Shown piece by piece: positions 1 to 64,000 of a DNA stretch of 64,000 bases. The stretch's first letter is position 1, and every line of letters starts with the position of its first letter. Position numbers and translations under genes: made by a program. The stretch spans positions 3,991,501 through 4,055,500 of the forward strand of contig NZ_CP020772.1 of NCBI RefSeq assembly GCF_002097535.1, read 5' to 3'. Origin of the DNA: Halobacillus mangrovi (GTDB lineage: Bacteria; Bacillota; Bacilli; Bacillales; Halobacillaceae). The notes beneath the pieces are model-generated. The model saw nothing but the letters and a program-made list of their open reading frames with translations. It made no database searches and was not told where the DNA came from.

Positions 1-121
1 AATGATCAAGACATGCTTTTCTGATAGCCGCTGCTGGCCTCCTTCACCGATTGGTTGAAACAGCTGTTGTCTTGAGTATCGATCTGAAAGCATGCTTTAT
101 TTCACCCCTTTCCTACTATCT

Positions 122-922
122 TTACCTCATCACGCTTCCGCCAGATATTTTCAAAGATTCACCGACAATGTTTTCTGAAGCATCAGACAAAAGGTACACA
201 ATCGAGCGCGCAACTTCCTCCGGTGTACTCAATTTTCCTGATGGAATCCCTTTTTCGGCAATTTTCCGCTGTTCTTCATAGGTGCGCCCTTCCCGTTCTC
301 CTTTGTTTTTAATGGCTTGCTGGCCCATTGATGTATCTACATAACCAGGGCAGACGGCATTGACGCGAATATTATGCTCAATAGCTTCTAACGCAAACGA
401 CTGAGTGAATCCTGTTACTGCAAATTTGGAAGCACTATAAGCAATATTACTATGGGTTCCGCGCAGACCAGATAGGGAAGAAAGATTTACGATAGCTCCC
501 TTTTTCTGCTTTTTCATATGTTGATAAACTTCCTGTGTCAACATTACTGTGGAAAAATAATTGAGTTCCATAACGGTGCGAAGGTCATCTTCTGACATTT
601 GATCAAGCGGCCGACCACCAATGATACCTGCTGAATTCACAAGTCCTGTGATCTTCCCCATTTTATCCACAGCATCAGCTGCCAAACGGCCGCGGTCTTC
701 TGGATCATTTAAATCCGCCGGGCATACTTCAATATGTGCTTCTTTATTAATCGTAGCACATTCATTTTTCAAATCTGCTAATTTTTCTTCATTACGTCCA
801 GTGATCACTACATTACCGCCAGCTCTTACTACCTCTTTAGCTGCTTCGTAGCCAATTCCTCCTGTAGCTCCAGTAATCAAAACGTACTGATCCTTTAATG
901 CATCTTCTGAGAAAATAATCAT
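122..922 (-). CDS. SDR family NAD(P)-dependent oxidoreductase
   Basis: A 266-residue classical short-chain dehydrogenase. The cofactor motif TGATGGIG lies near residues 17-24, NSAG near residue 96, and the catalytic Ser and YSASK signature lie in the middle third. The C-terminal half has the VNAVCPGYVDT substrate-loop segment typical of 3-oxoacyl-ACP reductase/3-hydroxybutyrate dehydrogenase-like SDRs. The substrate cannot be read from sequence, and action in the cytoplasm is expected. AAGGAGG lies 9 bases before the ATG. It appears to be a single gene; the 121 bases downstream to the window edge show no gene. Family assignment is secure, role unknown. Confidence 0.9.
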   Translation of the reverse strand: MIIFSEDALKDQYVLITGATGGIGYEAAKEVVRAGGNVVITGRNEEKLADLKNECATINKEAHIEVCPADLNDPEDRGRLAADAVDKMGKITGLVNSAGIIGGRPLDQMSEDDLRTVMELNYFSTVMLTQEVYQHMKKQKKGAIVNLSSLSGLRGTHSNIAYSASKFAVTGFTQSFALEAIEHNIRVNAVCPGYVDTSMGQQAIKNKGEREGRTYEEQRKIAEKGIPSGKLSTPEEVARSIVYLLSDASENIVGESLKISGGSVMR

Positions 923-1025
923 TATGATTCGCCTCCTTAGCGTTTCATGTATCCTTTTCTCCGTAGAACAAAACCTCTTGTATGGAGTTAGTTAAAAATC
1001 ACGGCATTTTCTAAAATTCACCATT

Positions 1026-1071
1026 AAAAAATCAGCGCTTAAGTGACAGTGTCTGCCCTTAAAGCGCTGAT
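1026..1071 (-). terminator. Rho-independent terminator after the small ORFs
   Basis: Inverted arms ATCAGCGCTT (1031-1040) and AAGCGCTGAT (1062-1071) are followed on the minus strand by a T run. It sits at the end of the two short minus-strand reading frames. The same arm sequence ATCAGCGCT recurs in the hairpin at 10842-10864. Confidence 0.6.
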
Positions 1072-1131
1072 CCACGGAACTCCTTCTTTTAGATATTCCG
1101 CCATGTTGATTCTTTTTTTGTTTCTTCTCAT
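1039..1131 (-). CDS. possible 30-residue peptide
   Basis: An ATG frame of 30 codons begins 23 bases after the stop of the 51-residue gene upstream. A weak Shine-Dalgarno (AAGGT) lies about 4 bases before the ATG. The peptide starts with a basic stretch (MRRNKKRI) and continues with a mixed segment containing EYLKEGVPW. Its last codons run into the first arm of the terminator hairpin. The family is not recognised. It could be a real co-transcribed small protein or chance; only conservation of the frame in relatives would decide. Confidence 0.3.
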   Translation of the reverse strand: MRRNKKRINMAEYLKEGVPWISALRADTVT

Positions 1132-1154
1132 AGCTACCTTCACCACTTATTAAG

Positions 1155-1310
1155 TTATTTCCGCTTGTTGTTCTGCTTACGGAAAGAAAAAAGAACCTTT
1201 CCTGACCGTGTGCGCTTCATACCTTTTGTTTTAGCCTGCGCTTTACCTTCAGGGCTGTTCTTGAAGTCTTCGTCAAACAGCTCACGGGCTTTTGAATATA
1301 GCAGAGTCAT
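1155..1310 (-). CDS. small basic hypothetical protein (51 aa)
   Basis: A 51-codon ATG frame with a strong Shine-Dalgarno (AAAGGAGGT) 7 bases upstream. The product is soluble and strongly basic in its second half, with many Lys and Arg after residue 23 and no membrane segment. The first 20 residues (LLYSKARELFDEDF) look helical. It is followed by a possible 30-residue frame and a terminator, so this is a compact transcription unit of its own between an SDR and a GNAT gene. The family is not recognised; a basic protein of this size could bind nucleic acid, but that is only inference. Confidence 0.6.
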   Translation of the reverse strand: MTLLYSKARELFDEDFKNSPEGKAQAKTKGMKRTRSGKVLFSFRKQNNKRK

Positions 1311-1401
1311 CGTGGTGTACCTCCTTTTCTTTATAGGGTTATAATACGATTCCCCTTGATATTATTAGTAAAACGTAGAATTTGCAAGAGAAATTTATCT
1401 T

Positions 1402-1887
1402 TTATATGTTTTTTTCTAGAGCTTGCTCTAAAATCACCTGCCATCCCTTCTCACCTAGCTTGCGTTCCCCTTTATCGACAAATCCACACTTCTTATATAC
1501 GCTTTGTGCGGAATGATTTTTGACATTCACACTTAACACCACATGGGTGGTTCCAGGAAAATGTTCACGAACGTATTCCGGCAGCTTTTTCAAGGAATGC
1601 TTCGCATATCCCTTACCTTGTTCACCTTCATCGATCATATAGGCGATTAATAATAATGCGCTTTTATGGTGAGTATATTCCTGAACCCTTGGCCCATCCT
1701 GCAGTACAAACATTCCAACAGGCTTCCCATCAGCAAGAATCGTAACAGGATTTCTTGTCGGATCTCCTTCTGCTAATTGGACAGACTCAGCGGCCATGGC
1801 AGTAAAATTTAGCTGATCTTCTGGTAAATAGAAATGACTAATAGTTTCTTTATGACTTTGTTCATAAGGTTTCAACTGTACTGACAT
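1402..1887 (-). CDS. GNAT family N-acetyltransferase
   Basis: A protein of 161 residues with the GNAT acetyl-CoA fold. The motif A region IDEGEQGKGYAKHSLKKL carries the Q/RxxGxG/A pyrophosphate loop (QGKGYA), followed by VNVKNHSAQSVYKKCGF, the usual motif B. The acceptor is not predictable. An in-frame GTG lies four codons upstream, but GAGGTGG is placed about 8 bases before the second candidate, so the ATG at 1885-1887 was chosen. A single gene, transcribed divergently from the flavin reductase at 2014. Confidence 0.85.
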   Translation of the reverse strand: MSVQLKPYEQSHKETISHFYLPEDQLNFTAMAAESVQLAEGDPTRNPVTILADGKPVGMFVLQDGPRVQEYTHHKSALLLIAYMIDEGEQGKGYAKHSLKKLPEYVREHFPGTTHVVLSVNVKNHSAQSVYKKCGFVDKGERKLGEKGWQVILEQALEKNI

Positions 1888-2013
1888 TCCCCGCTCCACC
1901 TCTTCGCCTTTTTTTCCACATTATAGCAAACATGAGCAAATCATTCGTAACCGTTACCACACCTTTTTATAATGAATGATAAAGCTTACCCTAACTAAGG
2001 AGGACGCAAACGA

Positions 2014-2586
2014 ATGTTGAAAGTAGCAGCTTTAGTCGGAAGTATTCGTCAAGATTCCTACAATATGAAAATAACGAAATTTATCCGAGATCGTTATAAA
2101 GATCACTTGGATATCAAGATTGTTCCAATTCGTGATATAGCCCATTACGATCAAGACATAGAAAATGAACCACCGGCTTCCGTTCAAAATTTTAAAGCAC
2201 AGTTATCGGGTGTTGATGCTTTTCTTGTGGTCACACCTGAATTTAATCACTCGATTCCGGGAGTCCTGAAAAACGCGCTTGACTGGCTGTCAAGAGGAAA
2301 TAAGGAAATGGACGGAAAACCAACGTTCCTAGCAGGTGCCACTATGGGGGCCCTCGGTACAGTAAGAGCCCAAATGCACCTTCGCCAAATATTAAATGCT
2401 CCAGGAATGGGGGCAAATGTACTGCCAGGAAATGAAATTCTCATCGGGCACGTTCAGCATAAAGTGGACGACTCTGGTCAACTGACCGATCAAGGCACCA
2501 TCCAGTTTATTGACGGTGTTGTAGATGAATTCGTCCAGTTTGCCCACTCCCAAAGTAAAACAAGAGAAATCGCCTCTAATCCCTAA
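2014..2586 (+). CDS. NAD(P)H-dependent FMN reductase (azoreductase/ChrR type)
   Basis: A 190-residue flavodoxin-like oxidoreductase. GSIRQDSYN at residues 9-17 is the FMN-phosphate loop, and PEFNHSIPGVLKNALDWLSR is the conserved flavin and dimer segment of the NADPH-dependent FMN reductase family, which includes YhdA-like azoreductases and chromate reductases. The usual role is two-electron reduction of quinones, azo dyes or metal oxyanions in the cytoplasm; the physiological substrate is not evident. AAGGAGG lies 10 bases before the ATG. A terminator follows directly, so the gene is monocistronic. Confidence 0.88.
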   Translation: MLKVAALVGSIRQDSYNMKITKFIRDRYKDHLDIKIVPIRDIAHYDQDIENEPPASVQNFKAQLSGVDAFLVVTPEFNHSIPGVLKNALDWLSRGNKEMDGKPTFLAGATMGALGTVRAQMHLRQILNAPGMGANVLPGNEILIGHVQHKVDDSGQLTDQGTIQFIDGVVDEFVQFAHSQSKTREIASNP

Positions 2587-2606
2587 GATTATCTTAGGGA
2601 TTTTTT
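2579..2606 (+). terminator. Rho-independent terminator
   Basis: Arms ATCCCTAAG and CTTAGGGAT with a 5-base loop, followed by TTTTTT. The hairpin starts inside the last codons of the flavin reductase gene. Confidence 0.85.
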
Positions 2607-2689
2607 CTGTTTGAACAAGGTTACACAGTGGAATAATGCATGTAGATAATTTTCAAGAGTTAAACGGCAGTTGTTTTTTTAAAATTATA

Positions 2690-2705
2690 TTGTATTGTGA
2701 TACAA
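2690..2705. promoter_or_regulatory. palindrome TTGTAT-N4-ATACAA, operator-like
   Basis: A perfect 6+6 palindrome, TTGTATTGTGATACAA, lies about 60 bp upstream of the RsbR-like gene within AT-rich sequence. Its form is that of a site for a dimeric repressor such as GntR, PadR or TetR types. No matching regulator gene lies next to it. Confidence 0.4.
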
Positions 2706-2766
2706 GTATATTTCTAATCCAATCAGGGTAAATAAACGAGACAGCTCTTACATAGGAGGAAACTCA

Positions 2767-3585
2767 ATGGAAAATCTGAACCAAAAAATGGCGAACTACT
2801 TTCAAGACAACCAGACACTTCTGGTCGATGAACTATTACCTGGCACTCTAAACGAATTAGAGTTGGACTATACAGAAAAAGACTTGAACCAGCACTATGA
2901 TATGTTGCGTTCTCTATTGGATCGCGTGGCTAAAAGTCTGCTTCGCACCGATGAGGAAACGGATGCTGCTGAACCGGGGTATGATTCTGAGAACTATTTT
3001 TATGCGCAGGGATTATTATTAAAACAAACGGTCGATGTCTTATGTGTTTTCCGACTGTCTCTCCTTAAGCATCTTCGTAACTCTAATTTGATCCACCAAG
3101 CTCGCGTCGAAGAAGGGATGGAAGTATCAGAACAGATCATTTTTGCTTTTGACGCGGCCATCAGAGCCACGACGGAAAACTATAACTTACTAAAAGAAAA
3201 AGAACATGAAGAGTTTGAACGAAGCTTGAACTACATTTCTACACCAGTTGTACTTATCGATGATTCCCAGGCAGTCGTGCCGCTAGTTGGTGAGTTTTCT
3301 TCAGAACGTTTTGAAGTCGTTATGGAAAATACCCTAGAAAAAATAAAAGAATACGGCTTAAGAGTTTTGTATCTCGACTTTTCAGGAATTGCAACGTTTA
3401 ATCATGTGTTCATCAATGATATCTATAACCTCACACAAACCATTGAGCTGCTCGGAACAAGAACGATCCTAACAGGGATTAAAACAGAGATGGCTGCTGC
3501 TGCCGTTCAGGCTGATATGAGTTTTGAAAATCTGGAAACATTCGGAGAATTACGTCATGCTTTAGATTCCATCAACAAGAAATAA
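2767..3585 (+). CDS. RsbR-like STAS domain protein
   Basis: A protein of 272 residues with an N-terminal helical sensor-like region (about 1-150) and a C-terminal STAS domain (about 157-268). The STAS part opens with the family pattern PVVLIDDSQAVVPLVGEF and continues LYLDFSGIATFNHV, where RsbR/RsbS proteins carry phosphorylatable Ser/Thr. Such proteins form the stressosome controlling sigma-B or other outputs. No rsbS, rsbT or rsbU neighbours are present, so it is an unlinked paralogue. The N-terminal domain is not the non-heme globin of RsbRA as far as can be judged. A GGAGG lies shortly before the ATG. Confidence 0.75.
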   Translation: MENLNQKMANYFQDNQTLLVDELLPGTLNELELDYTEKDLNQHYDMLRSLLDRVAKSLLRTDEETDAAEPGYDSENYFYAQGLLLKQTVDVLCVFRLSLLKHLRNSNLIHQARVEEGMEVSEQIIFAFDAAIRATTENYNLLKEKEHEEFERSLNYISTPVVLIDDSQAVVPLVGEFSSERFEVVMENTLEKIKEYGLRVLYLDFSGIATFNHVFINDIYNLTQTIELLGTRTILTGIKTEMAAAAVQADMSFENLETFGELRHALDSINKK

Positions 3586-3587
3586 AA

Positions 3588-3616
3588 AAAGGCGATACCC
3601 TTAGGATATCGCCTTT
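3588..3616. terminator. bidirectional terminator between convergent genes
   Basis: Arms AAAGGCGATA (3588-3597) and TATCGCCTTT (3607-3616), with an A run before and a T-rich stretch after, serve both the STAS gene and the LysM-3D gene. Confidence 0.85.
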
Positions 3617-3628
3617 CTCATTTATTTC

Positions 3629-4399
3629 TTATTCATATACAGTTACTTCTACTTGTTTACGTCCGAAGTCAAGAGCATCGGATTGGTTAGGAATAAATAC
3701 ATCAATGCGATTACCGTCAATTGCACCGCCGATGTCTCCTGCAATTGCTTTTCCGTACCCTTCAACATAAACTTCAGATCCTAGTGGAATTACATCAGGA
3801 TCAACCGCAATCACTTTGCGATCAGGATTTGCTTTCAGGTCAATACCTGTATACGTGGTACCTGAGCATCCTTCGCAATTCGCTGTATAAGCTGTTGCTT
3901 CCGCGGTAAATGTTTTTGCAACATTATCATCAGAAGATTGCTCTTCGGAAGATGTTTGCTCTGGAGCTTCTTGCTCTTCATTTTCGCTGGAAGAATTTGA
4001 AGTTCTCTCTCCTGCTACTGCTTGTCCTTCAACAGATAGTTTATCTCCAGGGTGGATCAAGGCAGAGTCTAATCCGTTCCAAGATTGAAGCTCGTCTACG
4101 CTCACTCCGTAATCTTGACCAATGCTCCATAGAGTGTCCCCGGATTTAACCGTGTGTGTGTCGCCACTTGCATTACCTTCTGCTTTCTCTTCATTGATGT
4201 TCAATGTTTGATCTGGAAAAATCAAGTTAGATGAAAGATTATTTTCTTGTTTTATTTGTTCAACGGATACTCCCTTTTCTTGAGCAATGCTCCATAGAGT
4301 ATCACCTTTATTTACTACAACTTCTTCTGCACTAGCTGTTACTGTTGTTGCTGCCATAATCGTTGAGACTGCCGCCAATGAAAAAACTGTTTTTTTCAT
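3629..4399 (-). CDS. secreted LysM (x2) and 3D-domain cell-wall protein, YocH-like
   Basis: A 256-residue exported protein. It has a signal peptide at 1-24, LysM repeats at about 26-69 and 82-126 (each with GDTLWSI), a Ser/Glu-rich linker at about 130-160, and a 3D (RlpA-like barrel) domain at about 165-256. The last carries the three conserved aspartates around AVDPDVIPLGS and GDIGGAIDGNRIDVF. The family cleaves peptidoglycan or acts like a lytic transglycosylase at the wall; B. subtilis YocH has the same order. A WalR box lies 140 bp upstream, which supports control by WalKR and a role in wall turnover. Confidence 0.88.
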   Translation of the reverse strand: MKKTVFSLAAVSTIMAATTVTASAEEVVVNKGDTLWSIAQEKGVSVEQIKQENNLSSNLIFPDQTLNINEEKAEGNASGDTHTVKSGDTLWSIGQDYGVSVDELQSWNGLDSALIHPGDKLSVEGQAVAGERTSNSSSENEEQEAPEQTSSEEQSSDDNVAKTFTAEATAYTANCEGCSGTTYTGIDLKANPDRKVIAVDPDVIPLGSEVYVEGYGKAIAGDIGGAIDGNRIDVFIPNQSDALDFGRKQVEVTVYE

Positions 4400-4538
4400 G
4401 TTTTAATGCCTCCTTGATATACAGTTGTGCTCATAAGATGTTTTTTTGTTGATGAGCTCTGTCTTAAAACTACATTTCCCACCATAACATCTATAGCGAT
4501 TAAGCCAATAACAGGACAACAACAATAACATTTCATTC

Positions 4539-4555
4539 ATTACATCCTTTTTACA
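4539..4555 (-). promoter_or_regulatory. WalR (YycF) binding box
   Basis: On the minus strand the sequence reads TGTAAA-AAGGA-TGTAAT, an exact match to the WalR consensus TGTWAH-N5-TGTWAH. It lies 140 bp before the LysM-3D start codon and 110 bp before the divergent methyltransferase start. A weak minus-strand promoter (TTGTCC-N18-TATAGA) lies between box and gene. YocH is a known WalR target in B. subtilis. Confidence 0.65.
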
Positions 4556-4664
4556 CCGTTGTAATATGATGGTCCTATTGGTAAAAAGATCCCCGCCAAA
4601 ATTTGTAAGCGATATGAAGAAGAATTATAATTGTAATATTCACACAATTAAGGTGGGATCGTTT

Positions 4665-5720
4665 ATGTTAGAAGAGCAGACGATTAGGCAGCCTGAAATA
4701 AAACCTTATACGGACGAAAACATTGGACAAAGTTTTATGAATAATCATTATAGGGTGGATTTACGAACAATTTCCGAGAAGAATTATAACCAGTTCATTA
4801 CGTCCAATACTGTGCGTGACTGGTCGCAGCTTTCATGGAAGGATGTGGGTAAACCTTATGAAGTGAAAGCCAACTCTAAGGAACGTATTAATTGGGAAAA
4901 GCAAAATAATAGAGATATGGACCCTCACACTTCGTGGACATACTTCAATAGAGCTTTTCATGAATGGTTCGTAAAGGATGTACCTAAAGAAATGAAAGAA
5001 TCGAAGTCCCGATTCATAACAAGTTTAGGGACATTCAATCCCTCAGAAATAAGACAAGCCCTGGGAACTGTAGTCCAGCTGCAGTTTTGGAATTACGCTC
5101 ACCGAATTCAAGACGGTATTTGGGATCCTCGTGGGAAGCGAGCGTTGTTCGACGGCCTTCATTTAAGGAAACCTCGAATTCTATTTCTTGGTGCTGCTGA
5201 AGGATATGAAGCGATGCAGCTAGGGGCGATGTACCCTGGAGCAGAAATCATCATGGTTGATTACGATGAATATTGCAAGACGACAAGGTTTGCGGACTTT
5301 CCTGACAGTTACCCGTTTTTAGGAGAGAACCCGAGAACCGGAACACATACCGTTGTTTATAAAGATGATTTAAATATCGAGTATGTTGTCGATGATATCC
5401 GCAACCTGGATTATGGTAAAGAATTTGATGTCGTGTTGTCTGTTGGTTTACTCGAACATTTTCCAGATGACTATAAACATGAAGTAGCTGATTGGCATCG
5501 TCGTTTCTTAAAGCCTGGTGGATATGCAATTTTGACGACTCCCAGAAACCAAATGCGCTCACGGCTTTACTATAAAGTCATGGCAGACGTGATGAACCAT
5601 ACGTATCGTGAGCTGATGACGGTTGAACAGATGGGAATGTATATGTACGAGAACGGTTTTGATATTCTCAGTCATGGCTACATCAAGGTTCACAATGGTC
5701 TCATTTGTCAGCCGAGATAA
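4665..5720 (+). CDS. class I SAM-dependent methyltransferase with unusual N-terminal domain
   Basis: A protein of 351 residues. The C-terminal half is a Rossmann methyltransferase: the SAM loop ILFLGAAEGYEA replaces the usual DxGxGxG, the acidic MVDYDE ends strand 2, YVVDDIRNLDY and VVLSVGLLEHFPDD follow, and HRRFLKPGGYAIL is motif VI. The first 170 residues show no recognised domain but hold many Trp and charged residues (DWSQLSWKDVGKPY). The substrate is unknown. The ATG at 4665 has AAGGTGGG upstream; an open frame extends 33 codons further without a ribosome site. The product may be a stand-alone cytoplasmic enzyme. Confidence 0.75.
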   Translation: MLEEQTIRQPEIKPYTDENIGQSFMNNHYRVDLRTISEKNYNQFITSNTVRDWSQLSWKDVGKPYEVKANSKERINWEKQNNRDMDPHTSWTYFNRAFHEWFVKDVPKEMKESKSRFITSLGTFNPSEIRQALGTVVQLQFWNYAHRIQDGIWDPRGKRALFDGLHLRKPRILFLGAAEGYEAMQLGAMYPGAEIIMVDYDEYCKTTRFADFPDSYPFLGENPRTGTHTVVYKDDLNIEYVVDDIRNLDYGKEFDVVLSVGLLEHFPDDYKHEVADWHRRFLKPGGYAILTTPRNQMRSRLYYKVMADVMNHTYRELMTVEQMGMYMYENGFDILSHGYIKVHNGLICQPR

Positions 5721-5800
5721 TTTGTAAACGCCTCTCTCATTCTTCAATTAAATGGCGGGATAGCGGGAGACTAGATTTCGAGATGTTTGTGTGGAAGAAA

Positions 5801-5923
5801 GGGGCGTTGGGGAAGGATTCGCTTTCCTGCGGGGGAACTGGCAAGCCTCCTTGTTCGCTTTGCTCACTGTGGGGTCTCGCCTACCTCCTTCTCCCGCGGG
5901 AGTCTCACCCTTCCCCAACTCCC
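5801..5923 (-). repeat. structured intergenic repeat, copy A (inverted relative to copy B)
   Basis: On the minus strand this copy has an outer stem (TTGGGGAAGG at 5807-5816 pairing with CCTTCCCCAA at 5909-5918). It encloses the conserved blocks GTGAGACTCCCGCGGGA, GGCGAGACCCC, AAGGAGGCTTG and CGCAGGAAAGCGA in that order. It is much richer in GC than its surroundings. Copy B on the plus strand has the same blocks in the same order. Elements of this type are widespread between genes in Bacillaceae; no reading frame explains it. Confidence 0.7.
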
Positions 5924-6031
5924 TTTAACATAGGAGATTCTCGAATTCCCTCTAATAGGAACTGCCTACTAATTGTAACGAATCAACAATCCTTCATTCC
6001 AGAAGAAACCTTTCCGAGCTACTTTATAACT

Positions 6032-6157
6032 TATGGGAGATGGGAAAACGGCGAGACTCCTGTGGGATGAACATGATAGGTGAGACCCCGGAAGACGAAA
6101 GTCTGAGGAGGCTCAGCACATGCCCACGGAAAGCGAGTCGTTTTTCCATCTCCCATA
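6032..6157 (+). repeat. structured intergenic repeat, copy B
   Basis: A nearly perfect 19-bp outer stem (arms 6032-6050 and 6139-6157, one G-U position) encloses GGCGAGACTCCTGTGGGA, GGTGAGACCCC, GAGGAGGCTCAG and CCCACGGAAAGCGAG. Block order and spacing match copy A. The 108 bases between the two copies are AT-rich and hold nothing else recognisable. Confidence 0.75.
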
Positions 6158-6229
6158 TTTTCACACAAAAGCCTCGATACTGAGTCTTCAGGATAAGGAG
6201 AGTTTATTGCAATACTGGAGGAATCTAAG

Positions 6230-6255
6230 AAAAAAGGACGCTTTAAGCGCCCTTT
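6230..6255 (-). terminator. terminator of the MerR-TipAS gene
   Basis: Arms AAAGGACGCTT and AAGCGCCCTTT pair with one mismatch. On the minus strand the hairpin is followed by a run of T and directly follows the stop codon. Confidence 0.75.
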
Positions 6256-6256
6256 C

Positions 6257-7024
6257 TTATTTCTGTTCGAGTTGATCACAGTATGCGTGCATAGCTTTTT
6301 GTAGAAATGCCGCATACCCTTCTTTCAACTTATCGATATTCTTCGTGAACCGAGGATCATTCACATACATATCCGCCAGACCACGGAATATCTCCGGTGT
6401 ACAATGGTAGAAATTATCGGTGATATGCTGACGTTTCTCACCAATTAATCGCTGCACCTCTTGATCTTCAGGACCTTGATTCATGCGTGCGATAATTTGT
6501 CTGTCAATCTCATAACCTTCTTCCTGAATCCTCTTCCAGTCTTCTTCGGTATAAGAGGCTGCCTTCTTTTTAGATTCTTTATAGGCATCTGAACCTCCCC
6601 ATCGCTCTTTCACTTCTTTTTCATATTTCTTCTGGTGGGCTTCCATTTCACTTTTATCAAAAGGTTCAAATCGATCCTTATTAGACATTTTCCTTCCTCC
6701 TTCCAGCGCTTGAAGCGTTTGTTCAACAGAGTCAATGATGCGATCCAACCGGTTTCTTTTTTCCATTAGTATTTTCCTATGGGTGTTCAGCGCTTGCTCT
6801 TGATCAAAATCAGGATTATCTAAAATCTGTTTTATTTTATCCAGGGTAAAGTCCATCTCTCGAAAAAACAGGATTTGCTGTAAGCGTGCTAGCTCTTCTT
6901 CCCCGTATAGACGATATCCGTTTTCCCCTGTCCGGACAGGATTCAGAAGACCGATATGATCGTAATGGTGTAGTGTGCGCACACTAATACCAGCAAGATC
7001 TGCAACCTCCCTTACTTTATACAT
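6257..7024 (-). CDS. MerR family regulator with TipAS ligand domain (TipAL/Mta-like)
   Basis: A 255-residue regulator. The N-terminal winged helix (about 1-70: YKVREVADLAGISVRTLHHYDHIGLL, then GYRLY) is classic MerR. A dimerising helix of about 40 residues follows, then a TipAS domain (about 125-252) with the helical drug-binding fold of TipAL, Mta and SkgA. Such proteins activate multidrug resistance genes and themselves by twisting a long-spacer promoter. An in-frame GTG lies three codons earlier, but GAGGTG sits 6 bases before the ATG chosen. No efflux gene adjoins, so autoregulation is the only target visible. Confidence 0.85.
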   Translation of the reverse strand: MYKVREVADLAGISVRTLHHYDHIGLLNPVRTGENGYRLYGEEELARLQQILFFREMDFTLDKIKQILDNPDFDQEQALNTHRKILMEKRNRLDRIIDSVEQTLQALEGGRKMSNKDRFEPFDKSEMEAHQKKYEKEVKERWGGSDAYKESKKKAASYTEEDWKRIQEEGYEIDRQIIARMNQGPEDQEVQRLIGEKRQHITDNFYHCTPEIFRGLADMYVNDPRFTKNIDKLKEGYAAFLQKAMHAYCDQLEQK

Positions 7025-7043
7025 GGTGATCACCTCACTTCTT

Positions 7044-7074
7044 AAACTAATCTATAACGTAACGTTAGAGTCAA
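7044..7074 (-). promoter_or_regulatory. MerR-type promoter and operator with 19-bp spacer
   Basis: On the minus strand, TTGACT (7069-7074) is followed after exactly 19 bases by TAGTTT. The spacer holds the near-palindrome CTATAACGTAACGTTAGAG (plus strand 7052-7070). An over-long spacer filled with a dyad is the hallmark of MerR-controlled promoters, so autoregulation is likely. Confidence 0.7.
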
Positions 7075-7124
7075 TAAATTTTTGGTAAAATAATTCCTTC
7101 GAATTTTAGTATGATTCAAAAAAC

Positions 7125-7153
7125 TTTGTTTCTCTCCAAAAAAATACTATAAT
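7125..7153 (+). promoter_or_regulatory. sigma-A promoter of the AimR-like gene
   Basis: TTTGTT (7125-7130), 17 bases, then a consensus TATAAT (7148-7153). It lies 32 bp before the start codon, so the untranslated leader is short. Confidence 0.65.
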
Positions 7154-7184
7154 AGAACTAGTTTAAGGGTTGGGGGTATCGTCT

Positions 7185-8213
7185 ATGGGAAGCCATCATA
7201 TCATCGAGCCAAATGACATTCATCGTCTTCACTTGAATCATGTTTCTCCTATTTATGATTTCTATCACCATCACTTAAAGTTCAACCACTCGGCTAAGGC
7301 CAGGGAAGAAACAAAAGGTTATATACTATCAGCTCAATTTACTGCTTTCGAAGACCAGATAGCTGCTGCTGAGTTTCTCTACATGAACGATTACTTCGAA
7401 GGTTTAGCCGACCTTCTTGATTCTAATTCTTATTACCAAGAAATAACTGATCTCTACCAGATCATTCTTGAACGTAAAAAGACTCCTTTAAAGGAGCACG
7501 ATTTAGAAGAATTAAAGACCCTTAGTTTTGATCATCCATCCCTCCACTGCCTTCACCTCTTTTTACTTGCGTATGCTCATTACGATATTAAAAACTATGC
7601 TGGGATGGACAATTACACGGAGGATATCCAAGATGCCATGCTCTCACTGAAGGAGCCTTTGTTCCATTACTATATGAGACTACGTTTTGACGAGATGACG
7701 TTTCATCATTACTGGAAAAACAACCATGTCATTCTCGCAAAAAAATTTGCTTACAAATACATCAACGCAGGATTAGCCCCTCGAAAACAGCTGACTATGC
7801 ATCACAACCTAGCCCTTTGCCATGTGTTCGACGATTATGATTCGTCCATATATTATGCAAGAGCCACTTTAGAGATTGCGAAAAAGAATAATTTCGAAGA
7901 ATCCATCCGTATGATAAACAATCAGACAATCCCTTTTATTGCATCTTTTCATTGCAGAACAGAAAACATAACAACTGACGATCCAGTTGAAAAAGCCCAT
8001 TTAGCTATCGCAAATGGAAACACGGAGACAGCCATTCGGATTCTGAACTCGTTAAAAGAGCTCACACCTTTTCAGGAAAGTTACCTGGGTTTAGCTAAAA
8101 AAGACCTGCGTGCTCTAAAACGTGCGAAAGACAGATTTATCAACGATCATCGAGACCTATTTTTTGCTCAGCTACCCGAGGTATATATGAAAAGATTAAT
8201 GAATGCTTTGTAA
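7185..8213 (+). CDS. AimR-like (RRNPP) peptide-receptor protein lacking the HTH
   Basis: A protein of 342 residues built of helical TPR-like repeats. Its sequence pattern resembles the arbitrium receptor AimR: an SPIYDFYHHH segment near the N-terminus, a middle run of paired helices (HYWKNNHVILAKKFAYKYINAG), and a late EKAHLAIANGNTETAIRILNSL repeat. AimR of SPbeta phages is about 386 residues with an N-terminal HTH; here the ATG (after GGGGG, 7 bases) leaves no room for one, and an upstream TTG adds only five residues. No peptide gene follows, because a terminator starts at the stop codon. No phage genes are near. The function as a peptide sensor is inferred from family resemblance. Confidence 0.6.
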   Translation: MGSHHIIEPNDIHRLHLNHVSPIYDFYHHHLKFNHSAKAREETKGYILSAQFTAFEDQIAAAEFLYMNDYFEGLADLLDSNSYYQEITDLYQIILERKKTPLKEHDLEELKTLSFDHPSLHCLHLFLLAYAHYDIKNYAGMDNYTEDIQDAMLSLKEPLFHYYMRLRFDEMTFHHYWKNNHVILAKKFAYKYINAGLAPRKQLTMHHNLALCHVFDDYDSSIYYARATLEIAKKNNFEESIRMINNQTIPFIASFHCRTENITTDDPVEKAHLAIANGNTETAIRILNSLKELTPFQESYLGLAKKDLRALKRAKDRFINDHRDLFFAQLPEVYMKRLMNAL

Positions 8214-8246
8214 ACAGCTGCGACCATTTGAAGCCAGCTGTTTTTT
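8213..8246 (+). terminator. Rho-independent terminator
   Basis: AACAGCTG (8213-8220) pairs with CAGCTGTT (8235-8242), followed by a T run. It overlaps the last base of the AimR-like stop codon and rules out a co-transcribed downstream peptide gene. Confidence 0.8.
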
Positions 8247-8297
8247 CTCGTCCACTTTTTGCTTCACACAAGGATTTTTAGGGACTTCCGGAGAAAT

Positions 8298-8313
8298 AGT
8301 GTAGCCATACACT
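8298..8313. promoter_or_regulatory. palindrome AGTGTA-N4-TACACT upstream of the DinB gene
   Basis: A perfect 6+6 inverted repeat 20 bp before the DinB start codon. It may be an operator; no regulator can be named. Confidence 0.3.
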
Positions 8314-8333
8314 TTTTAAAATGAGGGATACCC

Positions 8334-8804
8334 ATGAATATGTATTGCCAAAGCGCTTTCCATCAATTAGAAGTCGTCATTGCATCTATATCTGAAATCG
8401 TCGGCCAGCTGGAGGAAGAAGATCTTCATTATCGCCCAACGAAAGGAAAATATTCAATCGGTGAACTGCTTGAGCATATCGCTATCATTCCTGCTGCAGA
8501 TGGCCGTGTACTAGAAGAAGCATCCGAAGTTCAAATGAAAGATTTTCACCATTCATTTCAACCAAAAACTAAGGCCGAGATATTAAATAGAATGTTTGAT
8601 CATTTTGCCCTGTTAAGATCTCAATATGAAAATTATTCAGAAGACCACCTTTTTACCGAAACAACCTCCTGGTGGGGAGTCACCTATACAAGGTTTGAAT
8701 GGCTGCTTCAAATCGTTGCTCACATGTACCACCACCGCGGACAATTGCACGCCATGCTTGTCCACACATATAACAAAGACCCAGAGATTCTATTATTCGA
8801 ATAA
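8334..8804 (+). CDS. DinB family protein (putative metal-dependent hydrolase/transferase)
   Basis: A 156-residue four-helix DinB/YfiT-type protein. The expected metal ligands are visible: a His in helix 2 (LLEHIAIIPA, about residue 47) and the HMYHHRGQLHAML segment (about 129-141) supplying two more. Members bind Ni or Zn; some are bacillithiol or mycothiol transferases, most are uncharacterised. Bacillithiol-transferase activity would fit a Bacillaceae host that also has BrxA, but this is inference. GAGGG lies 6 bases before the ATG. It is a single gene with a long hairpin downstream. Confidence 0.8.
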   Translation: MNMYCQSAFHQLEVVIASISEIVGQLEEEDLHYRPTKGKYSIGELLEHIAIIPAADGRVLEEASEVQMKDFHHSFQPKTKAEILNRMFDHFALLRSQYENYSEDHLFTETTSWWGVTYTRFEWLLQIVAHMYHHRGQLHAMLVHTYNKDPEILLFE

Positions 8805-8819
8805 TTGCCCCCTTTACTA

Positions 8820-8856
8820 CCCCTCAGGTCATCCATATATTGGATGACCTGAGGGG
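8820..8856. terminator. long perfect hairpin between convergent genes
   Basis: Sixteen-base arms, 8820-8835 and 8841-8856, pair perfectly around a 5-base loop TATAT. There is no strong T run on either side, so termination is likely but not certain. The 3' arm shares TGGATGACCTGAGG with the hairpin at 9575-9607 on the other side of the peptidase E gene. Confidence 0.6.
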
Positions 8857-8874
8857 TTAAATTTTCATTTACTT

Positions 8875-9552
8875 CTACAGCTCTTTTTCTTCAGCTTTTC
8901 CGTTTGTTACTTGGACATAATAAGCCTTGGCCTGGGGGCGAGAACGGACGACTTTCTTCAATTCTCCATCAATAAAGTGAACAGCAGCACCATCATCTAA
9001 CGCATAGCCTGGCATCATTGTTCCTGTTTCTATATTCTTTAGGAAGGTCGGCCGCCTTTTTTCCTCGCCATCGTAATGAGGACAGCAGCTGCCTTTTAGA
9101 ATACCTAAACAAGGAAGAGGCTCGAGATCTTCTCCGTAAGAATCCGTCAAACCCTCCTCAAACCAGCAGATAGCTCCAGCACTGATTCCTGCTAGCACGA
9201 CACCTTTTTCTAAAGCTTCCTGTAGGATTTCTACGAGCCCCCATTCCTCCCAGAGAACCAGCATATTCTTCGTTGATCCACCACCGACATAAAGAATATC
9301 CTGATCAAGAACAAAATTTCTCAGCTCTCTTGTCGATGGTTTAAATAAGCTGAGATGATTCGGCTTGCAATGCTTTTGGTTAAAAAAGTCATAAAAGCGT
9401 TCGATATAGCTGTCTGCATCACCACTCGCCGTCGGAACGAAACAAACCTTTGGCTTCTCCTTATTCACTTGATTCAGTATGTAATCATCTAATTCAGGGT
9501 TATCCGGTTCCATAGAAAATCCACCGCCACCCATAGCTATAATTTGTTTCAT
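8875..9552 (-). CDS. peptidase E-like S51 family protein
   Basis: A 225-residue protein of peptidase family S51. The nucleophile Ser lies in AGISAGAICWF (about residue 120-130), GGGSTKNM precedes it, and the family His follows in CCPHYDGE. The N-terminal MGGGGFS loop and PTASGDADSYI are also conserved. E. coli PepE removes N-terminal Asp from dipeptides; the longer Bacillus members are less well defined, so dipeptidase activity is probable rather than shown. It acts in the cytoplasm with no signal peptide. It is monocistronic, with hairpins at both ends. Confidence 0.85.
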   Translation of the reverse strand: MKQIIAMGGGGFSMEPDNPELDDYILNQVNKEKPKVCFVPTASGDADSYIERFYDFFNQKHCKPNHLSLFKPSTRELRNFVLDQDILYVGGGSTKNMLVLWEEWGLVEILQEALEKGVVLAGISAGAICWFEEGLTDSYGEDLEPLPCLGILKGSCCPHYDGEEKRRPTFLKNIETGTMMPGYALDDGAAVHFIDGELKKVVRSRPQAKAYYVQVTNGKAEEKEL

Positions 9553-9574
9553 ATTCTCTCTCCTTTTAATTACA

Positions 9575-9607
9575 CCTCAGCCCTTCCATATTATGGATGA
9601 CCTGAGG
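9575..9607 (-). terminator. imperfect hairpin after the FNT channel gene
   Basis: CCTCAG pairs with CTGAGG and TCCAT with ATGGA around a 3-base loop, with an unpaired internal stretch between. Position just after the channel stop codon suggests termination. It shares its 3' arm sequence with the hairpin at 8820-8856. Confidence 0.45.
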
Positions 9608-9623
9608 CGTCTAATAATGGATG

Positions 9624-10526
9624 TTATTTTCTAGATCCCTTCCCTAAGGAGGTTTGAATATCTTCTTTATAGGCATAAGAGAACAACAGGGAAACTAATA
9701 TACCCCCGCCGATTAAGTTCCCGATACTTGCCGGAAGAAGATTAAAGAAGATGTATTCATACCACGTATATTTATCAGAAGCGAGGAAGCCCATACTAAA
9801 ATATCCCATGTTGGCGGCACTGTGCTGGAAATTACCTGCCACGAACAATATAACAGGAAGCATTGTACCTAAGAACTTCCCCGTAATATCTCGGGCTGCT
9901 GTGGTGAGAAAAGCCGCCATTCCAATCAGCCAGTTCGCTAATATCCCTGACACTAAGATCTCAAACCATCCTTTGACTCCATAGTCCAGAAATTTCATTT
10001 TATGATCTAAAAACATGGAAAGTTCATTGTAAAAAGTGCCGGGTAACGACCCTGACAGCTGAATCAGCACACCGACCATAAAGGCTCCCAGGATGTTTCC
10101 AACATAAGAGGAAGCCCAGAATTTATAGATATTCGCTTTCATTAACCCTGCCTTATTAAATAAATACGAAGGCAGCAATACATTGATTTCCGTGAATAAT
10201 ACCGATCCTGAGATGAACACCATCGCATAACCTGCGGCGAAACCCAGACCAGAAAGCAAATGATAGATCCCTTTCGTTTCCACGCCGGATGCCAGCAATA
10301 TCGAAAAGATCGCACCAAATGTCATAAATGATCCTGCGGTAAGCGCTAATAAGAACTGAGCTCTAAATGGTTTAGCTAAGTGATCGCGTCCTTTTTCACC
10401 GAATTCATCTACGATTTGGGAAGGGATATAAAATTGTCGACCGGGACGATCAATTTTATTATTCTTCATATTCGTTTCTTTATTTTCATTCTCCTCATTT
10501 TGACTATATTCTTCATTTTCATTCAT
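9624..10526 (-). CDS. formate/nitrite transporter (FNT) family membrane protein
   Basis: A 300-residue polytopic protein. An unusually long acidic, Asn-rich N-terminal tail (about 1-55, with repeated NEN/EEN) precedes six membrane helices. The FNT signature region lies around GSVLFTEINVLLPSYLFNKAG, and the Ser/His pore segment around FVAGNFQHSAANMGYF. FNT channels pass formate, nitrite, lactate or hydrosulfide; which anion is not evident. The start at 10524-10526 follows GGAGGG by 7 bases. No formate or nitrite metabolism genes adjoin. Confidence 0.85.
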   Translation of the reverse strand: MNENEEYSQNEENENKETNMKNNKIDRPGRQFYIPSQIVDEFGEKGRDHLAKPFRAQFLLALTAGSFMTFGAIFSILLASGVETKGIYHLLSGLGFAAGYAMVFISGSVLFTEINVLLPSYLFNKAGLMKANIYKFWASSYVGNILGAFMVGVLIQLSGSLPGTFYNELSMFLDHKMKFLDYGVKGWFEILVSGILANWLIGMAAFLTTAARDITGKFLGTMLPVILFVAGNFQHSAANMGYFSMGFLASDKYTWYEYIFFNLLPASIGNLIGGGILVSLLFSYAYKEDIQTSLGKGSRK

Positions 10527-10642
10527 TGTCATCCCTCCAATGCAACTCTTATTCCCACATTTGTCGGAAGATAATCTATAGAGCGAATAACTCAAGCCGA
10601 TTAGAGCAGAGTATAAATAAAATGTTTCAAAGGAGAATCAGT

Positions 10643-10816
10643 ATGCCTAGAGACCAAATATGTTTGGCCTGTGGTGGTGAAGGATTGCTTATGGATGACG
10701 AAGAATGGAAATATACTTGTAAAATCTGCGGTGGAAGTGGATATAGAAATCAAGATGGTCCTGTTTATAACAGGGAAGTTGCGGATGTTGATGAAATGAA
10801 CCGGATATTGGACTAA
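10643..10816 (+). CDS. small protein with two CxxCGGxG zinc motifs
   Basis: A protein of 57 residues. CLACGGEG (7-14) and CKICGGSG (27-34) are paired motifs like the CxxCxGxG repeats of the DnaJ zinc domain, so one zinc ion held by four Cys is expected. The tail is acidic. AAAGGAG stands 7 bases before the ATG. The gene is divergent from the FNT channel. No enzyme domain is present; a role in protein binding or redox chaperoning is only a guess from the motif. Confidence 0.7.
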   Translation: MPRDQICLACGGEGLLMDDEEWKYTCKICGGSGYRNQDGPVYNREVADVDEMNRILD

Positions 10817-10841
10817 TAACCAAGTTTATTAGCACGTGTCT

Positions 10842-10864
10842 AGCGCTGATTCCTTATCAGCGCT
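10842..10864 (+). terminator. hairpin after the small zinc protein gene
   Basis: AGCGCTGAT pairs with ATCAGCGCT around a 5-base loop. The T tract is weak. Confidence 0.55.
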
Positions 10865-10930
10865 TATTTACCATTGTAACTGCTGACCTCTCCCTTTGAT
10901 ATCAACAGGTATAAGCAGATTCTGTGATCA

Positions 10931-10963
10931 AAAAAAGACATAAGCCTCTGAAGGCTTATGTCT
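10931..10963 (-). terminator. terminator of the ABC exporter operon
   Basis: AGACATAAGCCT (10936-10947) pairs with AGGCTTATGTCT (10952-10963). On the minus strand it is followed by TTTTTT, just past the DUF4064 gene. Confidence 0.85.
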
Positions 10964-10975
10964 CTATCTCTTTAC

Positions 10976-11428
10976 TCAATAACTTTCTAATGTATTCGGA
11001 TCTTCTGCTGGCTTTTTCTTTTTACGTACAAGAGCAATAATTCCAGCAATTAAGTAAGCTACTCCTGCAAATAGCCCGAGACCAACCGTTCCAAAAGTCA
11101 TCACAATCGCTGTGATGATCAAAATGATACCTGCTGCTTTCGGTTTTTTATCTCCTTTAAGGAAAACAATTGAGAGGACACCAAGCGCAATGGCAAGTAC
11201 GGCAGCCACAAGAATCACGGTTGTGAATGTTCCTAGAAAATCAATCATCTGGTCCATATTAATGTTACCTAATTCATCTGCATTCGGAGCGGTATTGATG
11301 CCTCTCTCGATTTCAGCTCTGAAATCCGGATTGTCTTTCACACTGAGTAAAATTCCAGCGAGCACAACAGGAATAGCGTACAAAAGTATGCCAATGACTG
11401 TAAAAATAATTTCAGCTGTACGTTTCAT
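10976..11428 (-). CDS. DUF4064 membrane protein
   Basis: A protein of 150 residues with four hydrophobic segments (about 6-28, 66-88, 97-112, 114-133), a short extracytoplasmic loop after the first, and a basic tail KKKKK. The pattern fits the DUF4064 family of small Bacillus membrane proteins. It is the last gene of an operon with the ABC ATPase and permease, 18 bases after the permease stop, with AAAGGAGG before the ATG. The role is unknown; by position it could be an accessory subunit of the exporter. Confidence 0.7.
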   Translation of the reverse strand: MKRTAEIIFTVIGILLYAIPVVLAGILLSVKDNPDFRAEIERGINTAPNADELGNINMDQMIDFLGTFTTVILVAAVLAIALGVLSIVFLKGDKKPKAAGIILIITAIVMTFGTVGLGLFAGVAYLIAGIIALVRKKKKPAEDPNTLESY

Positions 11429-11446
11429 TTGGATTCCTCCTTTAAA

Positions 11447-12409
11447 TTAAGCACCAGCCACGTCCCTTTTTGAAAAGAAAGTCCAGGACAGGGCTACGAA
11501 TATTATATAATACACGATCAAGACAGTAACTGAAAACCCTGGCGTGATGTCTGAAATTAGCGGGGTCCCTTCAATAAACTGATTCAAGTCCGTGTTGGCA
11601 AACAGAATATACTTCGCCCACTCCTTATCCTGAAGGAATAAGACGATGGAATTCCCCGCCATCATTAGGAAAATCGCAACACCGATAGCTAGTGAGCTGT
11701 TCCGGAATACGGCTGAAATCATGAAAGCGAAAGTAGCCATGATCAGCAAATTCACAGAGCTCAGTAAATATTGGGCAACGGTGTGTCCGAAGATCTGCGT
11801 TTCCTGTATATTGCCATCTTGCCTAAACAAGTAGGTTTGATTCAAACTGTCAATTCCAAAAAGGATGGATCCCACAATGAAGGATAGTACATATAAGAAG
11901 AGCAGCATAGTCAATGCAAAGACTAGCACAGACACATATTTCGAGAACAAGATTTTCGTACGGGAGATCGGGCGTATCAACAAAAGCTTAATGGTTCCCC
12001 ATTTAAATTCATTTGCAATGGCACCTGCTGCTACTATAATCGTAAACAAGCTGATAACCGAGACATTCGTACGGTTATCCCTTAAAAAATCCCACACATC
12101 GTATTCTGTTGGTTTTATGTTATTTTCTATACGGTATTCATTCATTTCTATATCCATCATGGAAGGGTACTGAATCTGCTCACCTGATTGACCAAACTTA
12201 GGATCTTGCAGTTGTTCATTCTGTTCTTGTAGCTCCTGTTTCCAGTCCTCTCCTGTAGGCACATCACCTCCAAGAAAAGAAGCGTCGACTTTCATAAATA
12301 TACCAAACCCAATAATCAGTACCCCTAGAATAATGAACATAATCCAGGTAGCTATTTGAGAGTAAAGTTTTATTTGTTCGTTTTTGACTAATTGAAAGAA
12401 GTTACTCAA
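11447..12409 (-). CDS. ABC-2 type transporter permease
   Basis: A protein of about 320 residues with one N-terminal membrane helix (about 20-40), a large extracytoplasmic loop rich in Gln and Glu (about 45-110), then five helices from about residue 120, as in ABC-2/NatB-like permeases. The likely start is a TTG at 12407-12409 with GGAGAGG six bases upstream; this overlaps the ATPase stop codon. A TTG five codons upstream is possible. It pairs with the ATPase encoded just upstream to form an exporter, of unknown substrate (drug, lipid or peptide). Confidence 0.8.
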   Translation of the reverse strand: MSNFFQLVKNEQIKLYSQIATWIMFIILGVLIIGFGIFMKVDASFLGGDVPTGEDWKQELQEQNEQLQDPKFGQSGEQIQYPSMMDIEMNEYRIENNIKPTEYDVWDFLRDNRTNVSVISLFTIIVAAGAIANEFKWGTIKLLLIRPISRTKILFSKYVSVLVFALTMLLFLYVLSFIVGSILFGIDSLNQTYLFRQDGNIQETQIFGHTVAQYLLSSVNLLIMATFAFMISAVFRNSSLAIGVAIFLMMAGNSIVLFLQDKEWAKYILFANTDLNQFIEGTPLISDITPGFSVTVLIVYYIIFVALSWTFFSKRDVAGA

Positions 12410-13322
12410 TCGATCCCTCTCCAATCACATCTAAGAATTTATCCTCTAGCGTTGAGCGTTTAACGTTGACGCTATATACATCAACCTCTGCCTTCACAAG
12501 TCTTTGTATGAGTTGAGGAATTTGATCTCGTTGAATTGTAAAATTTAATACATCTTGTTCGACTTCTACAGTTCCCTCAAGGAAGTCAGCCAGTACACCT
12601 TTAGCTTTATCAAGTGGAGCGGCTTCAAGGGAGACTTCTTTCTTTTCTGACTGCTTTAGTGCTTCTTTTACAGGCTGGATAGAAATAAGCTCTCCACTTT
12701 TTATAATGCCGATGCGATCACACATCATTTCCATCTCTGATAAAATATGACTGGAAACAATGACGGCGACCCCCTCTTCTGCAGCTAACCGCCTAATGTA
12801 CGAACGGATCTCTCTGATCCCTGAAGGATCCAACCCATTAGTTGGCTCGTCCAAGATCAAGATAGATGGATTGTGCAATAATGCCTGGGCAATACCAAGG
12901 CGCTGCCTCATCCCTAATGAATATTTACCGACCTTATCTTTCATCCGTTTCTCCAACCCAACCAGCTGGACAACTTCTGTAATTCGTTCATCCGTTATCC
13001 CAGGAATCATTCGCGCGTAATGACGCAAATTTTTCCAGCCGCTCATGAAAGGATACATTTCCGGGTTCTCAACAATCCCCCCAACATGTCGGATCGCTCG
13101 CTTGTATTCCTTTTTGACACTATGCCCCTTTATAATGACGTCGCCTTCTGTCATATCCATCAGCCCGACCATCATGCGGATTGTTGTCGTCTTCCCAGCT
13201 CCATTCGGCCCAAGAAACCCGAAGACTTCTCCGCTGTATATTTCAAAGTTCAAACCTTTAATAATCGGTTTATTTCCAATTGTTTTTGTCAAATTTTTCA
13301 ACTGCATGACTGCTTCATTCAA
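12402..13322 (-). CDS. ABC transporter ATP-binding protein
   Basis: A protein of 306 residues. Walker A is GPNGAGKTTT, the signature motif SLGMRQRLG, Walker B ILILDEPTNGLDP, followed by a switch His in VSSHIL. The C-terminal 80 residues are an extra domain often seen in drug or antibiotic exporter ATPases of the BcrA/NatA type. The start is a TTG (13320-13322) with GGAGG 8 bases upstream, giving an N-terminus of NEAVMQLKNLTK; a frame extends 8 codons further but lacks a ribosome site. First gene of a three-gene operon with permease and DUF4064 protein. Confidence 0.85.
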   Translation of the reverse strand: MNEAVMQLKNLTKTIGNKPIIKGLNFEIYSGEVFGFLGPNGAGKTTTIRMMVGLMDMTEGDVIIKGHSVKKEYKRAIRHVGGIVENPEMYPFMSGWKNLRHYARMIPGITDERITEVVQLVGLEKRMKDKVGKYSLGMRQRLGIAQALLHNPSILILDEPTNGLDPSGIREIRSYIRRLAAEEGVAVIVSSHILSEMEMMCDRIGIIKSGELISIQPVKEALKQSEKKEVSLEAAPLDKAKGVLADFLEGTVEVEQDVLNFTIQRDQIPQLIQRLVKAEVDVYSVNVKRSTLEDKFLDVIGEGSIE

Positions 13323-13397
13323 AAGATCTTCCTCCTTCCAATCCACTTATTCTACGTCTGAATACCAATCTCGTTTCACTATTTTGATAAAATCTGC

Positions 13398-13433
13398 AAA
13401 AAAAGCAGGAGGCTGTCTTCCTCACAGACTCCT
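13398..13433 (-). terminator. terminator of the large membrane protein gene
   Basis: AGGAGGCTGT (13407-13416) pairs with ACAGACTCCT (13424-13433) with one mismatch, and a T run follows on the minus strand. Confidence 0.75.
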
Positions 13434-13449
13434 ACACAACGAACTTCAT

Positions 13450-16400
13450 TTAATTCCATTTTTTTAAAGATAACCAAAGTCGTTTCAATTTTCGTTCCAC
13501 AGGCTTCTCAGAAACAGAACGCTGCTTCTGCCATTCATTGTAACTGGCGATTCCAATAAGAAGCAGTCCGGCTAACAGCAAGTAAACCCACCACGGGACG
13601 TTCCCCCAATAAGGTCTTGTCTGATAGATGACATTGAAGATTAGAACACCCATCCCAACAAAAAAGTAGGATTTGATACGGAACTGCATTCCTAAAATCA
13701 TTGAGATCAACGATAAACCGCCAATCATCCAAGCATCCCAAATTGTATGGCTTTGAATCGCGTCAATCACGAGGTAAGCAGCGACAAGCAGAACGACCCC
13801 AAACTGAATGTGATTCATCATATAAGGATACTCTTTCCACTTTCGTCCTCTCAGAAAAGAAAGAATGACTAGGACTGGCAAGACTTGAAGCTCAGCTTCG
13901 ATTAAATCAGGAATCCATTCACGATAATCAAGCAAAACCAAACTATAGGAAGTGTAAAGACTGATCACCCCAGCTGTGTAGAAAATCTTGTTTCCTAAAG
14001 GCTGTGGCCACTTAGATGCGTTTAAAAAGAACCATAGCCCAGCTAATAGGACCGGAATAATTCTGATCCAGACATTTTCGTCCATAGCCGTTACTGTATT
14101 CAAATAGAACAAATACACAAGCGCTGTCCATGAGTAGGCATCCACTTTAACACCAGATCCAATTAGTAATCTATGGAAGAAGCGGCCGGCTGCAAGAAGA
14201 GTGACTATACAACCAACCAGGGCAATGATGAGTAACTCGTGCTCCCAGCCGTTACTCACCTTCTCCAAGAGATCAATCATCATCAATAACGGGATAAATC
14301 GAACGAGTGACCATTCTCGACGGTGTAAAAAGAATTGGATGAGACAAACGTAACTGAGGATCGGTAACAACTCAATTGTGGGGATATCTTCAAATCTAGT
14401 GATAAGCAAAAACAGCCCGAGTATGGAAAACGGAATCGCATACCATTCCATTCTTCGCTTCCACACATAAGGTGCTGCACCCCATATTCCCGTAATCACT
14501 ATACTGGTTAGGTAGAAGGCATACTCATTTGGTACCGTAGTCCACCATCGATAATAACTTGGGAGCGTGGAAATAAGGAAAAACAAGACCGTCAAAAATC
14601 CGTACAGCATGAGTTTGATCTCCCATTCCCTTTTCGCTAAAAACGTACTGAACCCATAAAGGCTGAGCGGTACACATAAAACCAAGGGATGGATCGTCGG
14701 CACATTTATTTGATCCAGCATAATAGCAGCTATAATCAATGGAAGAAGAATATGCGCTGTTCCATAGAAGTATGGACGGAGCTCAAGTCTATTCTTTTCA
14801 CCAATCTCCCCAATCAAAATTAAAAGGACAGGTGCAAAACTCATATAAATAACGAAAGAAGAAAACGTCTCAAATGCAAAAGTGTCTAGTAAGGATGTGT
14901 AGAAGGAAAGGGTCACAATTGAGACGAGCACCCACAGTAATCGCTCTTTTGAATACTGCACAAGCCCCCCCATCATGCCAATACCAACAAACAGAAGCAA
15001 TGGCCTGATAACAACTGGGTCAATTTGTGCGTTATTTAATAGTAAGATCATAGCCAGTATATAGGTGCCCTGCCCTACGTAAAATGTAGATTTCGCTAAT
15101 CCTTTCTCTTTGAATCTCACCCAACCGTAATGAATAGCTAAAAGTGAAATCCCCGCTACTGCTAAGTGAAAAGGAAGGGCTAAACCTTCCTCATATGAAG
15201 GATACAGATTAACCAGCGGATTATAGAAAAGAACTGCAGACAAGCATAGCGTCACTGGTTGAATCCAATAGGTTGTTTCTTTAATATCCTTACTAACTGT
15301 TTTTCTTTTAACAAGATAAGCAAGGATAGCAATGATTAAAAACATGAGTGAACTATATCCGTAAAACAACTCATTCAAGCTGTAAGCGATACATGCGATC
15401 AAGACAAAAACGGATACATAAAAGGAGCTATCCTGGACGGATTTCAGAGAGCGCTGCTTTGTCAATAAGCCTACATAAACCAACAAAACAGAAGCGCCTA
15501 TGAACATGAACAAGAAAAGCGGTCCTGATTTGGTTAACTCCCACAACTGCCATAGCGTGACGAAGAAAAAGACCGGCGACATATAAGCGAAAACAGGATG
15601 CTTTGTAAGGTTGGAAAGAATCAGGTAATTGGCCGTAATGATCCCATAAGCAGCCAAAAGAAACCATGATCCTTCTTCCCCTCTTAAAGCAATGCTTTCG
15701 TAACTGATATAGATGAAAGCAAAGAATGAAACAACACCACTCGTATAACGAAACACTTTTTCTATAAATCTATGGTTCTTAAATACATTGGCAAAACCTA
15801 AGTAAATCAAACCGACAACAGCATAGACCGTAACATCGACCGACTGTAAAGGTGAGTGTTCAACAAGCTGATACACGGCATAAACGACCATGACTGAGAA
15901 GACAAATTGGTACTCTTTGGTTTTGTAGACAAATACCATCGCCATATAAATACTTGCCGTTAACAGTAGGTTGAAGCTGTAAAAAACTCCACTTTCAAAG
16001 AAAAACAACAATAAAACAGTTGAAAGGACAAGATTCAACTGAGCATATAAAGGAACTTCCTTCAAAAACAACTGCCATCTCTTCGAATCTTTGAAACGGA
16101 CGTAAACGAGAAGCAAACTTGCATTGTAGATCATCAGCATCAAATAAAAAGCATCAACATTCAACGGAAGCGCACCTAGAGCAAAGCCTACCGCCAGGGA
16201 TAAGAACACCAGGGATATCCATACATACAACCTGGAGGAATGAGCGTATGCATTCCGAATGTATAACGGGAGCGGAATCAATGTCCCAAGTAAGCCAAGA
16301 AGATACTTCCCTTCCCCAAACAACGATAAGTAACTGCCAAACAGATCAAAATAACCGATCGCAAGGATTACGATGGGAATGAGCAGACTTCCTAAAGTTA

Positions 16401-16869
16401 GAAATGCAAATGCGGTCTGGGTGATTTTGAGAAATCGCCCTGTGATGTAGCTCAATCCCAGGAAAAACAGGGAAACAAACGAAATAGAGAACACTTTTAG
16501 TCCTGCCCCCATTTGATCCCACTGGCTTGTTGCAACAATTAGCCCTGTAATAAGCAAGAGCGAAACACCTATAATGAGTGACCATGTAATATTTCGTTCG
16601 CGAATCTGCTCTGCTGTCTTTACTTTCTTCTTCGGGGTTTTGGCTGGTTCTTTGGACTTTGTTTGTAAAGGTTCAGCTGCTACTTGGATAACTTCGTCCT
16701 TTTTCCCTTCTTCTACATTCCGTTTTTTATGATCACGATCTTCTATAAAGGAACGATTAGCCTCTACTACTTTCATGTACTCTTCTTCTGACAGGTAGCC
16801 GTTACTCCACAACTGAATCAGCTTGTCTTTAAGAATTTCCTGTTTCTTTTCCTCTGATAAATGAGACAC
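13450..16869 (-). CDS. very large polytopic membrane protein (1139 aa), DUF2157-like
   Basis: The N-terminal 90 residues are soluble and charged. They start with a helical pair (KDKLIQLWSNGYLSEEEYMKVVE, resembling a SHOCT or DUF2157-type N-terminus) and then a Lys-rich linker. From residue 93 to 1110 the protein is almost entirely hydrophobic helices, roughly 35 or more, with short loops. The last 25 residues are basic. No catalytic motif, repeat or transporter signature stands out. Similar proteins in Bacillaceae are annotated as large membrane proteins of unknown function. It stands alone between an ABC operon and the CvfC-like gene. Confidence 0.7.
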   Translation of the reverse strand: MSHLSEEKKQEILKDKLIQLWSNGYLSEEEYMKVVEANRSFIEDRDHKKRNVEEGKKDEVIQVAAEPLQTKSKEPAKTPKKKVKTAEQIRERNITWSLIIGVSLLLITGLIVATSQWDQMGAGLKVFSISFVSLFFLGLSYITGRFLKITQTAFAFLTLGSLLIPIVILAIGYFDLFGSYLSLFGEGKYLLGLLGTLIPLPLYIRNAYAHSSRLYVWISLVFLSLAVGFALGALPLNVDAFYLMLMIYNASLLLVYVRFKDSKRWQLFLKEVPLYAQLNLVLSTVLLLFFFESGVFYSFNLLLTASIYMAMVFVYKTKEYQFVFSVMVVYAVYQLVEHSPLQSVDVTVYAVVGLIYLGFANVFKNHRFIEKVFRYTSGVVSFFAFIYISYESIALRGEEGSWFLLAAYGIITANYLILSNLTKHPVFAYMSPVFFFVTLWQLWELTKSGPLFLFMFIGASVLLVYVGLLTKQRSLKSVQDSSFYVSVFVLIACIAYSLNELFYGYSSLMFLIIAILAYLVKRKTVSKDIKETTYWIQPVTLCLSAVLFYNPLVNLYPSYEEGLALPFHLAVAGISLLAIHYGWVRFKEKGLAKSTFYVGQGTYILAMILLLNNAQIDPVVIRPLLLFVGIGMMGGLVQYSKERLLWVLVSIVTLSFYTSLLDTFAFETFSSFVIYMSFAPVLLILIGEIGEKNRLELRPYFYGTAHILLPLIIAAIMLDQINVPTIHPLVLCVPLSLYGFSTFLAKREWEIKLMLYGFLTVLFFLISTLPSYYRWWTTVPNEYAFYLTSIVITGIWGAAPYVWKRRMEWYAIPFSILGLFLLITRFEDIPTIELLPILSYVCLIQFFLHRREWSLVRFIPLLMMIDLLEKVSNGWEHELLIIALVGCIVTLLAAGRFFHRLLIGSGVKVDAYSWTALVYLFYLNTVTAMDENVWIRIIPVLLAGLWFFLNASKWPQPLGNKIFYTAGVISLYTSYSLVLLDYREWIPDLIEAELQVLPVLVILSFLRGRKWKEYPYMMNHIQFGVVLLVAAYLVIDAIQSHTIWDAWMIGGLSLISMILGMQFRIKSYFFVGMGVLIFNVIYQTRPYWGNVPWWVYLLLAGLLLIGIASYNEWQKQRSVSEKPVERKLKRLWLSLKKWN

Positions 16870-17031
16870 CCTTTCCCCTCCCCTACGCTATTTTAGTGTA
16901 ATATTACACAATTAACGAAATAGTTTCAACCTTTTATTTCCAATACAATACTCTCTCTTATCCTATTCATGGATGAGACCTGGATTCTTTGATAAAATAA
17001 ATCCTATACAAGTGATTAGGGGGAATGACGA

Positions 17032-18180
17032 ATGAAAATTGTATCGATAGAACCAACGCCTAGCCCTAACTCAATGAAAATCAACTTAAATGAGCAGCTG
17101 CCTGATGGTGAAACTCATAACTATAAACAGGGGGATGACACGAGTGGTGCCCCTGATTTTGTTAAGCAACTCTTTGAAATTGAGGGTGTAAAAGGTCTAT
17201 ATCATGTGCTCGACTTCATTGCGCTTGAACGTAATGCGAGAGTCTCATGGGAAACGATTCTTCCTGAAGTCCGTTCCGTATTCGGCTCTACTTTAAATGA
17301 AGAGGAATCGACAACTGATGGGGACCAGCCTCAAGCCGATGATTCATTTGGCGAAGTAAAAGTTCACGTACAAATGTTCCGTGGCATTCCCATGCAGGTA
17401 AAGCTTGAAGACGGGGATGAAGAAAAACGTGTCGGTCTACCCGAACGGTTCATGAATGCAGCCATGAAAGCTGCCCCAGCTTCTCCGAATATGATCATGG
17501 AACGCCAGTGGGTGGAGCAAAGTCCTCGTTATGGTGACTCGGATGAAATCGGCGAACAAGTCAAAGAAGAAATCTCCGCAAGTTACGACGAAGAACGACT
17601 TGAATCCCTTGTTAAACAAGCGTTTGATGAGGAATCGGATGCTCCCGAACCTGCTCGCAGCGAGTCGAAGGTTACGTTAGAAACGTTGGATCATGACGAC
17701 TGGAAAGTTCGGTATGCTGCTTTGGACCGAATGAATCCTACTGCTGATGATTATCGTATTTTGGACAAGGCGTTAGATGATGAGAAAGCGTCGATTCGCA
17801 GACTCGCCACTGCGTACTTAGGAATGATTGAAGAATTGGAGACACTCCCTTATCTATACAAAGCTTTAAATGATAAGACAGTTACGGTTCGCCGCACAGC
17901 TGGTGACTGCATCTCTGACTTAGGCTTTAAAGAGGCCATGCCAAAAATGATTGAATCCTTATTGGATTCCAATAAGCTTGTTCGCTGGCGTGCTGCGATG
18001 TTCTTATATGAACTTGGTGATGAAACCGCTCTTCCTGCTCTAAAAGAAGCAGCAAAAGATCCGGAGTTCGAAGTCCGTTTACAAATCAACATGGCCATTG
18101 AACGGATTGAAGGCGGCGAAGAAGCCAAAGGCTCTGTGTGGCACCAAATGACTCAAGCCACTAAAAACAAACAACAATAG
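17032..18180 (+). CDS. conserved virulence factor C (CvfC/YpgR)-like protein
   Basis: A protein of 382 residues. The N-terminal 90 residues match the Nfu/NifU N-terminal scaffold-like domain (VSIEPTPSPNSMKINLN and GVKGLYHVLDFIALERNA). An acidic middle follows, then HEAT-like repeats at about 215-365, with DDWKVRYAALDRM, TVRRTAGDCISDLG and VRWRAAMFLYELGD on successive helices. Staphylococcal CvfC affects virulence and B. subtilis YpgR is its counterpart; biochemistry is unknown. It forms an operon with brxA, 10 bases downstream, suggesting a link to thiol or iron-sulfur homeostasis. Confidence 0.8.
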   Translation: MKIVSIEPTPSPNSMKINLNEQLPDGETHNYKQGDDTSGAPDFVKQLFEIEGVKGLYHVLDFIALERNARVSWETILPEVRSVFGSTLNEEESTTDGDQPQADDSFGEVKVHVQMFRGIPMQVKLEDGDEEKRVGLPERFMNAAMKAAPASPNMIMERQWVEQSPRYGDSDEIGEQVKEEISASYDEERLESLVKQAFDEESDAPEPARSESKVTLETLDHDDWKVRYAALDRMNPTADDYRILDKALDDEKASIRRLATAYLGMIEELETLPYLYKALNDKTVTVRRTAGDCISDLGFKEAMPKMIESLLDSNKLVRWRAAMFLYELGDETALPALKEAAKDPEFEVRLQINMAIERIEGGEEAKGSVWHQMTQATKNKQQ

Positions 18181-18190
18181 GAGGATTACT

Positions 18191-18619
18191 ATGAATCCAT
18201 ATGAAGCATATATGAAAGAAATCTCTCAACCAATGCGTGATGAATTAACCAATGCCGGTTTCTCCGAATTAACAACACCGGAAGAAGTTGATGAATTCAT
18301 CACCTCTGCAAAAGGCACTTCTCTTGTCGTTATCAATTCTGTCTGCGGCTGTGCAGCAGGACTTGCCCGTCCATCTGCTAGAGAATCCTTAAACAATGAA
18401 AAGAAACCTGAACACCTTGTTACTGTTTTTGCCGGGCAAGATCGTGAAGCCACTGCTCGTATGCGAGACTATTTGGAAGGCTATGAACCATCTTCCCCTT
18501 CTATGGCTCTGTTAAAGGATGGCCAGATCCTTCACTTCATCCCGCGCGAAGAGATTGAAGATCACGAGGTTGAAGAAATTGTTGATAACTTGACTACTGC
18601 TTACAACCAATACTGCTAA
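18191..18619 (+). CDS. brxA: bacilliredoxin BrxA (YphP family)
   Basis: A 142-residue thioredoxin-like protein of the DUF1094/bacilliredoxin family, with the redox-active CGC in NSVCGCAAGLARP (about residues 51-53). VTVFAGQDREATARMR and PSSPSMALLKDG match BrxA more closely than BrxB. It removes bacillithiol from mixed disulfides on proteins after oxidative or hypochlorite stress. It is co-transcribed with the CvfC-like gene and has GGAGG before the ATG and a terminator right after. It implies that the host makes bacillithiol. Confidence 0.92.
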   Translation: MNPYEAYMKEISQPMRDELTNAGFSELTTPEEVDEFITSAKGTSLVVINSVCGCAAGLARPSARESLNNEKKPEHLVTVFAGQDREATARMRDYLEGYEPSSPSMALLKDGQILHFIPREEIEDHEVEEIVDNLTTAYNQYC

Positions 18620-18624
18620 TTTCT

Positions 18625-18652
18625 AAAGCGTCCTTTAACAGGGCGCTTTTTT
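18625..18652 (+). terminator. Rho-independent terminator after brxA
   Basis: AAAGCGTCC and GGGCGCTTT arms pair around a short loop, followed by TTT. Confidence 0.8.
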
Positions 18653-18830
18653 ACTTAGGAATTCTATTGTATTTAGGGACGAGCAAGAATAATTGAAAAA
18701 CAACTCTTTACGTTGAAGGAGTTTGTTGATGGATAGAAAACAGCCTCCATCAACACCATAGAAAACCTCACATTATAGGAGAATACGAGAGTTCCTAGTC
18801 ACTTTATTTGTGAAAAAAGCCCTCATTCTC
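18653..18830. other. gene-free stretch with two weak inverted repeats
   Basis: No coding frame is seen. GTTGATGG (18725-18732) pairs with CCATCAAC (18747-18754), and AGGAGAAT (18777-18784) with ATTCTCCT (18825-18832). The latter ends at the broken ATPase gene. They may be degraded terminators. Confidence 0.4.
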
Positions 18831-19578
18831 CTAAGCTTTAAACAAATGATGAAGTAGGCGGTCTTTATCATCGAAGAACTGCTTCATTACCTTATAATGA
18901 TCCGTTTGTTCTAACAGGACTTCTTTCATCCCATCTTCTTGCAACTGGATGATTTTAGAATCCTTATAAGCCATCAGTAATGGAGAGTGTGTAGAAATAA
19001 CGAACTGTGATCCTTATTTGACTAACTCATGAATCCGGGCAAGCACTGCCATCTGCCTTAACGGGGAAAGAGCCGCTTCTGGTTCATCCAAGATATAGAG
19101 ACCATCGCCTCTGAACCTCTCATTGAAAGCTGCAAAAAAAGATTCGCCATGGGATTGCTCATGTAGAGATTTTCCACCAAAGGCGTCGACAACCTTTGCT
19201 CCTCCTAAAGCCATCTCTTCTATCTTGGTCGCAACATTGTAAAAAGTCTCAGCCCTGAAAAAGAAATGATCCTTAGGTTTGTAGGGTCCTCTGACTAGAC
19301 GTAAATATTGATCCAAGTCTGAATGAGAATCGTAACTGGAAAAATTAAAATTCTTCATCCCACCCTCGGAATTAAACCCTAATCCAACAGCTATCGCCTC
19401 TAGTAAAGTGGACTTGCCCATACCGTTTTCACCTATCACACAGATGACATTTGGGTGAAAATCTAACTCACTGAATTGTTTTAATACTGGCAGAGTAAAC
19501 GGAACGCTTGAAGCTGCTAATTTTATCTGAGCGTAAAAAGACCTGTTTTAAGTATTGATTTTCTCGTTTCCGCTTCAT
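18831..19578 (-). pseudogene. broken AAA (ABC-like) ATPase gene
   Basis: The intact gene would encode about 249 residues of a RecF/ABC-like AAA ATPase. It begins with MKRKRENQYLKQVFLRSDKI (ATG at 19576-19578). The frame shifts near 19505-19515, because the continuation PFTLPVLKQFSELDFHPNV with Walker A GENGMGKST lies in another frame. The product then stops at an in-frame TAA (19014-19016). Directly behind that stop the same frame continues GSQFVISTHSPLLMAY, the conserved switch His region, to a normal stop at 18831. The aligned spot normally encodes Glu, so GAA to TAA is the simplest change. Walker B YILDEPEAALS is intact. Two lesions make a sequencing error unlikely. Confidence 0.8.
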
Positions 19579-19805
19579 TTTTCACCGCCCCTTCCTTTCA
19601 CGCGTTTATTTACAACAAGAAAATAGGCCACGGATGCAGCTATGAGTTCAGGGAAGGCCGAGAAGATACCGGCATCAGATGGTGAAGATACAGCTACTGA
19701 ATCGAATTTAGGTTGATACATCAAAGTAAGAATGAGTCCAATCAGCCATTCACCTCCCCCCCATAAGACAATGAAGCTGAGCAAGAACACGATAAACTTT
19801 TTCAT
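19575..19805 (-). CDS. small two-helix membrane protein
   Basis: A protein of 76 residues with hydrophobic segments at about 4-33 and 50-65, and a basic tail KRVKGRGGEK. The family is not recognised. GAGGTG precedes the ATG. Its TGA overlaps the ATG of the broken ATPase gene (ATGA), so the two were an operon; with the ATPase gene broken the function may be lost. Confidence 0.55.
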   Translation of the reverse strand: MKKFIVFLLSFIVLWGGGEWLIGLILTLMYQPKFDSVAVSSPSDAGIFSAFPELIAASVAYFLVVNKRVKGRGGEK

Positions 19806-19966
19806 GAAAACACCTCTTCCCTTTTTTACGTTTTCGGTCTGTCAATTGTTTCATTCCTTTTCATAAAAGAATCGAACACTTTTAATACTTTTGTAAGATT
19901 TACTTAAGTGATCTGTAAGTCCTGTTCGATACACTTAGTTCAAACCGAAAGGAGATGAAACGTACG

Positions 19967-20272
19967 ATGAAAAAATGGTTATTGATTATCGGAGTCGCCT
20001 CTACCTTGACTTTAGTTGCTTGCGGATCTGGAAGTGGGGAAGAAGAACAAATGGATGAAGAACAGCAGGAAGAGGTGGAAAACGATGAGATGAACAGTGA
20101 CTCTGGAGAAATGAATGACGAGAACTCAGAGATGGAGGGTGACATGGAAGAAGATATGAGCGATGATGACTCAAATATGGACGAAGGTGACATGGACAGC
20201 GAAGGTAGCGATATGGAAGGGGAAAAGGAAAGCGACGAGAACATGGAAGAAGATTCTATGGAAGAACAGTAA
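19967..20272 (+). CDS. small, very acidic lipoprotein
   Basis: A protein of 101 residues with a lipoprotein signal peptide and lipobox LVAC (Cys about residue 19). The mature part is almost wholly Glu, Asp, Ser, Met and Asn, with runs such as DMEEDMSDDD, and is surely disordered. The second ATG (19967) was chosen because AAAGGAG overlaps the first. The 63-residue lipoprotein at 23416 has the same signal sequence layout and composition, so the two are paralogues flanking a two-component/oxidoreductase unit. TGTAAG occurs twice, 23 bp apart, upstream. The role is unknown; cation binding at the membrane surface is a guess. Confidence 0.75.
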   Translation: MKKWLLIIGVASTLTLVACGSGSGEEEQMDEEQQEEVENDEMNSDSGEMNDENSEMEGDMEEDMSDDDSNMDEGDMDSEGSDMEGEKESDENMEEDSMEEQ

Positions 20273-20331
20273 TAGCCTTCCCCCTCCTACGGTTCATGCT
20301 ATGATAGAAAGAAAAGATAGGGGGATTGGAC

Positions 20332-21039
20332 ATGAACCAGAAGTCTGTTTTGATCGCGGATGACGAGGCTTCCATTGTGGATGTTTGCAAGCGTTATTTA
20401 GAACGAGAAGGCTACCAAATTCACACGGCTGATGACGGTCAGAAAGCCCTGGACCTATGGAAAAAGCATCAGCCTGATCTCATCATCCTTGACTTGATGA
20501 TGCCTAAAGTTGATGGGTGGAGGGTTTGTGAGACAGTCCGCACAAATGATGAAACCCCGATTCTTATGCTAACGGCCAAATCAGAGGATTATGACCGATT
20601 ATTCGGCCTTACAATTGGGGCAAATGACTATATGAGTAAACCCTTCAATCCTCAGGAGCTCGTGCTGCGAGTCAAATCAATCTTCCGGTTGATCGATTCG
20701 TCCAGGCCTTCTACTCAACATACGAATGAAACGATTGAAACAGGAGGAATCACTTTAAATACAATCACGAGAGAAGTGACTGCTCATGGAATAGCTGTAA
20801 ACTTGACCGTGAAAGAATTCGATTTGCTGTACCTTTTAGTAACGCATCCGAAACAAGTGTTTTCAAGAAGCCAACTGCTCCATCAGATTTGGGATACGGT
20901 CTATGAGGGCGACACGACAACTGTTACGGTTCATCTTCGCCGGTTGAGGGAAAAGATAGAAAAAGATCCTTCACACCCTACTCTGCTCCATACGGTGTGG
21001 GGAATCGGATATAAGTTCGATCCGGGGGAATCACGATGA
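20332..21039 (+). CDS. OmpR/PhoB family response regulator
   Basis: A protein of 235 residues. The receiver domain (1-120) has acidic pocket IADDE, phosphoacceptor Asp54 in ILDLMMPKVDGW, conserved Thr in MLTAKS and Lys in SKPF. The DNA-binding winged helix (about 135-233) has NLTVKEFDLLYLL and the recognition helix TTVTVHLRRLREKIE. The ATG with GGGGG 7 bases upstream was preferred to a TTG two codons before. It overlaps the kinase gene by four bases and is clearly its partner. Targets are likely the neighbouring lipoproteins and oxidoreductase. Confidence 0.92.
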   Translation: MNQKSVLIADDEASIVDVCKRYLEREGYQIHTADDGQKALDLWKKHQPDLIILDLMMPKVDGWRVCETVRTNDETPILMLTAKSEDYDRLFGLTIGANDYMSKPFNPQELVLRVKSIFRLIDSSRPSTQHTNETIETGGITLNTITREVTAHGIAVNLTVKEFDLLYLLVTHPKQVFSRSQLLHQIWDTVYEGDTTTVTVHLRRLREKIEKDPSHPTLLHTVWGIGYKFDPGESR

Positions 21040-22073
21040 AGATTAAAACGATTTTTTTACTTGCCAATGGAAGCAGTATTCTCCTTATGAGTACTTTTTT
21101 AATCATCAGTTATTTCTCTATGCTTCTATCTGTCAAAATGATTGTGTGGCTTTCCGTTCTTACCTTATTCTCTGCCGTCCTTTCTTTCTTGGTTTATTAC
21201 TTATTAACTTCCCCAGTAGAGAGATCCATCCAGCGATTAACGGATGAGGCTCAACACATTTCAAGCCAAGATTTCGGTTCACCGATTCCTGAAGAAGGAC
21301 CGAAAGAAATCCGCTTTCTCACCCGTCAATTCAATGACATGAACCACCGATTACGACAATCTTTCCAACAGATTCAAAAGGCGGAAAAGTCCAGGCGTGA
21401 ACTCGTTGCCAATATCTCTCATGACCTCCGAACTCCAATGTCTTCCATTAGGGCATTTATTCAAGCAATCCAAGATGGCATCGTGGATGATCCAAAGTCC
21501 AAGGCTCAGTATATGCATACGATTTCTCTCGAAGTCGAGCGACTTGACCAAATGATCCAGCAGCTTTTCGAACTCTCCGTCTATGATTCTGGAAAAATGG
21601 AACTCCATAAAGAATGGGTCTCCCTTGACCAGTGGCTACTTGAGGTAATGGAGCATAAACGCTTTTCCCTTGAAGAACAAGGTAGACAGGTGATTATAGA
21701 TTTGCCTGACCGTGTGCAAAAAGCACTTTTTGACAAAGAAAAAATGAAACGGGTTATGATTAACCTCCTTGATAATGCCATGCGTCACTCTAACCCAGAT
21801 ACCAATATCGATATTCTCATCCAGCAAAATGATTCAACTCTCCTACTGGCAGTTTCTGATCAAGGAGAAGGAATTAGTAAAGAGCATCATGAACTTATTT
21901 TTGAGCGTACGTATCGTATCGAAGCGTCTCGAAACCAAAAGTACGCAGGTACGGGACTAGGACTTGCTATAGCTAAACATATCGTCGAGGCCCATAAAGG
22001 CAAGATCAATGTGAACAGCGAGCCAGGAAAAGGGGCCACTTTTCAAATTCTATTGCCACTTGAAGGAGTGTAA
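21036..22073 (+). CDS. sensor histidine kinase
   Basis: A 345-residue HAMP-type kinase. Two membrane helices (about 6-30 and 34-57) are separated by almost no loop, so there is no extracytoplasmic sensor domain; the signal is probably sensed in the membrane. HAMP lies at about 58-110, the phosphorylated His129 in VANISHDLRTP, and the ATPase domain with N box NLLDNAMRHS, G1 DQGEGIS and G2 GTGLGLAI. Such kinases often monitor the membrane or partner proteins. It is translationally coupled to the regulator upstream and lies 3 bases from the oxidoreductase gene downstream. Confidence 0.92.
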   Translation: MKIKTIFLLANGSSILLMSTFLIISYFSMLLSVKMIVWLSVLTLFSAVLSFLVYYLLTSPVERSIQRLTDEAQHISSQDFGSPIPEEGPKEIRFLTRQFNDMNHRLRQSFQQIQKAEKSRRELVANISHDLRTPMSSIRAFIQAIQDGIVDDPKSKAQYMHTISLEVERLDQMIQQLFELSVYDSGKMELHKEWVSLDQWLLEVMEHKRFSLEEQGRQVIIDLPDRVQKALFDKEKMKRVMINLLDNAMRHSNPDTNIDILIQQNDSTLLLAVSDQGEGISKEHHELIFERTYRIEASRNQKYAGTGLGLAIAKHIVEAHKGKINVNSEPGKGATFQILLPLEGV

Positions 22074-22076
22074 AAC

Positions 22077-23312
22077 GTGGATACAAGCGTGTTCTATCAA
22101 CTGCAGAAGAAATTTGGACAACAGTTAAAACAGGTTCACCACTGGAACGCCATCCTCTTCACTTTTCTCGCTTTTACCGGCCTCATCCTCGTCTCCTCTG
22201 ATTTCAGGCAGTGGGTTCCACAAGTAAGAATCTGGGTGAAAGACGTTCATATTTGGGCAGGTTTTGTCAGTATTCTACCGTTAGTTTTCTATGGGCCAAA
22301 AATGATTCGTCACTTACAAACACTTCGAAAAAGAAAAGCCAACAGACAGAACCTCTACGTCGTCTTAATTATTCTTGTATCATTGATTCTGTCAGGGCTT
22401 GTCTTAACTTATCACCGCAGCTTCGCCCCCTGGTTCAGTTCTTTTGCTTTAGTTGTCCACGATCTCATGACATGGATTGGCGTGCCTTACCTTATTTATC
22501 ACAGCATTACGAGAAGCTTGTGGTTTAAAAAATTGGAAAAGCAACGATTAGAAAAACTAAAGGAGAAAAGGATGGTCATCGAGGACGGGAACCCAATATT
22601 AAGCAGGCGTACGCTTTTACGACGCGGGACAGGTGCCGCGATAGCATTGATATTTACACCGTTCATCTATCAATGGGTAAAACCTTATCTAGGATCACCT
22701 TCCCCCCCTCCGTCCTCGTCACCGTTACCGCTAACAGAAGCGTTTTCCCCTTTACCTTCACCATCCACCAAGTCGAAGCCTCCGATTGGCGGAGGGCGAA
22801 GAGGAAACTTTCGTTATTACACGGTAACAACGATGCCGGAAATCAACGATCAAAATTTTTCCTTCAAAATCGACGGACTCGTAGACCAACCTCAATCATG
22901 GAATTGGAAGCAATTTGTCGAGCTGAATCGTGATGTGCAAGTATCGAATTTCCACTGTGTGACAGGCTGGAGCGTCTATGATGTTACGTGGGAAGGAATT
23001 AAACTGAAAGATTTGCTGGAACGGGCCACCATCAAAAAGGAAGCCAAATATGTGAAATTTTACTCCCAGGACGGTGTGTACACCGACACCTTAACAATTG
23101 AACAGGCAATGGGTGATGACATTATGGTCGCGATGCTGATTGACGGTGAGCTCATCGAGAATCGTAACGGTGGTCCAGTCCGGTTGATCGTTCCTAAAAT
23201 GTACGCCTATAAGTCAGTAAAGTGGCTAAACCGCATTGAATTGATCGACCATGAGCATATCGGGTACTGGGAAAAGCGAGGCTACGATAAAAATGCCTGG
23301 ATCAAATCGTGA
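22077..23312 (+). CDS. membrane-anchored molybdopterin oxidoreductase fused to a cytochrome b-like domain
   Basis: A protein of 411 residues with GTG start (AAGGAG 8 bases upstream). Residues 20-145 hold four membrane helices with His21, His22, His58, His113, His128 and His142 placed like heme ligands of b561-type proteins. SRRTLLRRG (177-184) with a hydrophobic stretch looks like a Tat-type anchor, here internal. A Pro/Ser linker (206-236) leads to a sulfite oxidase/YedY-like domain with the Mo ligand Cys294 in NFHCVTGWS. The layout suggests electron transfer between the quinone pool and an external Mo centre, as in the MsrP/MsrQ pair but in one chain. Same operon as the two-component system. 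Confidence 0.8.
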   Translation: MDTSVFYQLQKKFGQQLKQVHHWNAILFTFLAFTGLILVSSDFRQWVPQVRIWVKDVHIWAGFVSILPLVFYGPKMIRHLQTLRKRKANRQNLYVVLIILVSLILSGLVLTYHRSFAPWFSSFALVVHDLMTWIGVPYLIYHSITRSLWFKKLEKQRLEKLKEKRMVIEDGNPILSRRTLLRRGTGAAIALIFTPFIYQWVKPYLGSPSPPPSSSPLPLTEAFSPLPSPSTKSKPPIGGGRRGNFRYYTVTTMPEINDQNFSFKIDGLVDQPQSWNWKQFVELNRDVQVSNFHCVTGWSVYDVTWEGIKLKDLLERATIKKEAKYVKFYSQDGVYTDTLTIEQAMGDDIMVAMLIDGELIENRNGGPVRLIVPKMYAYKSVKWLNRIELIDHEHIGYWEKRGYDKNAWIKS

Positions 23313-23415
23313 ATATTTTGAATATTTACCAATAGTTTATATCTTGTTCATTCTCCTTTTACAAAAATAAGGTAAAAATAAGATGTACTCTATTTTTGAA
23401 AGGGGATATGCACGA

Positions 23416-23607
23416 ATGTTGAAAAAATGGATGCTTGCCATTGGACTCGTTTCAGTACTTACTTTAGCTGCTTGTGGTGGAGAAGAAGAAGGCGATACGG
23501 AAGAACAAGAGCAACAAGAAGAACAGGAATCCGGTGATATGGAAGGCGATTCTGGTTCTGAATCCGGTTCTGAAGAAGGTACGGAAACAGAAACTGAAGA
23601 AAAATAA
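23416..23607 (+). CDS. small acidic lipoprotein, paralogue of the one at 19967
   Basis: A protein of 63 residues with signal peptide LKKWMLAIGLVSVLTLAAC (lipid-modified Cys at about 19) and a mature part of Glu, Ser, Gly, Thr and Asp only. The signal peptide aligns with that of the lipoprotein at 19967 (KKW-L-IG-S-LTL-ACG), which marks recent duplication. An ATG at 23416 was chosen; the 11 codons in frame before it have no ribosome site. A terminator follows. Confidence 0.7.
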   Translation: MLKKWMLAIGLVSVLTLAACGGEEEGDTEEQEQQEEQESGDMEGDSGSESGSEEGTETETEEK

Positions 23608-23610
23608 AGC

Positions 23611-23649
23611 AAGAAGGTGGACCTAATGAACAGGTTCACCTTCTTTTCA
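23611..23649 (+). terminator. Rho-independent terminator
   Basis: AAGAAGGTG-GACC pairs with GGTTCACCTTCTT, followed by TTTC. It separates the lipoprotein from the convergent mscL. Confidence 0.75.
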
Positions 23650-23664
23650 TTCATAGAAACGTAT

Positions 23665-24156
23665 TTATTTTACTCTCCACTTCGGTTTGGAAGACTTCCA
23701 CCGATCCTCTTTTTTCGCAAGAGAAGAAGCGCAGTTTGGACAAATAACTGCCTGAGTTGGAATTGGCATGCAACAATAAGGGCATTCTTTTTTTGTCATC
23801 GAATGCAACGGATGCTGGTGGGGTTTTTTCCAACGGTTGATCTGTCTCACCACTAAAAAAACAGCAAATAGAATGATCAAAAACCTCACAGTGGCTGTAA
23901 TAAACAACCCATAATTAATGGTTGCAGCCCCTGCTTCCTTTGCTGCAGATAAAGAAGGATAAAAATCTCCTGTCAGACTTATAAACAAACTCTCAAAATT
24001 CATTTTCGAATACAATAGTCCGATTGGCGGAAGAAGGATGTCTGTGACGAGCGAATCGATGAATCCACTAAAAGCCGCGCCTAACACCATCCCGACTCCC
24101 ATATCGACCGCGCTCCCCCTGACAGTGAACTCGCGGAATTCACGAAACAACCCCAT
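23665..24156 (-). CDS. mscL: large-conductance mechanosensitive channel MscL with zinc-ribbon tail
   Basis: A protein of 163 residues. FREFTVRGSAVDMGVGMVLGAAFSGFIDSLV (7-37) is the MscL TM1 pore helix, and TM2 lies at about 83-105. The channel opens under membrane tension during osmotic downshock. The cytoplasmic end is atypical: instead of the usual acidic helical bundle it carries Cys125, Cys128, Cys139 and Cys142 in CPYC...CPNC, a zinc ribbon, then a basic tail. The start follows GGAG-rich sequence; the frame stays open 48 codons upstream without a start signal. It is convergent with the lipoprotein gene. Confidence 0.88.
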   Translation of the reverse strand: MGLFREFREFTVRGSAVDMGVGMVLGAAFSGFIDSLVTDILLPPIGLLYSKMNFESLFISLTGDFYPSLSAAKEAGAATINYGLFITATVRFLIILFAVFLVVRQINRWKKPHQHPLHSMTKKECPYCCMPIPTQAVICPNCASSLAKKEDRWKSSKPKWRVK

Positions 24157-24393
24157 CCTATCTCTCCTCTCTCCCCTTATGTCTATGAGGAAACGGGACA
24201 AACTATGAGAAAGTGAGTGAATGTAGAGTTTATCATTTCTACCTACCACCAAATTTATCTTCCTGCTTCTGAATTTGGCACCATCCGTTTCGCTATGCAC
24301 TTGCTACTCAAAGATCTGTCCCTTTTAAATTTCAGAGTGAAGACGTATGAACTGGATGATATACAAAGAGTTCGCTTAAAGTGTACCTGCTCA

Positions 24394-25524
24394 TTATACT
24401 TTTGATTTTCGATCTGCTATAACTTTCTTTAAACACATGGCCAGACCCTCTATGTCCTCTTTCGAGTGAAGATGACTGAAAGACAAGCGGATAAATGTTT
24501 TGGCTTCTTGTTCAGAAACCCCCATGGACAAAAGAGTTTTGGGTGGTCCATCACTTCTTGCCTGACAGGCACTGCCTGTAGAAAAAGCATATCCTTTACG
24601 ATTTGCCTCAAGCATTGTCCACTGGCCGTCTGTTCCATCAATGCCTAATCCAAGTATAGGAACTTCGTTCAACTCTCCGAAAATCGTCAGTTCTGAGGAG
24701 ACCTCCCCCATTAATTCCAGAAAATATTCCTTATGCTTTTGGATAATCGTTTGATGTTCTTCAAGTGTATGGACACAGTGCTCAGCTGCCACAGTAAAAC
24801 CAGCGACACCAGGGGTATTGAGAGTTCCTGCTCTCACTCCAGATTCATGAGTGGTATTCGGCAATAGAGGCATGAATGACAAACTTGGTCGGATATAGAC
24901 GGCTCCTACTCCTTTTGGACCATACACTTTATGACTGGAAATGGACAGACTGTCTAAGTAAGGCGTGATGGCTGTGAGGTCGATTTTTCCAAAAGACTGA
25001 ACGCAGTCACTATGAAATAGACTTCCCCATTTTTTACAAAGAGAATGGATTCGTTGAATCGGCTGAATGGTACCAATATCTGCGTTAACATGCTGAATTG
25101 TAACGATCGCCGTATCTTTACTCATCAACTCCTCCAGTTGATTTACATCGACAAACCCAGCTGAAGTTAAAGGTACCCTACTTACCTCATATCCTTCCTG
25201 CTCAAATTTTGTAAGTAGATTCTGTATGGATGAGTGTTCAGCATCTGATGCAATAATGTGGTTTCCAGGATGAGCGTCTAATAATGCCTGAAGCCCAATT
25301 ATATTGCTCTCCGTTCCTCCGCTCGTAAAATAAATCCCTTCCGCTTCAGCATTAATCAGTGTTGAAAATGTTTTTCGGCAATGCTCTAAGAGCGCACTCG
25401 CTTTTGTCCCCGCATCATGTAAACTGCTTGTATTTCCGTAAAATTCTCTAGAACCCCTTATATAGGCTTCAAGCGCTTCTTCCTGAATTGGACAAGTAGC
25501 GGCATAGTCGAAATAAGTCGTCAT
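24394..25524 (-). CDS. nifS: cysteine desulfurase NifS of the NAD locus
   Basis: A 376-residue class V aminotransferase-fold enzyme with YFDYAATCP at the N-terminus, HVNADIG, the PLP-binding Lys in SISSHKVYGPKG (about 198) and the persulfide Cys in STGSACQAR. Desulfurases give sulfur for iron-sulfur clusters. Position divergent from nadB-nadC-nadA repeats the B. subtilis arrangement, where NifS matures the [4Fe-4S] cluster of quinolinate synthase NadA. Overlapping divergent promoters at 25559-25596 would allow joint control. Confidence 0.9.
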   Translation of the reverse strand: MTTYFDYAATCPIQEEALEAYIRGSREFYGNTSSLHDAGTKASALLEHCRKTFSTLINAEAEGIYFTSGGTESNIIGLQALLDAHPGNHIIASDAEHSSIQNLLTKFEQEGYEVSRVPLTSAGFVDVNQLEELMSKDTAIVTIQHVNADIGTIQPIQRIHSLCKKWGSLFHSDCVQSFGKIDLTAITPYLDSLSISSHKVYGPKGVGAVYIRPSLSFMPLLPNTTHESGVRAGTLNTPGVAGFTVAAEHCVHTLEEHQTIIQKHKEYFLELMGEVSSELTIFGELNEVPILGLGIDGTDGQWTMLEANRKGYAFSTGSACQARSDGPPKTLLSMGVSEQEAKTFIRLSFSHLHSKEDIEGLAMCLKKVIADRKSKV

Positions 25525-25558
25525 TTCACTTTTCCTCTCCCTTTTTTATATAAAACAC

Positions 25559-25610
25559 TTGTCATAAGTTTAATTGTGTGTAAATATAGGTGTCAATACA
25601 TGTGTAAATT
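25559..25610. promoter_or_regulatory. divergent nifS / nadBCA promoter region
   Basis: For nadB: TTGTCA (25559-25564), 16 bases, TAAATA (25581-25586). For nifS on the minus strand: TTGACA (25591-25596), 18 bases, TAAACT (25567-25572). The two promoters interlock. Repeated GTGT/TGTC-type half-sites and ACATGTGTAAATTTACA lie across them, where an NAD-responsive repressor (NiaR/YrxA type) would be expected; that regulator is not in the window. Confidence 0.55.
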
Positions 25611-25625
25611 TACAGGAGGAATGGA

Positions 25626-27191
25626 ATGAACAAAGCGGACGTCATTATTGTAGGAAGCGGCATCGCATCCCTGCAATTAGCGAGACACTTACGCAAGGAT
25701 TTAAATGTGATTGTTCTCACAAAGTCAAAGCTGCGCCAAAGCAACTCAACCTATGCTCAAGGTGGCATTGCTGCCGCTCTGCATGAGGAGGACCATCCTT
25801 GTGCCCACTACTTAGATACGATGGAAGCTGGAAGATACATGAACGACTCCTCCAAAACACTTCAAATGACCAGTGAAGCTCCAGAGATTGTCCATAATCT
25901 TATCCAGGACGGGTGTGTTTTTGATTATGATGCGAGTGGATCACTGGCACTTGGAAAAGAAGGGGCTCATAGCTATAACCGAATCGTTCATGGGGGAGGC
26001 GATCAGACAGGAAGACGAATAGTTGAAGGATTGATTTCAAAACTTTCCTCCAATATCTCAATCTATGAAAATCAGTTCGTTTTTGAACTTGTGAAGGATG
26101 CCGCAGGGGAATGCTGCGGAGTTAGAAGTAAAAGTCCGGATGGAAGTCATCACTTATATACAGCTCCCCATGTTGTGCTCGGAACGGGAGGGTGCGGTCA
26201 ATTGTACACGTACACCTCGAACGCAGAAACAGTCACAGGGGATGGGATGGCGCTGGCGTATTTAGCTGGAGCTGAGCTTTCTGATATGGAGTTCATTCAA
26301 TTTCACCCAACCTTGCTTTTCAAGAATGGAGAAACAAAAGGACTCGTTTCAGAAGCAGTCAGAGGCGAAGGTGCTGAGCTTACTGATGAAAAAGGAAACC
26401 GGCTGATGCAGAATATCCACCCTCTAAAAGATTTAGCACCACGGCATGTAGTTGCTCAAACGATATACGCTCATTTACATAAAGGCGGGCACGTTTACCT
26501 AGATATTCGTTCTATTCCAAATTTCCCAAAACGATTTCCAACGATAACGTCTATGTGCGAGCGTAATGACATTTCTATTGAGAAAGGATTCATTCCAGTT
26601 GCCCCTGGATGTCACTTTTCCATGGGAGGGGTCAGCATTGATCAATTGGGGAGAACAACGGTAAGCGGCCTCTACGCAATCGGTGAAGCTGCCTGTTCTG
26701 GTGTCCACGGTGCCAACCGCTTAGCGAGTAATTCTCTGCTCGAAGCCTTGGTTTACGGAAAAAGACTTGCCCATTATATTAACCACAATCATCTCACCCA
26801 TATTCAAAAACCAGTAGAACGAGTCTATGATCATAGTCCTTCTTCACTTCCACTGCCTGCAAGAGAAGAAATTCAAAGACGAATGATGGACTGTGTAGGA
26901 ATAGTCAGATCAGAGATCGACTTGCTACAGCATAAAAATTGGCTGGAATCTTTTCCTATTGATGAAATTCCTAAATTTGATTTGAGCTTGCTCACTATCG
27001 AACAAGCAAACATTTTGTTGATGCTTCAAACCTCTCATTTAATTACGTGTTCTGCACTAGAGCGAGAAGAAAGCCGCGGTGGTCATTTCCGAAGTGACTA
27101 CCCCGAGGAAATAGAGTTATGGAAAAGGAAGCAAATCGTGCAACAAAGAACTCTGGAAAGAAGGGACACCCATGAACAAATTGAAACTTAA
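25626..27191 (+). CDS. nadB: L-aspartate oxidase NadB
   Basis: A 521-residue flavoprotein converting aspartate to iminoaspartate, the first step of quinolinate synthesis. It has the FAD loop VGSGIASLQLARHL, STYAQGGIAAAL, HPT in FIQFHPTLL, the arginine motif RHVVAQ and GANRLASNSLLEALV near the FAD C-terminal contact. GGAGG precedes the ATG by about 6 bases. Its 3' end overlaps nadC by 20 bases. It belongs to the succinate dehydrogenase/fumarate reductase flavoprotein superfamily; neighbours nadC and nadA exclude those alternatives. Confidence 0.96.
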   Translation: MNKADVIIVGSGIASLQLARHLRKDLNVIVLTKSKLRQSNSTYAQGGIAAALHEEDHPCAHYLDTMEAGRYMNDSSKTLQMTSEAPEIVHNLIQDGCVFDYDASGSLALGKEGAHSYNRIVHGGGDQTGRRIVEGLISKLSSNISIYENQFVFELVKDAAGECCGVRSKSPDGSHHLYTAPHVVLGTGGCGQLYTYTSNAETVTGDGMALAYLAGAELSDMEFIQFHPTLLFKNGETKGLVSEAVRGEGAELTDEKGNRLMQNIHPLKDLAPRHVVAQTIYAHLHKGGHVYLDIRSIPNFPKRFPTITSMCERNDISIEKGFIPVAPGCHFSMGGVSIDQLGRTTVSGLYAIGEAACSGVHGANRLASNSLLEALVYGKRLAHYINHNHLTHIQKPVERVYDHSPSSLPLPAREEIQRRMMDCVGIVRSEIDLLQHKNWLESFPIDEIPKFDLSLLTIEQANILLMLQTSHLITCSALEREESRGGHFRSDYPEEIELWKRKQIVQQRTLERRDTHEQIET

Positions 27192-28026
27192 GAGAAAGTT
27201 AGAGGAATTCTTCATTGAAGATATTGGAGACCATGACGTAACAAGCGATTATCTTTTTCCAGATGATACCGCAGGCGAAATGGTTATTATTAGTAAACAA
27301 GATGGAATATTTTGCGGATCCCAAGTCATTGATGAGGGTTTTCGTATGATAGACAACTCCATTGAGACACAGGTCCACATTTCAGACGGAGCCGCTATCG
27401 CTTCCAGCGTACCCATCGCTACTATAAGCGGTCCGATGGCTAGTCTTTTAAAAGGGGAGCGAGTCATCCTCAATTTGATTCAACGGATGAGCGGAATTGC
27501 TACAAAAACTAGCGAAGCGGTTCAACTGTTGAATAGCGAACATACACGGATTTGTGATACACGGAAAACAACACCCGGGCTTCGGATGTTTGAAAAGTAT
27601 GCAGTTAGAGCCGGAGGTGGAGCTAACCATCGTTATGGGCTATATGATGCTGTCATGATAAAAGACAATCATATCGCTTTCGCCGGATCGATCTTGGAGG
27701 CGGTAAAAAAAGTGCGAGCCGAGCTCGGCCATATGGTCAAGATTGAAGTGGAGACAGAGAATGAAAATCAGGTTCTAGAGGCAGTAAAAGCAGGTGCAGA
27801 TTGTATTATGTTTGATAACTGCTCGCATGAATACATTGAACACTTCCTCACCCTTGTCCCAGAGACGATCACAACAGAAATATCTGGAGGAATCACACTA
27901 GAGAATGTAGCTTCTTACGGTAATCTCTCTGTTGATTACATTTCATTAGGTGCCCTCACTCACTCCGTTCAAGCTTTAGACATTAGCGCGAAAGTATCTA
28001 TGAAAATAAAGGAGGAACAACGATGA
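27172..28026 (+). CDS. nadC: nicotinate-nucleotide pyrophosphorylase NadC
   Basis: A 284-residue quinolinate phosphoribosyltransferase that makes nicotinate mononucleotide from quinolinate and PRPP. The family signature [26 protein letters not shown] is complete. KDNHI and the acidic motifs [10 protein letters not shown] and IMFDNCS follow, then the phosphate-binding EISGGI segment. It starts within the end of nadB and overlaps nadA by four bases (ATGA), so the three genes are translationally coupled. Confidence 0.96.
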
Positions 28027-29129
28027 ATCTATTTGAAATAATGGAACAATCGACTCCCACCCTTCCTGATCCCTACAAAGAAATGGGGGTAGAGGAACTG
28101 GAACAACGAGTGCAGCATGTGAAGCATCATATGGGTTCCCGCCTTTTTCTACCTGGCCATCATTATCAGAAAGAAGAAGTCATTCAGTTTGCTGACGTGC
28201 GCGGCGACTCCCTAAAGCTTGCCCAGCTTTCTGCAAGCCAGCATGAAGCAGAAGCGATCGTGTTTCTTGGCGTACACTTCATGGCGGAGACGGCAGACAT
28301 TTTGACTAGAGAAGATCAGCACGTCTACCTTCCAGATATGAGGGCTGGATGCTCTATGGCTGATATGGCGAATATAAATCAAACAGAAAAAGCTTGGACT
28401 AAGCTGATGGAGAAGTTTGACGATACGATTCTTCCTCTGACCTATGTGAATTCAACAGCTGCAATTAAAGCTTTCGTCGGAAAGCATGGCGGAGCAACGG
28501 TCACCTCCTCTAATGCTGCCGGTATGATTAAATGGGCATTTACTCAGAAGGAAAGGATTCTATTCTTACCTGACCAGCATTTGGGGCGGAACACCGCTTA
28601 CGATTTAGGTATTCCTCTCGAACAAATGGCTGTTTGGGATCCGATTCTAGAAGAATTAATTCATGAAGTTCCATTAGAAGATGTGAAAGTGATTTTGTGG
28701 AAAGGCCATTGTTCTGTCCATGAAAACTTTACTGTCACTAACGTCCACCAAGTTAGAGAAGATTATCCGGATATGAAAATTATTGTCCACCCTGAATGCA
28801 GTCGCGAAGTCGTGGCCTTATCAGATGAAGCTGGTTCGACGAATTACATCATCAAAGCAATTGAAAATGCTCCACCCGGAAGTGCCTGGGCAATCGGAAC
28901 CGAAATGAACCTTGTGAACCGAATTATTCAAGAGCATCCTGAACAGCACATCATCTCCTTGAACCCTAGAATGTGTCCGTGCCTGACGATGAATCGAATT
29001 GACCTTCCTCATCTCGCCTGGTCACTGGAATCTATCGCAGATGGCCAACCGCAAAATTTAATCAAAGTAAAGCCGGAAATGGCTTTAGATGCCAAAAAAG
29101 CTTTAGACCGTATGTTAGAGCGACCTTGA
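28023..29129 (+). CDS. nadA: quinolinate synthase NadA
   Basis: A 368-residue enzyme condensing iminoaspartate with dihydroxyacetone phosphate to quinolinate at a [4Fe-4S] cluster. It is the long Bacillus-type form. Conserved Cys occur in [26 protein letters not shown] and [10 protein letters not shown], and the [10 protein letters not shown] active-site segment is present. The oxygen-sensitive cluster is presumably filled with the help of the divergent NifS. The gene ends shortly before a hairpin that also forms part of the TetR operator region. Confidence 0.96.
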
Positions 29130-29140
29130 CTTGAATGAAT

Positions 29141-29179
29141 AAAAATGAGTACACTCATAATTGAGCGTACTCATTTTTT
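29141..29179. promoter_or_regulatory. tandem TetR operators forming the nadA terminator stem
   Basis: ATGAGT-AC-ACTCAT (29145-29158) is a perfect palindrome. A near copy TTGAGC-GT-ACTCAT starts 16 bp later (29161-29174). The two together fold as AAAATGAGTAC/GTACTCATTTT with a T run, a terminator for nadA. A possible promoter TTGACT-N18-TACACT overlaps the first site. Dual use as operator for the downstream TetR gene is inferred. Confidence 0.6.
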
Positions 29180-29197
29180 ATTGGGAGATGATTTACA

Positions 29198-29821
29198 ATG
29201 GGACGAGAAGAAAAGAAACAGTTAACCAAAGAGCGAATCTTACATGAAGCTCGTGACCTTTTCTTCACGAAAGGGTATGAAGCGACTATCACAGAGGAAG
29301 TGGCCAAACGAGCAGATATTGGAACAGGAACACTTTTCAATTACTTTGATTCAAAAGCAGAATTGCTGGTAGAAGTTTTTTCAGAAGAATTCGTAGATGA
29401 CATGGATGAGATGGATTACAAAATTACGGACAGTGATCATGAACGAGAAGTTTCTGACTTGGTGTATCACTATATCTATCGCCGTGTGGAACGATACACG
29501 CATTTCAGTAAAACGCTGTTCCGTGACATGATGGGTATCGCCGTTCAAGCCTTTCAATCGAAGCCAGAAATTTTTAAGAAATTTGTAGGTCTTGATTTCA
29601 TGCTGGTCGATGAGCTCATTGAATTTATGAACCACCTGAAGGATGAGGACATGCTCTCCCAAGACTTTGATTCTAATCAAGCGGCAGAAATCATCTATAG
29701 TTCGCTCGGTTTTGAATTTTTGATGTACCTTTATCAGGGAGAGCTTACTATGGAGGACTTTTTAAATGGAATTAGAGCTAAGATCAAATTTATCTTTGGA
29801 GAAAAAGATACAATTCGCTGA
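29198..29821 (+). CDS. TetR/AcrR family transcriptional regulator
   Basis: A 207-residue repressor. HTH at about 10-55: ERILHEARDLFFTKGYEATITEEVAKRADIGTGTLFNYFDSKAELL, the standard TetR pattern. The C-terminal ligand domain is not assignable. GGGAG precedes the ATG. Two palindromic sites lie 24-53 bp upstream, which suggests autoregulation. No efflux or metabolic gene adjoins in the same direction, so the regulated genes probably lie elsewhere. Confidence 0.88.
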   Translation: MGREEKKQLTKERILHEARDLFFTKGYEATITEEVAKRADIGTGTLFNYFDSKAELLVEVFSEEFVDDMDEMDYKITDSDHEREVSDLVYHYIYRRVERYTHFSKTLFRDMMGIAVQAFQSKPEIFKKFVGLDFMLVDELIEFMNHLKDEDMLSQDFDSNQAAEIIYSSLGFEFLMYLYQGELTMEDFLNGIRAKIKFIFGEKDTIR

Positions 29822-29838
29822 TATTCTATCCCTTTTCA

Positions 29839-29886
29839 CCGATATATATCGTCATTTGCTGATATATATCGGCAAATGACGATATA
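29839..29886. repeat. perfect 15-bp hairpin with nested GATATATATC repeats
   Basis: Left arm 29845-29859 and right arm 29872-29886 (core TCGTCATTTGC/GCAAATGACGA) pair without mismatch around 12 bases. The loop holds a second copy of GATATATATC, itself palindromic, first seen at 29841-29850, so two alternative folds exist. It lies between convergent genes and may terminate both, but it has no strong T run. Confidence 0.6.
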
Positions 29887-29891
29887 GCGTT

Positions 29892-30803
29892 TTACACAAG
29901 TTCAGCAAAACCCGCCATCTCCATCGGAAAATCAATATACGGATTCCGATTTCCCTGAAGTTCGGAAATCGCCTGGTTACGGTGGAGTTCATAAACTTCA
30001 GGCGGCTCTTGTTTATGCCATTCTAGTAAAAGACCGTCATCTATCTTTTTTCGATGAGAAGCTTCAATACAACCTGGATATCTAAGTAAAAAATAAAGCA
30101 TCGCACGGGCTACAGTTCCTTTTGCATATTCCGGTTCAAACAATTCATTCTCCGCTTTCCCGCACTGATCCTCGATGCGATTGAGATCTGCTTGCTCATC
30201 TTTCGGATACCCTTCGAAATCATGGTAAGGGTAATTACTTCTGATCGAATTACACAGAGGTTCGCAAGTAAATAGATGATGAAGGTCACCACGCATTGGT
30301 TCCTGCTCATTAAACCAGGATTGAGGCACGGCATGTTCACAGTTGTATTTAAATGCAGCTGCCACCTCCTCCATCATTTTCACAGGATCCTTAGCTGTCC
30401 CTTCGTTGTTCTTCATTTTTTCTTTCCTTTTCTTCGATACTTCATAATCCTCTTGGATAACATCTTCCGGTTCTCTTTTCTCACCAGAATAAATGCTTTG
30501 TAGTTTTCCATCAGGCCGGAGATCGACCCAGGGATAGACATAGTCACTAGGATCATATCTTAACTCGTTCTGATGGGTTGATTGGATGAGTTCCAATATC
30601 TTTTCCATTGTTCCGTCACTCTTATCCAAAAAATCAATGGACTTATAATACTCCGCTTTTGCTTCCTCGTTTTTAGATCGATCAAAGTAAACTCGATCAT
30701 CCTCTTTTATTTTCGTTTTATTACTTTTGACTTTTGCTAGAACATTTTTCAGATGCTGCTGATCCGTGGAAACGGAAATAAATTTCTGCAATTTTTTATC
30801 CAT
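29892..30803 (-). CDS. endonuclease I family nuclease without signal peptide
   Basis: A protein of 303 residues. The C-terminal half carries the endonuclease I (EndA/Bsn-type) beta-beta-alpha-metal core: NCEHAVPQSWF with the catalytic His, GDLHHLFTCEP, RSNYPYHDF, and GNRNPYIDFP at the end. Relatives such as B. subtilis Bsn and Vibrio Dns are secreted DNases or RNases. Here the N-terminus is charged and hydrophilic, with no signal peptide, and the first 140 residues are an extra Lys/Glu-rich region. AGGAGG precedes the ATG. It may be cytoplasmic or exported by an unusual route. Confidence 0.82.
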   Translation of the reverse strand: MDKKLQKFISVSTDQQHLKNVLAKVKSNKTKIKEDDRVYFDRSKNEEAKAEYYKSIDFLDKSDGTMEKILELIQSTHQNELRYDPSDYVYPWVDLRPDGKLQSIYSGEKREPEDVIQEDYEVSKKRKEKMKNNEGTAKDPVKMMEEVAAAFKYNCEHAVPQSWFNEQEPMRGDLHHLFTCEPLCNSIRSNYPYHDFEGYPKDEQADLNRIEDQCGKAENELFEPEYAKGTVARAMLYFLLRYPGCIEASHRKKIDDGLLLEWHKQEPPEVYELHRNQAISELQGNRNPYIDFPMEMAGFAELV

Positions 30804-30977
30804 CGGGACCTCCTCCTATGGTACTTTTTCTATACTACCTCTACTGGCCAATTCCCTCCTTTAATACTATTAATGCTTCACACTCAAATACTTAACTAAA
30901 TATTTACAACGATAAGAATATCCTGGACCTTTCAGGCGAACATTAAGATTAGTACATCATAAAGGAGGACCCTACTT

Positions 30978-31163
30978 ATGAACAAAGAACGTGCAAAAGA
31001 AATCTTCAACTCCCCTGAGATGATTAACGTGACTCATCAGGATAGAGAGGTTTACATTGAAGAGGTTATCGAGCGAAACGAAATGGCCCGCATCCATCCG
31101 GTGGATCAGCCGAATGTGAATCAAGAAGTTCCTTTATATGAATTGAAAGAACCACAGCAATAG
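30978..31163 (+). CDS. sspH: small acid-soluble spore protein, H family
   Basis: A protein of 61 residues matching the H-type SASP pattern: N-terminal MNKERAKEIFNSPEMINVTHQDREVYIEEV, then NEMARIHPVDQPN and EVPLYELKE. Such minor SASPs are made in the forespore and stored in the spore core. AAAGGAGG stands before the ATG. A convincing sigma-G promoter could not be placed by eye. The gene shows that the organism sporulates. Confidence 0.88.
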   Translation: MNKERAKEIFNSPEMINVTHQDREVYIEEVIERNEMARIHPVDQPNVNQEVPLYELKEPQQ

Positions 31164-31308
31164 AGGAGGAGGTGACTAACCTCTTTCCTCTCCCAACCGT
31201 ACTTACGGAAACGTACGTACCATAACCTTTGTTACCAAGCTTGAAGTGGTTGTATGCGCAGCGGTTCATTGATAAAGAAGCGCTTGAAGAAGATATGGCT
31301 GTTTGCTC

Positions 31309-31345
31309 AAAAAAAGGTTCTGCTCCGATTTGGAACAGAACCTTT
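31309..31345 (-). terminator. terminator of the large GH32 gene
   Basis: AAAGGTTCTG (31313-31322) pairs with CAGAACCTTT (31336-31345). On the minus strand a T run follows. Confidence 0.85.
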
Positions 31346-31349
31346 CCGA

Positions 31350-34300
31350 TTATTTCAAGTATTTTTCAGTGACACCGCGAACTTCTTTCCCTGTGGCATG
31401 TTTGTTTACTCTCTTCATCACATAATCCTGGACTTTTCCGGCATCAGAAGGTTGATTGGCTCCTGTTTCTTCAATCGCATACTGTACAAAGAAATGGAGC
31501 TGGATCGAACTGAGCGTATATTTTTTCTTGTTCAATTCTAGTTTCTTCTCAAGGAAGCCGATCAATTCGTTCTTGATTGAAGTGAATGCCTTTTCTTTCT
31601 CCTCTATTTCCTCTTCCGCTTCGTGATAAAGTTCAATTTTCTCATCAAGATCTTTTCCTGTTTGCAGTTCCATTCCCTTTAGCTGCCGAAGGAGTTTCTC
31701 TTCTTCGCTTAAAGCCACTGGTACGTTAACATCATCAACATTCAAATGACCCCAGCCCCCTTCCGCCTTATCTGTTATGCGAATCAAGAGGTTTTCTCCC
31801 ACATACTCAGAAGCATCCCAATTGACTCGTCGGTACGTTTCCTGGTTTCTTCCTGTCGCTTTCTTTAATACTTTTCCATCCGAATCCCGAACTAGGGAGA
31901 CAGATAGCTGATCGGTGTTGTTACCCCCGCCAATCAGAAAGTCAATCTTACCATTGCCGCCAAGCTCAAAGGCCTGCGATTCTAAAATACCTGTGGCTGC
32001 GTCTCCACCACTCGAATCAAGGAATCCCCAGAGGTGATAACGCTCAGGATCAATCTGGTCTTCTGCCTGGTCAAACGGGCCACCCCAGCCCCAATCCTCT
32101 TTCGCTGTGACATGCTCATCAGAGAAGGCATTCCCTTCTACGATGTTCCAGCCAGTTAAGTCACCGGTTTGAAAATCATGATTTTTTAGCTCACCATGAG
32201 GCGGGACCGTTTCTGTTTCTTTTTCATAAACAGGGGTGGTCTCACCAAAGGCACTGTTCATTTTCCAGACATCCATTGAAACAATCTCTGGATCGCCTCC
32301 CTCACTCCACAGCTCTATTCCAAGAGCTTCATAACTTGTAGGATAAACTCGGGAAGTGATGCTCTTCTGTCCATTCGCATAGGCTTCAACCATCGAACGA
32401 TCCAAATAGAGATGAAGTTGCCAACGGTCTCCGTTCAATTTCAATTCTCCACCTTGCACCCCTTTACTCACATCAGGGTCCAGGCTGGACTGATTTCGGT
32501 CAATCGCAAACGTTTCTTTCGTGGCATCGTAATACACCAGCGTTTCTTCTTCTCCATTTTCACTCTGACGCACTTTAACACCTACTTTATCCGCTTGATT
32601 CGGAGCAATGTCTAAGATAATTTCAAGCATGTCGCCTTCCACATCCTGAATCATTTCATTCGCTTCTTCCAATCCTTTATTTTCAAAGGATACCAATGAA
32701 TCCCCTCTTAAAGATTCCAGTTCCTCAATGGGTTGCAATCCAAGATCATTATTGTTTCTTAAAGAAAGTGCCACAGGTAGTCCGGCATTATGCGCCCAGC
32801 CTGCGTCATAGTGTTCCTGCTCACTTCGTTTATCTTGAGCAATGCTGAATAAAATCGGGGTGCCGTCTTCATCAACCATGCCGCTAGGACCTGTGAAATG
32901 CTCGCCATAGTCAAACATTTTCGGTTCTTCATGATCAGGTACAAACTCTAAGTCTTCCTTATCCCATGTACCTACCCAGTAGAAGGTGTATTTGACATTA
33001 TGCGGACTATATCCATCGAACCATGGATTAATAAAGAACGCATATTTTTCGGTTCCGGATTCATCTTTTCCAAGCGGAAGAAATACTGGTAGTTCCCATA
33101 CATCTCCCGTTTTAGGATAGGCTTCTGAATCTCCGGTAAAGAATGGTTTCTCGTAGGTCCAGTTTTCCAAATCCTTCGAAGAATATAACAGCGCTGTTCC
33201 ACCAACTTGATCAATTCCTGATCCCATAAGCTGATACCAGGTGTCTCCGTCTTTCCATACAAATGGATCGCGGAACTGGCCGTACATCACTTCACCCGCT
33301 TCTGCCGGAAGGTGTTCTTCCTGAACAGTTACTGGCTCATCAAGCATGCGCCATTCCTTCAATTCAGGGTCACTTGGGTCCTCACTAACCGCAAGCCCAG
33401 TCATTTGATTCGGGAATTTACTGTCATCCCCTGCCGTGAAAAATAGTACAGGCTCTCCATTTTCATCGAGGGTTGCACTGCCCGACCATACCCCGTCTGG
33501 AGCCACCGAGCCTGCCTCAGGTGACAGAGCTGTAGGAAGCTCCTCCCAATGTACAAGATCTTCACTCACCGCATGTCCCCAATGAATATGGTGCCAATAC
33601 GGTCCTTGTGGATTCTTTTGATAGAAGATGTGATATTTTCCATTATAATAAATCGGTGCGTGAGGTTCGTTCATCCAATGTTCCGGAGGCATAAAATGAT
33701 ATTGTGGTCTATGCTGATCGCCATCGTAACGCGTGCGGTCCCAGTCCAGTGCTGGTTCAGGTAGAGTGTTATCGGCAAAGTTATCTACCATAGACTGATA
33801 ATCCTGCTGAATTTGTTCTGCTGACTTCGCTTCATTTGATATTTTTAATTCATCCATCAACCCATTGAACATATTGGCATCAAACACCCCATTAATAAGA
33901 GCAGCCTGGTTATGTTTGCCAATCAATAGATTTTCGCTGGACGATGTTATACTTCCATTGGTTGTTTCTGTCTTGCCTACCAGTTCTCCATTTAAGTAAA
34001 GTCTCATCGATTGGTCGTTCCGATCAAAAGTGGCCGCTACATGAGACCACTGATCCTTTCTCAACCCTTGATCAGGCATTGTGGAAACCTCTTGCCAATC
34101 ACCATTAATACCTGCCTGGAAGGAAAGTTTTCCGTGGCGGCCCATTCCTAAAATAAACCCTTCGCCTTTTGATTTGTTATGCTGGTTGACGATCGCTGAT
34201 ATTTGATTAAGATCTCCCCACTCATACGCTCGCGGGGCTACCCATCCTTCTATCGTAAGGGCATCTTTTGGCTGAATAAATTGATCAGCCGCATGCGTCA

Positions 34301-37022
34301 CCCATGTGGAATATCCATCAAATAATAAGGCGTTTCCTACCAACCCTGGCCGCCATAATGGATCGGATGAGGCTTTATACACCGCGTCATTAAACACGTA
34401 TTGCACCGGATCGGTTTGTCCGCTGACTTCCTCTTTCGTAACCTTTCCTTCTTGTTCATCAAACGACCAATGAGCAAGCGGACCGGTTTGCTTCACTTGG
34501 AAGTCATCCACATTTATATGTCCCCATCCTTCCGTAGAGCTGTCAACGACTTTCAGATAAACTTCTTCACCTAAGTACTCTGAAGCATCCCAAACGACTT
34601 TCGAATACTCTTCGGAGTCGTTCCATTCGTTATTGGTTGCCTTCATCAATTCTTGATCATCGGACGCCCTCACCAGGGCTACATACAAGTGATCAGGGTC
34701 ATTCCCTCCACCAATCAAATAAGAGATCGTCCCTTTTCCAGATAAGATAAAGGAAGATGAACGCAGAACGCCGGTTTGCCCGTCGCCCCCGTTCTTAGCG
34801 CCCCACAGATGGTAATCCCCCTGATGATTGAACGGTCCTCCCCAGCCCCAATCCGTATCATTGGTTACGTCAGCATGGCTGAAAGCACCTCCCTCAACGA
34901 CGGTCCATCCTGTCAAATCACCCGTTTCAAAGTCACCGTTCTCGAGTTCATCTTCTACCGACTCTCCTTCTGTAAACACTTGAAAATCGTCGACGTTAAT
35001 ATGGCCAAATCCATCATTATGGTAATCAACTACTTTTAAGTAAAGCGTTTCCCCAAGATAAGCACTGGCATCCCAGGAAACACGCCGGTACTTCTCGTCG
35101 TTCGCTCCTGTAGCTTTGAAAAGTTCTCTCCCGTCTGAGGCTCGGACAAGGCTTACATATAAGCGTTCCTTATCCTGCCCACCACCGATAAGAAATTCCA
35201 CTTGCCCTTTTCCGCTTAATTGAAAAGGACTAGATTGAAGCGTCCCTGTTCGAAAATCCGAATCACTAACATCTTCTGAAAAACCCCAAAGGTGGTAGTT
35301 TCCTTCCTGTTCAAAAGGTTTTCCGTCCCAATACGTTTCCGTTTGAGAAACCCCGTGTGTAAAGGCACTTCCTCTCGCCGTCCATCCTGTTAAATCTCCC
35401 GTTTCAAAATCCCCATTTTCCAAGGTGTTAGGAACGTCGTCAGGAACAGTCATTTTCATAGGTTCCACGTTCGCCTTGTTCAAATCCGTTACGTTCAGCT
35501 GACTGAGATACGCCTCTCCTCCATTACTGAACATTTCCAGCGTGGAAGAGGATACATCTCTGAATATCTGATCGGTCAGAACGGTCGTCCCTTCATTCCC
35601 AAACACTTCCACAGAAGACCGATCCAAAAGTATTCTCATTTGAATTTTACCGTCCTCCACTTTTAATGGAGCTTCATGAACGGCTGCAAAATCGGTTGAA
35701 AAGCCACTTTCTCCCGATGAAGTACGGTCAACAGCCAACTTCTCCTCTTTTGTGTCATACACAATCGTCGTCGCTTGATCGTTTTCATTCGTCAACGTAA
35801 ACCCAAAGGAATCAGCAGTGGTCTGGTCGATATCAAAAGAAGCTGTTATTTCAAGCAGGTCATTGACACGATCGCCGAGCTTCTGACTTCCTTCTTTCAC
35901 CATTTCATCTTTTCGTTCTACGATTTCTCCTTTTAGTTGTTCGAATTCAGCTACGGGCTGCTGTTTCAGCTGGTATGTTCCATCTGCTGCTGTGCGAAGA
36001 TTCAATTCCCGCGGAATGGACATAGCTCCACGGAAGTTTTGTGTTGGAATATCCTGCCCATACTTCCAGTTATTCATCCATCCAAGCAGAACTGTACGTC
36101 CATCTTCTTTCGGCAGGTTGTTCCATGTTACTCCGGCATACATATCTGCCCCATAATCCAAAGGAAGCGGTTTCATTTCTGTAGTGAACGATTTCCCGTC
36201 AAAATCTCCCACTACGTACTCCATGCCAGAACCTCCGGCAGCAGATCCCTCACTCACACTCATCATAAGTGCCCACTTCTTTTCGTTTCCTTCTCCGTCT
36301 ATCGGTAGTTCTACAAGGTCCGGGCACTCCCAAACCCCTGTAGCATCTGCCGGACGCTCAAAGGTGTCCATATGCTGCCAATCTTTAAGATTATTAGACT
36401 GATAAATTTCGATACTCTGTCCGGCTGACACAACCATGTTCCATTGACCCGTTCCTTCATGCCTGAATACTTTCGGATCCCTAAAAATATCCGTATCTTC
36501 CGGCATTTCAATGACCGGATTTCCTTCATACTTCGTCCACGTTCGTCCTTTATCATTGCTGTAGGCTAGACTTTGAGTTTGGTGGCCCGCTTTTTCATGA
36601 GTGAAGACAGCGACCATAGGCGCTTGGTCACCTGTTTGGAACCCAGTGGTATTCTGTTTATCTACAACTACGCTTCCTGACCAGATAAACCCTTTTTCAT
36701 CCGGATACAACGCGATAGGGAGTTCTTCCCAATTGATTAAGTCTTTGCTCACCGCATGCCCCCAGTACATCGGTCCCCATTGATTCCCTGTTGGATTATA
36801 CTGATAGAATAAATGATATTCCCCATCATAATAGACCATTCCATTCGGGTCATTCATCCAATTTTCGGATGGTGAATAATGAAATTGGGAACGGTATTGA
36901 TCAGGCGAAGTTTCTTGGCTCTCTTGGGCACCCTCCTCAGCCATCGTATAGGTCGGAAACAAAGCCATTATTAATATGGCAATCGTCAAAACGGTGGTGG
37001 ATCGCCAGATAACACTTCTCAA
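31350..37022 (-). CDS. secreted multidomain fructanase with two GH32 domains (1890 aa)
   Basis: The start is a TTG with AAAGGAGG 8 bases upstream. Order: signal peptide 1-29; GH32 domain 1 (about 46-515) with Asp58 in WMNDPNG, Asp182 in FRDP and Glu232 in WECPD; two related beta modules (534-683, 692-844) with NGDFETGDLTGW and HINVDDFQV; LamG/CBM66-like lectin fold (848-1078); GH32 domain 2 (1106-1593) with WMNEPHA (Glu1119 where the nucleophile Asp is expected), FRDP and WELP; a third beta module (1609-1768); a charged helical C-terminus (1771-1890). No sortase or S-layer motif is seen. It likely degrades levan or inulin outside the cell. A cre site lies 20 bp upstream of the start. Confidence 0.88.
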   Translation of the reverse strand: MRSVIWRSTTVLTIAILIMALFPTYTMAEEGAQESQETSPDQYRSQFHYSPSENWMNDPNGMVYYDGEYHLFYQYNPTGNQWGPMYWGHAVSKDLINWEELPIALYPDEKGFIWSGSVVVDKQNTTGFQTGDQAPMVAVFTHEKAGHQTQSLAYSNDKGRTWTKYEGNPVIEMPEDTDIFRDPKVFRHEGTGQWNMVVSAGQSIEIYQSNNLKDWQHMDTFERPADATGVWECPDLVELPIDGEGNEKKWALMMSVSEGSAAGGSGMEYVVGDFDGKSFTTEMKPLPLDYGADMYAGVTWNNLPKEDGRTVLLGWMNNWKYGQDIPTQNFRGAMSIPRELNLRTAADGTYQLKQQPVAEFEQLKGEIVERKDEMVKEGSQKLGDRVNDLLEITASFDIDQTTADSFGFTLTNENDQATTIVYDTKEEKLAVDRTSSGESGFSTDFAAVHEAPLKVEDGKIQMRILLDRSSVEVFGNEGTTVLTDQIFRDVSSSTLEMFSNGGEAYLSQLNVTDLNKANVEPMKMTVPDDVPNTLENGDFETGDLTGWTARGSAFTHGVSQTETYWDGKPFEQEGNYHLWGFSEDVSDSDFRTGTLQSSPFQLSGKGQVEFLIGGGQDKERLYVSLVRASDGRELFKATGANDEKYRRVSWDASAYLGETLYLKVVDYHNDGFGHINVDDFQVFTEGESVEDELENGDFETGDLTGWTVVEGGAFSHADVTNDTDWGWGGPFNHQGDYHLWGAKNGGDGQTGVLRSSSFILSGKGTISYLIGGGNDPDHLYVALVRASDDQELMKATNNEWNDSEEYSKVVWDASEYLGEEVYLKVVDSSTEGWGHINVDDFQVKQTGPLAHWSFDEQEGKVTKEEVSGQTDPVQYVFNDAVYKASSDPLWRPGLVGNALLFDGYSTWVTHAADQFIQPKDALTIEGWVAPRAYEWGDLNQISAIVNQHNKSKGEGFILGMGRHGKLSFQAGINGDWQEVSTMPDQGLRKDQWSHVAATFDRNDQSMRLYLNGELVGKTETTNGSITSSSENLLIGKHNQAALINGVFDANMFNGLMDELKISNEAKSAEQIQQDYQSMVDNFADNTLPEPALDWDRTRYDGDQHRPQYHFMPPEHWMNEPHAPIYYNGKYHIFYQKNPQGPYWHHIHWGHAVSEDLVHWEELPTALSPEAGSVAPDGVWSGSATLDENGEPVLFFTAGDDSKFPNQMTGLAVSEDPSDPELKEWRMLDEPVTVQEEHLPAEAGEVMYGQFRDPFVWKDGDTWYQLMGSGIDQVGGTALLYSSKDLENWTYEKPFFTGDSEAYPKTGDVWELPVFLPLGKDESGTEKYAFFINPWFDGYSPHNVKYTFYWVGTWDKEDLEFVPDHEEPKMFDYGEHFTGPSGMVDEDGTPILFSIAQDKRSEQEHYDAGWAHNAGLPVALSLRNNNDLGLQPIEELESLRGDSLVSFENKGLEEANEMIQDVEGDMLEIILDIAPNQADKVGVKVRQSENGEEETLVYYDATKETFAIDRNQSSLDPDVSKGVQGGELKLNGDRWQLHLYLDRSMVEAYANGQKSITSRVYPTSYEALGIELWSEGGDPEIVSMDVWKMNSAFGETTPVYEKETETVPPHGELKNHDFQTGDLTGWNIVEGNAFSDEHVTAKEDWGWGGPFDQAEDQIDPERYHLWGFLDSSGGDAATGILESQAFELGGNGKIDFLIGGGNNTDQLSVSLVRDSDGKVLKKATGRNQETYRRVNWDASEYVGENLLIRITDKAEGGWGHLNVDDVNVPVALSEEEKLLRQLKGMELQTGKDLDEKIELYHEAEEEIEEKEKAFTSIKNELIGFLEKKLELNKKKYTLSSIQLHFFVQYAIEETGANQPSDAGKVQDYVMKRVNKHATGKEVRGVTEKYLK

Positions 37023-37042
37023 GTAATTTTCCTCCTTTAATT

Positions 37043-37056
37043 TGTAAGCGCTACCA
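37043..37056 (-). promoter_or_regulatory. cre (CcpA) site upstream of the large GH32 gene
   Basis: TGTAAGCGCTACCA differs at one position from the cre consensus TGWAANCGNTNWCA. It lies just before the Shine-Dalgarno, where bound CcpA would block transcription. LacI-family operators have a similar core, so the local repressor is an alternative binder. Confidence 0.6.
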
Positions 37057-37090
37057 AAGTAGTGCGCCGCCGATCTATTCAAAACCAACG

Positions 37091-37132
37091 TAAAAAGAAA
37101 ACCCGTCTGTTCTTTCACAACAGTCAGACGGG
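37091..37132 (-). terminator. terminator after the YesL-like gene
   Basis: CCCGTCTG (37102-37109) pairs with CAGACGGG (37125-37132). On the minus strand TTTTCTTTTT follows. It overlaps the stop codon and separates the transport operon from the large GH32 gene, which therefore needs its own promoter. Confidence 0.8.
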
Positions 37133-37726
37133 CTTTTGGGCCTCTTGCTTAAAAGGAAACAAAAGGACAGTTAACATAAGAATGATATTTACGGAATACA
37201 ACGGCAGAATGCCGGGTATGAACCGAATACACACTAGAAGCAGGGCAAACCCGGCGAAAAAAGTAAGAAGACGACCAGGGTAAAGCAAAAGAAGATGAAG
37301 GGCGTATTTTAAAGCTTCTTTTGCCTTCTTTCCATGACTTAGAGGGATGAACGATAAAGTTGCTGTCATCAATACCCCTCCGCCCAAAAATACGGTACCG
37401 CTGAAAAAAAGGTAGAACCATGCCCCTGTGAATTGCAGACTCGTATAGATGTTGAAACCTAAAAGAATCAGTAAAACAAATGTACTTAGGAACACGACAT
37501 TCGCTTGAAGAAAGGTTCGTTTATAGACCTTCCAATAAAATGCTACCGGAGCAGGACGCCGATCAGCTATCCATTCTTTCAATAAAGCTACACAGGCAGC
37601 AGAAGCAGGAAAGATACCGAAAACTCCGCCACCCATAAGTGTAAAAGCGATCCACAATACATTTAAAATCGCAAGCCGCATCAACCAGTCACATACAAGG
37701 TAAATGACGTTGCCTGTACCTTTCAT
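37124..37726 (-). CDS. YesL family (DUF624) membrane protein
   Basis: A protein of 200 residues with about five membrane helices in the DUF624/YesL pattern. Members sit in carbohydrate ABC transporter operons of Firmicutes and are thought to be transporter accessory proteins; no activity is known. An ATG with AGGAGG 6 bases upstream was chosen over a GTG inside the ribosome site. It is the last gene of the fructan transport operon, followed by a terminator overlapping its stop codon. Confidence 0.8.
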   Translation of the reverse strand: MKGTGNVIYLVCDWLMRLAILNVLWIAFTLMGGGVFGIFPASAACVALLKEWIADRRPAPVAFYWKVYKRTFLQANVVFLSTFVLLILLGFNIYTSLQFTGAWFYLFFSGTVFLGGGVLMTATLSFIPLSHGKKAKEALKYALHLLLLYPGRLLTFFAGFALLLVCIRFIPGILPLYSVNIILMLTVLLFPFKQEAQKPV

Positions 37727-37747
37727 CTTCACCCTCCTGTTCTTTCT

Positions 37748-39223
37748 TTAAGAGTTTTGTCTCCAGACAGATGTCATTTCAAAAACCGACGATTGTTTCA
37801 CTTCTACCGTGCCGCGGACAGCTTCCACCTTTAACTTTGCTTCGTAATCATCTGCCGGTAAGTATAAATTCGTCATGCTTATTTCTCCATCACCAACAAA
37901 TAATTCGACCGAGGAGTGGTCACATAATAATTTGAGATGGAAGGACGAACGATCGCCACTCAAAGGTGCCTGACAAGTACAAACATATTCCTTTGAAAAA
38001 TCAACTTCCGCCCGGTCTCTTTGAACGTATATAGAATTTTTTTCGCAATCAATTCCAACCCTCAGACCTGTTTCCTGATCTCCGAATAACCGTCCTTCGA
38101 ACACGCCTCCCTTCTCAATTTCTACATCCAATTCCCATAAAAAAGGTGAAGCCGGCTGGATTAGCTCGATGGATTGCTTTTCTTTAAGGAAGAAAGAATC
38201 ATTTTCAATTCGTTTTTCTATCAACCTTGTAAGCTCTGCGATAGGCTTTTGAATAAGTCGTTCCTGTCCTTCAACCACGGATAAATTCAATTCCCTTGGG
38301 ATCGTCATTGCACTTCTCCACGGATCTGTCGGTACGTCATTGGCATATTGCCAATTGCTCATCCAGGCAAGGACCACCCTTCTCCATGGGACATCGGAAA
38401 ATGATTGCGACGCATAAAAGTCTTTGCCGTAGTCAAGCCAGCGCACAGCTTCTTTCGGTTGATGAGGAACAAAGTGCTTGCCATCAAAGGCCCCGATAAA
38501 ATACTGGGTGCCTGATCCGCCTGAAGGAGCGCCGGCATCAATCCCGATCGGCAGCACCCATTTCTTTTCCCCGGACACTTCATTCGTAAGAGGGAACAGG
38601 TCCGGACATTCCCAAACACCCTTTTGTTCGCCCCAACCTTCTCCAAATTCACTAACATAGGTCCACCTCTTCAAATCAGGAGAGGTATAGAATTGAACTT
38701 TTCTCCCTGCAGCAAGCACCATCACCCACTTTTGCGTAGTCTCATGCCAGAAAACCTTTGGATCACGAAAATCCTTGATGCCAGGGTTTTGAATTACCGG
38801 ATTTTCGCCATATTTCACCCAGGTTCTTCCCCGGTCTTTACTATAGGCGATGCTCTGCCTCTGCAAGTCTCCATCAGCGTTGGTATAAACAGCAACAAGT
38901 CCCGGTTTTCCATCGAAAAAACCACTTGTATCCTTGTGGTCCACCACAGCACTCCCAGAAAAAATCATGCCAAGATCATCCGGATAGAGCGCTACAGGGA
39001 GATGTTCCCACTCTAATAGATCCTTACTAACAGCGTGACCCCAGTGCATTGGCCCCCACTGTTTACTATCTGGATGATATTGATAGAAGAGATGATATTC
39101 TCCTTCAAAGTAAACAAGACCATTGGGATCATTCATCCACATTTGTTCGGGCGTGAAATGGATGTGGGGCCGATACCTTTCCTGATAATACCCATTCCTC
39201 ATCAACGGCTGGTTTTGAATCAT
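37748..39223 (-). CDS. cytoplasmic GH32 beta-fructosidase
   Basis: A 491-residue single-domain GH32 enzyme with all catalytic motifs: WMNDPNG (nucleophile Asp), FRDPK and WECPD (acid/base Glu), a five-blade propeller (about 15-345) and a C-terminal beta-sandwich. It lacks a signal peptide, so it hydrolyses imported fructo-oligosaccharides or sucrose inside the cell. It follows the two permeases in the same operon, with AAGGAG 11 bases before the ATG. Sucrose-6-phosphate hydrolase is a less likely role, since there is no PTS nearby. Similar in sequence to GH32 domain 1 of the secreted enzyme. Confidence 0.9.
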   Translation of the reverse strand: MIQNQPLMRNGYYQERYRPHIHFTPEQMWMNDPNGLVYFEGEYHLFYQYHPDSKQWGPMHWGHAVSKDLLEWEHLPVALYPDDLGMIFSGSAVVDHKDTSGFFDGKPGLVAVYTNADGDLQRQSIAYSKDRGRTWVKYGENPVIQNPGIKDFRDPKVFWHETTQKWVMVLAAGRKVQFYTSPDLKRWTYVSEFGEGWGEQKGVWECPDLFPLTNEVSGEKKWVLPIGIDAGAPSGGSGTQYFIGAFDGKHFVPHQPKEAVRWLDYGKDFYASQSFSDVPWRRVVLAWMSNWQYANDVPTDPWRSAMTIPRELNLSVVEGQERLIQKPIAELTRLIEKRIENDSFFLKEKQSIELIQPASPFLWELDVEIEKGGVFEGRLFGDQETGLRVGIDCEKNSIYVQRDRAEVDFSKEYVCTCQAPLSGDRSSFHLKLLCDHSSVELFVGDGEISMTNLYLPADDYEAKLKVEAVRGTVEVKQSSVFEMTSVWRQNS

Positions 39224-39310
39224 ATCTCATGGCACTCCTTCCAACAATAATTACTCTTTTAGGTCAGGCGAAGCTTCTCCACTTTTCGCCAACATTCTCG
39301 TGAACATCAT

Positions 39311-40165
39311 TTAGTTTTTTGAACCAGTATGTGTTAATCCTTGTACGTAGTACCTTTGCAGGAATGCAAAAATCAAAAGCATCGGTACAGTCGCAATCGT
39401 TAAAGCAGCCATCACTTGCCCCCACTTAATTGGTGGTTCGTTCATGAAGTATTGAAGTCCAATCTGTATTGTGCGCATACTCTCATCTGAAGCTACAACA
39501 AGTGGCCATAGGAAGTCATTCCAGTGGTTGATAAATAAGACAATCGCCACAGTAGCAAACACCGGTTTAGAGAGCGGTACAATAATCCTGAAGAAAATTC
39601 CGATCTGTGAACAGCCATCAATTTTGGCTGCTTCCTCCAATTCTTTAGGAAAGTCGAGAAAAAACTGACGGAATAAAAAGATAGCAAAAGCATTCGCGAT
39701 AAACGGCACAATCAAACCGGTGTACGTATTTACCCACCCAAGGTCATACACCAAAACGTAGAGGGGCAGGAAGATACTTTCTGGCGGGATGATCAGGGTC
39801 GCGATAATGACTCCAAGCCAGAAACCAGCCAGGGGAAAGCGGAACCGTGCCAATGCATAACCAGCCATTGAATTGACAATAAGCCCAAAGATAATGATGC
39901 CTGTTGTATAAATCAAGCTGTTCAAAATGTACTTCATAAGATCTACACGTTGAAAAGCTGCGATATAATTGTGCAGGTATCCACCTTCTACTTCATTAGG
40001 AGCCGGAGGCAAAAAGGCTTTTAGTGATTTCATATCCTTGAAAATTTGAAACTCATCTTTCAGCGATGAAACAAGCATCCATACTAAGGGAAAGAGAAAG
40101 ATGAATGTGAGTAAAATCAAAGACACATATAAGACGACTCCCTGAATCCTTTTCTTTCTTTTCAT
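39311..40165 (-). CDS. carbohydrate ABC transporter permease (MalG-type)
   Basis: A 284-residue inner subunit with six membrane helices. The EAA loop is in ELEEAAKIDGCSQIGIFFRIIVPLSKPVFA, which contacts the ATPase. It forms a heterodimer with the MalF-type permease encoded 5 bases upstream, and with the binding lipoprotein imports fructo-oligosaccharides by context. GAGGGGG lies before the ATG. No ATPase gene is in the operon, so a shared MsmX-like ATPase encoded elsewhere is expected, as is usual for Bacillus CUT1 systems. Confidence 0.93.
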   Translation of the reverse strand: MKRKKRIQGVVLYVSLILLTFIFLFPLVWMLVSSLKDEFQIFKDMKSLKAFLPPAPNEVEGGYLHNYIAAFQRVDLMKYILNSLIYTTGIIIFGLIVNSMAGYALARFRFPLAGFWLGVIIATLIIPPESIFLPLYVLVYDLGWVNTYTGLIVPFIANAFAIFLFRQFFLDFPKELEEAAKIDGCSQIGIFFRIIVPLSKPVFATVAIVLFINHWNDFLWPLVVASDESMRTIQIGLQYFMNEPPIKWGQVMAALTIATVPMLLIFAFLQRYYVQGLTHTGSKN

Positions 40166-40170
40166 AGCTT

Positions 40171-41154
40171 TTACCCCCTCTCCTCACGAATGAGCACACG
40201 CTGAATAATTGTGATTGTAAGTACAATCATTGTAAATACGACCGCCATTGCTGATGCATAACCCACATCTCTATAGTTAAATCCAGTTTCATAGATGTGA
40301 TAGACCAGAGACTTGGTTGATCCAAGCGGTCCACCCTGTGTCATGATCATCGGCTGAACAAGTAATTTAAAGGCAGCAATACTGATTGTAATAAAAATGA
40401 ACAAGGCAATGTTTTTCAAACCTGGCAAAGTCACATGTAAAAATTTCTGCCAACTAGTTGCTCCATCAATGTCTGCAGCTTCATATAAATGGTTCGGAAT
40501 GTTTTGAAGCCCCGCCAGGAAGATCATCATCTGGAAACCGGCCCCTTGCCAGACGGACATTACAATGATTGAATTCATCGCTTGATCAGGGCTTGTAAGA
40601 AATGGTTGTGGTGAAATCCCTATGACCCCGAGCAGCTGATTGATCAACCCTTCATTGGGATTGTACATAAACGTCCAGAGAATTGAGACCACAACAAGAG
40701 ACATCACTACAGGTGAGAAAAATGCAGTTCGGAAAAATACGCGGAACTTTATTTTCTTATTAATAAGCAGCGCAAGTCCTAACGCGACCGCCAGCTGAAC
40801 AGGAACGACGATGACAGAAAAGTAAACCGTATTCCAAAAAGCTTGTCGGAATTGAGCATCCTGCCATATATAAGAGAAATTCTCGAACCCTATAAAAGAA
40901 ATATCATCAGGTTTTAAAATATAGAAATCTGTAAAACTATAATAGAAAGCAGCCCCCATCGGATACAAAAGAAATACTCCCAGAAGAATTAATGCAGGCG
41001 CTAGAAAGAAGTATCCAGTCATAGCTTCTTGGAAAGCCTGTGACTTTCTTCTTTTTTTCCTCTTTGGCGGCACCTTTCTGATAGACGGTTCAGATGGAGC
41101 TTTATAATGATCATGATCGGTCAGTTGTTTCGCAGAAGAACTATTCCCTTTCAT
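40171..41154 (-). CDS. carbohydrate ABC transporter permease (MalF-type)
   Basis: A 327-residue permease with a basic cytoplasmic N-terminus of about 45 residues (PPKRKKRRK) and six membrane helices. The EAA motif reads LYEAADIDGATSWQKFLHVTLPGLKNIA. It partners the MalG-type subunit that follows. It sits between the binding protein gene and the second permease in the fructan operon; GAGGGTG precedes the ATG. Confidence 0.93.
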   Translation of the reverse strand: MKGNSSSAKQLTDHDHYKAPSEPSIRKVPPKRKKRRKSQAFQEAMTGYFFLAPALILLGVFLLYPMGAAFYYSFTDFYILKPDDISFIGFENFSYIWQDAQFRQAFWNTVYFSVIVVPVQLAVALGLALLINKKIKFRVFFRTAFFSPVVMSLVVVSILWTFMYNPNEGLINQLLGVIGISPQPFLTSPDQAMNSIIVMSVWQGAGFQMMIFLAGLQNIPNHLYEAADIDGATSWQKFLHVTLPGLKNIALFIFITISIAAFKLLVQPMIMTQGGPLGSTKSLVYHIYETGFNYRDVGYASAMAVVFTMIVLTITIIQRVLIREERG

Positions 41155-41246
41155 ATTTGTTCACCCTCTCTTTCAACCCCGTAGACGGACGGTCTTAAAA
41201 ATGAGCTGGAGCCTGTAACACTCACAGGCCCCGATCATTCGTTGGA

Positions 41247-42602
41247 CTACTCTTCAAAACGTTTCAATTCACGCTCGACACGTTGGACCTGCTGTTCCAC
41301 CACACTTTCTACATCTTCCCCTAGTGAAGCGGCGTGGAAAGATTGAGCAAACGCATCGGTCAATACCGGATAAGCAGGTGTAGCCGGACGGGCATGGGCT
41401 GTTTGAATGACTTGTTCCTTCATAATGCTCCATGGAAGTTCATTGAATTTCTCCATGTTTTCAAACGCAGACTTCTGTGCCGGCGGCATGCCTGTGGCTT
41501 TGGAGATTTTGATTGTTGCTTCTTCATTCGTCATCCACTTCATAAGCTCGACAGCTGCTTCAGGATTTTCTGTATTATTTGTTACTGCATAAGCCATGCT
41601 TCCAGATGGAGACACTTTTTCATCTTTGTAAGGGTACGGCATCATACCCCAGTTTAAGCCTGCGTCTTCAGCAGAAACAGCAATCCATGGACCGCCTAAA
41701 GCAAGGGCTGCATTTCCTTCCTCAAACTGCATTTCACCAGGGCTATCTGTAACCACACCTTCAGCAAATAGATCTTTCACATAGTTTAAAGCTTCAATGG
41801 TTTCAGGACTATTTAAATAGCCATCCACTTTTGTACCATCTTCTGAAATGAGCGCGCCCCCATTAGACCAGACAAGTGGTGCGCCCATAAACGTCAACCA
41901 TTCACCGACACCGTAGTTCATAAACAAGTTCAGTCCATAACGGTCTTCGGTCGTCAGTTTCTTAGAATTCTCCATCAATTCATCCCACGTCCAGGCACCT
42001 TCTATGGAATCAGCTGGTTCAATCCCTGCTTCATCCAACAAGTCTTTGTTGTAATAAAGCATGACGGAAGCTTCCATCGCTCCTAAAGAATACAATTTAC
42101 CATTGTATGTGCCCTGTTGAATGATCGAATCTACATATTGGCTTTTCGTTTCTTTGTCAATATACTTATCGATCGGCTGAATCACTCCAGCTTCAGCAAA
42201 ACTTGAAACGTAAGGGCCGTCCACTGCCATCACATCTGGCAGGTTCCCTGCTACAAGTGCAGCATTAATACTGTCACTGTACGCACTTGCCCCGTCATCA
42301 ATGATGACTTCTGCGTTTACATGAATGTCGTCATGCTCTTTGTTGAACGCATCAATTAATTCAATGTACGCGTTGGTCTCGTCTTCACCCGTTTGGTGAA
42401 TCCAGAAGTCAAGCAGTACGTCTTCATCACCTGTAGCTTCAACACTTGTATCCACTGAGCCAGTCTCCACTGTGTCACTTGTTTGATTCTCCCCTGAACT
42501 ACCGCTACTATCTTCTTCTGAATTAGCGGAACTGTCGCTTGAACAAGCCGCAAGCATCAGCACCACTAAAACCCCTGTCAACAAATACGATAATTTCTTC
42601 AT
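41247..42602 (-). CDS. sugar ABC transporter substrate-binding lipoprotein
   Basis: A 451-residue family 1 extracellular solute-binding protein. It has signal peptide and lipobox LMLAAC (Cys about 20), then an acidic Ser/Glu linker of some 45 residues, then the MalE-like fold (DFWIHQTGEDETNAYIELIDAFNKEH, LGGPWIAVSAEDAG). The ligand is presumably a fructo-oligosaccharide, inferred from the GH32 neighbours. The ATG at 42600-42602 has GGGAGG 8 bases upstream; the frame extends 13 codons without a start signal. First gene of the transport operon, downstream of lacI. Confidence 0.92.
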   Translation of the reverse strand: MKKLSYLLTGVLVVLMLAACSSDSSANSEEDSSGSSGENQTSDTVETGSVDTSVEATGDEDVLLDFWIHQTGEDETNAYIELIDAFNKEHDDIHVNAEVIIDDGASAYSDSINAALVAGNLPDVMAVDGPYVSSFAEAGVIQPIDKYIDKETKSQYVDSIIQQGTYNGKLYSLGAMEASVMLYYNKDLLDEAGIEPADSIEGAWTWDELMENSKKLTTEDRYGLNLFMNYGVGEWLTFMGAPLVWSNGGALISEDGTKVDGYLNSPETIEALNYVKDLFAEGVVTDSPGEMQFEEGNAALALGGPWIAVSAEDAGLNWGMMPYPYKDEKVSPSGSMAYAVTNNTENPEAAVELMKWMTNEEATIKISKATGMPPAQKSAFENMEKFNELPWSIMKEQVIQTAHARPATPAYPVLTDAFAQSFHAASLGEDVESVVEQQVQRVERELKRFEE

Positions 42603-42660
42603 CCTCCGTACCTCCCATTTCATAATTGAACGCTCACACATATCCTTCCATTACACAAAA

Positions 42661-42684
42661 ACGTTTACGTAATCGTTTACTTTA
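42661..42684 (-). promoter_or_regulatory. LacI-type operator element upstream of the transport operon
   Basis: The plus-strand element 42661-42684 (CGTTTACGTAATCGTTTAC core) matches 43734-43757 upstream of the repressor gene in 21 of 24 positions. LacI-family sites with a central CG are expected, so both sites are likely bound by the repressor encoded at 42708-43703. Confidence 0.65.
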
Positions 42685-42689
42685 TGGTT

Positions 42690-42724
42690 AAAAAGAGAAG
42701 GTTCTCTTTAAAAGGAACCTCTCT
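42690..42724 (-). terminator. terminator or attenuator after lacI
   Basis: AGAGAAGGTTC pairs with GAACCTCTCT with one bulge. A TTTTT run follows on the minus strand. It overlaps the end of the repressor gene and would limit read-through into the transport operon. Confidence 0.6.
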
Positions 42725-43703
42725 GTACCAACTCTGAATCGAGCATAACTTCTGTATATTTCTCTTTTGACCCATTAATTCTCTTAAGCAACTGCTCAAC
42801 GGCTACTTTTCCAATCTCAAACGCCGGCTGTCTGACAACAGATAAAGGGGGAGAAGTGATTTTCATCCAATCATAATCGTCATATCCTATGATGCCAATC
42901 TCCTCAGGAATTTTAACCTCGTGTTCCTGGAGGTAAGAAACAGCCCCCATCGTCATGACATTATTTGCGACAAACAAAGCAGATACTTCTGCTTCATGAA
43001 GTTCTTTCGCCAATTGATATCCTTGTTCGAATGTGGCTGGACCTTCTTTAATAAACTCTTTTCTTACGGGGATCGCTTTTTCTTCCAAGGCTTGTTTATA
43101 CCCTTTTAAGCGTTCATCACTAGTGGTAATCCCCAGGGTGCCTGTGATAAAACCAATCCGCTCGTATCCTTTGTTAAGTAGAGCACGGACAGCTTCATAT
43201 GCACCTCGAAGGTTATCAACAAGAACCATATCTCCTTCAATACCGCTCGGATGACGGTCAATATAAACGACTGGATAATCACCTGTTAATTCCTTCTTAT
43301 ACGCTGAATCCTCCCCGTTTACAGGCGCAATGACCAATCCGTCAATCAACTGCGTATTAAACACGCGAATTTGATTTTTTTCCGTTACTTCATCTTCATT
43401 GGAATTACTAAGTATTAAGTTATATCCATTCTCTTTCAACACCTTTTCAATTCCATTGGCAATGCTCATGAAGAAAAAATTGGATGTATCTTCTGCAACT
43501 AATGGAACCAAAAGTCCGATCGTATTCGATTTACGGCTTCTGAGGCTTCTGGCAATTCGGTTTGGCTGGTAATTCAAGTCCTTCATCGCCATGTATACTT
43601 TTTGCTTGGTCTCTTCTGCTACAAATCTTGTCTCATTGATCACATGAGAGACGGTAGCTGTAGAAACTTGGGCCTTTTTTGCAACATCTTTAATGGAAAC
43701 CAT
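42708..43703 (-). CDS. LacI family transcriptional repressor of the fructan locus
   Basis: A 331-residue repressor. HTH and hinge at 1-58: SIKDVAKKAQVSTATVSHVINETRFVAEETKQKVYMAMKDLNYQPNRIARSLR, the LacI/GalR standard. The ligand domain follows with the periplasmic-binding-protein fold (NTIGLLVPLV, IGIIGYDDYDW). It lies upstream of and parallel to the transport operon and shares an operator-like element with it. Its own promoter holds a cre site, so it is probably under both autoregulation and glucose repression. The inducer is inferred to be a fructan-derived sugar. Confidence 0.92.
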   Translation of the reverse strand: MVSIKDVAKKAQVSTATVSHVINETRFVAEETKQKVYMAMKDLNYQPNRIARSLRSRKSNTIGLLVPLVAEDTSNFFFMSIANGIEKVLKENGYNLILSNSNEDEVTEKNQIRVFNTQLIDGLVIAPVNGEDSAYKKELTGDYPVVYIDRHPSGIEGDMVLVDNLRGAYEAVRALLNKGYERIGFITGTLGITTSDERLKGYKQALEEKAIPVRKEFIKEGPATFEQGYQLAKELHEAEVSALFVANNVMTMGAVSYLQEHEVKIPEEIGIIGYDDYDWMKITSPPLSVVRQPAFEIGKVAVEQLLKRINGSKEKYTEVMLDSELVQRGSF

Positions 43704-43733
43704 GGTTAATCCTCATTTCTAAAACTCAGTTAA

Positions 43734-43757
43734 TCGTTTGCGTAATCGATTACTTTA
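43734..43757 (-). promoter_or_regulatory. operator of the LacI-type repressor gene
   Basis: It contains GTAATCGATTAC, a perfect 12-bp palindrome with a central CG, inside the 24-bp element shared with 42661-42684. It lies just downstream of the lacI -10 box. Confidence 0.7.
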
Positions 43758-43762
43758 AGTAG

Positions 43763-43791
43763 ACTATACTCCTTGTAAACGCTTTCGTCAA
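43763..43791 (-). promoter_or_regulatory. lacI promoter with embedded cre
   Basis: On the minus strand: TTGACG (43786-43791), 17 bases, TATAGT (43763-43768). The spacer contains CGAAAGCGTTTACA (43774-43787), a one-mismatch cre. CcpA bound here would cover the promoter. Confidence 0.75.
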
Positions 43792-44019
43792 TGTGTTTTT
43801 TAAAATATCTTGTTTTTTGTCTTATTAAACAGATTTATTATATTTAAATCTATAAGTACACGATACAAAATAAATCAGAAAAAATTTACAGCGTTCAATC
43901 CTTACGAATATGAAGGGATGGTTCTCATTAGAGTTTCCTACTACATTTAACAGAGTCTTTTTAAACAACGGTATGATTACGGACTAGTCTAGATGGGTTA
44001 AATCTATAAACAAATTATT

Positions 44020-44047
44020 TTGAGACACGAAATAACCCTGATACGAT
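44020..44047 (+). promoter_or_regulatory. promoter of the luciferase-like gene
   Basis: TTGAGA, 16 bases, TACGAT, 36 bp before the start codon. The stretch 43792-44019 before it is AT-rich and shows no gene. Confidence 0.5.
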
Positions 44048-44083
44048 GAACAATATGATTTTAAAAGAAAAGAGGATGAAATC

Positions 44084-45070
44084 ATGACACTTCAAGATAC
44101 AAAGTTTTCCGTATTAGACCTCGCCCCCGTCATTGAAGGAGGAAGTCCAGCTGATTCTTTTCGTAACACAGTAGACTTAGCCCAGCACGTAGAAAAATGG
44201 GGTTTCACAAGATATTGGATGGCCGAGCACCACAACATGCCGTTTATCGCAAGCTCAGCAACATCTATTGCTATCAGTCATGTAGCCCATAATACTTCGT
44301 CTATTCGTGTCGGGTCAGGCGGAGTGATGCTGCCCAACCACGCGCCACTCATAATCGCTGAACAATTCGGTACGCTAGAAACGCTGTTTCCAGGACGAAT
44401 CGACCTCGGCTTAGGACGTGCACCAGGGACAGACCAGCTTACCGCCCAGGCCCTTCGCCGTGATCTAAACAGTCGAGCGGAGAACTTCCCAGCACAAGTG
44501 GATGAATTACGAGGGTATTTCGAAGGGAAAAATCGAATAAGAGCTATTCCAGGAGAAGGCTTGAATATTCCTATTTGGCTACTAGGATCAAGCGGGTTCA
44601 GCGCCCAGCTTGCCGGCCAGCTCGGTCTTCCATTTTCGTTTGCAAGTCACTTCTCACCGAATAATACACTAGGCGCTCTAGATTTATATCGTCGCACTTT
44701 CACCCCTTCTTCCATTTTGGACGAACCGTACACAATGGTTGGTGTAAACGTGATTGCAGCTGACACAGATGAGGAAGCAGAGCGCTTGGCTACATCTTTA
44801 CAGCAGCAGTTTCTAAACCTTGTGCGTAATACAAACCACCTTCTCCAACCTCCAGTCGATAACATGGATGATATCTGGACTGCTGGTGAAAAGGCAGCCT
44901 TACAGCAACAGTTAGGGGCTTCAATTATCGGAGGTCCTGAAACTGTCAAAGAAAAACTCGAGAATTTCCAGGCTGAAACAGAAGCTGATGAAATGATGAT
45001 CATTTCCCAAATTTATGATCATTCAGCCAGGATCCGATCTTATGAGATCGTTGCAGAAATCATGAATTAA
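44084..45070 (+). CDS. LLM class flavin-dependent oxidoreductase
   Basis: A 328-residue luciferase-like monooxygenase of the single-component TIM-barrel type. [72 protein letters not shown] and the [10 protein letters not shown] region are all typical of the YceB/YtmO-like subgroup that uses FMNH2. The substrate is unknown. GAGGATG precedes the ATG. Monocistronic, ending in a shared terminator. Confidence 0.88.
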
Positions 45071-45080
45071 TAAATGCAAA

Positions 45081-45109
45081 TGCCCTCTCCAGAAATGAAG
45101 GAGAGGGCA
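45081..45109. terminator. bidirectional terminator between convergent genes
   Basis: TGCCCTCTCC pairs with GGAGAGGGCA around 9 bases, followed by a T-rich stretch. Confidence 0.85.
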
Positions 45110-45119
45110 ATTATTTTTC

Positions 45120-45842
45120 TTACTTTAGTGTAGCCAAATAGGTATAAACGTCGTTTAAATTTTCAAACCCTAACTCTTGTATATCCTTAATGCTTTCAAC
45201 CCAAAGCTTTGCAGTGGCCATCGCATCATGGAAGGCGTGGTGTCGATGCTTAATACTGATTCCGTAATGAGCACAGCAGTCATCAAGACTAACCAGGTCC
45301 TTCTCCTTATGAATGATTTTAGTTAAGAAAGATGTATCGACAATCCGGTGTTGAAAGTTTTTCCTTAAAGCTAGCCACGTTGCATGATTCATAAATTGCT
45401 TTTCGTGGTTTGCATGGTGAGCGACTAGCGTATCTGTTTTAACATAAGAGTAAAATTCCTTCAGCACATCACGCATAGCCGGAGATTCTAATAACATCTC
45501 CCCCGTAATTCCTGTGAGCTTTGTAATCTCTTCTGAAGGTGCTGACTCACTATAGACAAGAGAATAAAAGGACTGATCCTCAAGTATTTTCGTCCCCTCT
45601 ACTTTCACAGCCCCAATCGAAAGAATTTCGTCTCCCTTGTAAGGGTAAAACCCTGTCGTTTCTAAGTCGAACACCACCACTGAAAGTTCTTCAAATGGAA
45701 CAACAAGTGTATCTTTATTCCGCAGTTGTCGTTCCAGATTTCTTACATAAGCCACTTTTGAAGGGTCATTCTGATTCAAAGAAGAGAATCCGCTGCCAAG
45801 CCTGTCAGACAAATCTTTTACGAATTGTACAAAAGGATTCAT
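45120..45842 (-). CDS. DEDDh 3'-5' exonuclease (DnaQ/epsilon-like)
   Basis: A protein of 240 residues. The exonuclease domain (about 52-230) has Exo I VVFDLETTGF (Asp and Glu metal ligands), Exo II around TLVAHHANHEKQFMNH and Exo III HHAFHDAMATAKLW with the His and Asp of the DEDDh class. The N-terminal 50 residues are extra. It may trim DNA or RNA ends. The start overlaps the DUF294 stop by four bases, so the pair is translationally coupled. A DUF294/exonuclease pair is a recurring neighbourhood in bacteria. Confidence 0.85.
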   Translation of the reverse strand: MNPFVQFVKDLSDRLGSGFSSLNQNDPSKVAYVRNLERQLRNKDTLVVPFEELSVVVFDLETTGFYPYKGDEILSIGAVKVEGTKILEDQSFYSLVYSESAPSEEITKLTGITGEMLLESPAMRDVLKEFYSYVKTDTLVAHHANHEKQFMNHATWLALRKNFQHRIVDTSFLTKIIHKEKDLVSLDDCCAHYGISIKHRHHAFHDAMATAKLWVESIKDIQELGFENLNDVYTYLATLK

Positions 45843-46807
45843 AAGGCATCCTCTTCATGAAGCATTGATTTACATTTGGAGAAGAGCTTTTGTCCTCTTC
45901 TAATTAGAAACTTTAACTTCTGTTTGTCCTGTTTTGACAGTACTTTAAGTGGAAGTAAGTGTACCTTTTCATAGCTTGTTGCTGACTTTCTAAACTTCAG
46001 ACGAAAATCAAGCAGTTCTCGAAAATTCTTTTCGTAAGCTTCAAGAAAAGGGTAATTATAAGTAAGGATTTCGAATCTATCAAGTGTCGGTGCAGCGCAA
46101 ACCCCTTTTTTCAATGCTAAAACTCTAAGGGCGTTGACGTATGGAAAATAAGCCGTTTGTTTTAAATGAATTTCTCCATCCAACCCTTGCCCATGTTCAG
46201 GAAGGAGCTGCCCAAAAACCCCCACTCCCTTTTTAATAAATTCAAAGTTGTCAATGAGACGGGAATATAAGTGGGGATGATCTTCCAACATAGAAAAAGA
46301 AGCATTTTTAAGCTGCATCAGCAAATTCTCATCCCCAACTAACACCCTTGAATCAATAAAGATCGAGAAGTTCCTAAGCGACTGCCAACTTTCCTCAAGC
46401 AGCCATTCTTCTATCAGCTTCTCAAAAGAACCCATGGACTGACACCATAATGCATTGGATGCCATCACATTTCCTTCACACTTTTCATAGCCGACGACAC
46501 CCATTCCATAACTAATTTCCGTTCCGAGATTTAAAAAGTATTCCTGAAAATCGGTAGAACCATTGAATATTATTCCATGATCCTGGTCGCTCCAAACAGA
46601 CTGTTCACACCGACCAGCACTGCCCATGAGAAAAAATGCAAAAGGAGCAGGCGGTTTCCCCTGCTCACTTTCAATATGATCCATTGCAATTCTTACGGTT
46701 TGGTACATGACTTGATCGTGGAACGCATTCAATTGATGGTGGTCATCAGCGACTGAATCAAGCGTTTCTTCTCGCCATTGCTTGATTTCTTCATACGTAT
46801 TGAACAC
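45839..46807 (-). CDS. DUF294 (GlnD-like) nucleotidyltransferase-like protein
   Basis: A protein of 322 residues. The nucleotidyltransferase motif appears as GSAGRCEQSVWSDQDHGIIF (about 61-80), the GS-x-D-x-D pattern of the Pol-beta/GlnD superfamily, followed by the DUF294 C-terminal helical domain. Many relatives carry N-terminal CBS or cNMP domains; this one does not. GlnD uridylylates PII in nitrogen control. Position directly behind the ammonium transporter, where glnK usually sits, suggests a role in nitrogen signalling, but no PII gene is in the window. Coupled to the exonuclease gene. Confidence 0.78.
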   Translation of the reverse strand: MFNTYEEIKQWREETLDSVADDHHQLNAFHDQVMYQTVRIAMDHIESEQGKPPAPFAFFLMGSAGRCEQSVWSDQDHGIIFNGSTDFQEYFLNLGTEISYGMGVVGYEKCEGNVMASNALWCQSMGSFEKLIEEWLLEESWQSLRNFSIFIDSRVLVGDENLLMQLKNASFSMLEDHPHLYSRLIDNFEFIKKGVGVFGQLLPEHGQGLDGEIHLKQTAYFPYVNALRVLALKKGVCAAPTLDRFEILTYNYPFLEAYEKNFRELLDFRLKFRKSATSYEKVHLLPLKVLSKQDKQKLKFLIRRGQKLFSKCKSMLHEEDAL

Positions 46808-46832
46808 AACTATCCATTCCTTTTATTTAAGT

Positions 46833-48101
46833 TTAAGCTCCAGACTTAGAATTAGGCGGTGTTAAGTTCTCAGGATATCCATAGCCACCGTGTTCACTCA
46901 AGTCCAGCCCCATAATCTCCTCTTCTTCTGTAACACGAAGTCCTCCCATTGCTTTATCCATGACCTTTAAAATAATGTAGGATACCAAAAAGGCATATAG
47001 ACCACAGCTTACAACACCGAGAATTTGAATCCCAAGCTGCTCGAATCCACCTCCGTAAAATAAGCCCGGACGTCCAACAGTCGCAAGCTCCGGAGTAGCA
47101 AACAATCCATTGGAGAGAGTTCCCCATACTCCGACGGTTCCGTGTACAGATAACGCAAAGATCGGATCGTCAATTCTTCTTTTATCAAAGAATCTCATAC
47201 TGAAAAATACGAAAGCTCCTCCAACAAGTCCAATGATGACGGCAGCCCAAGGTTCCACAAAGGCACAAGAAGCAGTAATTGCAACAAGACCAGCCAGTGC
47301 TCCATTTAACGTAGTCGGAACATCCGCTTTTCCTGTAACCGCCCATACCATCAACATAGCTCCCACAGCTCCAGCCCCGGCAGCTAATTGAGTATTTAAC
47401 GCTACATATCCAAAGAAAGCATCTGCGACACCAAAAGTACTTCCTGCGTTAAAGCCGAACCAGCCGACCCAAAGGATTAATACACCCAGAGCTGTAAACA
47501 CCTGGTTGTGTCCAGCGATTTCATTGGAAGAACCATCTTTATTGTATTTACCAATACGCGGCTTCAAAATGATTGTTGCCGCAAGAGCTGCCATGGCTCC
47601 CGTTAAGTGTACGACGGTTGAGCCTGCGAAATCCTGCTTGCCGTGTTCAGCTAACCAGCCGCCTCCCCAGATCCAGTGAGCAATAACCGGATAGATGACG
47701 ATAGAAAATAAGATAGCAAAAATGACATAGGCAATTAATTTCGCCCGTTCAGCAAACCCACCGAATGCAATCGTCATCGCTATAGCTGCAAATGCCAGCT
47801 GGAATAGGAAGTCAACAGATCCGGCAAGACTTTCCCCCATTATTGTTGCATCGCCGTAAAAGAAATTAGATAAACCGATAATCGCATTTCCTTCGCCATA
47901 AATGAGTCCATAACCAAGCGCCCAGAACACAAGGGATACAATTCCTACAGTGAAAACTGTCTTACCAGCAATATGGCCGGCATTTTTCATTCTCGTCGAC
48001 CCAGCTTCAAGTAAAATAAATCCTCCCTGCATGAGCAAAACAAGAATCGTACACACGATAATCCACAAGTTATTCATCAAGAACGTTGCATCCATTTCCA
48101 A
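46833..48101 (-). CDS. amt: ammonium transporter, Amt family
   Basis: A 422-residue channel with eleven membrane helices. LWIIVCTILVLLMQGGFILLEAGSTR opens the protein, the pore histidines lie in VVHLTGAMAALAATIILKPRIGKY and SVHGTVGVWGTL, and the cytoplasmic tail is short. It takes up ammonium when nitrogen is scarce. The TTG start (48099-48101) has GGAG five bases upstream; an ATG two codons later is an alternative. A TnrA box and sigma-A promoter precede it. DUF294 and exonuclease genes follow after 25 bases and are probably co-transcribed. Confidence 0.94.
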   Translation of the reverse strand: MEMDATFLMNNLWIIVCTILVLLMQGGFILLEAGSTRMKNAGHIAGKTVFTVGIVSLVFWALGYGLIYGEGNAIIGLSNFFYGDATIMGESLAGSVDFLFQLAFAAIAMTIAFGGFAERAKLIAYVIFAILFSIVIYPVIAHWIWGGGWLAEHGKQDFAGSTVVHLTGAMAALAATIILKPRIGKYNKDGSSNEIAGHNQVFTALGVLILWVGWFGFNAGSTFGVADAFFGYVALNTQLAAGAGAVGAMLMVWAVTGKADVPTTLNGALAGLVAITASCAFVEPWAAVIIGLVGGAFVFFSMRFFDKRRIDDPIFALSVHGTVGVWGTLSNGLFATPELATVGRPGLFYGGGFEQLGIQILGVVSCGLYAFLVSYIILKVMDKAMGGLRVTEEEEIMGLDLSEHGGYGYPENLTPPNSKSGA

Positions 48102-48147
48102 ACTGTCTCCTTTATGTTAGATTTCTTAACAATGTATGTTAAGTAAT

Positions 48148-48199
48148 ACTCTAACAAAATCTGAAAATTAACACAATACTCATGTAAGGATTTTTTACA
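48148..48199 (-). promoter_or_regulatory. TnrA box and promoter of the ammonium transporter operon
   Basis: On the minus strand TGTAAAAAATCCTTACA (48183-48199) matches the TnrA consensus TGTNANAWWWTMTNACA with one mismatch. Six bases later comes TTGTGT (48171-48176), then 17 bases and TAGAGT (48148-48153). The box centre is about 50 bp upstream of the expected transcription start, the position at which TnrA activates. Confidence 0.75.
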
Positions 48200-48230
48200 T
48201 GAATATAAAATAAACAATTGATTCGAACTA

Positions 48231-48263
48231 AAAAGCCCCGGAAGGCACTGTACCTTCAGGGGC
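48231..48263 (-). terminator. terminator of the YjiH/aminotransferase operon
   Basis: GCCCCGGAAGG pairs with CCTTCAGGGGC with one mismatch. A TTTTT run follows on the minus strand. Confidence 0.85.
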
Positions 48264-48285
48264 GATTGCTTCACTATTAATCTAT

Positions 48286-49611
48286 TTAAATCACTGACAC
48301 GATATGACTTTCTTTTTCATATTCCATCACGGCTTCTTCAAAGACAGCCAACCCATGATCAATCTGGTCTTTCGTTACAACCAAAGGCGGGATCATACGG
48401 ATGACTTCCTGATGTTTCCCGCACAAATAGAACAAGACGCCTTTTTCTAGAGACAGATCTAAGATCTTCATCATCCCGTCTCCATCAGGAGCTCCTGTTT
48501 CAGGATCAATGATTTCAATCCCGATCATAAGACCGACACCTCTGATATCACCGATCACTTTATGATTTTCCCTGATTTTCTTTAGCCGCTCTATCGCATA
48601 AGCACCAAGCTGTTTCGAGTTCTCAACTAACCTTTCCTCTTCAAGCACATCCAATGTAGCAAGAGCTGCCGAGCAGGCGATCGGGTTTCCACCGAATGTG
48701 GTTCCATGAGTGCCCATCGGCCATTTGCTCATAAGTTCTTTAGAAGCAACCGTTGCGCTGAGCGGCATTCCTGATGCTATACCTTTTGCAATGGCCATAA
48801 CATCCGGAGTAACTCCAAAGGTTTGAGCAGCAAACCATTCCCCAGTACGTCCGAACCCTGTTTGGACTTCATCAAAAATCAGCAGGATGCCATGCTGGTC
48901 ACATACCTCACGTACCTTTTGCAGCCATTCTTTTGGAGGAATAATATATCCACCTTCCCCAAGGACCGGCTCCACAATCACACAAGCTACTTCCTCAGGC
49001 GTCACCTGATGGTCGAAAAGCATTTCAAAATCTTTTTCCAGCTTATTCACACAGTATTCAGAAACGTCTTCACCTTCTGGACAGCTCGAAGCATCCGCAT
49101 AAGGAAGCTGATAGGTCAGGCCATTCGGCTGCAGAAATTTCCGGTATTTACTTTTAGAAGTACTAACACCAAGAGCACCAAGCGACCTTCCATGGAAACA
49201 GCCAGTAAAAGATATAGTATAGGGCCGCTTTGTTGCGTATTTAGCAAGCTTTAACGCCCCTTCAATGGCTTCTGTTCCACTGTTTGCAAAAAAGAGGCAA
49301 TCAAGATTTCCCGGCAATAGGTTTTGAAGACGATCAGCGACTCTTAATATGGAATCATACATGATCACTCCTGAGGGGCCATGCATGAGTTGATCTGCCC
49401 CTTCTTTAATAGCTTGTACAACTTTAGGGTGACGATGACCTGTATTAGCTACAGCGATGCCTGAAGTGAAATCTAAATATTTCTTTCCATCGGTACCATA
49501 GTAGTAGCAGCCTTCTTCTTTTTCTACAGGAAGGTTCGGATGGTCCTTGGCCATACTCGGCGCTAGCAAATCTGGCAATCGTTTATATAAATCTTCGAAT
49601 GATGGGTTCAT
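48286..49611 (-). CDS. class III pyridoxal-phosphate aminotransferase
   Basis: A 441-residue enzyme of the GabT/ornithine transaminase group. [21 protein letters not shown] contacts the cofactor phosphate, [19 protein letters not shown] holds the PLP-stacking Asp, and the Schiff-base Lys lies in [15 protein letters not shown]. It transfers an omega- or alpha-amino group; 4-aminobutyrate, beta-alanine or a diamine are possible donors. It follows the YjiH gene by 13 bases under a sigma-54 promoter, which in Bacillus typically drives amino acid catabolism. GGAGG is 9 bases before the ATG. Confidence 0.85.
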
Positions 49612-49624
49612 AATCGTTTACCTC

Positions 49625-51022
49625 CTAGAATATGAAATGAGCGATGATTACGATGATCGGAAGAGTGATGACGGTACGCTGCAAGAAAATAATGGCTAAC
49701 TCTGCTACGGAGATAGGAATCTTCGATTTTACCAGCAGGATTCCTATTTCAGACATGTAGATCAGCTGAGTTAAAGAAATGGCAGCAATAACAAAGCGGG
49801 TCAATTCACTCTCAATTCCAGAACCAATAACAGCCGGCAGGAACATGTCCGCAAAGCCGACAAGCATAGCCGGAGCTGCCTGCGCCGCTTCAGGAATCTG
49901 CATCCACTGAAGAATCGGAACAATCGGCATTGATAAGTAGGTGAAGAACGGCGTAAATTCAGCAATGATTAAGGCCACTGTCCCTAACGCCATAACCAGC
50001 GGAATTAACGCAAAGTAGATATCAAGTACCGTTTGCACCCCCTGGGTGGCTACCCCTTTTACTCCCCTTACCTCAGAAGCTTTACTCAGAGCTTTTTCCA
50101 GACCCCACTTGAAATTGGAGGTCCCTTCAGGCGTATCCTCTGAAATTTTTTGTCCAGTTCCTTCGTAATACGTGTCTGCTTTTTTAGACAACGGCGGGAT
50201 ACGCGGACAAACAAAGGCAGCTACTAACCCTGCGATAACTACCGTTAAATAGAAAGGAACAAAGTACTGCTCTAATCCGATAAAACTTATAACTACCAAA
50301 CTGAAAGCAATCGAGTTGATTGAGAAGTTCGTCGCGATGATCGACGCTTCACGCTTCGTATAGTACCCTTCTTCATATTGCTTCGTTGTAATTAAAACGC
50401 CAACCGTCCCCGCTCCCATCCAGGAAGCCAAGGCATCTATCGATGAACGCCCAGGAAGCTTGAATACAGGTCTCATTACCTTACGAAGCATCGTACCGAT
50501 AAAATCCATAAGACCGAATTCCATCAATAAAGGCATCAAAAATCCAGCAAAGAGGAACCACGCAGCAAGCACCGGGACCAATGAATATAGCATCGTACCG
50601 CCAGTTACATCGGAAATGATAAATTCAGGACCTACAGCAAATAAAGTCATAAGGGCAAATACCGCACCAATTAGACGCGTAATCGTCCAAAACGCATTTA
50701 CATAGAATAGCTGTTTCATAAAGGCGTTATTCAAAATGAAATTCGGCTTCAATCCTTTAGCGATGACTGGAAGGATTGCAGATACTATCAAAATCCCCGT
50801 CATAAGACCTGGCAGGACAGGCTCCAGATAAGCTTGGATGGACTCCGCCATCACACCGACTCCTATCGTAATTTTACCTCCATACGATATAGGAAAAAGA
50901 AACAATAAGACCCCTAGCAAGGACGGGATAAGAAACCAGGAAAAATTCCTAACCGTTCTGTTATTGACCGAATCTTGACTCCACTGTTCTTCTTCAAATG
51001 TTTTCTTCTGCTTTACCTCCAT
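49625..51022 (-). CDS. YjiH family membrane protein
   Basis: A 465-residue polytopic protein with about ten membrane helices and the nucleoside-recognition (Gate) region in the half after RSSIDALASWMGAGTVGVLITTKQYEEGYYTKREASIIATNFS. E. coli YjiH/YjiG and related proteins are predicted transporters with no proven substrate. Here it is the first gene of an operon with an aminotransferase, which argues for uptake of the amino compound that the enzyme consumes. A sigma-54 promoter lies about 60 bp upstream and AAGGAG stands 8 bases before the ATG. Confidence 0.8.
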   Translation of the reverse strand: MEVKQKKTFEEEQWSQDSVNNRTVRNFSWFLIPSLLGVLLFLFPISYGGKITIGVGVMAESIQAYLEPVLPGLMTGILIVSAILPVIAKGLKPNFILNNAFMKQLFYVNAFWTITRLIGAVFALMTLFAVGPEFIISDVTGGTMLYSLVPVLAAWFLFAGFLMPLLMEFGLMDFIGTMLRKVMRPVFKLPGRSSIDALASWMGAGTVGVLITTKQYEEGYYTKREASIIATNFSINSIAFSLVVISFIGLEQYFVPFYLTVVIAGLVAAFVCPRIPPLSKKADTYYEGTGQKISEDTPEGTSNFKWGLEKALSKASEVRGVKGVATQGVQTVLDIYFALIPLVMALGTVALIIAEFTPFFTYLSMPIVPILQWMQIPEAAQAAPAMLVGFADMFLPAVIGSGIESELTRFVIAAISLTQLIYMSEIGILLVKSKIPISVAELAIIFLQRTVITLPIIVIIAHFIF

Positions 51023-51082
51023 CTTTCACACTCCTTAAAGTTTTTTAAAAGGCAAAAGCTTTCATCTATTGCCGTCATAACA

Positions 51083-51099
51083 CGCAAGAAACATGCCAA
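51083..51099 (-). promoter_or_regulatory. sigma-54 (-24/-12) promoter
   Basis: On the minus strand TTGGCAT-GTTTC-TTGCG gives GG and GC separated by exactly 10 bases, an excellent match to the RpoN consensus TGGCAC-N5-TTGCW. It lies between the activator gene and the YjiH gene and points at the latter. Confidence 0.85.
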
Positions 51100-51103
51100 G
51101 CTT

Positions 51104-52465
51104 TTATTTTATTCCGTATTTTTTAAGTTTTCTGACTATGCTTGGTTGACTAATCCCTAATACTTCTGCCATTCTCGTTGTTGTTTTATATAATAGCCTG
51201 GCCTTTTGAAGTTGGTCTCTTTCTACCCGTTCGAGAGTTTTCGGTAGGGATTCTTCAAAATTATTCATTCTTGAATAATCCTTACCTTCCGCTTTATAAT
51301 TATCCGGCAAATCTTCAGGAAGAATGATCGATCTATGGGAAGTCACGACAAGCCGCTCAATCAAATTGGTAAGCTCCCTTACATTCCCCCGCCATTCAAG
51401 CTCGGTCAACTCGTGCAGGACCTCCCGGCTCATCGTTCGTTTTCGTTTATACCTTTTAGTAAAAAGGTCGAGCGCATATTGAATGAGCGGAACGATATCC
51501 TCTTTTCTTTCTCTCAACGGAGGAATCGTGATCGGAACAACATTTAGTCGGAAATAAAGATCTTCACGAAATAAATTATTTTCAACCGATTCTTTCAATC
51601 GCTTATTCGTTGCGCTCACTAGGCGAAAATCGGCACGGATTTCTTTTCGTCCGCCCACTCTATAAAAAGACTTCTCCTGAATAAGCTTCAACACCTTAAC
51701 TTGGTTAGAGAGGGACAGTTCGCCCACTTCATCCAGAAACAAAGTCCCTTGATCGGCCAGTTCAGCGAACCCTTTTTTTCCTCCTTTGGCCGCTCCTGTA
51801 AAAGAGCCGGATTCATAACCAAATAACTCTGCTTCAAACAAGGATTCAGGAATGGCCCCGCAATTGACTTCTATAAACGGCCCACCCGCCCTCTCGCTTT
51901 TTTCATGGATCATTTTCGCAATTTCCGTTTTACCAACACCTGATTCGCCGAGAAGCAGTACACTTACATCCACACCAGCAATCTGATTGGCAGTGGCCAT
52001 GATCTTGCGCATCGGTTCGCTCTTTGCAATAAAGCTGCTTTCATTTTGCTGCTTTAAATACTCGAGCTCTTTTCTGACCCTCTCCATCTCCTCTGTCATT
52101 TCTTCCATGCCCGCTTTAATTTCCATCAATTCGGTTACATCATGCGAATAACTCACTACACGAACCAATTTATTGTTCTTATCAAAGACCGGCAAAGCTG
52201 TAACGAGTAATTTCTTTTCGCCTCCAACCGTTTGAACAAACGTGACTCTCTCTTTCTTTTCTACAACCATTGGAGTAGCCAGAGGCGTAAAAAGCCCTTG
52301 TTTTTCAAGGTCGTATACAGACTTTCCAATTAAATCGTCTGCATTCACGTCATAAACATCACCCGTCCCCTTACTCACCTTCACAATTGTTCCGTCCGTC
52401 TTCGTTACAAGGATATCCTCCTGGAGAGAATGAAAGATTGTTTTATACTCATCCCACTCTGTCAT
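51104..52465 (-). CDS. sigma-54-dependent transcriptional activator (PAS-AAA+-HTH)
   Basis: A protein of 453 residues. PAS sensor at about 8-110, a coiled helix (about 113-140), and an AAA+ domain (about 145-375). The AAA+ domain has Walker A LLGESGVGKTE, the sigma-54 contact loop as GSFTGA (usual GAFTGA, second residue changed), Walker B GTLFLDEVGEL and the sensor region LFREDLYFRLNVVPI. A TyrR-like HTH lies at about 415-453 (TRMAEVLGISQPSIVRKLKKYGIK). It acts like RocR or BkdR. The target is the sigma-54 promoter 5 bp past its stop. AAGGGG precedes the ATG. Confidence 0.9.
   Translation of the reverse strand: MTEWDEYKTIFHSLQEDILVTKTDGTIVKVSKGTGDVYDVNADDLIGKSVYDLEKQGLFTPLATPMVVEKKERVTFVQTVGGEKKLLVTALPVFDKNNKLVRVVSYSHDVTELMEIKAGMEEMTEEMERVRKELEYLKQQNESSFIAKSEPMRKIMATANQIAGVDVSVLLLGESGVGKTEIAKMIHEKSERAGGPFIEVNCGAIPESLFEAELFGYESGSFTGAAKGGKKGFAELADQGTLFLDEVGELSLSNQVKVLKLIQEKSFYRVGGRKEIRADFRLVSATNKRLKESVENNLFREDLYFRLNVVPITIPPLRERKEDIVPLIQYALDLFTKRYKRKRTMSREVLHELTELEWRGNVRELTNLIERLVVTSHRSIILPEDLPDNYKAEGKDYSRMNNFEESLPKTLERVERDQLQKARLLYKTTTRMAEVLGISQPSIVRKLKKYGIK
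51260..51279. promoter_or_regulatory. upstream activator site inside the activator gene
   Basis: ATTATTCA-TTCT-TGAATAAT is a perfect 8+8 palindrome about 170 bp upstream of the -24 box, a usual distance for sigma-54 enhancers. The same core, TATTCA-N4-TGAATA, occurs twice before the activator gene. Confidence 0.7.
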
Positions 52466-52479
52466 CCAATCGCCCCTTA

Positions 52480-52497
52480 TTATTCATATTTGAATAA
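52480..52497. promoter_or_regulatory. TTATTCA-N4-TGAATAA palindrome at the activator start
   Basis: A 7+7 perfect palindrome ending 15 bp before the activator ATG, overlapping the position of the ribosome site region. Binding here would repress the activator's own gene. Confidence 0.65.
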
Positions 52498-52545
52498 CAC
52501 ACTCACGAAACCTGACAACCATATGTAGTTTGAAAATTCCTAATT

Positions 52546-52561
52546 TATTCACTAATGAATA
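52546..52561. promoter_or_regulatory. TATTCA-N4-TGAATA palindrome upstream of the activator gene
   Basis: A perfect 6+6 palindrome 81 bp before the activator ATG. It is the third copy of the motif in this 1.3-kb region. The remaining AT-rich sequence from 52562 to 52673 shows no gene. Confidence 0.6.
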
Positions 52562-52673
52562 TGCATTGCATATATCCTAACATAAAAATGTATAGTTGTG
52601 TTTAATTATTTAGTAATTTGTATATTTATTAATGTTGTCAGGTAACATTTTTCTTTCAAAGCATACCTCACAC

Positions 52674-52707
52674 CAAAAAAAGACCAGCCCTTCAAAAGGA
52701 CTGGTCT
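52674..52707 (-). terminator. terminator of the PrsA-like lipoprotein gene
   Basis: AGACCAGCCCTT pairs with AAGGACTGGTCT with one mismatch. A T run follows on the minus strand. Confidence 0.85.
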
Positions 52708-52719
52708 CCGTCGTTTTTA

Positions 52720-53496
52720 TTATACGTTTACTTTTACATCTGCATCTTTCTTAAGATCTTCTACAAGTTTTTGATAAGCTTGTGCTTCTTTTTGACCGGA
52801 TAATTGTTGTTTAATCATCGGTTTCGCTTCTTCATAAGAAGGAACTTTACTTTTACTTTCTCCACCTGCTTTTTCTTGCTGTTTCTTCATCTGTTCGTAA
52901 GCTTCTTTCATTTCTTTCTCCGTCGGTTCCAGGTCTCCAGCTTCTTCTGCAAGAAGTTTCTCAAGCTTCATTTGTTTTTCAACCTGAGCCATGACTTCTT
53001 CTTCTTTCATCCCTTGTTCTTCCAATTTAGACAAGAACTTTTCTTTGGACTCAAGCTTTTGCTGTTTTGCAATTTCTTCTAACTTTTTGTTCTTCTCTTC
53101 TTCAGATACTGTGAAATCACGACTGTTCGCTTCCTGGATTAGAAGTGTTTGACCTACTAAGCTTTCAGCCACTTGTTTCTTCAATTTATCCTGGTCCACT
53201 TCTTTACCAGTCATTTGCGATTGCATCGCCATTTGCTGGAATTGAGACTTGTACGTTTCTGTGAATTCTTTTTTCTTGATCTCTTCATCGTTTACTTTAG
53301 CAACAACTTCAGGTACGCCTTCTAAGTCAGGCTCTGGCATTTTTGCTTTTTCTCCACTTGCTTTTTCACCGCTTGCTTCTTCTTGTTTTGCTTTTTCTTC
53401 ATTATTTTTATCTTCAGCTGTTGCACCGTCATCGCCACATGCAGCCAATAGAGCGATTAAGGCAGCCAACATGAAACTCAGTAATTTTTTATTCAA
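52720..53496 (-). CDS. SurA/PrsA-N-type lipoprotein, putative foldase
   Basis: A 258-residue lipoprotein with signal peptide and lipobox LLAAC (Cys about 20), an Ala/Glu/Lys-rich linker, then the SurA N-terminal chaperone domain (about 65-245: VVAKVNDEEIKKKEFTETYKSQ, LKKQVAESLVGQTLLIQEA). The parvulin isomerase domain of full PrsA is absent, so it would be a holdase only. The start is a TTG with AAAGGAG 8 bases upstream; an ATG two codons earlier lies too close to the ribosome site. It would act at the outer face of the membrane. Confidence 0.82.
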   Translation of the reverse strand: MNKKLLSFMLAALIALLAACGDDGATAEDKNNEEKAKQEEASGEKASGEKAKMPEPDLEGVPEVVAKVNDEEIKKKEFTETYKSQFQQMAMQSQMTGKEVDQDKLKKQVAESLVGQTLLIQEANSRDFTVSEEEKNKKLEEIAKQQKLESKEKFLSKLEEQGMKEEEVMAQVEKQMKLEKLLAEEAGDLEPTEKEMKEAYEQMKKQQEKAGGESKSKVPSYEEAKPMIKQQLSGQKEAQAYQKLVEDLKKDADVKVNV

Positions 53497-53692
53497 TGTC
53501 ATGTCTCCTTTATGATTCATGATGTTTGCCATTGTAACATGTACAAAAGCGCTGTAAACATCGTTATTTGGAGTTTGAACGAATATTACAATTATATGAT
53601 AGGAGCCATGCCCGTCCTCATAGTTTTTCTGCTCACTAATTACGATTAAATATAAAAATACGGAAAAAGTGTGTAAAAAATATGATGAGGGC

Positions 53693-54661
53693 TTAACCCT
53701 GCTCTTGGTAAAGGGTCAGCACTTCTTTAGCTCTATCCGTAACCTTAGAGATTAGATCTTTTGGTGAGACGACCAGGATTTGATTCCCAAAACCTAAAAT
53801 GAAATTCACAGCTTCTTCTTCGGTTTGAAAAGTTAGTTCCACATACGCCCAGCCATCTTCTGTCCCTTTTTCTGACGTCTTCGTTACGAACCGTCCCGTA
53901 AACATGATCCTTTTATAAGCAGAGGTAGACACTTTTACTTCCACGGAAAAATTCGGAAGAGTCTCAGCAAACGTTTTTTTTGAGTTTTTCCAGTAAGAAG
54001 CTAAATCAAAATCAGCGGGCCTCTCAAAATAGTCTTCCTCCTTAGAGATTTGCTTGATCCTCGCCACTTTATAGCTGCGATAATCCCCGTTTTCATTCAT
54101 CGCCACGACATACCACGTGCTTGCTTTTGCCACCAGACCAAGAGGTTGAATAATGGATTCTTTCTCATCCCCATTCGCCTTCTTATAAAGGATTTTAGCT
54201 TTTTGCTCATTCATCACGACGTCCTGGAGTGTCTCCATCGCTGCTGTTATATCTGTTTGGGTATTTTTCCACGTGCCCATATCAACATAGATTCGCTCCC
54301 ATAGACTTCTAGCCTGTTGTCTTGAATGCTCGGGCAACGATAGAAGCAGTTTATTTTTCACTTCCTTGGAGGAAATGTCTATGTCTAAATCGGTGAGGAT
54401 CTTCTCCGCAGGTGGCAGAAATAAGGATTGCAGTTCCTTCTCTTTCAACCAACTGAGCTTTTGCTTCCAATCATCAATGAGTCTCCATCCCCCTGCTTTT
54501 CCTCTTTGGGAATAAACGGGGATACCTGCTGCACTCAGAGATTCCATATCACGATGGATGGTTCGTTCGGAAACTTCAAGCTCGTTTGCTAGTTCAGGTG
54601 TCGATAAGGTCTCGCCATACTGTAAAAGGATCAGAATTTTAATCATTCTCTCTGCTTTCAT
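53693..54661 (-). CDS. WYL-domain transcriptional regulator (YafY type)
   Basis: A 322-residue regulator. DeoR-like HTH at about 5-60 (ILILLQYGETLSTPELANELEVSERTIHRDMESLSAAGIPV), then a WYL domain (about 140-230: IIQPLGLVAKASTWYVVAMNENGDYRSYKVARI), and the WCX C-terminal extension (about 235-315). Members sense ligands or nucleic acids through the WYL fold. It is divergent from an SDR gene 87 bp away, which is its probable target. Confidence 0.88.
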   Translation of the reverse strand: MKAERMIKILILLQYGETLSTPELANELEVSERTIHRDMESLSAAGIPVYSQRGKAGGWRLIDDWKQKLSWLKEKELQSLFLPPAEKILTDLDIDISSKEVKNKLLLSLPEHSRQQARSLWERIYVDMGTWKNTQTDITAAMETLQDVVMNEQKAKILYKKANGDEKESIIQPLGLVAKASTWYVVAMNENGDYRSYKVARIKQISKEEDYFERPADFDLASYWKNSKKTFAETLPNFSVEVKVSTSAYKRIMFTGRFVTKTSEKGTEDGWAYVELTFQTEEEAVNFILGFGNQILVVSPKDLISKVTDRAKEVLTLYQEQG

Positions 54662-54688
54662 AAAAAATAGACTCCTTTTCTAATCATG

Positions 54689-54704
54689 ACATGAGATGAC
54701 ATGT
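54689..54704. promoter_or_regulatory. inverted repeat ACATG-N6-CATGT in the WYL/SDR intergenic region
   Basis: It lies between the divergent genes, a few bases before TATACT (54712-54717), the likely -10 box of the SDR gene. It is a candidate operator for the WYL regulator. Confidence 0.4.
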
Positions 54705-54748
54705 TTTCACTTTATACTAAACATACAATAGATGAAAGGACTGATGAC

Positions 54749-55633
54749 ATGACTCTTGATAATAAAGTAGCTATTGTTGCTGGTGCTACGAGAGGCGCTG
54801 GCCGGGCCATGGCTGTAAAATTGGGGGAAGCGGGAGCGACCGTCTATGTGACCGGACGATCAACAAAAGCGGAACCGTCTCCAATGAACAGAAAAGAAAC
54901 AATTGAAGATACAGCGGAATTAGTAAATGAAGCGGGCGGGCACGGGATCCCTGTCCAAGTGGATCATACCAGCAAGGAACAAGTAAAGGCATTTATAGAG
55001 CGAGTCCGTTCTGAACAAAAGGGACAGCTCGACATACTAGTCAATGATATTTGGGGAGGCGATCCTCTTACCGAATGGGGAAAAGATGTCGGAGAACATA
55101 GTTTAACAAAGGGGCTGCAAATGCAAAAACAGGCGGTAGGAGCTCATATCATTACCTCTCACTACGCTGTTCCCTTAATGAAAAAGAACAGAAGCGGCTT
55201 GATCGTAGAAATTACAGATGGAATAACGGACGAATATCGAGGCAACTTTTATTATAGTTTAGCGAAAATCTCTAACATTCATATGGCTAAAGCGATGGCC
55301 AAAGATTTGAAAGACTATAAGATTACATCGATTGCGTTGACTCCAGGTTTTCTTCGCTCAGAAGCGATGCTTGATCTGTTTGGTGTGACAGAAGAAAATT
55401 GGCAAGAGGGCACTAAAGTTGAAAAGCACTTTATTGCGTCAGAAACTCCCTATTATATAGGTGAAGCGCTGAAGCATTTGGCGACAGATCCTGATGTTCA
55501 CCGTTTTAACGGAAAAACGCTAAGCACATGGGGGTTATCAGAAGTCTATGGATTTAAAGATAGCGATGGATCTCAGCCTCACTGGGGAAATTATTATGAT
55601 CGGTATGTAAAAGGGACAGAAGAGGAGCGGTGA
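54749..55633 (+). CDS. SDR family oxidoreductase
   Basis: A 294-residue short-chain dehydrogenase. The cofactor loop is VAGATRGAGRAMAVKLGEAGA, and ILVNDIWGGDPL replaces the usual NNAG. The Tyr-Lys pair lies in YYSLAKISNIHMAKAMAKDLKDY, and LTPGFLRSEAML follows. The C-terminal extension (HFNGKTLSTWGLSEVYGF-type) fits a subgroup of Gram-positive SDRs of unknown substrate. AAAGGAC precedes the ATG at 54749; a longer frame starts 16 codons earlier without a ribosome site. Likely controlled by the divergent WYL regulator. Confidence 0.85.
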   Translation: MTLDNKVAIVAGATRGAGRAMAVKLGEAGATVYVTGRSTKAEPSPMNRKETIEDTAELVNEAGGHGIPVQVDHTSKEQVKAFIERVRSEQKGQLDILVNDIWGGDPLTEWGKDVGEHSLTKGLQMQKQAVGAHIITSHYAVPLMKKNRSGLIVEITDGITDEYRGNFYYSLAKISNIHMAKAMAKDLKDYKITSIALTPGFLRSEAMLDLFGVTEENWQEGTKVEKHFIASETPYYIGEALKHLATDPDVHRFNGKTLSTWGLSEVYGFKDSDGSQPHWGNYYDRYVKGTEEER

Positions 55634-55651
55634 GTCTTCACCGCTCTTTTT
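55625..55651 (+). terminator. Rho-independent terminator
   Basis: GAGCGGTGA pairs with TCACCGCTC around 4 bases, followed by TTTTT. It overlaps the SDR stop codon. Confidence 0.9.
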
Positions 55652-55696
55652 CGTACCCTCATGCTATAATCGAATGGATTCGCTATGTAAGGACAA

Positions 55697-55845
55697 ATGA
55701 AAGGCCGCTTACGACTCAATGATCATCCAGGTTCACTGGTGTTCATGAATACGGAGAGCCGATTTTTTTGCATGTAAAAACAAAGAAAGATGATGTGTTC
55801 ATAAGCCGTAACAGTAAGCTGAAACACAAGATGAAGCGATTATAA
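55697..55845 (+). pseudogene. possible small decayed reading frame
   Basis: TATAAT at about 55664 and AAGGAC before an ATG (55697) introduce a frame reading MKGRLRLNDHPGSLVF that soon stops. One frame over, the text VHEYGEPIFLHVKTKKDDVF runs on with protein-like composition to a stop at 55845. A single frameshift would join them into a product of about 50 residues. The family is not recognised; it may equally be chance. The rest of the 295-base gap holds nothing else. Confidence 0.25.
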
Positions 55846-55928
55846 CATTGATTAGAAATGAATGATTGTATTACGAACTTCTCATTCTTTACTCATTTCA
55901 TAGCCCCGTTTTTAGAAGAATTGACCCC

Positions 55929-56372
55929 TTACAAATCCATCCTCATCTCTATCTCATTATCTTTTTGTTCATACTTTTTAAACCCTGCTTTTTCATAAAC
56001 GCGAATGGCTGCTTTATTTCTCGAGTCTACAACTAATCTAATGTAATTAAGGTGACTATCATAGTATTGGAGGCCAAATTTTATTCCTTGATTGACATAT
56101 TTTACTCCTAAACCTTTGCCAACTAAATCAGGTCTTAAAGCCAACCCTATCTCCATAGTGCTACCCATGATGTTGAACTCAAATAAACCGGCAGGCTGAT
56201 TGTCCAATAATGCTACGAACCCTTCGCAACCACCAGGTCCCACTAATGTTTCATTCTTTTTAGAGGACTCAAAATAAGGAGTCATCAAGACTTCTTCAAT
56301 AAAGCCTTTATAATTCCAAGAGTCAATTTCTTTTACATATTCTATCGTTATAGGTTTAAATTTAAAATGCAA
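55929..56372 (-). CDS. GNAT family N-acetyltransferase
   Basis: A protein of 147 residues with FKPITIEYVKEIDSWNYKG at the N-terminus and the acetyl-CoA loop LRPDLVGKGLGVKYVNQGIKFG, then VVDSRNKAAIRVYEKAGF. The acceptor is unknown. A TTG start (56370-56372) with AAAGGAG ten bases upstream puts the domain right at the N-terminus. An ATG 20 codons earlier, overlapping the LysR stop codon, is the alternative but lacks a good ribosome site. It follows the LysR gene in the same direction and is probably in one operon. Confidence 0.8.
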   Translation of the reverse strand: MHFKFKPITIEYVKEIDSWNYKGFIEEVLMTPYFESSKKNETLVGPGGCEGFVALLDNQPAGLFEFNIMGSTMEIGLALRPDLVGKGLGVKYVNQGIKFGLQYYDSHLNYIRLVVDSRNKAAIRVYEKAGFKKYEQKDNEIEMRMDL

Positions 56373-56421
56373 TTGGACTGTGCTCCTTTTCTTAAAGTAT
56401 TTGGGAAATTCATTAAACCCT

Positions 56422-57309
56422 TCATCTAACATTAGTAGTAAAAGCCTTCAAAATTTTCTTTCCAGCAGGAGTTAAAGAGGCTTTACTGTCAAAACTCACG
56501 AGAGCAAGCCACCTGAACAACTTTGGAAAGTCTGTCGGACACAGTTTAATAACCTTCCCTCTTTCTAAATCCTCTTGAGCCATGGATTCGGTTATAAGAG
56601 CTATCCCTTTTCCTGATCGTACAAATTCCAAAGCGGTAGTCGGAGGAAGTTCAATTGTATCCATTCCAAATGTCATATGACTCCTCTGCCAATTTTTACT
56701 CTCATCACTCCAATCGGTAAGGATAAAGGGGCGCCCCTTTGAAAAAACGTCATGAACTGAGTAACTCCCTTTATATAAATTGGCCAACACATGATTTCTT
56801 TGCGCCACTAAAATTAAAGGTTCTTTGATAAGAAGAAGTTCTTTTAGATCACTATTATAAAAAGGATATGTGACCACCCCCATTTTGATAAAGCCATCAT
56901 AAAGCATTTCAATGATTTGTTGATTATGTCCTGTATGAATAGCTAAATCTATGCAGGGATAATTATCATACATGTAAGTAAGGACATTTGTAAAAAGCCC
57001 TGTGGTAAAAGTAGGTAAAGTCCCTAGTGTTATCTCTCCCCATTTTCCCTCTCTAATTGCATGTGCTCTCTCTTCTCCCTTTTTAAGAACGTCTAATGCC
57101 TGTCTAGCATAAGGTAAGAAACCCTTCCCCAAATCTGTCATTTCCACTGTATTACCTGTTCTATTAAACAATGAGCCTCCCACACTCTTTTCAAGTTCTT
57201 TCACTCTTAGGCTAATCGTAGGCTGCGATACATCCAAATATCTAGCCGCCTTACTAAATGATCCAAGACGAACAACAAGATCAAATGCTCTCAGCTGGTT
57301 AATTTCCAA
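56422..57309 (-). CDS. LysR family transcriptional regulator
   Basis: A protein of 295 residues. HTH at 1-60 (INQLRAFDLVVRLGSFSKAARYLDVSQPTISLRVKELEKSVGGSLFNR) and a periplasmic-binding-like effector domain (about 90-290). LysR proteins usually control the divergent gene, here the methyltransferase at 57440, and themselves. The effector is unknown. A GNAT gene follows in the same direction. Confidence 0.9.
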   Translation of the reverse strand: MEINQLRAFDLVVRLGSFSKAARYLDVSQPTISLRVKELEKSVGGSLFNRTGNTVEMTDLGKGFLPYARQALDVLKKGEERAHAIREGKWGEITLGTLPTFTTGLFTNVLTYMYDNYPCIDLAIHTGHNQQIIEMLYDGFIKMGVVTYPFYNSDLKELLLIKEPLILVAQRNHVLANLYKGSYSVHDVFSKGRPFILTDWSDESKNWQRSHMTFGMDTIELPPTTALEFVRSGKGIALITESMAQEDLERGKVIKLCPTDFPKLFRWLALVSFDSKASLTPAGKKILKAFTTNVR

Positions 57310-57360
57310 TCTTTCTCACACCTATAAAAAAATTTAATGATAACTATAGGATATATTAGA

Positions 57361-57389
57361 TTGTTTTATATGTATCTCCTGCTTATACT
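57361..57389 (+). promoter_or_regulatory. sigma-A promoter of the methyltransferase gene
   Basis: TTGTTT (57361-57366), 17 bases, TATACT (57384-57389). It is 51 bp before the start codon and divergent from lysR. Confidence 0.65.
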
Positions 57390-57439
57390 CCAGATATACT
57401 TGAACCAATTTATCCCTAGACAGGGAAGGAGGTATTTTG

Positions 57440-58063
57440 ATGAAGATTCGAAAACAACTTTTAAGTTTTGTTGAAAGCCAATACGAGAATCCAAGAGGGG
57501 TGCTAGGGTGGTATATGGGAGAAAAAATGATACATCAGCACAAACGAGAGACGTATTGGAGCATCGAAAAATTAAATTTACAAGAAGACGAACATCTCTT
57601 GGAAATCGGGTGTGGTGCAGGGTATGGCCTACAGCTTTTAGCAGAAAAGTCAGCAGTCAGAAAAGTAACAGGGTTAGACATATCTCATACAATCCTCCTT
57701 TCTTCTAGAATTCGAAACAAGCGTGCTCTAAGGGAACAAAAAGTCCAACTCGTTCACGGCAGCGTACAGAACCTTCCTTTTAGTGATAGAGTTTTTTCTA
57801 GAATTTTGAGCATTCATTCTATTTACTTTTGGGAAGACTTACACAAAGCAATGTCCGAAATTTATAGAGTATTGAAACCCGGAGGAATCGTATTCATTAC
57901 TCTTAGTGATGGAAAAGACGGAATGAAGTGGAAAGCGATAAGCAGTATGGTGGAAGATAACCTTATACCAACTATGAATCAATTAAATTTTAAAAATGTG
58001 AGCATAGAAAGAGGGCCATCCTCAAGAGGGTACCATACCATTGCCGTGTTGGGGAAACGCTGA
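57440..58063 (+). CDS. class I SAM-dependent methyltransferase
   Basis: A 207-residue enzyme with SAM loop LLEIGCGAGYGLQLLAE, VTGLDIS, LVHGSVQNLPFSDRVFSRILSIHSIYFWEDL and MSEIYRVLKPGGIVFITL, a complete UbiE-like core with little extra. The substrate cannot be told. The ATG at 57440 has GGAGG 7 bases upstream; a TTG codon precedes it directly. It has its own promoter and is divergent from lysR. Confidence 0.85.
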   Translation: MKIRKQLLSFVESQYENPRGVLGWYMGEKMIHQHKRETYWSIEKLNLQEDEHLLEIGCGAGYGLQLLAEKSAVRKVTGLDISHTILLSSRIRNKRALREQKVQLVHGSVQNLPFSDRVFSRILSIHSIYFWEDLHKAMSEIYRVLKPGGIVFITLSDGKDGMKWKAISSMVEDNLIPTMNQLNFKNVSIERGPSSRGYHTIAVLGKR

Positions 58064-58122
58064 CAAAAGAATAGATGAATAGATCATTACTTTAAGTACA
58101 CAATACGATGCCCCTCACTAAA

Positions 58123-58153
58123 TAAAAAAGCCCCAGGCATTGAGCCCAGGGCT
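58123..58153 (-). terminator. terminator of ileS
   Basis: AGCCCCAGGC (58129-58138) and GCCCAGGGCT (58144-58153) pair with one central mismatch. A TTTTTT run follows on the minus strand. Confidence 0.8.
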
Positions 58154-58166
58154 ATTATCATCTATC

Positions 58167-61100
58167 TTACTTCTGCAAAGCTACCTTCACTTGGTTGTCT
58201 CCAACTGTGAATTCTTTCATATTGTCCGCATCACCTAAAGTCAGGTTGTTCACAAGAACATTTTCACGGATCAACTGTTCATTTTGCTGGATCGCTTTTT
58301 TCACATCATCGTCGCCGTCAAGGGCAATGTCGACGCGAAGATCGATTGGAAGGTCCTGCTTTTTACGGTCGTCCTGAATGACACGGATCACTTCACGAGC
58401 AAGCCCCTCAAGGCGCAGCTCTTCGGTGATCGTTGTATCAAGGATCACATGGAAGTCCTGGTTCGACCCCATAGATAGACCGGAATCAGCAACACGTTCA
58501 ACGTTCAACAGATCCATCGGAACTTCTACTTCTCCATCACCTGTAGGCACAACAACTTTTTCGTCTTGAACCACTTGGGCCGCCTCTTCGTCAGAAAGCT
58601 TCTCAAGGTATCCTTTGACAACTCCGACATTTTTACCTAAAACAGGACCAGCTGCGCGGAAGTTCAGTTTGACTTCATAACGGACAAGATCGTCAGAAGA
58701 TTGTTTGACAACCACTTCTTTCACATTGATCTCATCACGAATGATGTTGTTGTACTTCTCAAGTGCTTTTCCTTGGTCAGGGTTAACTGGAATCACGGTA
58801 AGCTCAGATAATGGCTGCTTCGTCTTGATCGCTTCTGTGTTTCGCACGCCACGAGCAAGCTCGACAACTTGCAGAACCGCATCCATGTCTTGTTCCAGCT
58901 GCTTGTCGACAACCTGATCGTTTACTTTCGGGAAGAATGCAAGGTGCACACTTTCACCAGTCAAGTTTTGATAGATGTCTTCGGCTAAGAACGGTGTGAA
59001 TGGTGCCATCAGCTGGCTCAATCCAGTCAGAACTTCGTGAAGCGTGTGATACGCTGCTTTCTTGGATTCAGTCATGCCTTCTTCCCAGAAGCGGTCACGG
59101 GAACGACGGATGTACCAGTTACTCACTTCATCCACATATTTCTCAAGTGCTTTTGCAGCTTTTGTGAAATCATAGTCATCCAGGGCTTCCCCTACAACGC
59201 CTGTGACACTGTTCAGACGGGAAAGTACCCAGCGGTCAAGAAGCGTCTTTTCACCTGTTTCGTTTTGATCAAATTCGTAGCCGTCAATGTTCGCATAAAG
59301 CGTATAGAACCCATGAGTGTTCACAAGGGTATCAATGACCTTCGATTTCGCTTCCACTACGACACGCTCAGAGAAACGTTTGTTGTTCCAAGGAGCACTA
59401 TCAGCAAGAAGGGCCCAACGGAAAGCATCAGCACCGAATTTCGTGACTAAGTCTGTCGGATTCAGCGCATTCCCTTTACTTTTGGACATCTTACGTCCTT
59501 CTTCATCAAGAATGTGCCCTGTGGAAAGCACACGTTTGTATGGAGCTTTTCCTGTAAATAGCGTAGATACGGCAAGCAGGCTATAGAACCATCCACGTGT
59601 CTGGTCGATTCCTTCACAGATGACATCAGCAGGGAATTGCTTTTCAAATTGGTCTTTATTTTCAAACGGATAGTGCTGTTGAGCAAACGGCATAGATCCA
59701 CTGTCGAACCATACGTCGATGACCTCAGGAACACGGTTCATCGTTCCTTCACACTTTTCACACTTCAGCTGCACACGGTCTACGTAAGGCTTATGAAGCT
59801 CTACATCACCGATGTCACCGATTGCTTTTTCTTGAAGATCGGCCTGACTGTGTGGCGCGTATTGATGATCACAGGAATCACAGATCCAAATTGGAAGTGG
59901 AGTTCCCCAGAAACGGTTCCGACCGATATTCCAGTCGACCATGTTTTCAAGGAAGTTTCCAAAACGGCCATGCTTGATGTGATCTGGGTGCCACGTTACT
60001 TCTTCATTATTTTCAAGGAATTGGTCCTTCAATTGTGTTGTTTTGATAAACCAGCTCTCGATTGCGTAGTAAAGCAATGGAGAGTCACAACGCCAGCAGT
60101 GCGGGTAACTGTGCTCATATTTTTCTTTATGGAAAAGGAGTCCTTCATTGGCCAAATACTTCACTATATCAACATCACAGTCTTTAACGAAACGGCCTTG
60201 GAATGGAGGGATATCCTCTGTATAACGTCCTTGCCCATCAACAACGTTGAAGAAGGAAAGGTTATATTCTTTTACTAAGTTGTAGTCATCTTCACCGTAA
60301 GCTGGAGCGATGTGTACGACACCTGTACCACTCTCAGCATTAACGAAGTCTGCTTCGACAACGAAGTGCCCGCGCTCAGGTTTTACAAATGGGAATGGGG
60401 CAATATATTCCACATCTTTGAACTCGCTTCCTTTATGTTTGGAAACAATTTCGTACTCCTCGCCCAGGTTTTTCTCTGCAAGAGCTTCTGCCACAATGTA
60501 CACTTCGCCGTCCTTTTTAGCTTTGATGTAATCAAGGTCAGAGTGGACAGCTAAGGTTACGTTTGCCGGAAGCGTCCATGGGGTTGTCGTCCATCCTAGG
60601 AAAAATTCATTCTCAGAGCCTTTCACTTTGAATTTCGCTGTTGCGGAAAGATCTTTGACGTCCTCGTAGCCTTGGGCCACTTCATGAGAGCTCAAAGTGG
60701 TTTGACAGCTCGGGCAGTAAGGCGTAACGCGGTGACCTTTGGATAGTAAATCACGTTTGTGCAGGTCACTCAGGATGTACCAGACACTCTCGATGTAGCG
60801 GTTTTCTAACGTGACATATGGGTCATCCATGTCTAGCCAATAACCGATCGACTCTGTAAACTCACGCCACTCTTTTTCATAGTTGAAAACACTCTTCTTA
60901 CACTCTTCAATGAACTTCTCGACACCGTATTTTTCAATCTCTTGTTTACCAGAGATTCCTAGCTGCTTCTCAACTTCAAGCTCAACCGGAAGACCGTGGG
61001 TATCCCAGCCGCCTTTACGTAGAACCTGATAGCCTTGCATCGTTTTGTAACGTCCAACAAAGTCTTTGATCACACGGCCAAGGACATGACCAGCGTGAGG

Positions 61101-61256
61101 AAGACCGTTCGCTGTCGGCGGTCCTTCATAAAATACAAATGTTTCTGCGCCTTCGCGCTCATCCATAGAGCGTCTAAAGACGTTTTCAGCGTTCCAATAA
61201 TCTTTGACGCGATTTTCGCGGTCTAAAGCTGCTTCTTTCGTGTTAACACTGCGCAT
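58167..61256 (-). CDS. ileS: isoleucyl-tRNA synthetase, type 2 (IleS2-like)
   Basis: A 1029-residue class Ia synthetase. The HIGH motif appears as HAGH in [21 protein letters not shown] as KMSKSKGN, and a CP1 editing domain lies between ([29 protein letters not shown]). Length and the GLPHxGH form match the eukaryote-like type 2 enzymes, which resist mupirocin in several bacteria, rather than the roughly 920-residue type 1 of B. subtilis. The start is the ATG with GAGGTG 6 bases upstream; a GTG lies three codons before. It is controlled by a T-box leader with an Ile specifier. Confidence 0.95.
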
Positions 61257-61354
61257 TTCTTCCACCTCTTACCCTTTTATTTTTTATATAAATGAAATGA
61301 CTATTATTGCTGCAGAAGCGGATGTCCCCGGGCAGTAGCCTGCACATTTAAAAT

Positions 61355-61620
61355 AAAAAATCCGCCCCTGCTTTTATGATTAAAAACAGGGACGGATTGG
61401 ATCCGCGGTACCACCCATATTCCGCGCAAAAAACGCACGGCACTTGGTTCACATAACGGATAACGGCCGCCAACCGGTTCTCCCTACTCTTCAACATTTC
61501 AGCAGAACTTCTCGGAGATGATCTTCAGCTCTATACGGTCATCGCTTTTCACCAGCCAGCGACTCTCTACAGACCCTAGGATAAAGCCTACTCTTCTCGT
61601 CAACGAAAATATACGTAGTT
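61355..61620 (-). promoter_or_regulatory. T-box riboswitch (tRNA-Ile) leader of ileS
   Basis: On the minus strand the leader has a Stem I with GACGAGAAGAGTA near the 5' end, a specifier region GAAGATCATC giving AUC (Ile; best placed at 61520-61522), and the T-box sequence GGGTGGTACCGCGG (61403-61416). A terminator hairpin follows, ATCCGTCCCTG pairing with CAGGGGCGGAT (61360-61397), with a TTTTTT run. Uncharged tRNA-Ile would stabilise the antiterminator and allow ileS transcription. Confidence 0.95.
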
Positions 61621-61627
61621 TCTCCAT

Positions 61628-61656
61628 ATCATATTACGAAATTGTTCGGATGTCAA
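61628..61656 (-). promoter_or_regulatory. sigma-A promoter of the ileS leader
   Basis: On the minus strand TTGACA (61651-61656), 17 bases, TATGAT (61628-61633). Transcription would start near 61621. The stretch 61657-61834 upstream holds only an inverted repeat TTGGTG-N9-CACCAA and the leader of the next gene. Confidence 0.85.
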
Positions 61657-61834
61657 AATATCTTTTGCCCCCATCTTATCCTTTTATTGAAAAATATATA
61701 CGTATCCGAATATCGTTGCACTATTTGGTGTAGATTTTGCACCAATTTTATTTTGTGATCAACGTTGATTTGAAACTCATATTATCGCTTATCACATTTC
61801 CACACTACAATAGTAGTAAAAGGAGGCAGAAACC

Positions 61835-62608
61835 ATGTCAGATGAAGTGAAACGCCAAGTACAAGCGAATTTTTCAAAGAATAAAGAAGCTTATGTCACG
61901 AGCTCCACTCATAAAAATCAGGGGGATTTAGATTTAATAAACGAATGGCTCCAGCCGGATCAGAAGTGGACTGTTTTGGATATTGCTACAGGAGGCGGGC
62001 ATGTGGCCAAAGCGCTTAGCCCCTTAGTCGGTAGTGTCTTTGCTACGGACTTAACAAAAGACATGCTTCAAAATACAGCCACCCACCTTCGTACCCTTCC
62101 GAACATTCATTTTGTTGTCGCTGATGCCGAAGCGCTGCCATTCCTTGACGAAAGTTTTGATGCGGTCACTTGTCGGATTGCTCCTCATCACTTCCCTTCA
62201 CCGGAAACATTCATTACTGAGGTGGAACGTGTTTTGAAGCCTGGAGGATTTTTTTTAATGATTGATAATGTAGCCCCTCAAGATGAGAATCTTGACCATT
62301 TTTACAATACTTTTGAAAAGATGCGGGATAAAAGCCACGTCCGCGCGTTAAAGGTATCTGAATGGAAGCAGCTTTTATGTGGTGCCGGTCTTTCTATAGA
62401 ACAAGAACTTACGAGAAAAAAGACACTCCCTTTTCCAGATTGGGTTAAAAGGACTACAGATAACGATCAAGAACGCTTGAATGTCGAATGCTATTTTCAG
62501 AATGCTGACGAAAAAGCTTTCTCTTATTTCTCTATTAAAAAAGAAAAAGACCGCATTCAATCATTCTCTATTGATGAGTGGATGGTTAAATCTATGAAAG
62601 AAGCGTAA
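61835..62608 (+). CDS. class I SAM-dependent methyltransferase (UbiE/YxbB-like)
   Basis: A protein of 257 residues with VLDIATGGGHVAKAL (SAM loop), VFATDLT, VVADAEALPFLDESFDAVTCRIAPHHFPSPETFITEVERVLKPGGFFLMID, then about 120 residues of C-terminal cap. It resembles Bacillus YodH/YxbB-type enzymes of unknown substrate. AAAGGAGG precedes the ATG. It lies between ileS (divergent) and the cytochrome bd gene. Confidence 0.85.
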   Translation: MSDEVKRQVQANFSKNKEAYVTSSTHKNQGDLDLINEWLQPDQKWTVLDIATGGGHVAKALSPLVGSVFATDLTKDMLQNTATHLRTLPNIHFVVADAEALPFLDESFDAVTCRIAPHHFPSPETFITEVERVLKPGGFFLMIDNVAPQDENLDHFYNTFEKMRDKSHVRALKVSEWKQLLCGAGLSIEQELTRKKTLPFPDWVKRTTDNDQERLNVECYFQNADEKAFSYFSIKKEKDRIQSFSIDEWMVKSMKEA

Positions 62609-62624
62609 TACGAGTATAAAAAAG

Positions 62625-62673
62625 ACCTCGCATTGGAAAAATAAGTTAGGTATAGACGAATTTAATGCGAGGT
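62625..62673 (+). promoter_or_regulatory. hairpin that can mask the cydA ribosome binding site
   Basis: ACCTCGCATT (62625-62634) pairs perfectly with AATGCGAGGT (62664-62673) around 29 bases. The right arm contains the cydA Shine-Dalgarno GAGGT. It could be a terminator remnant of the upstream gene or a translation control element. Confidence 0.45.
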
Positions 62674-62681
62674 GTACATAT

Positions 62682-64000
62682 ATGGATGTTGTTGTCATGG
62701 CCAGGGCTTTGTTCGGTACGTCCTTAGGATTTCATATTATTTACGCTACTTTAGGCGTCGGACTGCCCGTTATGATCATTATTGCTGAAGTCCTCTACTT
62801 GATAAAAAAAGATTCCGATTATGCGTTGATGGCAAGACGATGGACGAAAGGGTTTGCGATATTGCTCGCAGTCTCGATCGCCTCAGGAACCATTGTCGGT
62901 GTACTCATATCACTTTTGTTTCCAAACTTTATGGAGATCGTAGGGCAAGTCATCGCCCTTCCTTTCCAGATGGAGATATTTGCTTTCTTAATTGAAGCGG
63001 TTTTCATGTCGATTTATTTGTATGCAGCCGACCGTCTGCCTCCTTCACTGCGAATCGTCAGTATCATTTCTGTGGCAATCGGGGCCACGGCTTCTGCAAT
63101 ATTAATTACGGATGTACACGCGTGGATGAACACGCCTGCCGGGTTCAACATTACTCCAAATGGAGACATTACAGACATTGATGTATGGGCAGCATTCTTC
63201 AACCCAAGCTTCGGGGTTACGGCCATCCACGTAACGTTGTCTGCCTATATGACCGTCTCTTTTCTGATCGCTTCCATTGCAGCTTTACGATTAATGAGAA
63301 GGAAACTTTCAGCGGCAGAACGTAACTATCATAAAAAAGCATTGATGATCGCCCTTTATTTCGGAGCACTGACGTCTCTTGCGACAGCAATTAATGGTCA
63401 CGAAACAGCCCAGATGCTTCATGAGTACAATCCTCGAAAACTCGCAGCCGCCGAAGGGCTTTTTGAAACGACAAGGTACGCACCACTGTCAGTTGGTGGA
63501 TACACGTCTCTGGAAGATCAGCGAGTAAAGTACGCAATTGAAATTCCGAATGGGCTTAGCTTCCTTGCTGGAGATCGGTTTGATACAGAGGTACTTGGCC
63601 TTAACGAATGGCCGCAAGAACTTTGGCCGCCTCTTTATGTCCACGTCCTCTTCAACGTGATGGTGGGAATAGGCACCGTACTGATCTTAATCGCTTTGCT
63701 TGCTCTGTTCTGGAAGCATGTCTTGAAAAAAGAGTTCCCAGGCTGGATGCTCGCTGTCCTTGTCGTCAGTGGACCGTTAGCATTGATTGCGATAGAAGCT
63801 GGCTGGTGCTTCAGTTGTATCGGAAGACAGCCATGGACGATCACTGATGTTCTTAGAACAGGGGAAGCGGCGACGAAGTCAAACAGTGTGAATATCCTGT
63901 TTTACTTATTCTTAATCCTGTACGTCACGTTGCTGTTTGTTACAGGCTTTATTATGAGACATTACTTTAAACGAAACCCTGTGAGCAACGATTTAGCTAA
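62682..64000 (+). CDS. cydA: cytochrome bd ubiquinol oxidase subunit I (partial, runs off the window)
   Basis: 439 codons are visible and no stop is reached by base 64000; the family length (about 440-450) means little is missing. Membrane helices begin with RALFGTSLGFHIIYATLG (heme-ligand His18). FQMEIFAFLIEAVFMSIYLY, TAIHVTLSAYM and the quinol loop after ALYFGALTSLATAINGHETAQ follow. The Q loop is short, as in the cyanide-insensitive CioA/YthA type. The GRQPW motif is preceded by GWCFSCI, where E. coli-type CydA has Glu two before Gly; this looks like a subfamily trait. It oxidises quinol and reduces oxygen at the membrane. cydB should follow outside the window. Confidence 0.92.
   Translation, partial: MDVVVMARALFGTSLGFHIIYATLGVGLPVMIIIAEVLYLIKKDSDYALMARRWTKGFAILLAVSIASGTIVGVLISLLFPNFMEIVGQVIALPFQMEIFAFLIEAVFMSIYLYAADRLPPSLRIVSIISVAIGATASAILITDVHAWMNTPAGFNITPNGDITDIDVWAAFFNPSFGVTAIHVTLSAYMTVSFLIASIAALRLMRRKLSAAERNYHKKALMIALYFGALTSLATAINGHETAQMLHEYNPRKLAAAEGLFETTRYAPLSVGGYTSLEDQRVKYAIEIPNGLSFLAGDRFDTEVLGLNEWPQELWPPLYVHVLFNVMVGIGTVLILIALLALFWKHVLKKEFPGWMLAVLVVSGPLALIAIEAGWCFSCIGRQPWTITDVLRTGEAATKSNSVNILFYLFLILYVTLLFVTGFIMRHYFKRNPVSNDLA

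Follow-up and report, generated by a model that had tools for sequence, protein, structure and literature searches.

In this study, we provide evidence that the palindrome TATTCA-N4-TGAATA, found three times within 1.3 kb of Halobacillus mangrovi DNA, is very probably the binding dyad of the sigma-54 activator encoded beside it, with predicted roles as operator, distal enhancer and proximal enhancer. The window analysed, a stretch of 64 kb, carries on its minus strand, in this order, the activator gene (51104..52465; 453 aa, with PAS, AAA+ (sigma-54 activation domain) and TyrR-type HTH by Pfam), a sigma-54 promoter, a gene for a YjiH-like membrane protein with a nucleoside-recognition Gate domain (49625..51022; Pfam PF07670, 2.4e-14) and, after a gap of 13 bp, a gene for a class-III aminotransferase (48286..49611; NCBIfam NF005993, 744.6 bits against a cut-off of 574; Pfam PF00202). 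The membrane protein is presumably YjiH, although a Pfam/NCBIfam profile search returned no match to a family model of that name; its gene is probably the first of the target operon, with a predicted transporter role, and the aminotransferase gene is the second. Beyond the latter, the same strand carries genes for an ammonium transporter, a DUF294 nucleotidyltransferase-like protein and a DnaQ-like exonuclease (45120-48101). The ammonium transporter gene starts 184 bp downstream of the aminotransferase gene, with no terminator-like site found between the two, and read-through into it and the DUF294 gene is possible; it was left out of the operon because tblastn gave no match in the Halobacillus and Thalassobacillus loci (L004-L007), which reach about 3 kb beyond the aminotransferase.

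The activator has the make-up of a sigma-54 enhancer-binding protein. Its Pfam matches are Sigma54_activat (PF00158, 4.7e-64), AAA_lid_14, HTH_50 and PAS_4, a Walker A motif and a GAFTGA-type loop (GSFTGA, residue 220) can be read in the sequence, the HTH is C-terminal, a -24/-12 promoter adjoins the gene, and the genome has one sigma-54 gene. The original prediction had described the HTH as TyrR-like and the sites as a spaced dyad of the TyrR kind; the HTH_50 match (34.3 bits, cut-off 27) and the dyad itself, with arms of 6-8 bp and an N4 spacer, place the protein in that group, and the dyad of GcsR has the same form in the part of that report available (PMC4894688). Two closer identities were rejected at the NCBIfam equivalog cut-offs, namely orthology to TyrR of E. 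coli (251.8 bits against 576) and to PrdR, the proline reductase regulator, which is the best NCBIfam match but falls far short (398.7 bits against 795). In the accessible text, the PrdR motif is a TGT separated from an ACA by 10-12 bp (PMC6615313). A predicted structure of the activator was not used, its mean pLDDT being 36 from a 5-row alignment.

The promoter element TGGCATGTTTCTTGC (51084..51098, minus strand; GG-N10-GC), identified by pattern search, is near-consensus, begins 5 nt past the activator stop and lies 61 bp before the YjiH start. As 0.48 exact copies of TGGCA-N6-TTGC are expected in the window and two are present, the element alone is not improbable there, and it is conservation that carries the case: a -24/-12 element stands within 120 nt past the activator stop in 78 of 79 orthologous loci, at 2-11 nt in 77 and at 73 nt in one. 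The one locus of the 79 without a recognisable element at this place, L104 (G412), is the most distant orthologue in the order sample and has four upstream dyads. A second -24/-12-like sequence, TGGCAGTACATTTGC, occurs at 2413-2427 of the window (minus strand).

All three palindromes were found as the original prediction had placed them, in 8+8, 7+7 and 6+6 forms (none is assigned a strand). The coding-embedded dyad ATTATTCA-N4-TGAATAAT (8+8; 51260..51279, core 51262-51277), the predicted proximal enhancer, was located by pattern search; it covers activator codons 397-402 (Y-S-R-M-N-N) within the reading frame, with about 172 bp between its centre and the -24 GG downstream. Dyad 2 (7+7; 52480..52497, core 52481-52496) ends 14 nt before the activator ATG and dyad 1 (6+6; 52546..52561) lies 65 bp further upstream, both being predicted, from pattern search and conservation, to act as operator and distal enhancer. 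In the genome of 4,142,697 bases the exact pattern has exactly these three copies, all at the activator gene, against one copy of the reversed pattern used as control. Allowing one mismatch, the same three dyads alone appear in the window, where dinucleotide shuffles predict 0.30 and 1 of 100 shuffles reached three. At this stringency the genome holds 27 matches (14 for the control), 24 of them scattered elsewhere, and we claim no further regulon targets from these 24 or from 4 extra exact sites in relatives. A loose -24/-12 pattern within 1.5 kb is absent at 19 of these 28 sites and present at 9; in the best of the 9 (L114), the element is near-consensus and lies 379 bp from a dyad with a low score (6.2). 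Conversely, the one-mismatch dyad L119, elsewhere in the genome (G000:C1:1847447-1847462), scores 20.0 and has no sigma-54 promoter within 1.5 kb, thus a dyad match alone does not define a target.

Further evidence comes from orthologous loci. A family scan found an orthologue at 56% identity or more in 15 of 44 whole genomes, and an order-level scan found the activator subfamily at E <= 1e-130 in 68 of 397 genomes; pooled and freed of duplicates, with the distant matches L008-L010 left out, these gave the 79 loci. The original prediction had named absence of the palindromes from orthologous loci as the observation that would speak against it, and what we found instead was conservation: within 300 bp upstream of the activator, all 78 loci that have upstream sequence carry a dyad that departs from the pattern at one position at most, with a similar outcome in held-out orders; the sole miss among the 79, L098, has no upstream sequence, and mono-shuffled upstream regions gave a mean of 0.32 loci of 79. 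Two or more upstream dyads are present in 69 loci at one mismatch and in 78 at two. The spacer is equally fixed: at one mismatch or fewer, 159 upstream sites have N4 against 18 summed over the twelve other spacers of N0-N12, none being at N1-N3, N5 or N6, and the mirror-image pattern at N4 has no upstream site at one mismatch. Exact dyads are at background (0-2 per genome) in the 29 genomes of the family that lack such an orthologue; among orthologue genomes with imperfect dyads, G029 has no exact copy and G022 has one. The dyads are mostly spaced 17-22 bp and 61-72 bp apart (exceptions are 33, 46, 86, 89, 123, 137 and 156), and 61-66 bp apart in the window's clade.

Such conservation might also reflect binding by another regulator, and the arginine repressor is one candidate. 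Its box is built of half-sites TGAAT/ATTCA in the orientation TGAAT-N4-ATTCA, so that the half-sites are shared with the dyad, and tandem dyads 18 bp apart form ARG-box-like junctions in some loci. The order of the half-sites is nevertheless opposite: of 78 upstream regions, 3 contain TGAAT-N4-ATTCA exactly and 66 contain ATTCA-N4-TGAAT exactly, and at one mismatch the former reaches 31 of 78 upstream and 10 of 29 proximal regions where the latter reaches 78 of 78 and 29 of 29. On orientation and these 3 exact copies, the ARG box was rejected as the identity of the dyad. The spacing in the window's clade also departs from such junctions, and the sites follow this activator subfamily rather than its paralogues, which makes a different regulator very unlikely. 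Binding by the adjacent activator is the reading that we retain.

The embedded copy is conserved in an informative way. It is present in 26 of the 79 loci, exactly in 25 of them, 173 nt before the stop (170 in two), and its codons fall between the Pfam AAA lid (ending at residue 396) and HTH_50 (starting at 405). The 26-row alignment has 260 near-invariant degenerate columns, of which 8 use one codon wherever the residue is present, and all four degenerate columns of the dyad (Y397 TAT, S398 TCA, N401 AAT, N402 AAT) are among those 8 (hypergeometric 3.8e-7, a value that ignores phylogeny and takes related sequences as one alignment rather than as independent events); by codon usage, the chance of this codon set in one such gene is about 0.09. 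Constraint on the peptide YSxMNN with no role for the DNA is, in our judgement, extremely unlikely. It would account for the near invariance of Y, S, N and N in the coding-site clade, but leaves the frozen synonymous codons unexplained, and the residues directly before the site vary and orthologues outside the clade lack it. Residue 399, which lies over the spacer, varies freely (R, K, E, N or Y), M, V or L occurs at residue 400 but always from an NTG codon, and L022, with D at 397 and L at 400, still keeps ATTCA-N4-TGAAT; because of these substitutions and the frozen codons, the embedded dyad appears to be conserved as DNA and not as peptide. It thus offers a clear bacterial case of a regulatory site that constrains both codons and amino acids. 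The activator, the dyads and the sigma-54 promoter are ordinary in kind; the coding-embedded copy is unusual, and cleanly conserved.

The place of the third dyad is specific to lineages. Three loci (L023-L025) have no coding dyad and carry one about 100 bp downstream of the -24 element (with one mismatch in L023). In the activator tree, a quick tree whose deeper forks are open, the coding-site loci group as a clade with SH-aLRT support of 99, the downstream-site loci as a second with 100, and the two unite in a joint clade (98). In the other 50 of the 79 loci no convincing dyad is seen close to the promoter (one of them, L063, has a dyad scoring 8.9 at the stop codon), thus a proximal enhancer is not a general requirement. 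The original prediction that the coding copy is the enhancer could therefore hold for one clade (26 of 79) and not as a general statement. Counting dyads that score at least 8 over 78 loci, a score reached by 2.6% of shuffled regions, two upstream plus one proximal dyads are found in 24 of 26 loci of the coding clade (the remaining two have two proximal dyads) and in 3 of 3 of the downstream clade; the other 49 loci have three upstream dyads in 29, two in 17, four in 2 and one in 1. The total, upstream plus proximal, is exactly three in 55 of 78 loci, and the third dyad seems to have moved between lineages.

These loci bear directly on the possibility that the dyads serve autoregulation only, the target promoter being fired from other sites or no specific site and the coding copy being a decoy or incidental. 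Among the 49 loci with upstream sequence that lack a coding or downstream (C or D) site, 48 have no dyad of at least 8 bits in the interval that runs from 500 nt ahead of the stop to 250 nt past it, their dyads lying upstream of the activator apart from chance-level mid-gene matches in 4, and in several clades the upstream dyads adjoin a probable sigma-A -10. Against this, 29 loci carry fixed proximal dyads, and in 10 of 13 distant homologues it is the sigma-54 promoter that has dyads around it, while the region before the activator has none. Moreover, SoxR of Bacillus thuringiensis fires the sigma-54 promoter of soxC, on the far side of its own gene, from a site upstream of soxR at a distance of at least 1.7 kb, according to the portion of the report available (PMC4941409), thus upstream dyads can be enhancers. 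We consider autoregulation alone improbable, and prefer dual roles for the upstream dyads, as operator and as distal enhancer.

The held-out test used a class-level sample of 398 genomes, the loci tested being from other orders, with the pattern fixed beforehand. At E <= 1e-125, 39 of the 398 genomes gave 41 matches; eleven lower-ranked or second matches gave no locus and were left out, 29 loci were new, and 25 were examined after 4 from earlier genomes had been dropped. In the closer loci (54-61% identity), an upstream dyad is present in 12 of 12 at two mismatches or fewer and in 10 of 12 at one or fewer (shuffle means 0.46 and 0.02), 11 of the 12 have two or more, and 10 of the 12 have a -24/-12 element after the stop. 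By the pattern used no such element was seen in L140 and L141, nor in L152 among the distant loci; a single dyad is found in L138 here, and in L086. In the distant loci (46-51% identity), the upstream dyad is absent in 13 of 13, and 10 of 13 have a dyad in the interval from 30 nt ahead of the activator stop to 260 nt past it (shuffle mean 0.27), with two or more in 8 of the 10 (shuffle 0); these sites have the spacers N4 (23 sites), N8 (5) and N9 (2), no other spacer of N0-N10 occurring. L150, L152 and L156 have a dyad in neither region, and L153 and L155 have a weak site just downstream of -24. Each of L159-L162 has three dyads upstream of the -24 GG, at distances of 112-113, 93-94 and 60 bp, which is the textbook place of an enhancer. 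The same subfamily (46% identity) has a different aminotransferase (38-39% identical) and no dyad before the activator. At two mismatches or fewer and over these two regions, 15 paralogue loci of the home family (about 40-44% identity) have the dyad downstream in 0 and upstream in 1, and a one-mismatch dyad lies about 1 kb from the activator in the paralogue loci L031 and L032. The HTH region (GISQPSVVRKLKKY-like) is common to closer and distant held-out groups and some paralogues are similar too, therefore that helix alone does not explain specificity.

At the activator's own promoter, a candidate extended -10 element (TGTTAGGAT; 52574..52579, minus strand) for sigma-A is weak in the window, and several relatives have clearer TATAAT-like elements at about the same place; the -10 search had no shuffle control. 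In 12 of 14 family-f20 loci (L041-L054) a TATAAT-like element is followed by the first dyad at +7 relative to the estimated start, and in 11 of the 15 loci L065-L078 and L080 the dyad begins at -6 or -7; in the remaining loci the best-scoring -10 element varies in place. A dyad at such a distance from the -10 would be in operator position. The original prediction took the palindromes both as the activator's binding site and as a sign of autorepression; the former is supported by their conservation, and the latter, argued from position, stays a suggestion for the window, made also by analogy.

Taken together, we propose that one activator dimer would bind each TATTCA-N4-TGAATA dyad. The two dyads at the activator start would form an operator limiting its own sigma-A transcription and also a distal enhancer, and the third, in the linker codons between AAA+ lid and HTH, would be the proximal enhancer. 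The PAS domain might sense a small molecule, probably one that the transporter and aminotransferase take as substrate; with dimers bound at all three dyads, the AAA+ hexamer would then assemble and the DNA would loop, and sigma-54 polymerase would be opened at the promoter past the activator stop for expression of yjiH and the aminotransferase gene. A more speculative extension, which we find possible but doubtful, is a self-enclosing switch, with the activator gene inside the loop and one hexamer (three dimers on three dyads) closing its own promoter while opening the target, the third dyad free to move and the linker peptide YSxMNN dictated by the DNA. If true, a DNA site would have dictated the linker peptide of the very protein that binds it. 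Apart from this, the dyad is a sequence-defined predicted operator for an uncharacterised activator subfamily, and its placements form a natural series of enhancer positions for one activator type (1.4 kb upstream across the activator gene, within the activator's codons, past the promoter, and at the classical site), with which the position independence of sigma-54 enhancers could be tested using one protein and one dyad throughout.

Regarding the ligand, all 11 loci whose downstream genes were catalogued contain the aminotransferase gene, together with yjiH in 7 and another membrane protein in 4. The transporter is exchanged between lineages: it is yjiH or an SSF sodium:solute symporter, the latter by Pfam in L068 and L091 (SSF-family sodium symporter) and with a similar N-terminus in L074 and L081. 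Gene order varies as well, with either yjiH or the aminotransferase gene coming first. In L020 (G015) the yjiH alignment is split into overlapping pieces that are out of frame, pointing to either a frameshift or a sequencing error. In the closer held-out loci L138, L139 and L146 neither yjiH nor the aminotransferase was matched within 1.5 kb. The operon looks like one for taking up and transaminating a single small molecule. GABA aminotransferases and amino-acid racemases are among the PDB neighbours of the aminotransferase, and an amino acid or amine as ligand, as first proposed, fits a class-III aminotransferase.

The literature searched, which excluded subscription papers and supplements, yielded no earlier account of the activator, dyad or embedded enhancer, and no paper joining YjiH, sigma-54 and an aminotransferase. 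In its accessible part, a 2025 survey names aminotransferases as one class of sigma-54 target enriched in Bacilli (PMC12316311), and PMC4348106, likewise available in part, was also consulted on the topic. The known systems compared here were likewise available in part, and the likenesses and differences refer to those parts; SoxR and GcsR are close precedents. SoxR, like the window's activator, is a Bacillota sigma-54 activator with a site before its own gene and a target past it, and it represses its own promoter, so that autorepression by an activator of this kind has an experimental precedent; however, its site is an 11-bp inverted repeat with a 7-bp spacer, it controls a sarcosine oxidase operon, and a coding-embedded site is not reported in the text available (PMC4941409). 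GcsR of Pseudomonas aeruginosa is TyrR-like and has three sites of a 7+4+7 dyad (TGTAACG-N4-CGTTCCG) and a sigma-54 target, but its arm is TGTAACG, all three sites are at the target promoter, and it serves the glycine cleavage operon in a different phylum (PMC4894688). GabR of Bacillus thuringiensis shares the PAS-AAA+-HTH architecture, an aminotransferase gene and a -24/-12 promoter, yet it uses a 21-bp repeat near gabT, leaves its own promoter unbound and is encoded inside the gab cluster (PMC4279683, PMC4428206). Regulation of the GabR type, with the repeat at the target only, was rejected for our locus, as dyads precede the activator in all 78 loci, a comparison of regulation type by sequence and not of direct orthology or binding. 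The RocR enhancer of rocG in Bacillus subtilis resembles the D-type sites in being distant and downstream of the promoter, at 1.5 kb there and about 100 bp downstream of -24 here (PMC4941409). Finally, Nla28 of Myxococcus xanthus has half-sites and sigma-54 promoters within coding sequence, but these are 8-bp repeats and lie in target or upstream genes (PMC7910581, PMC9765219), whereas the window's dyad lies within the codons of the activator itself.
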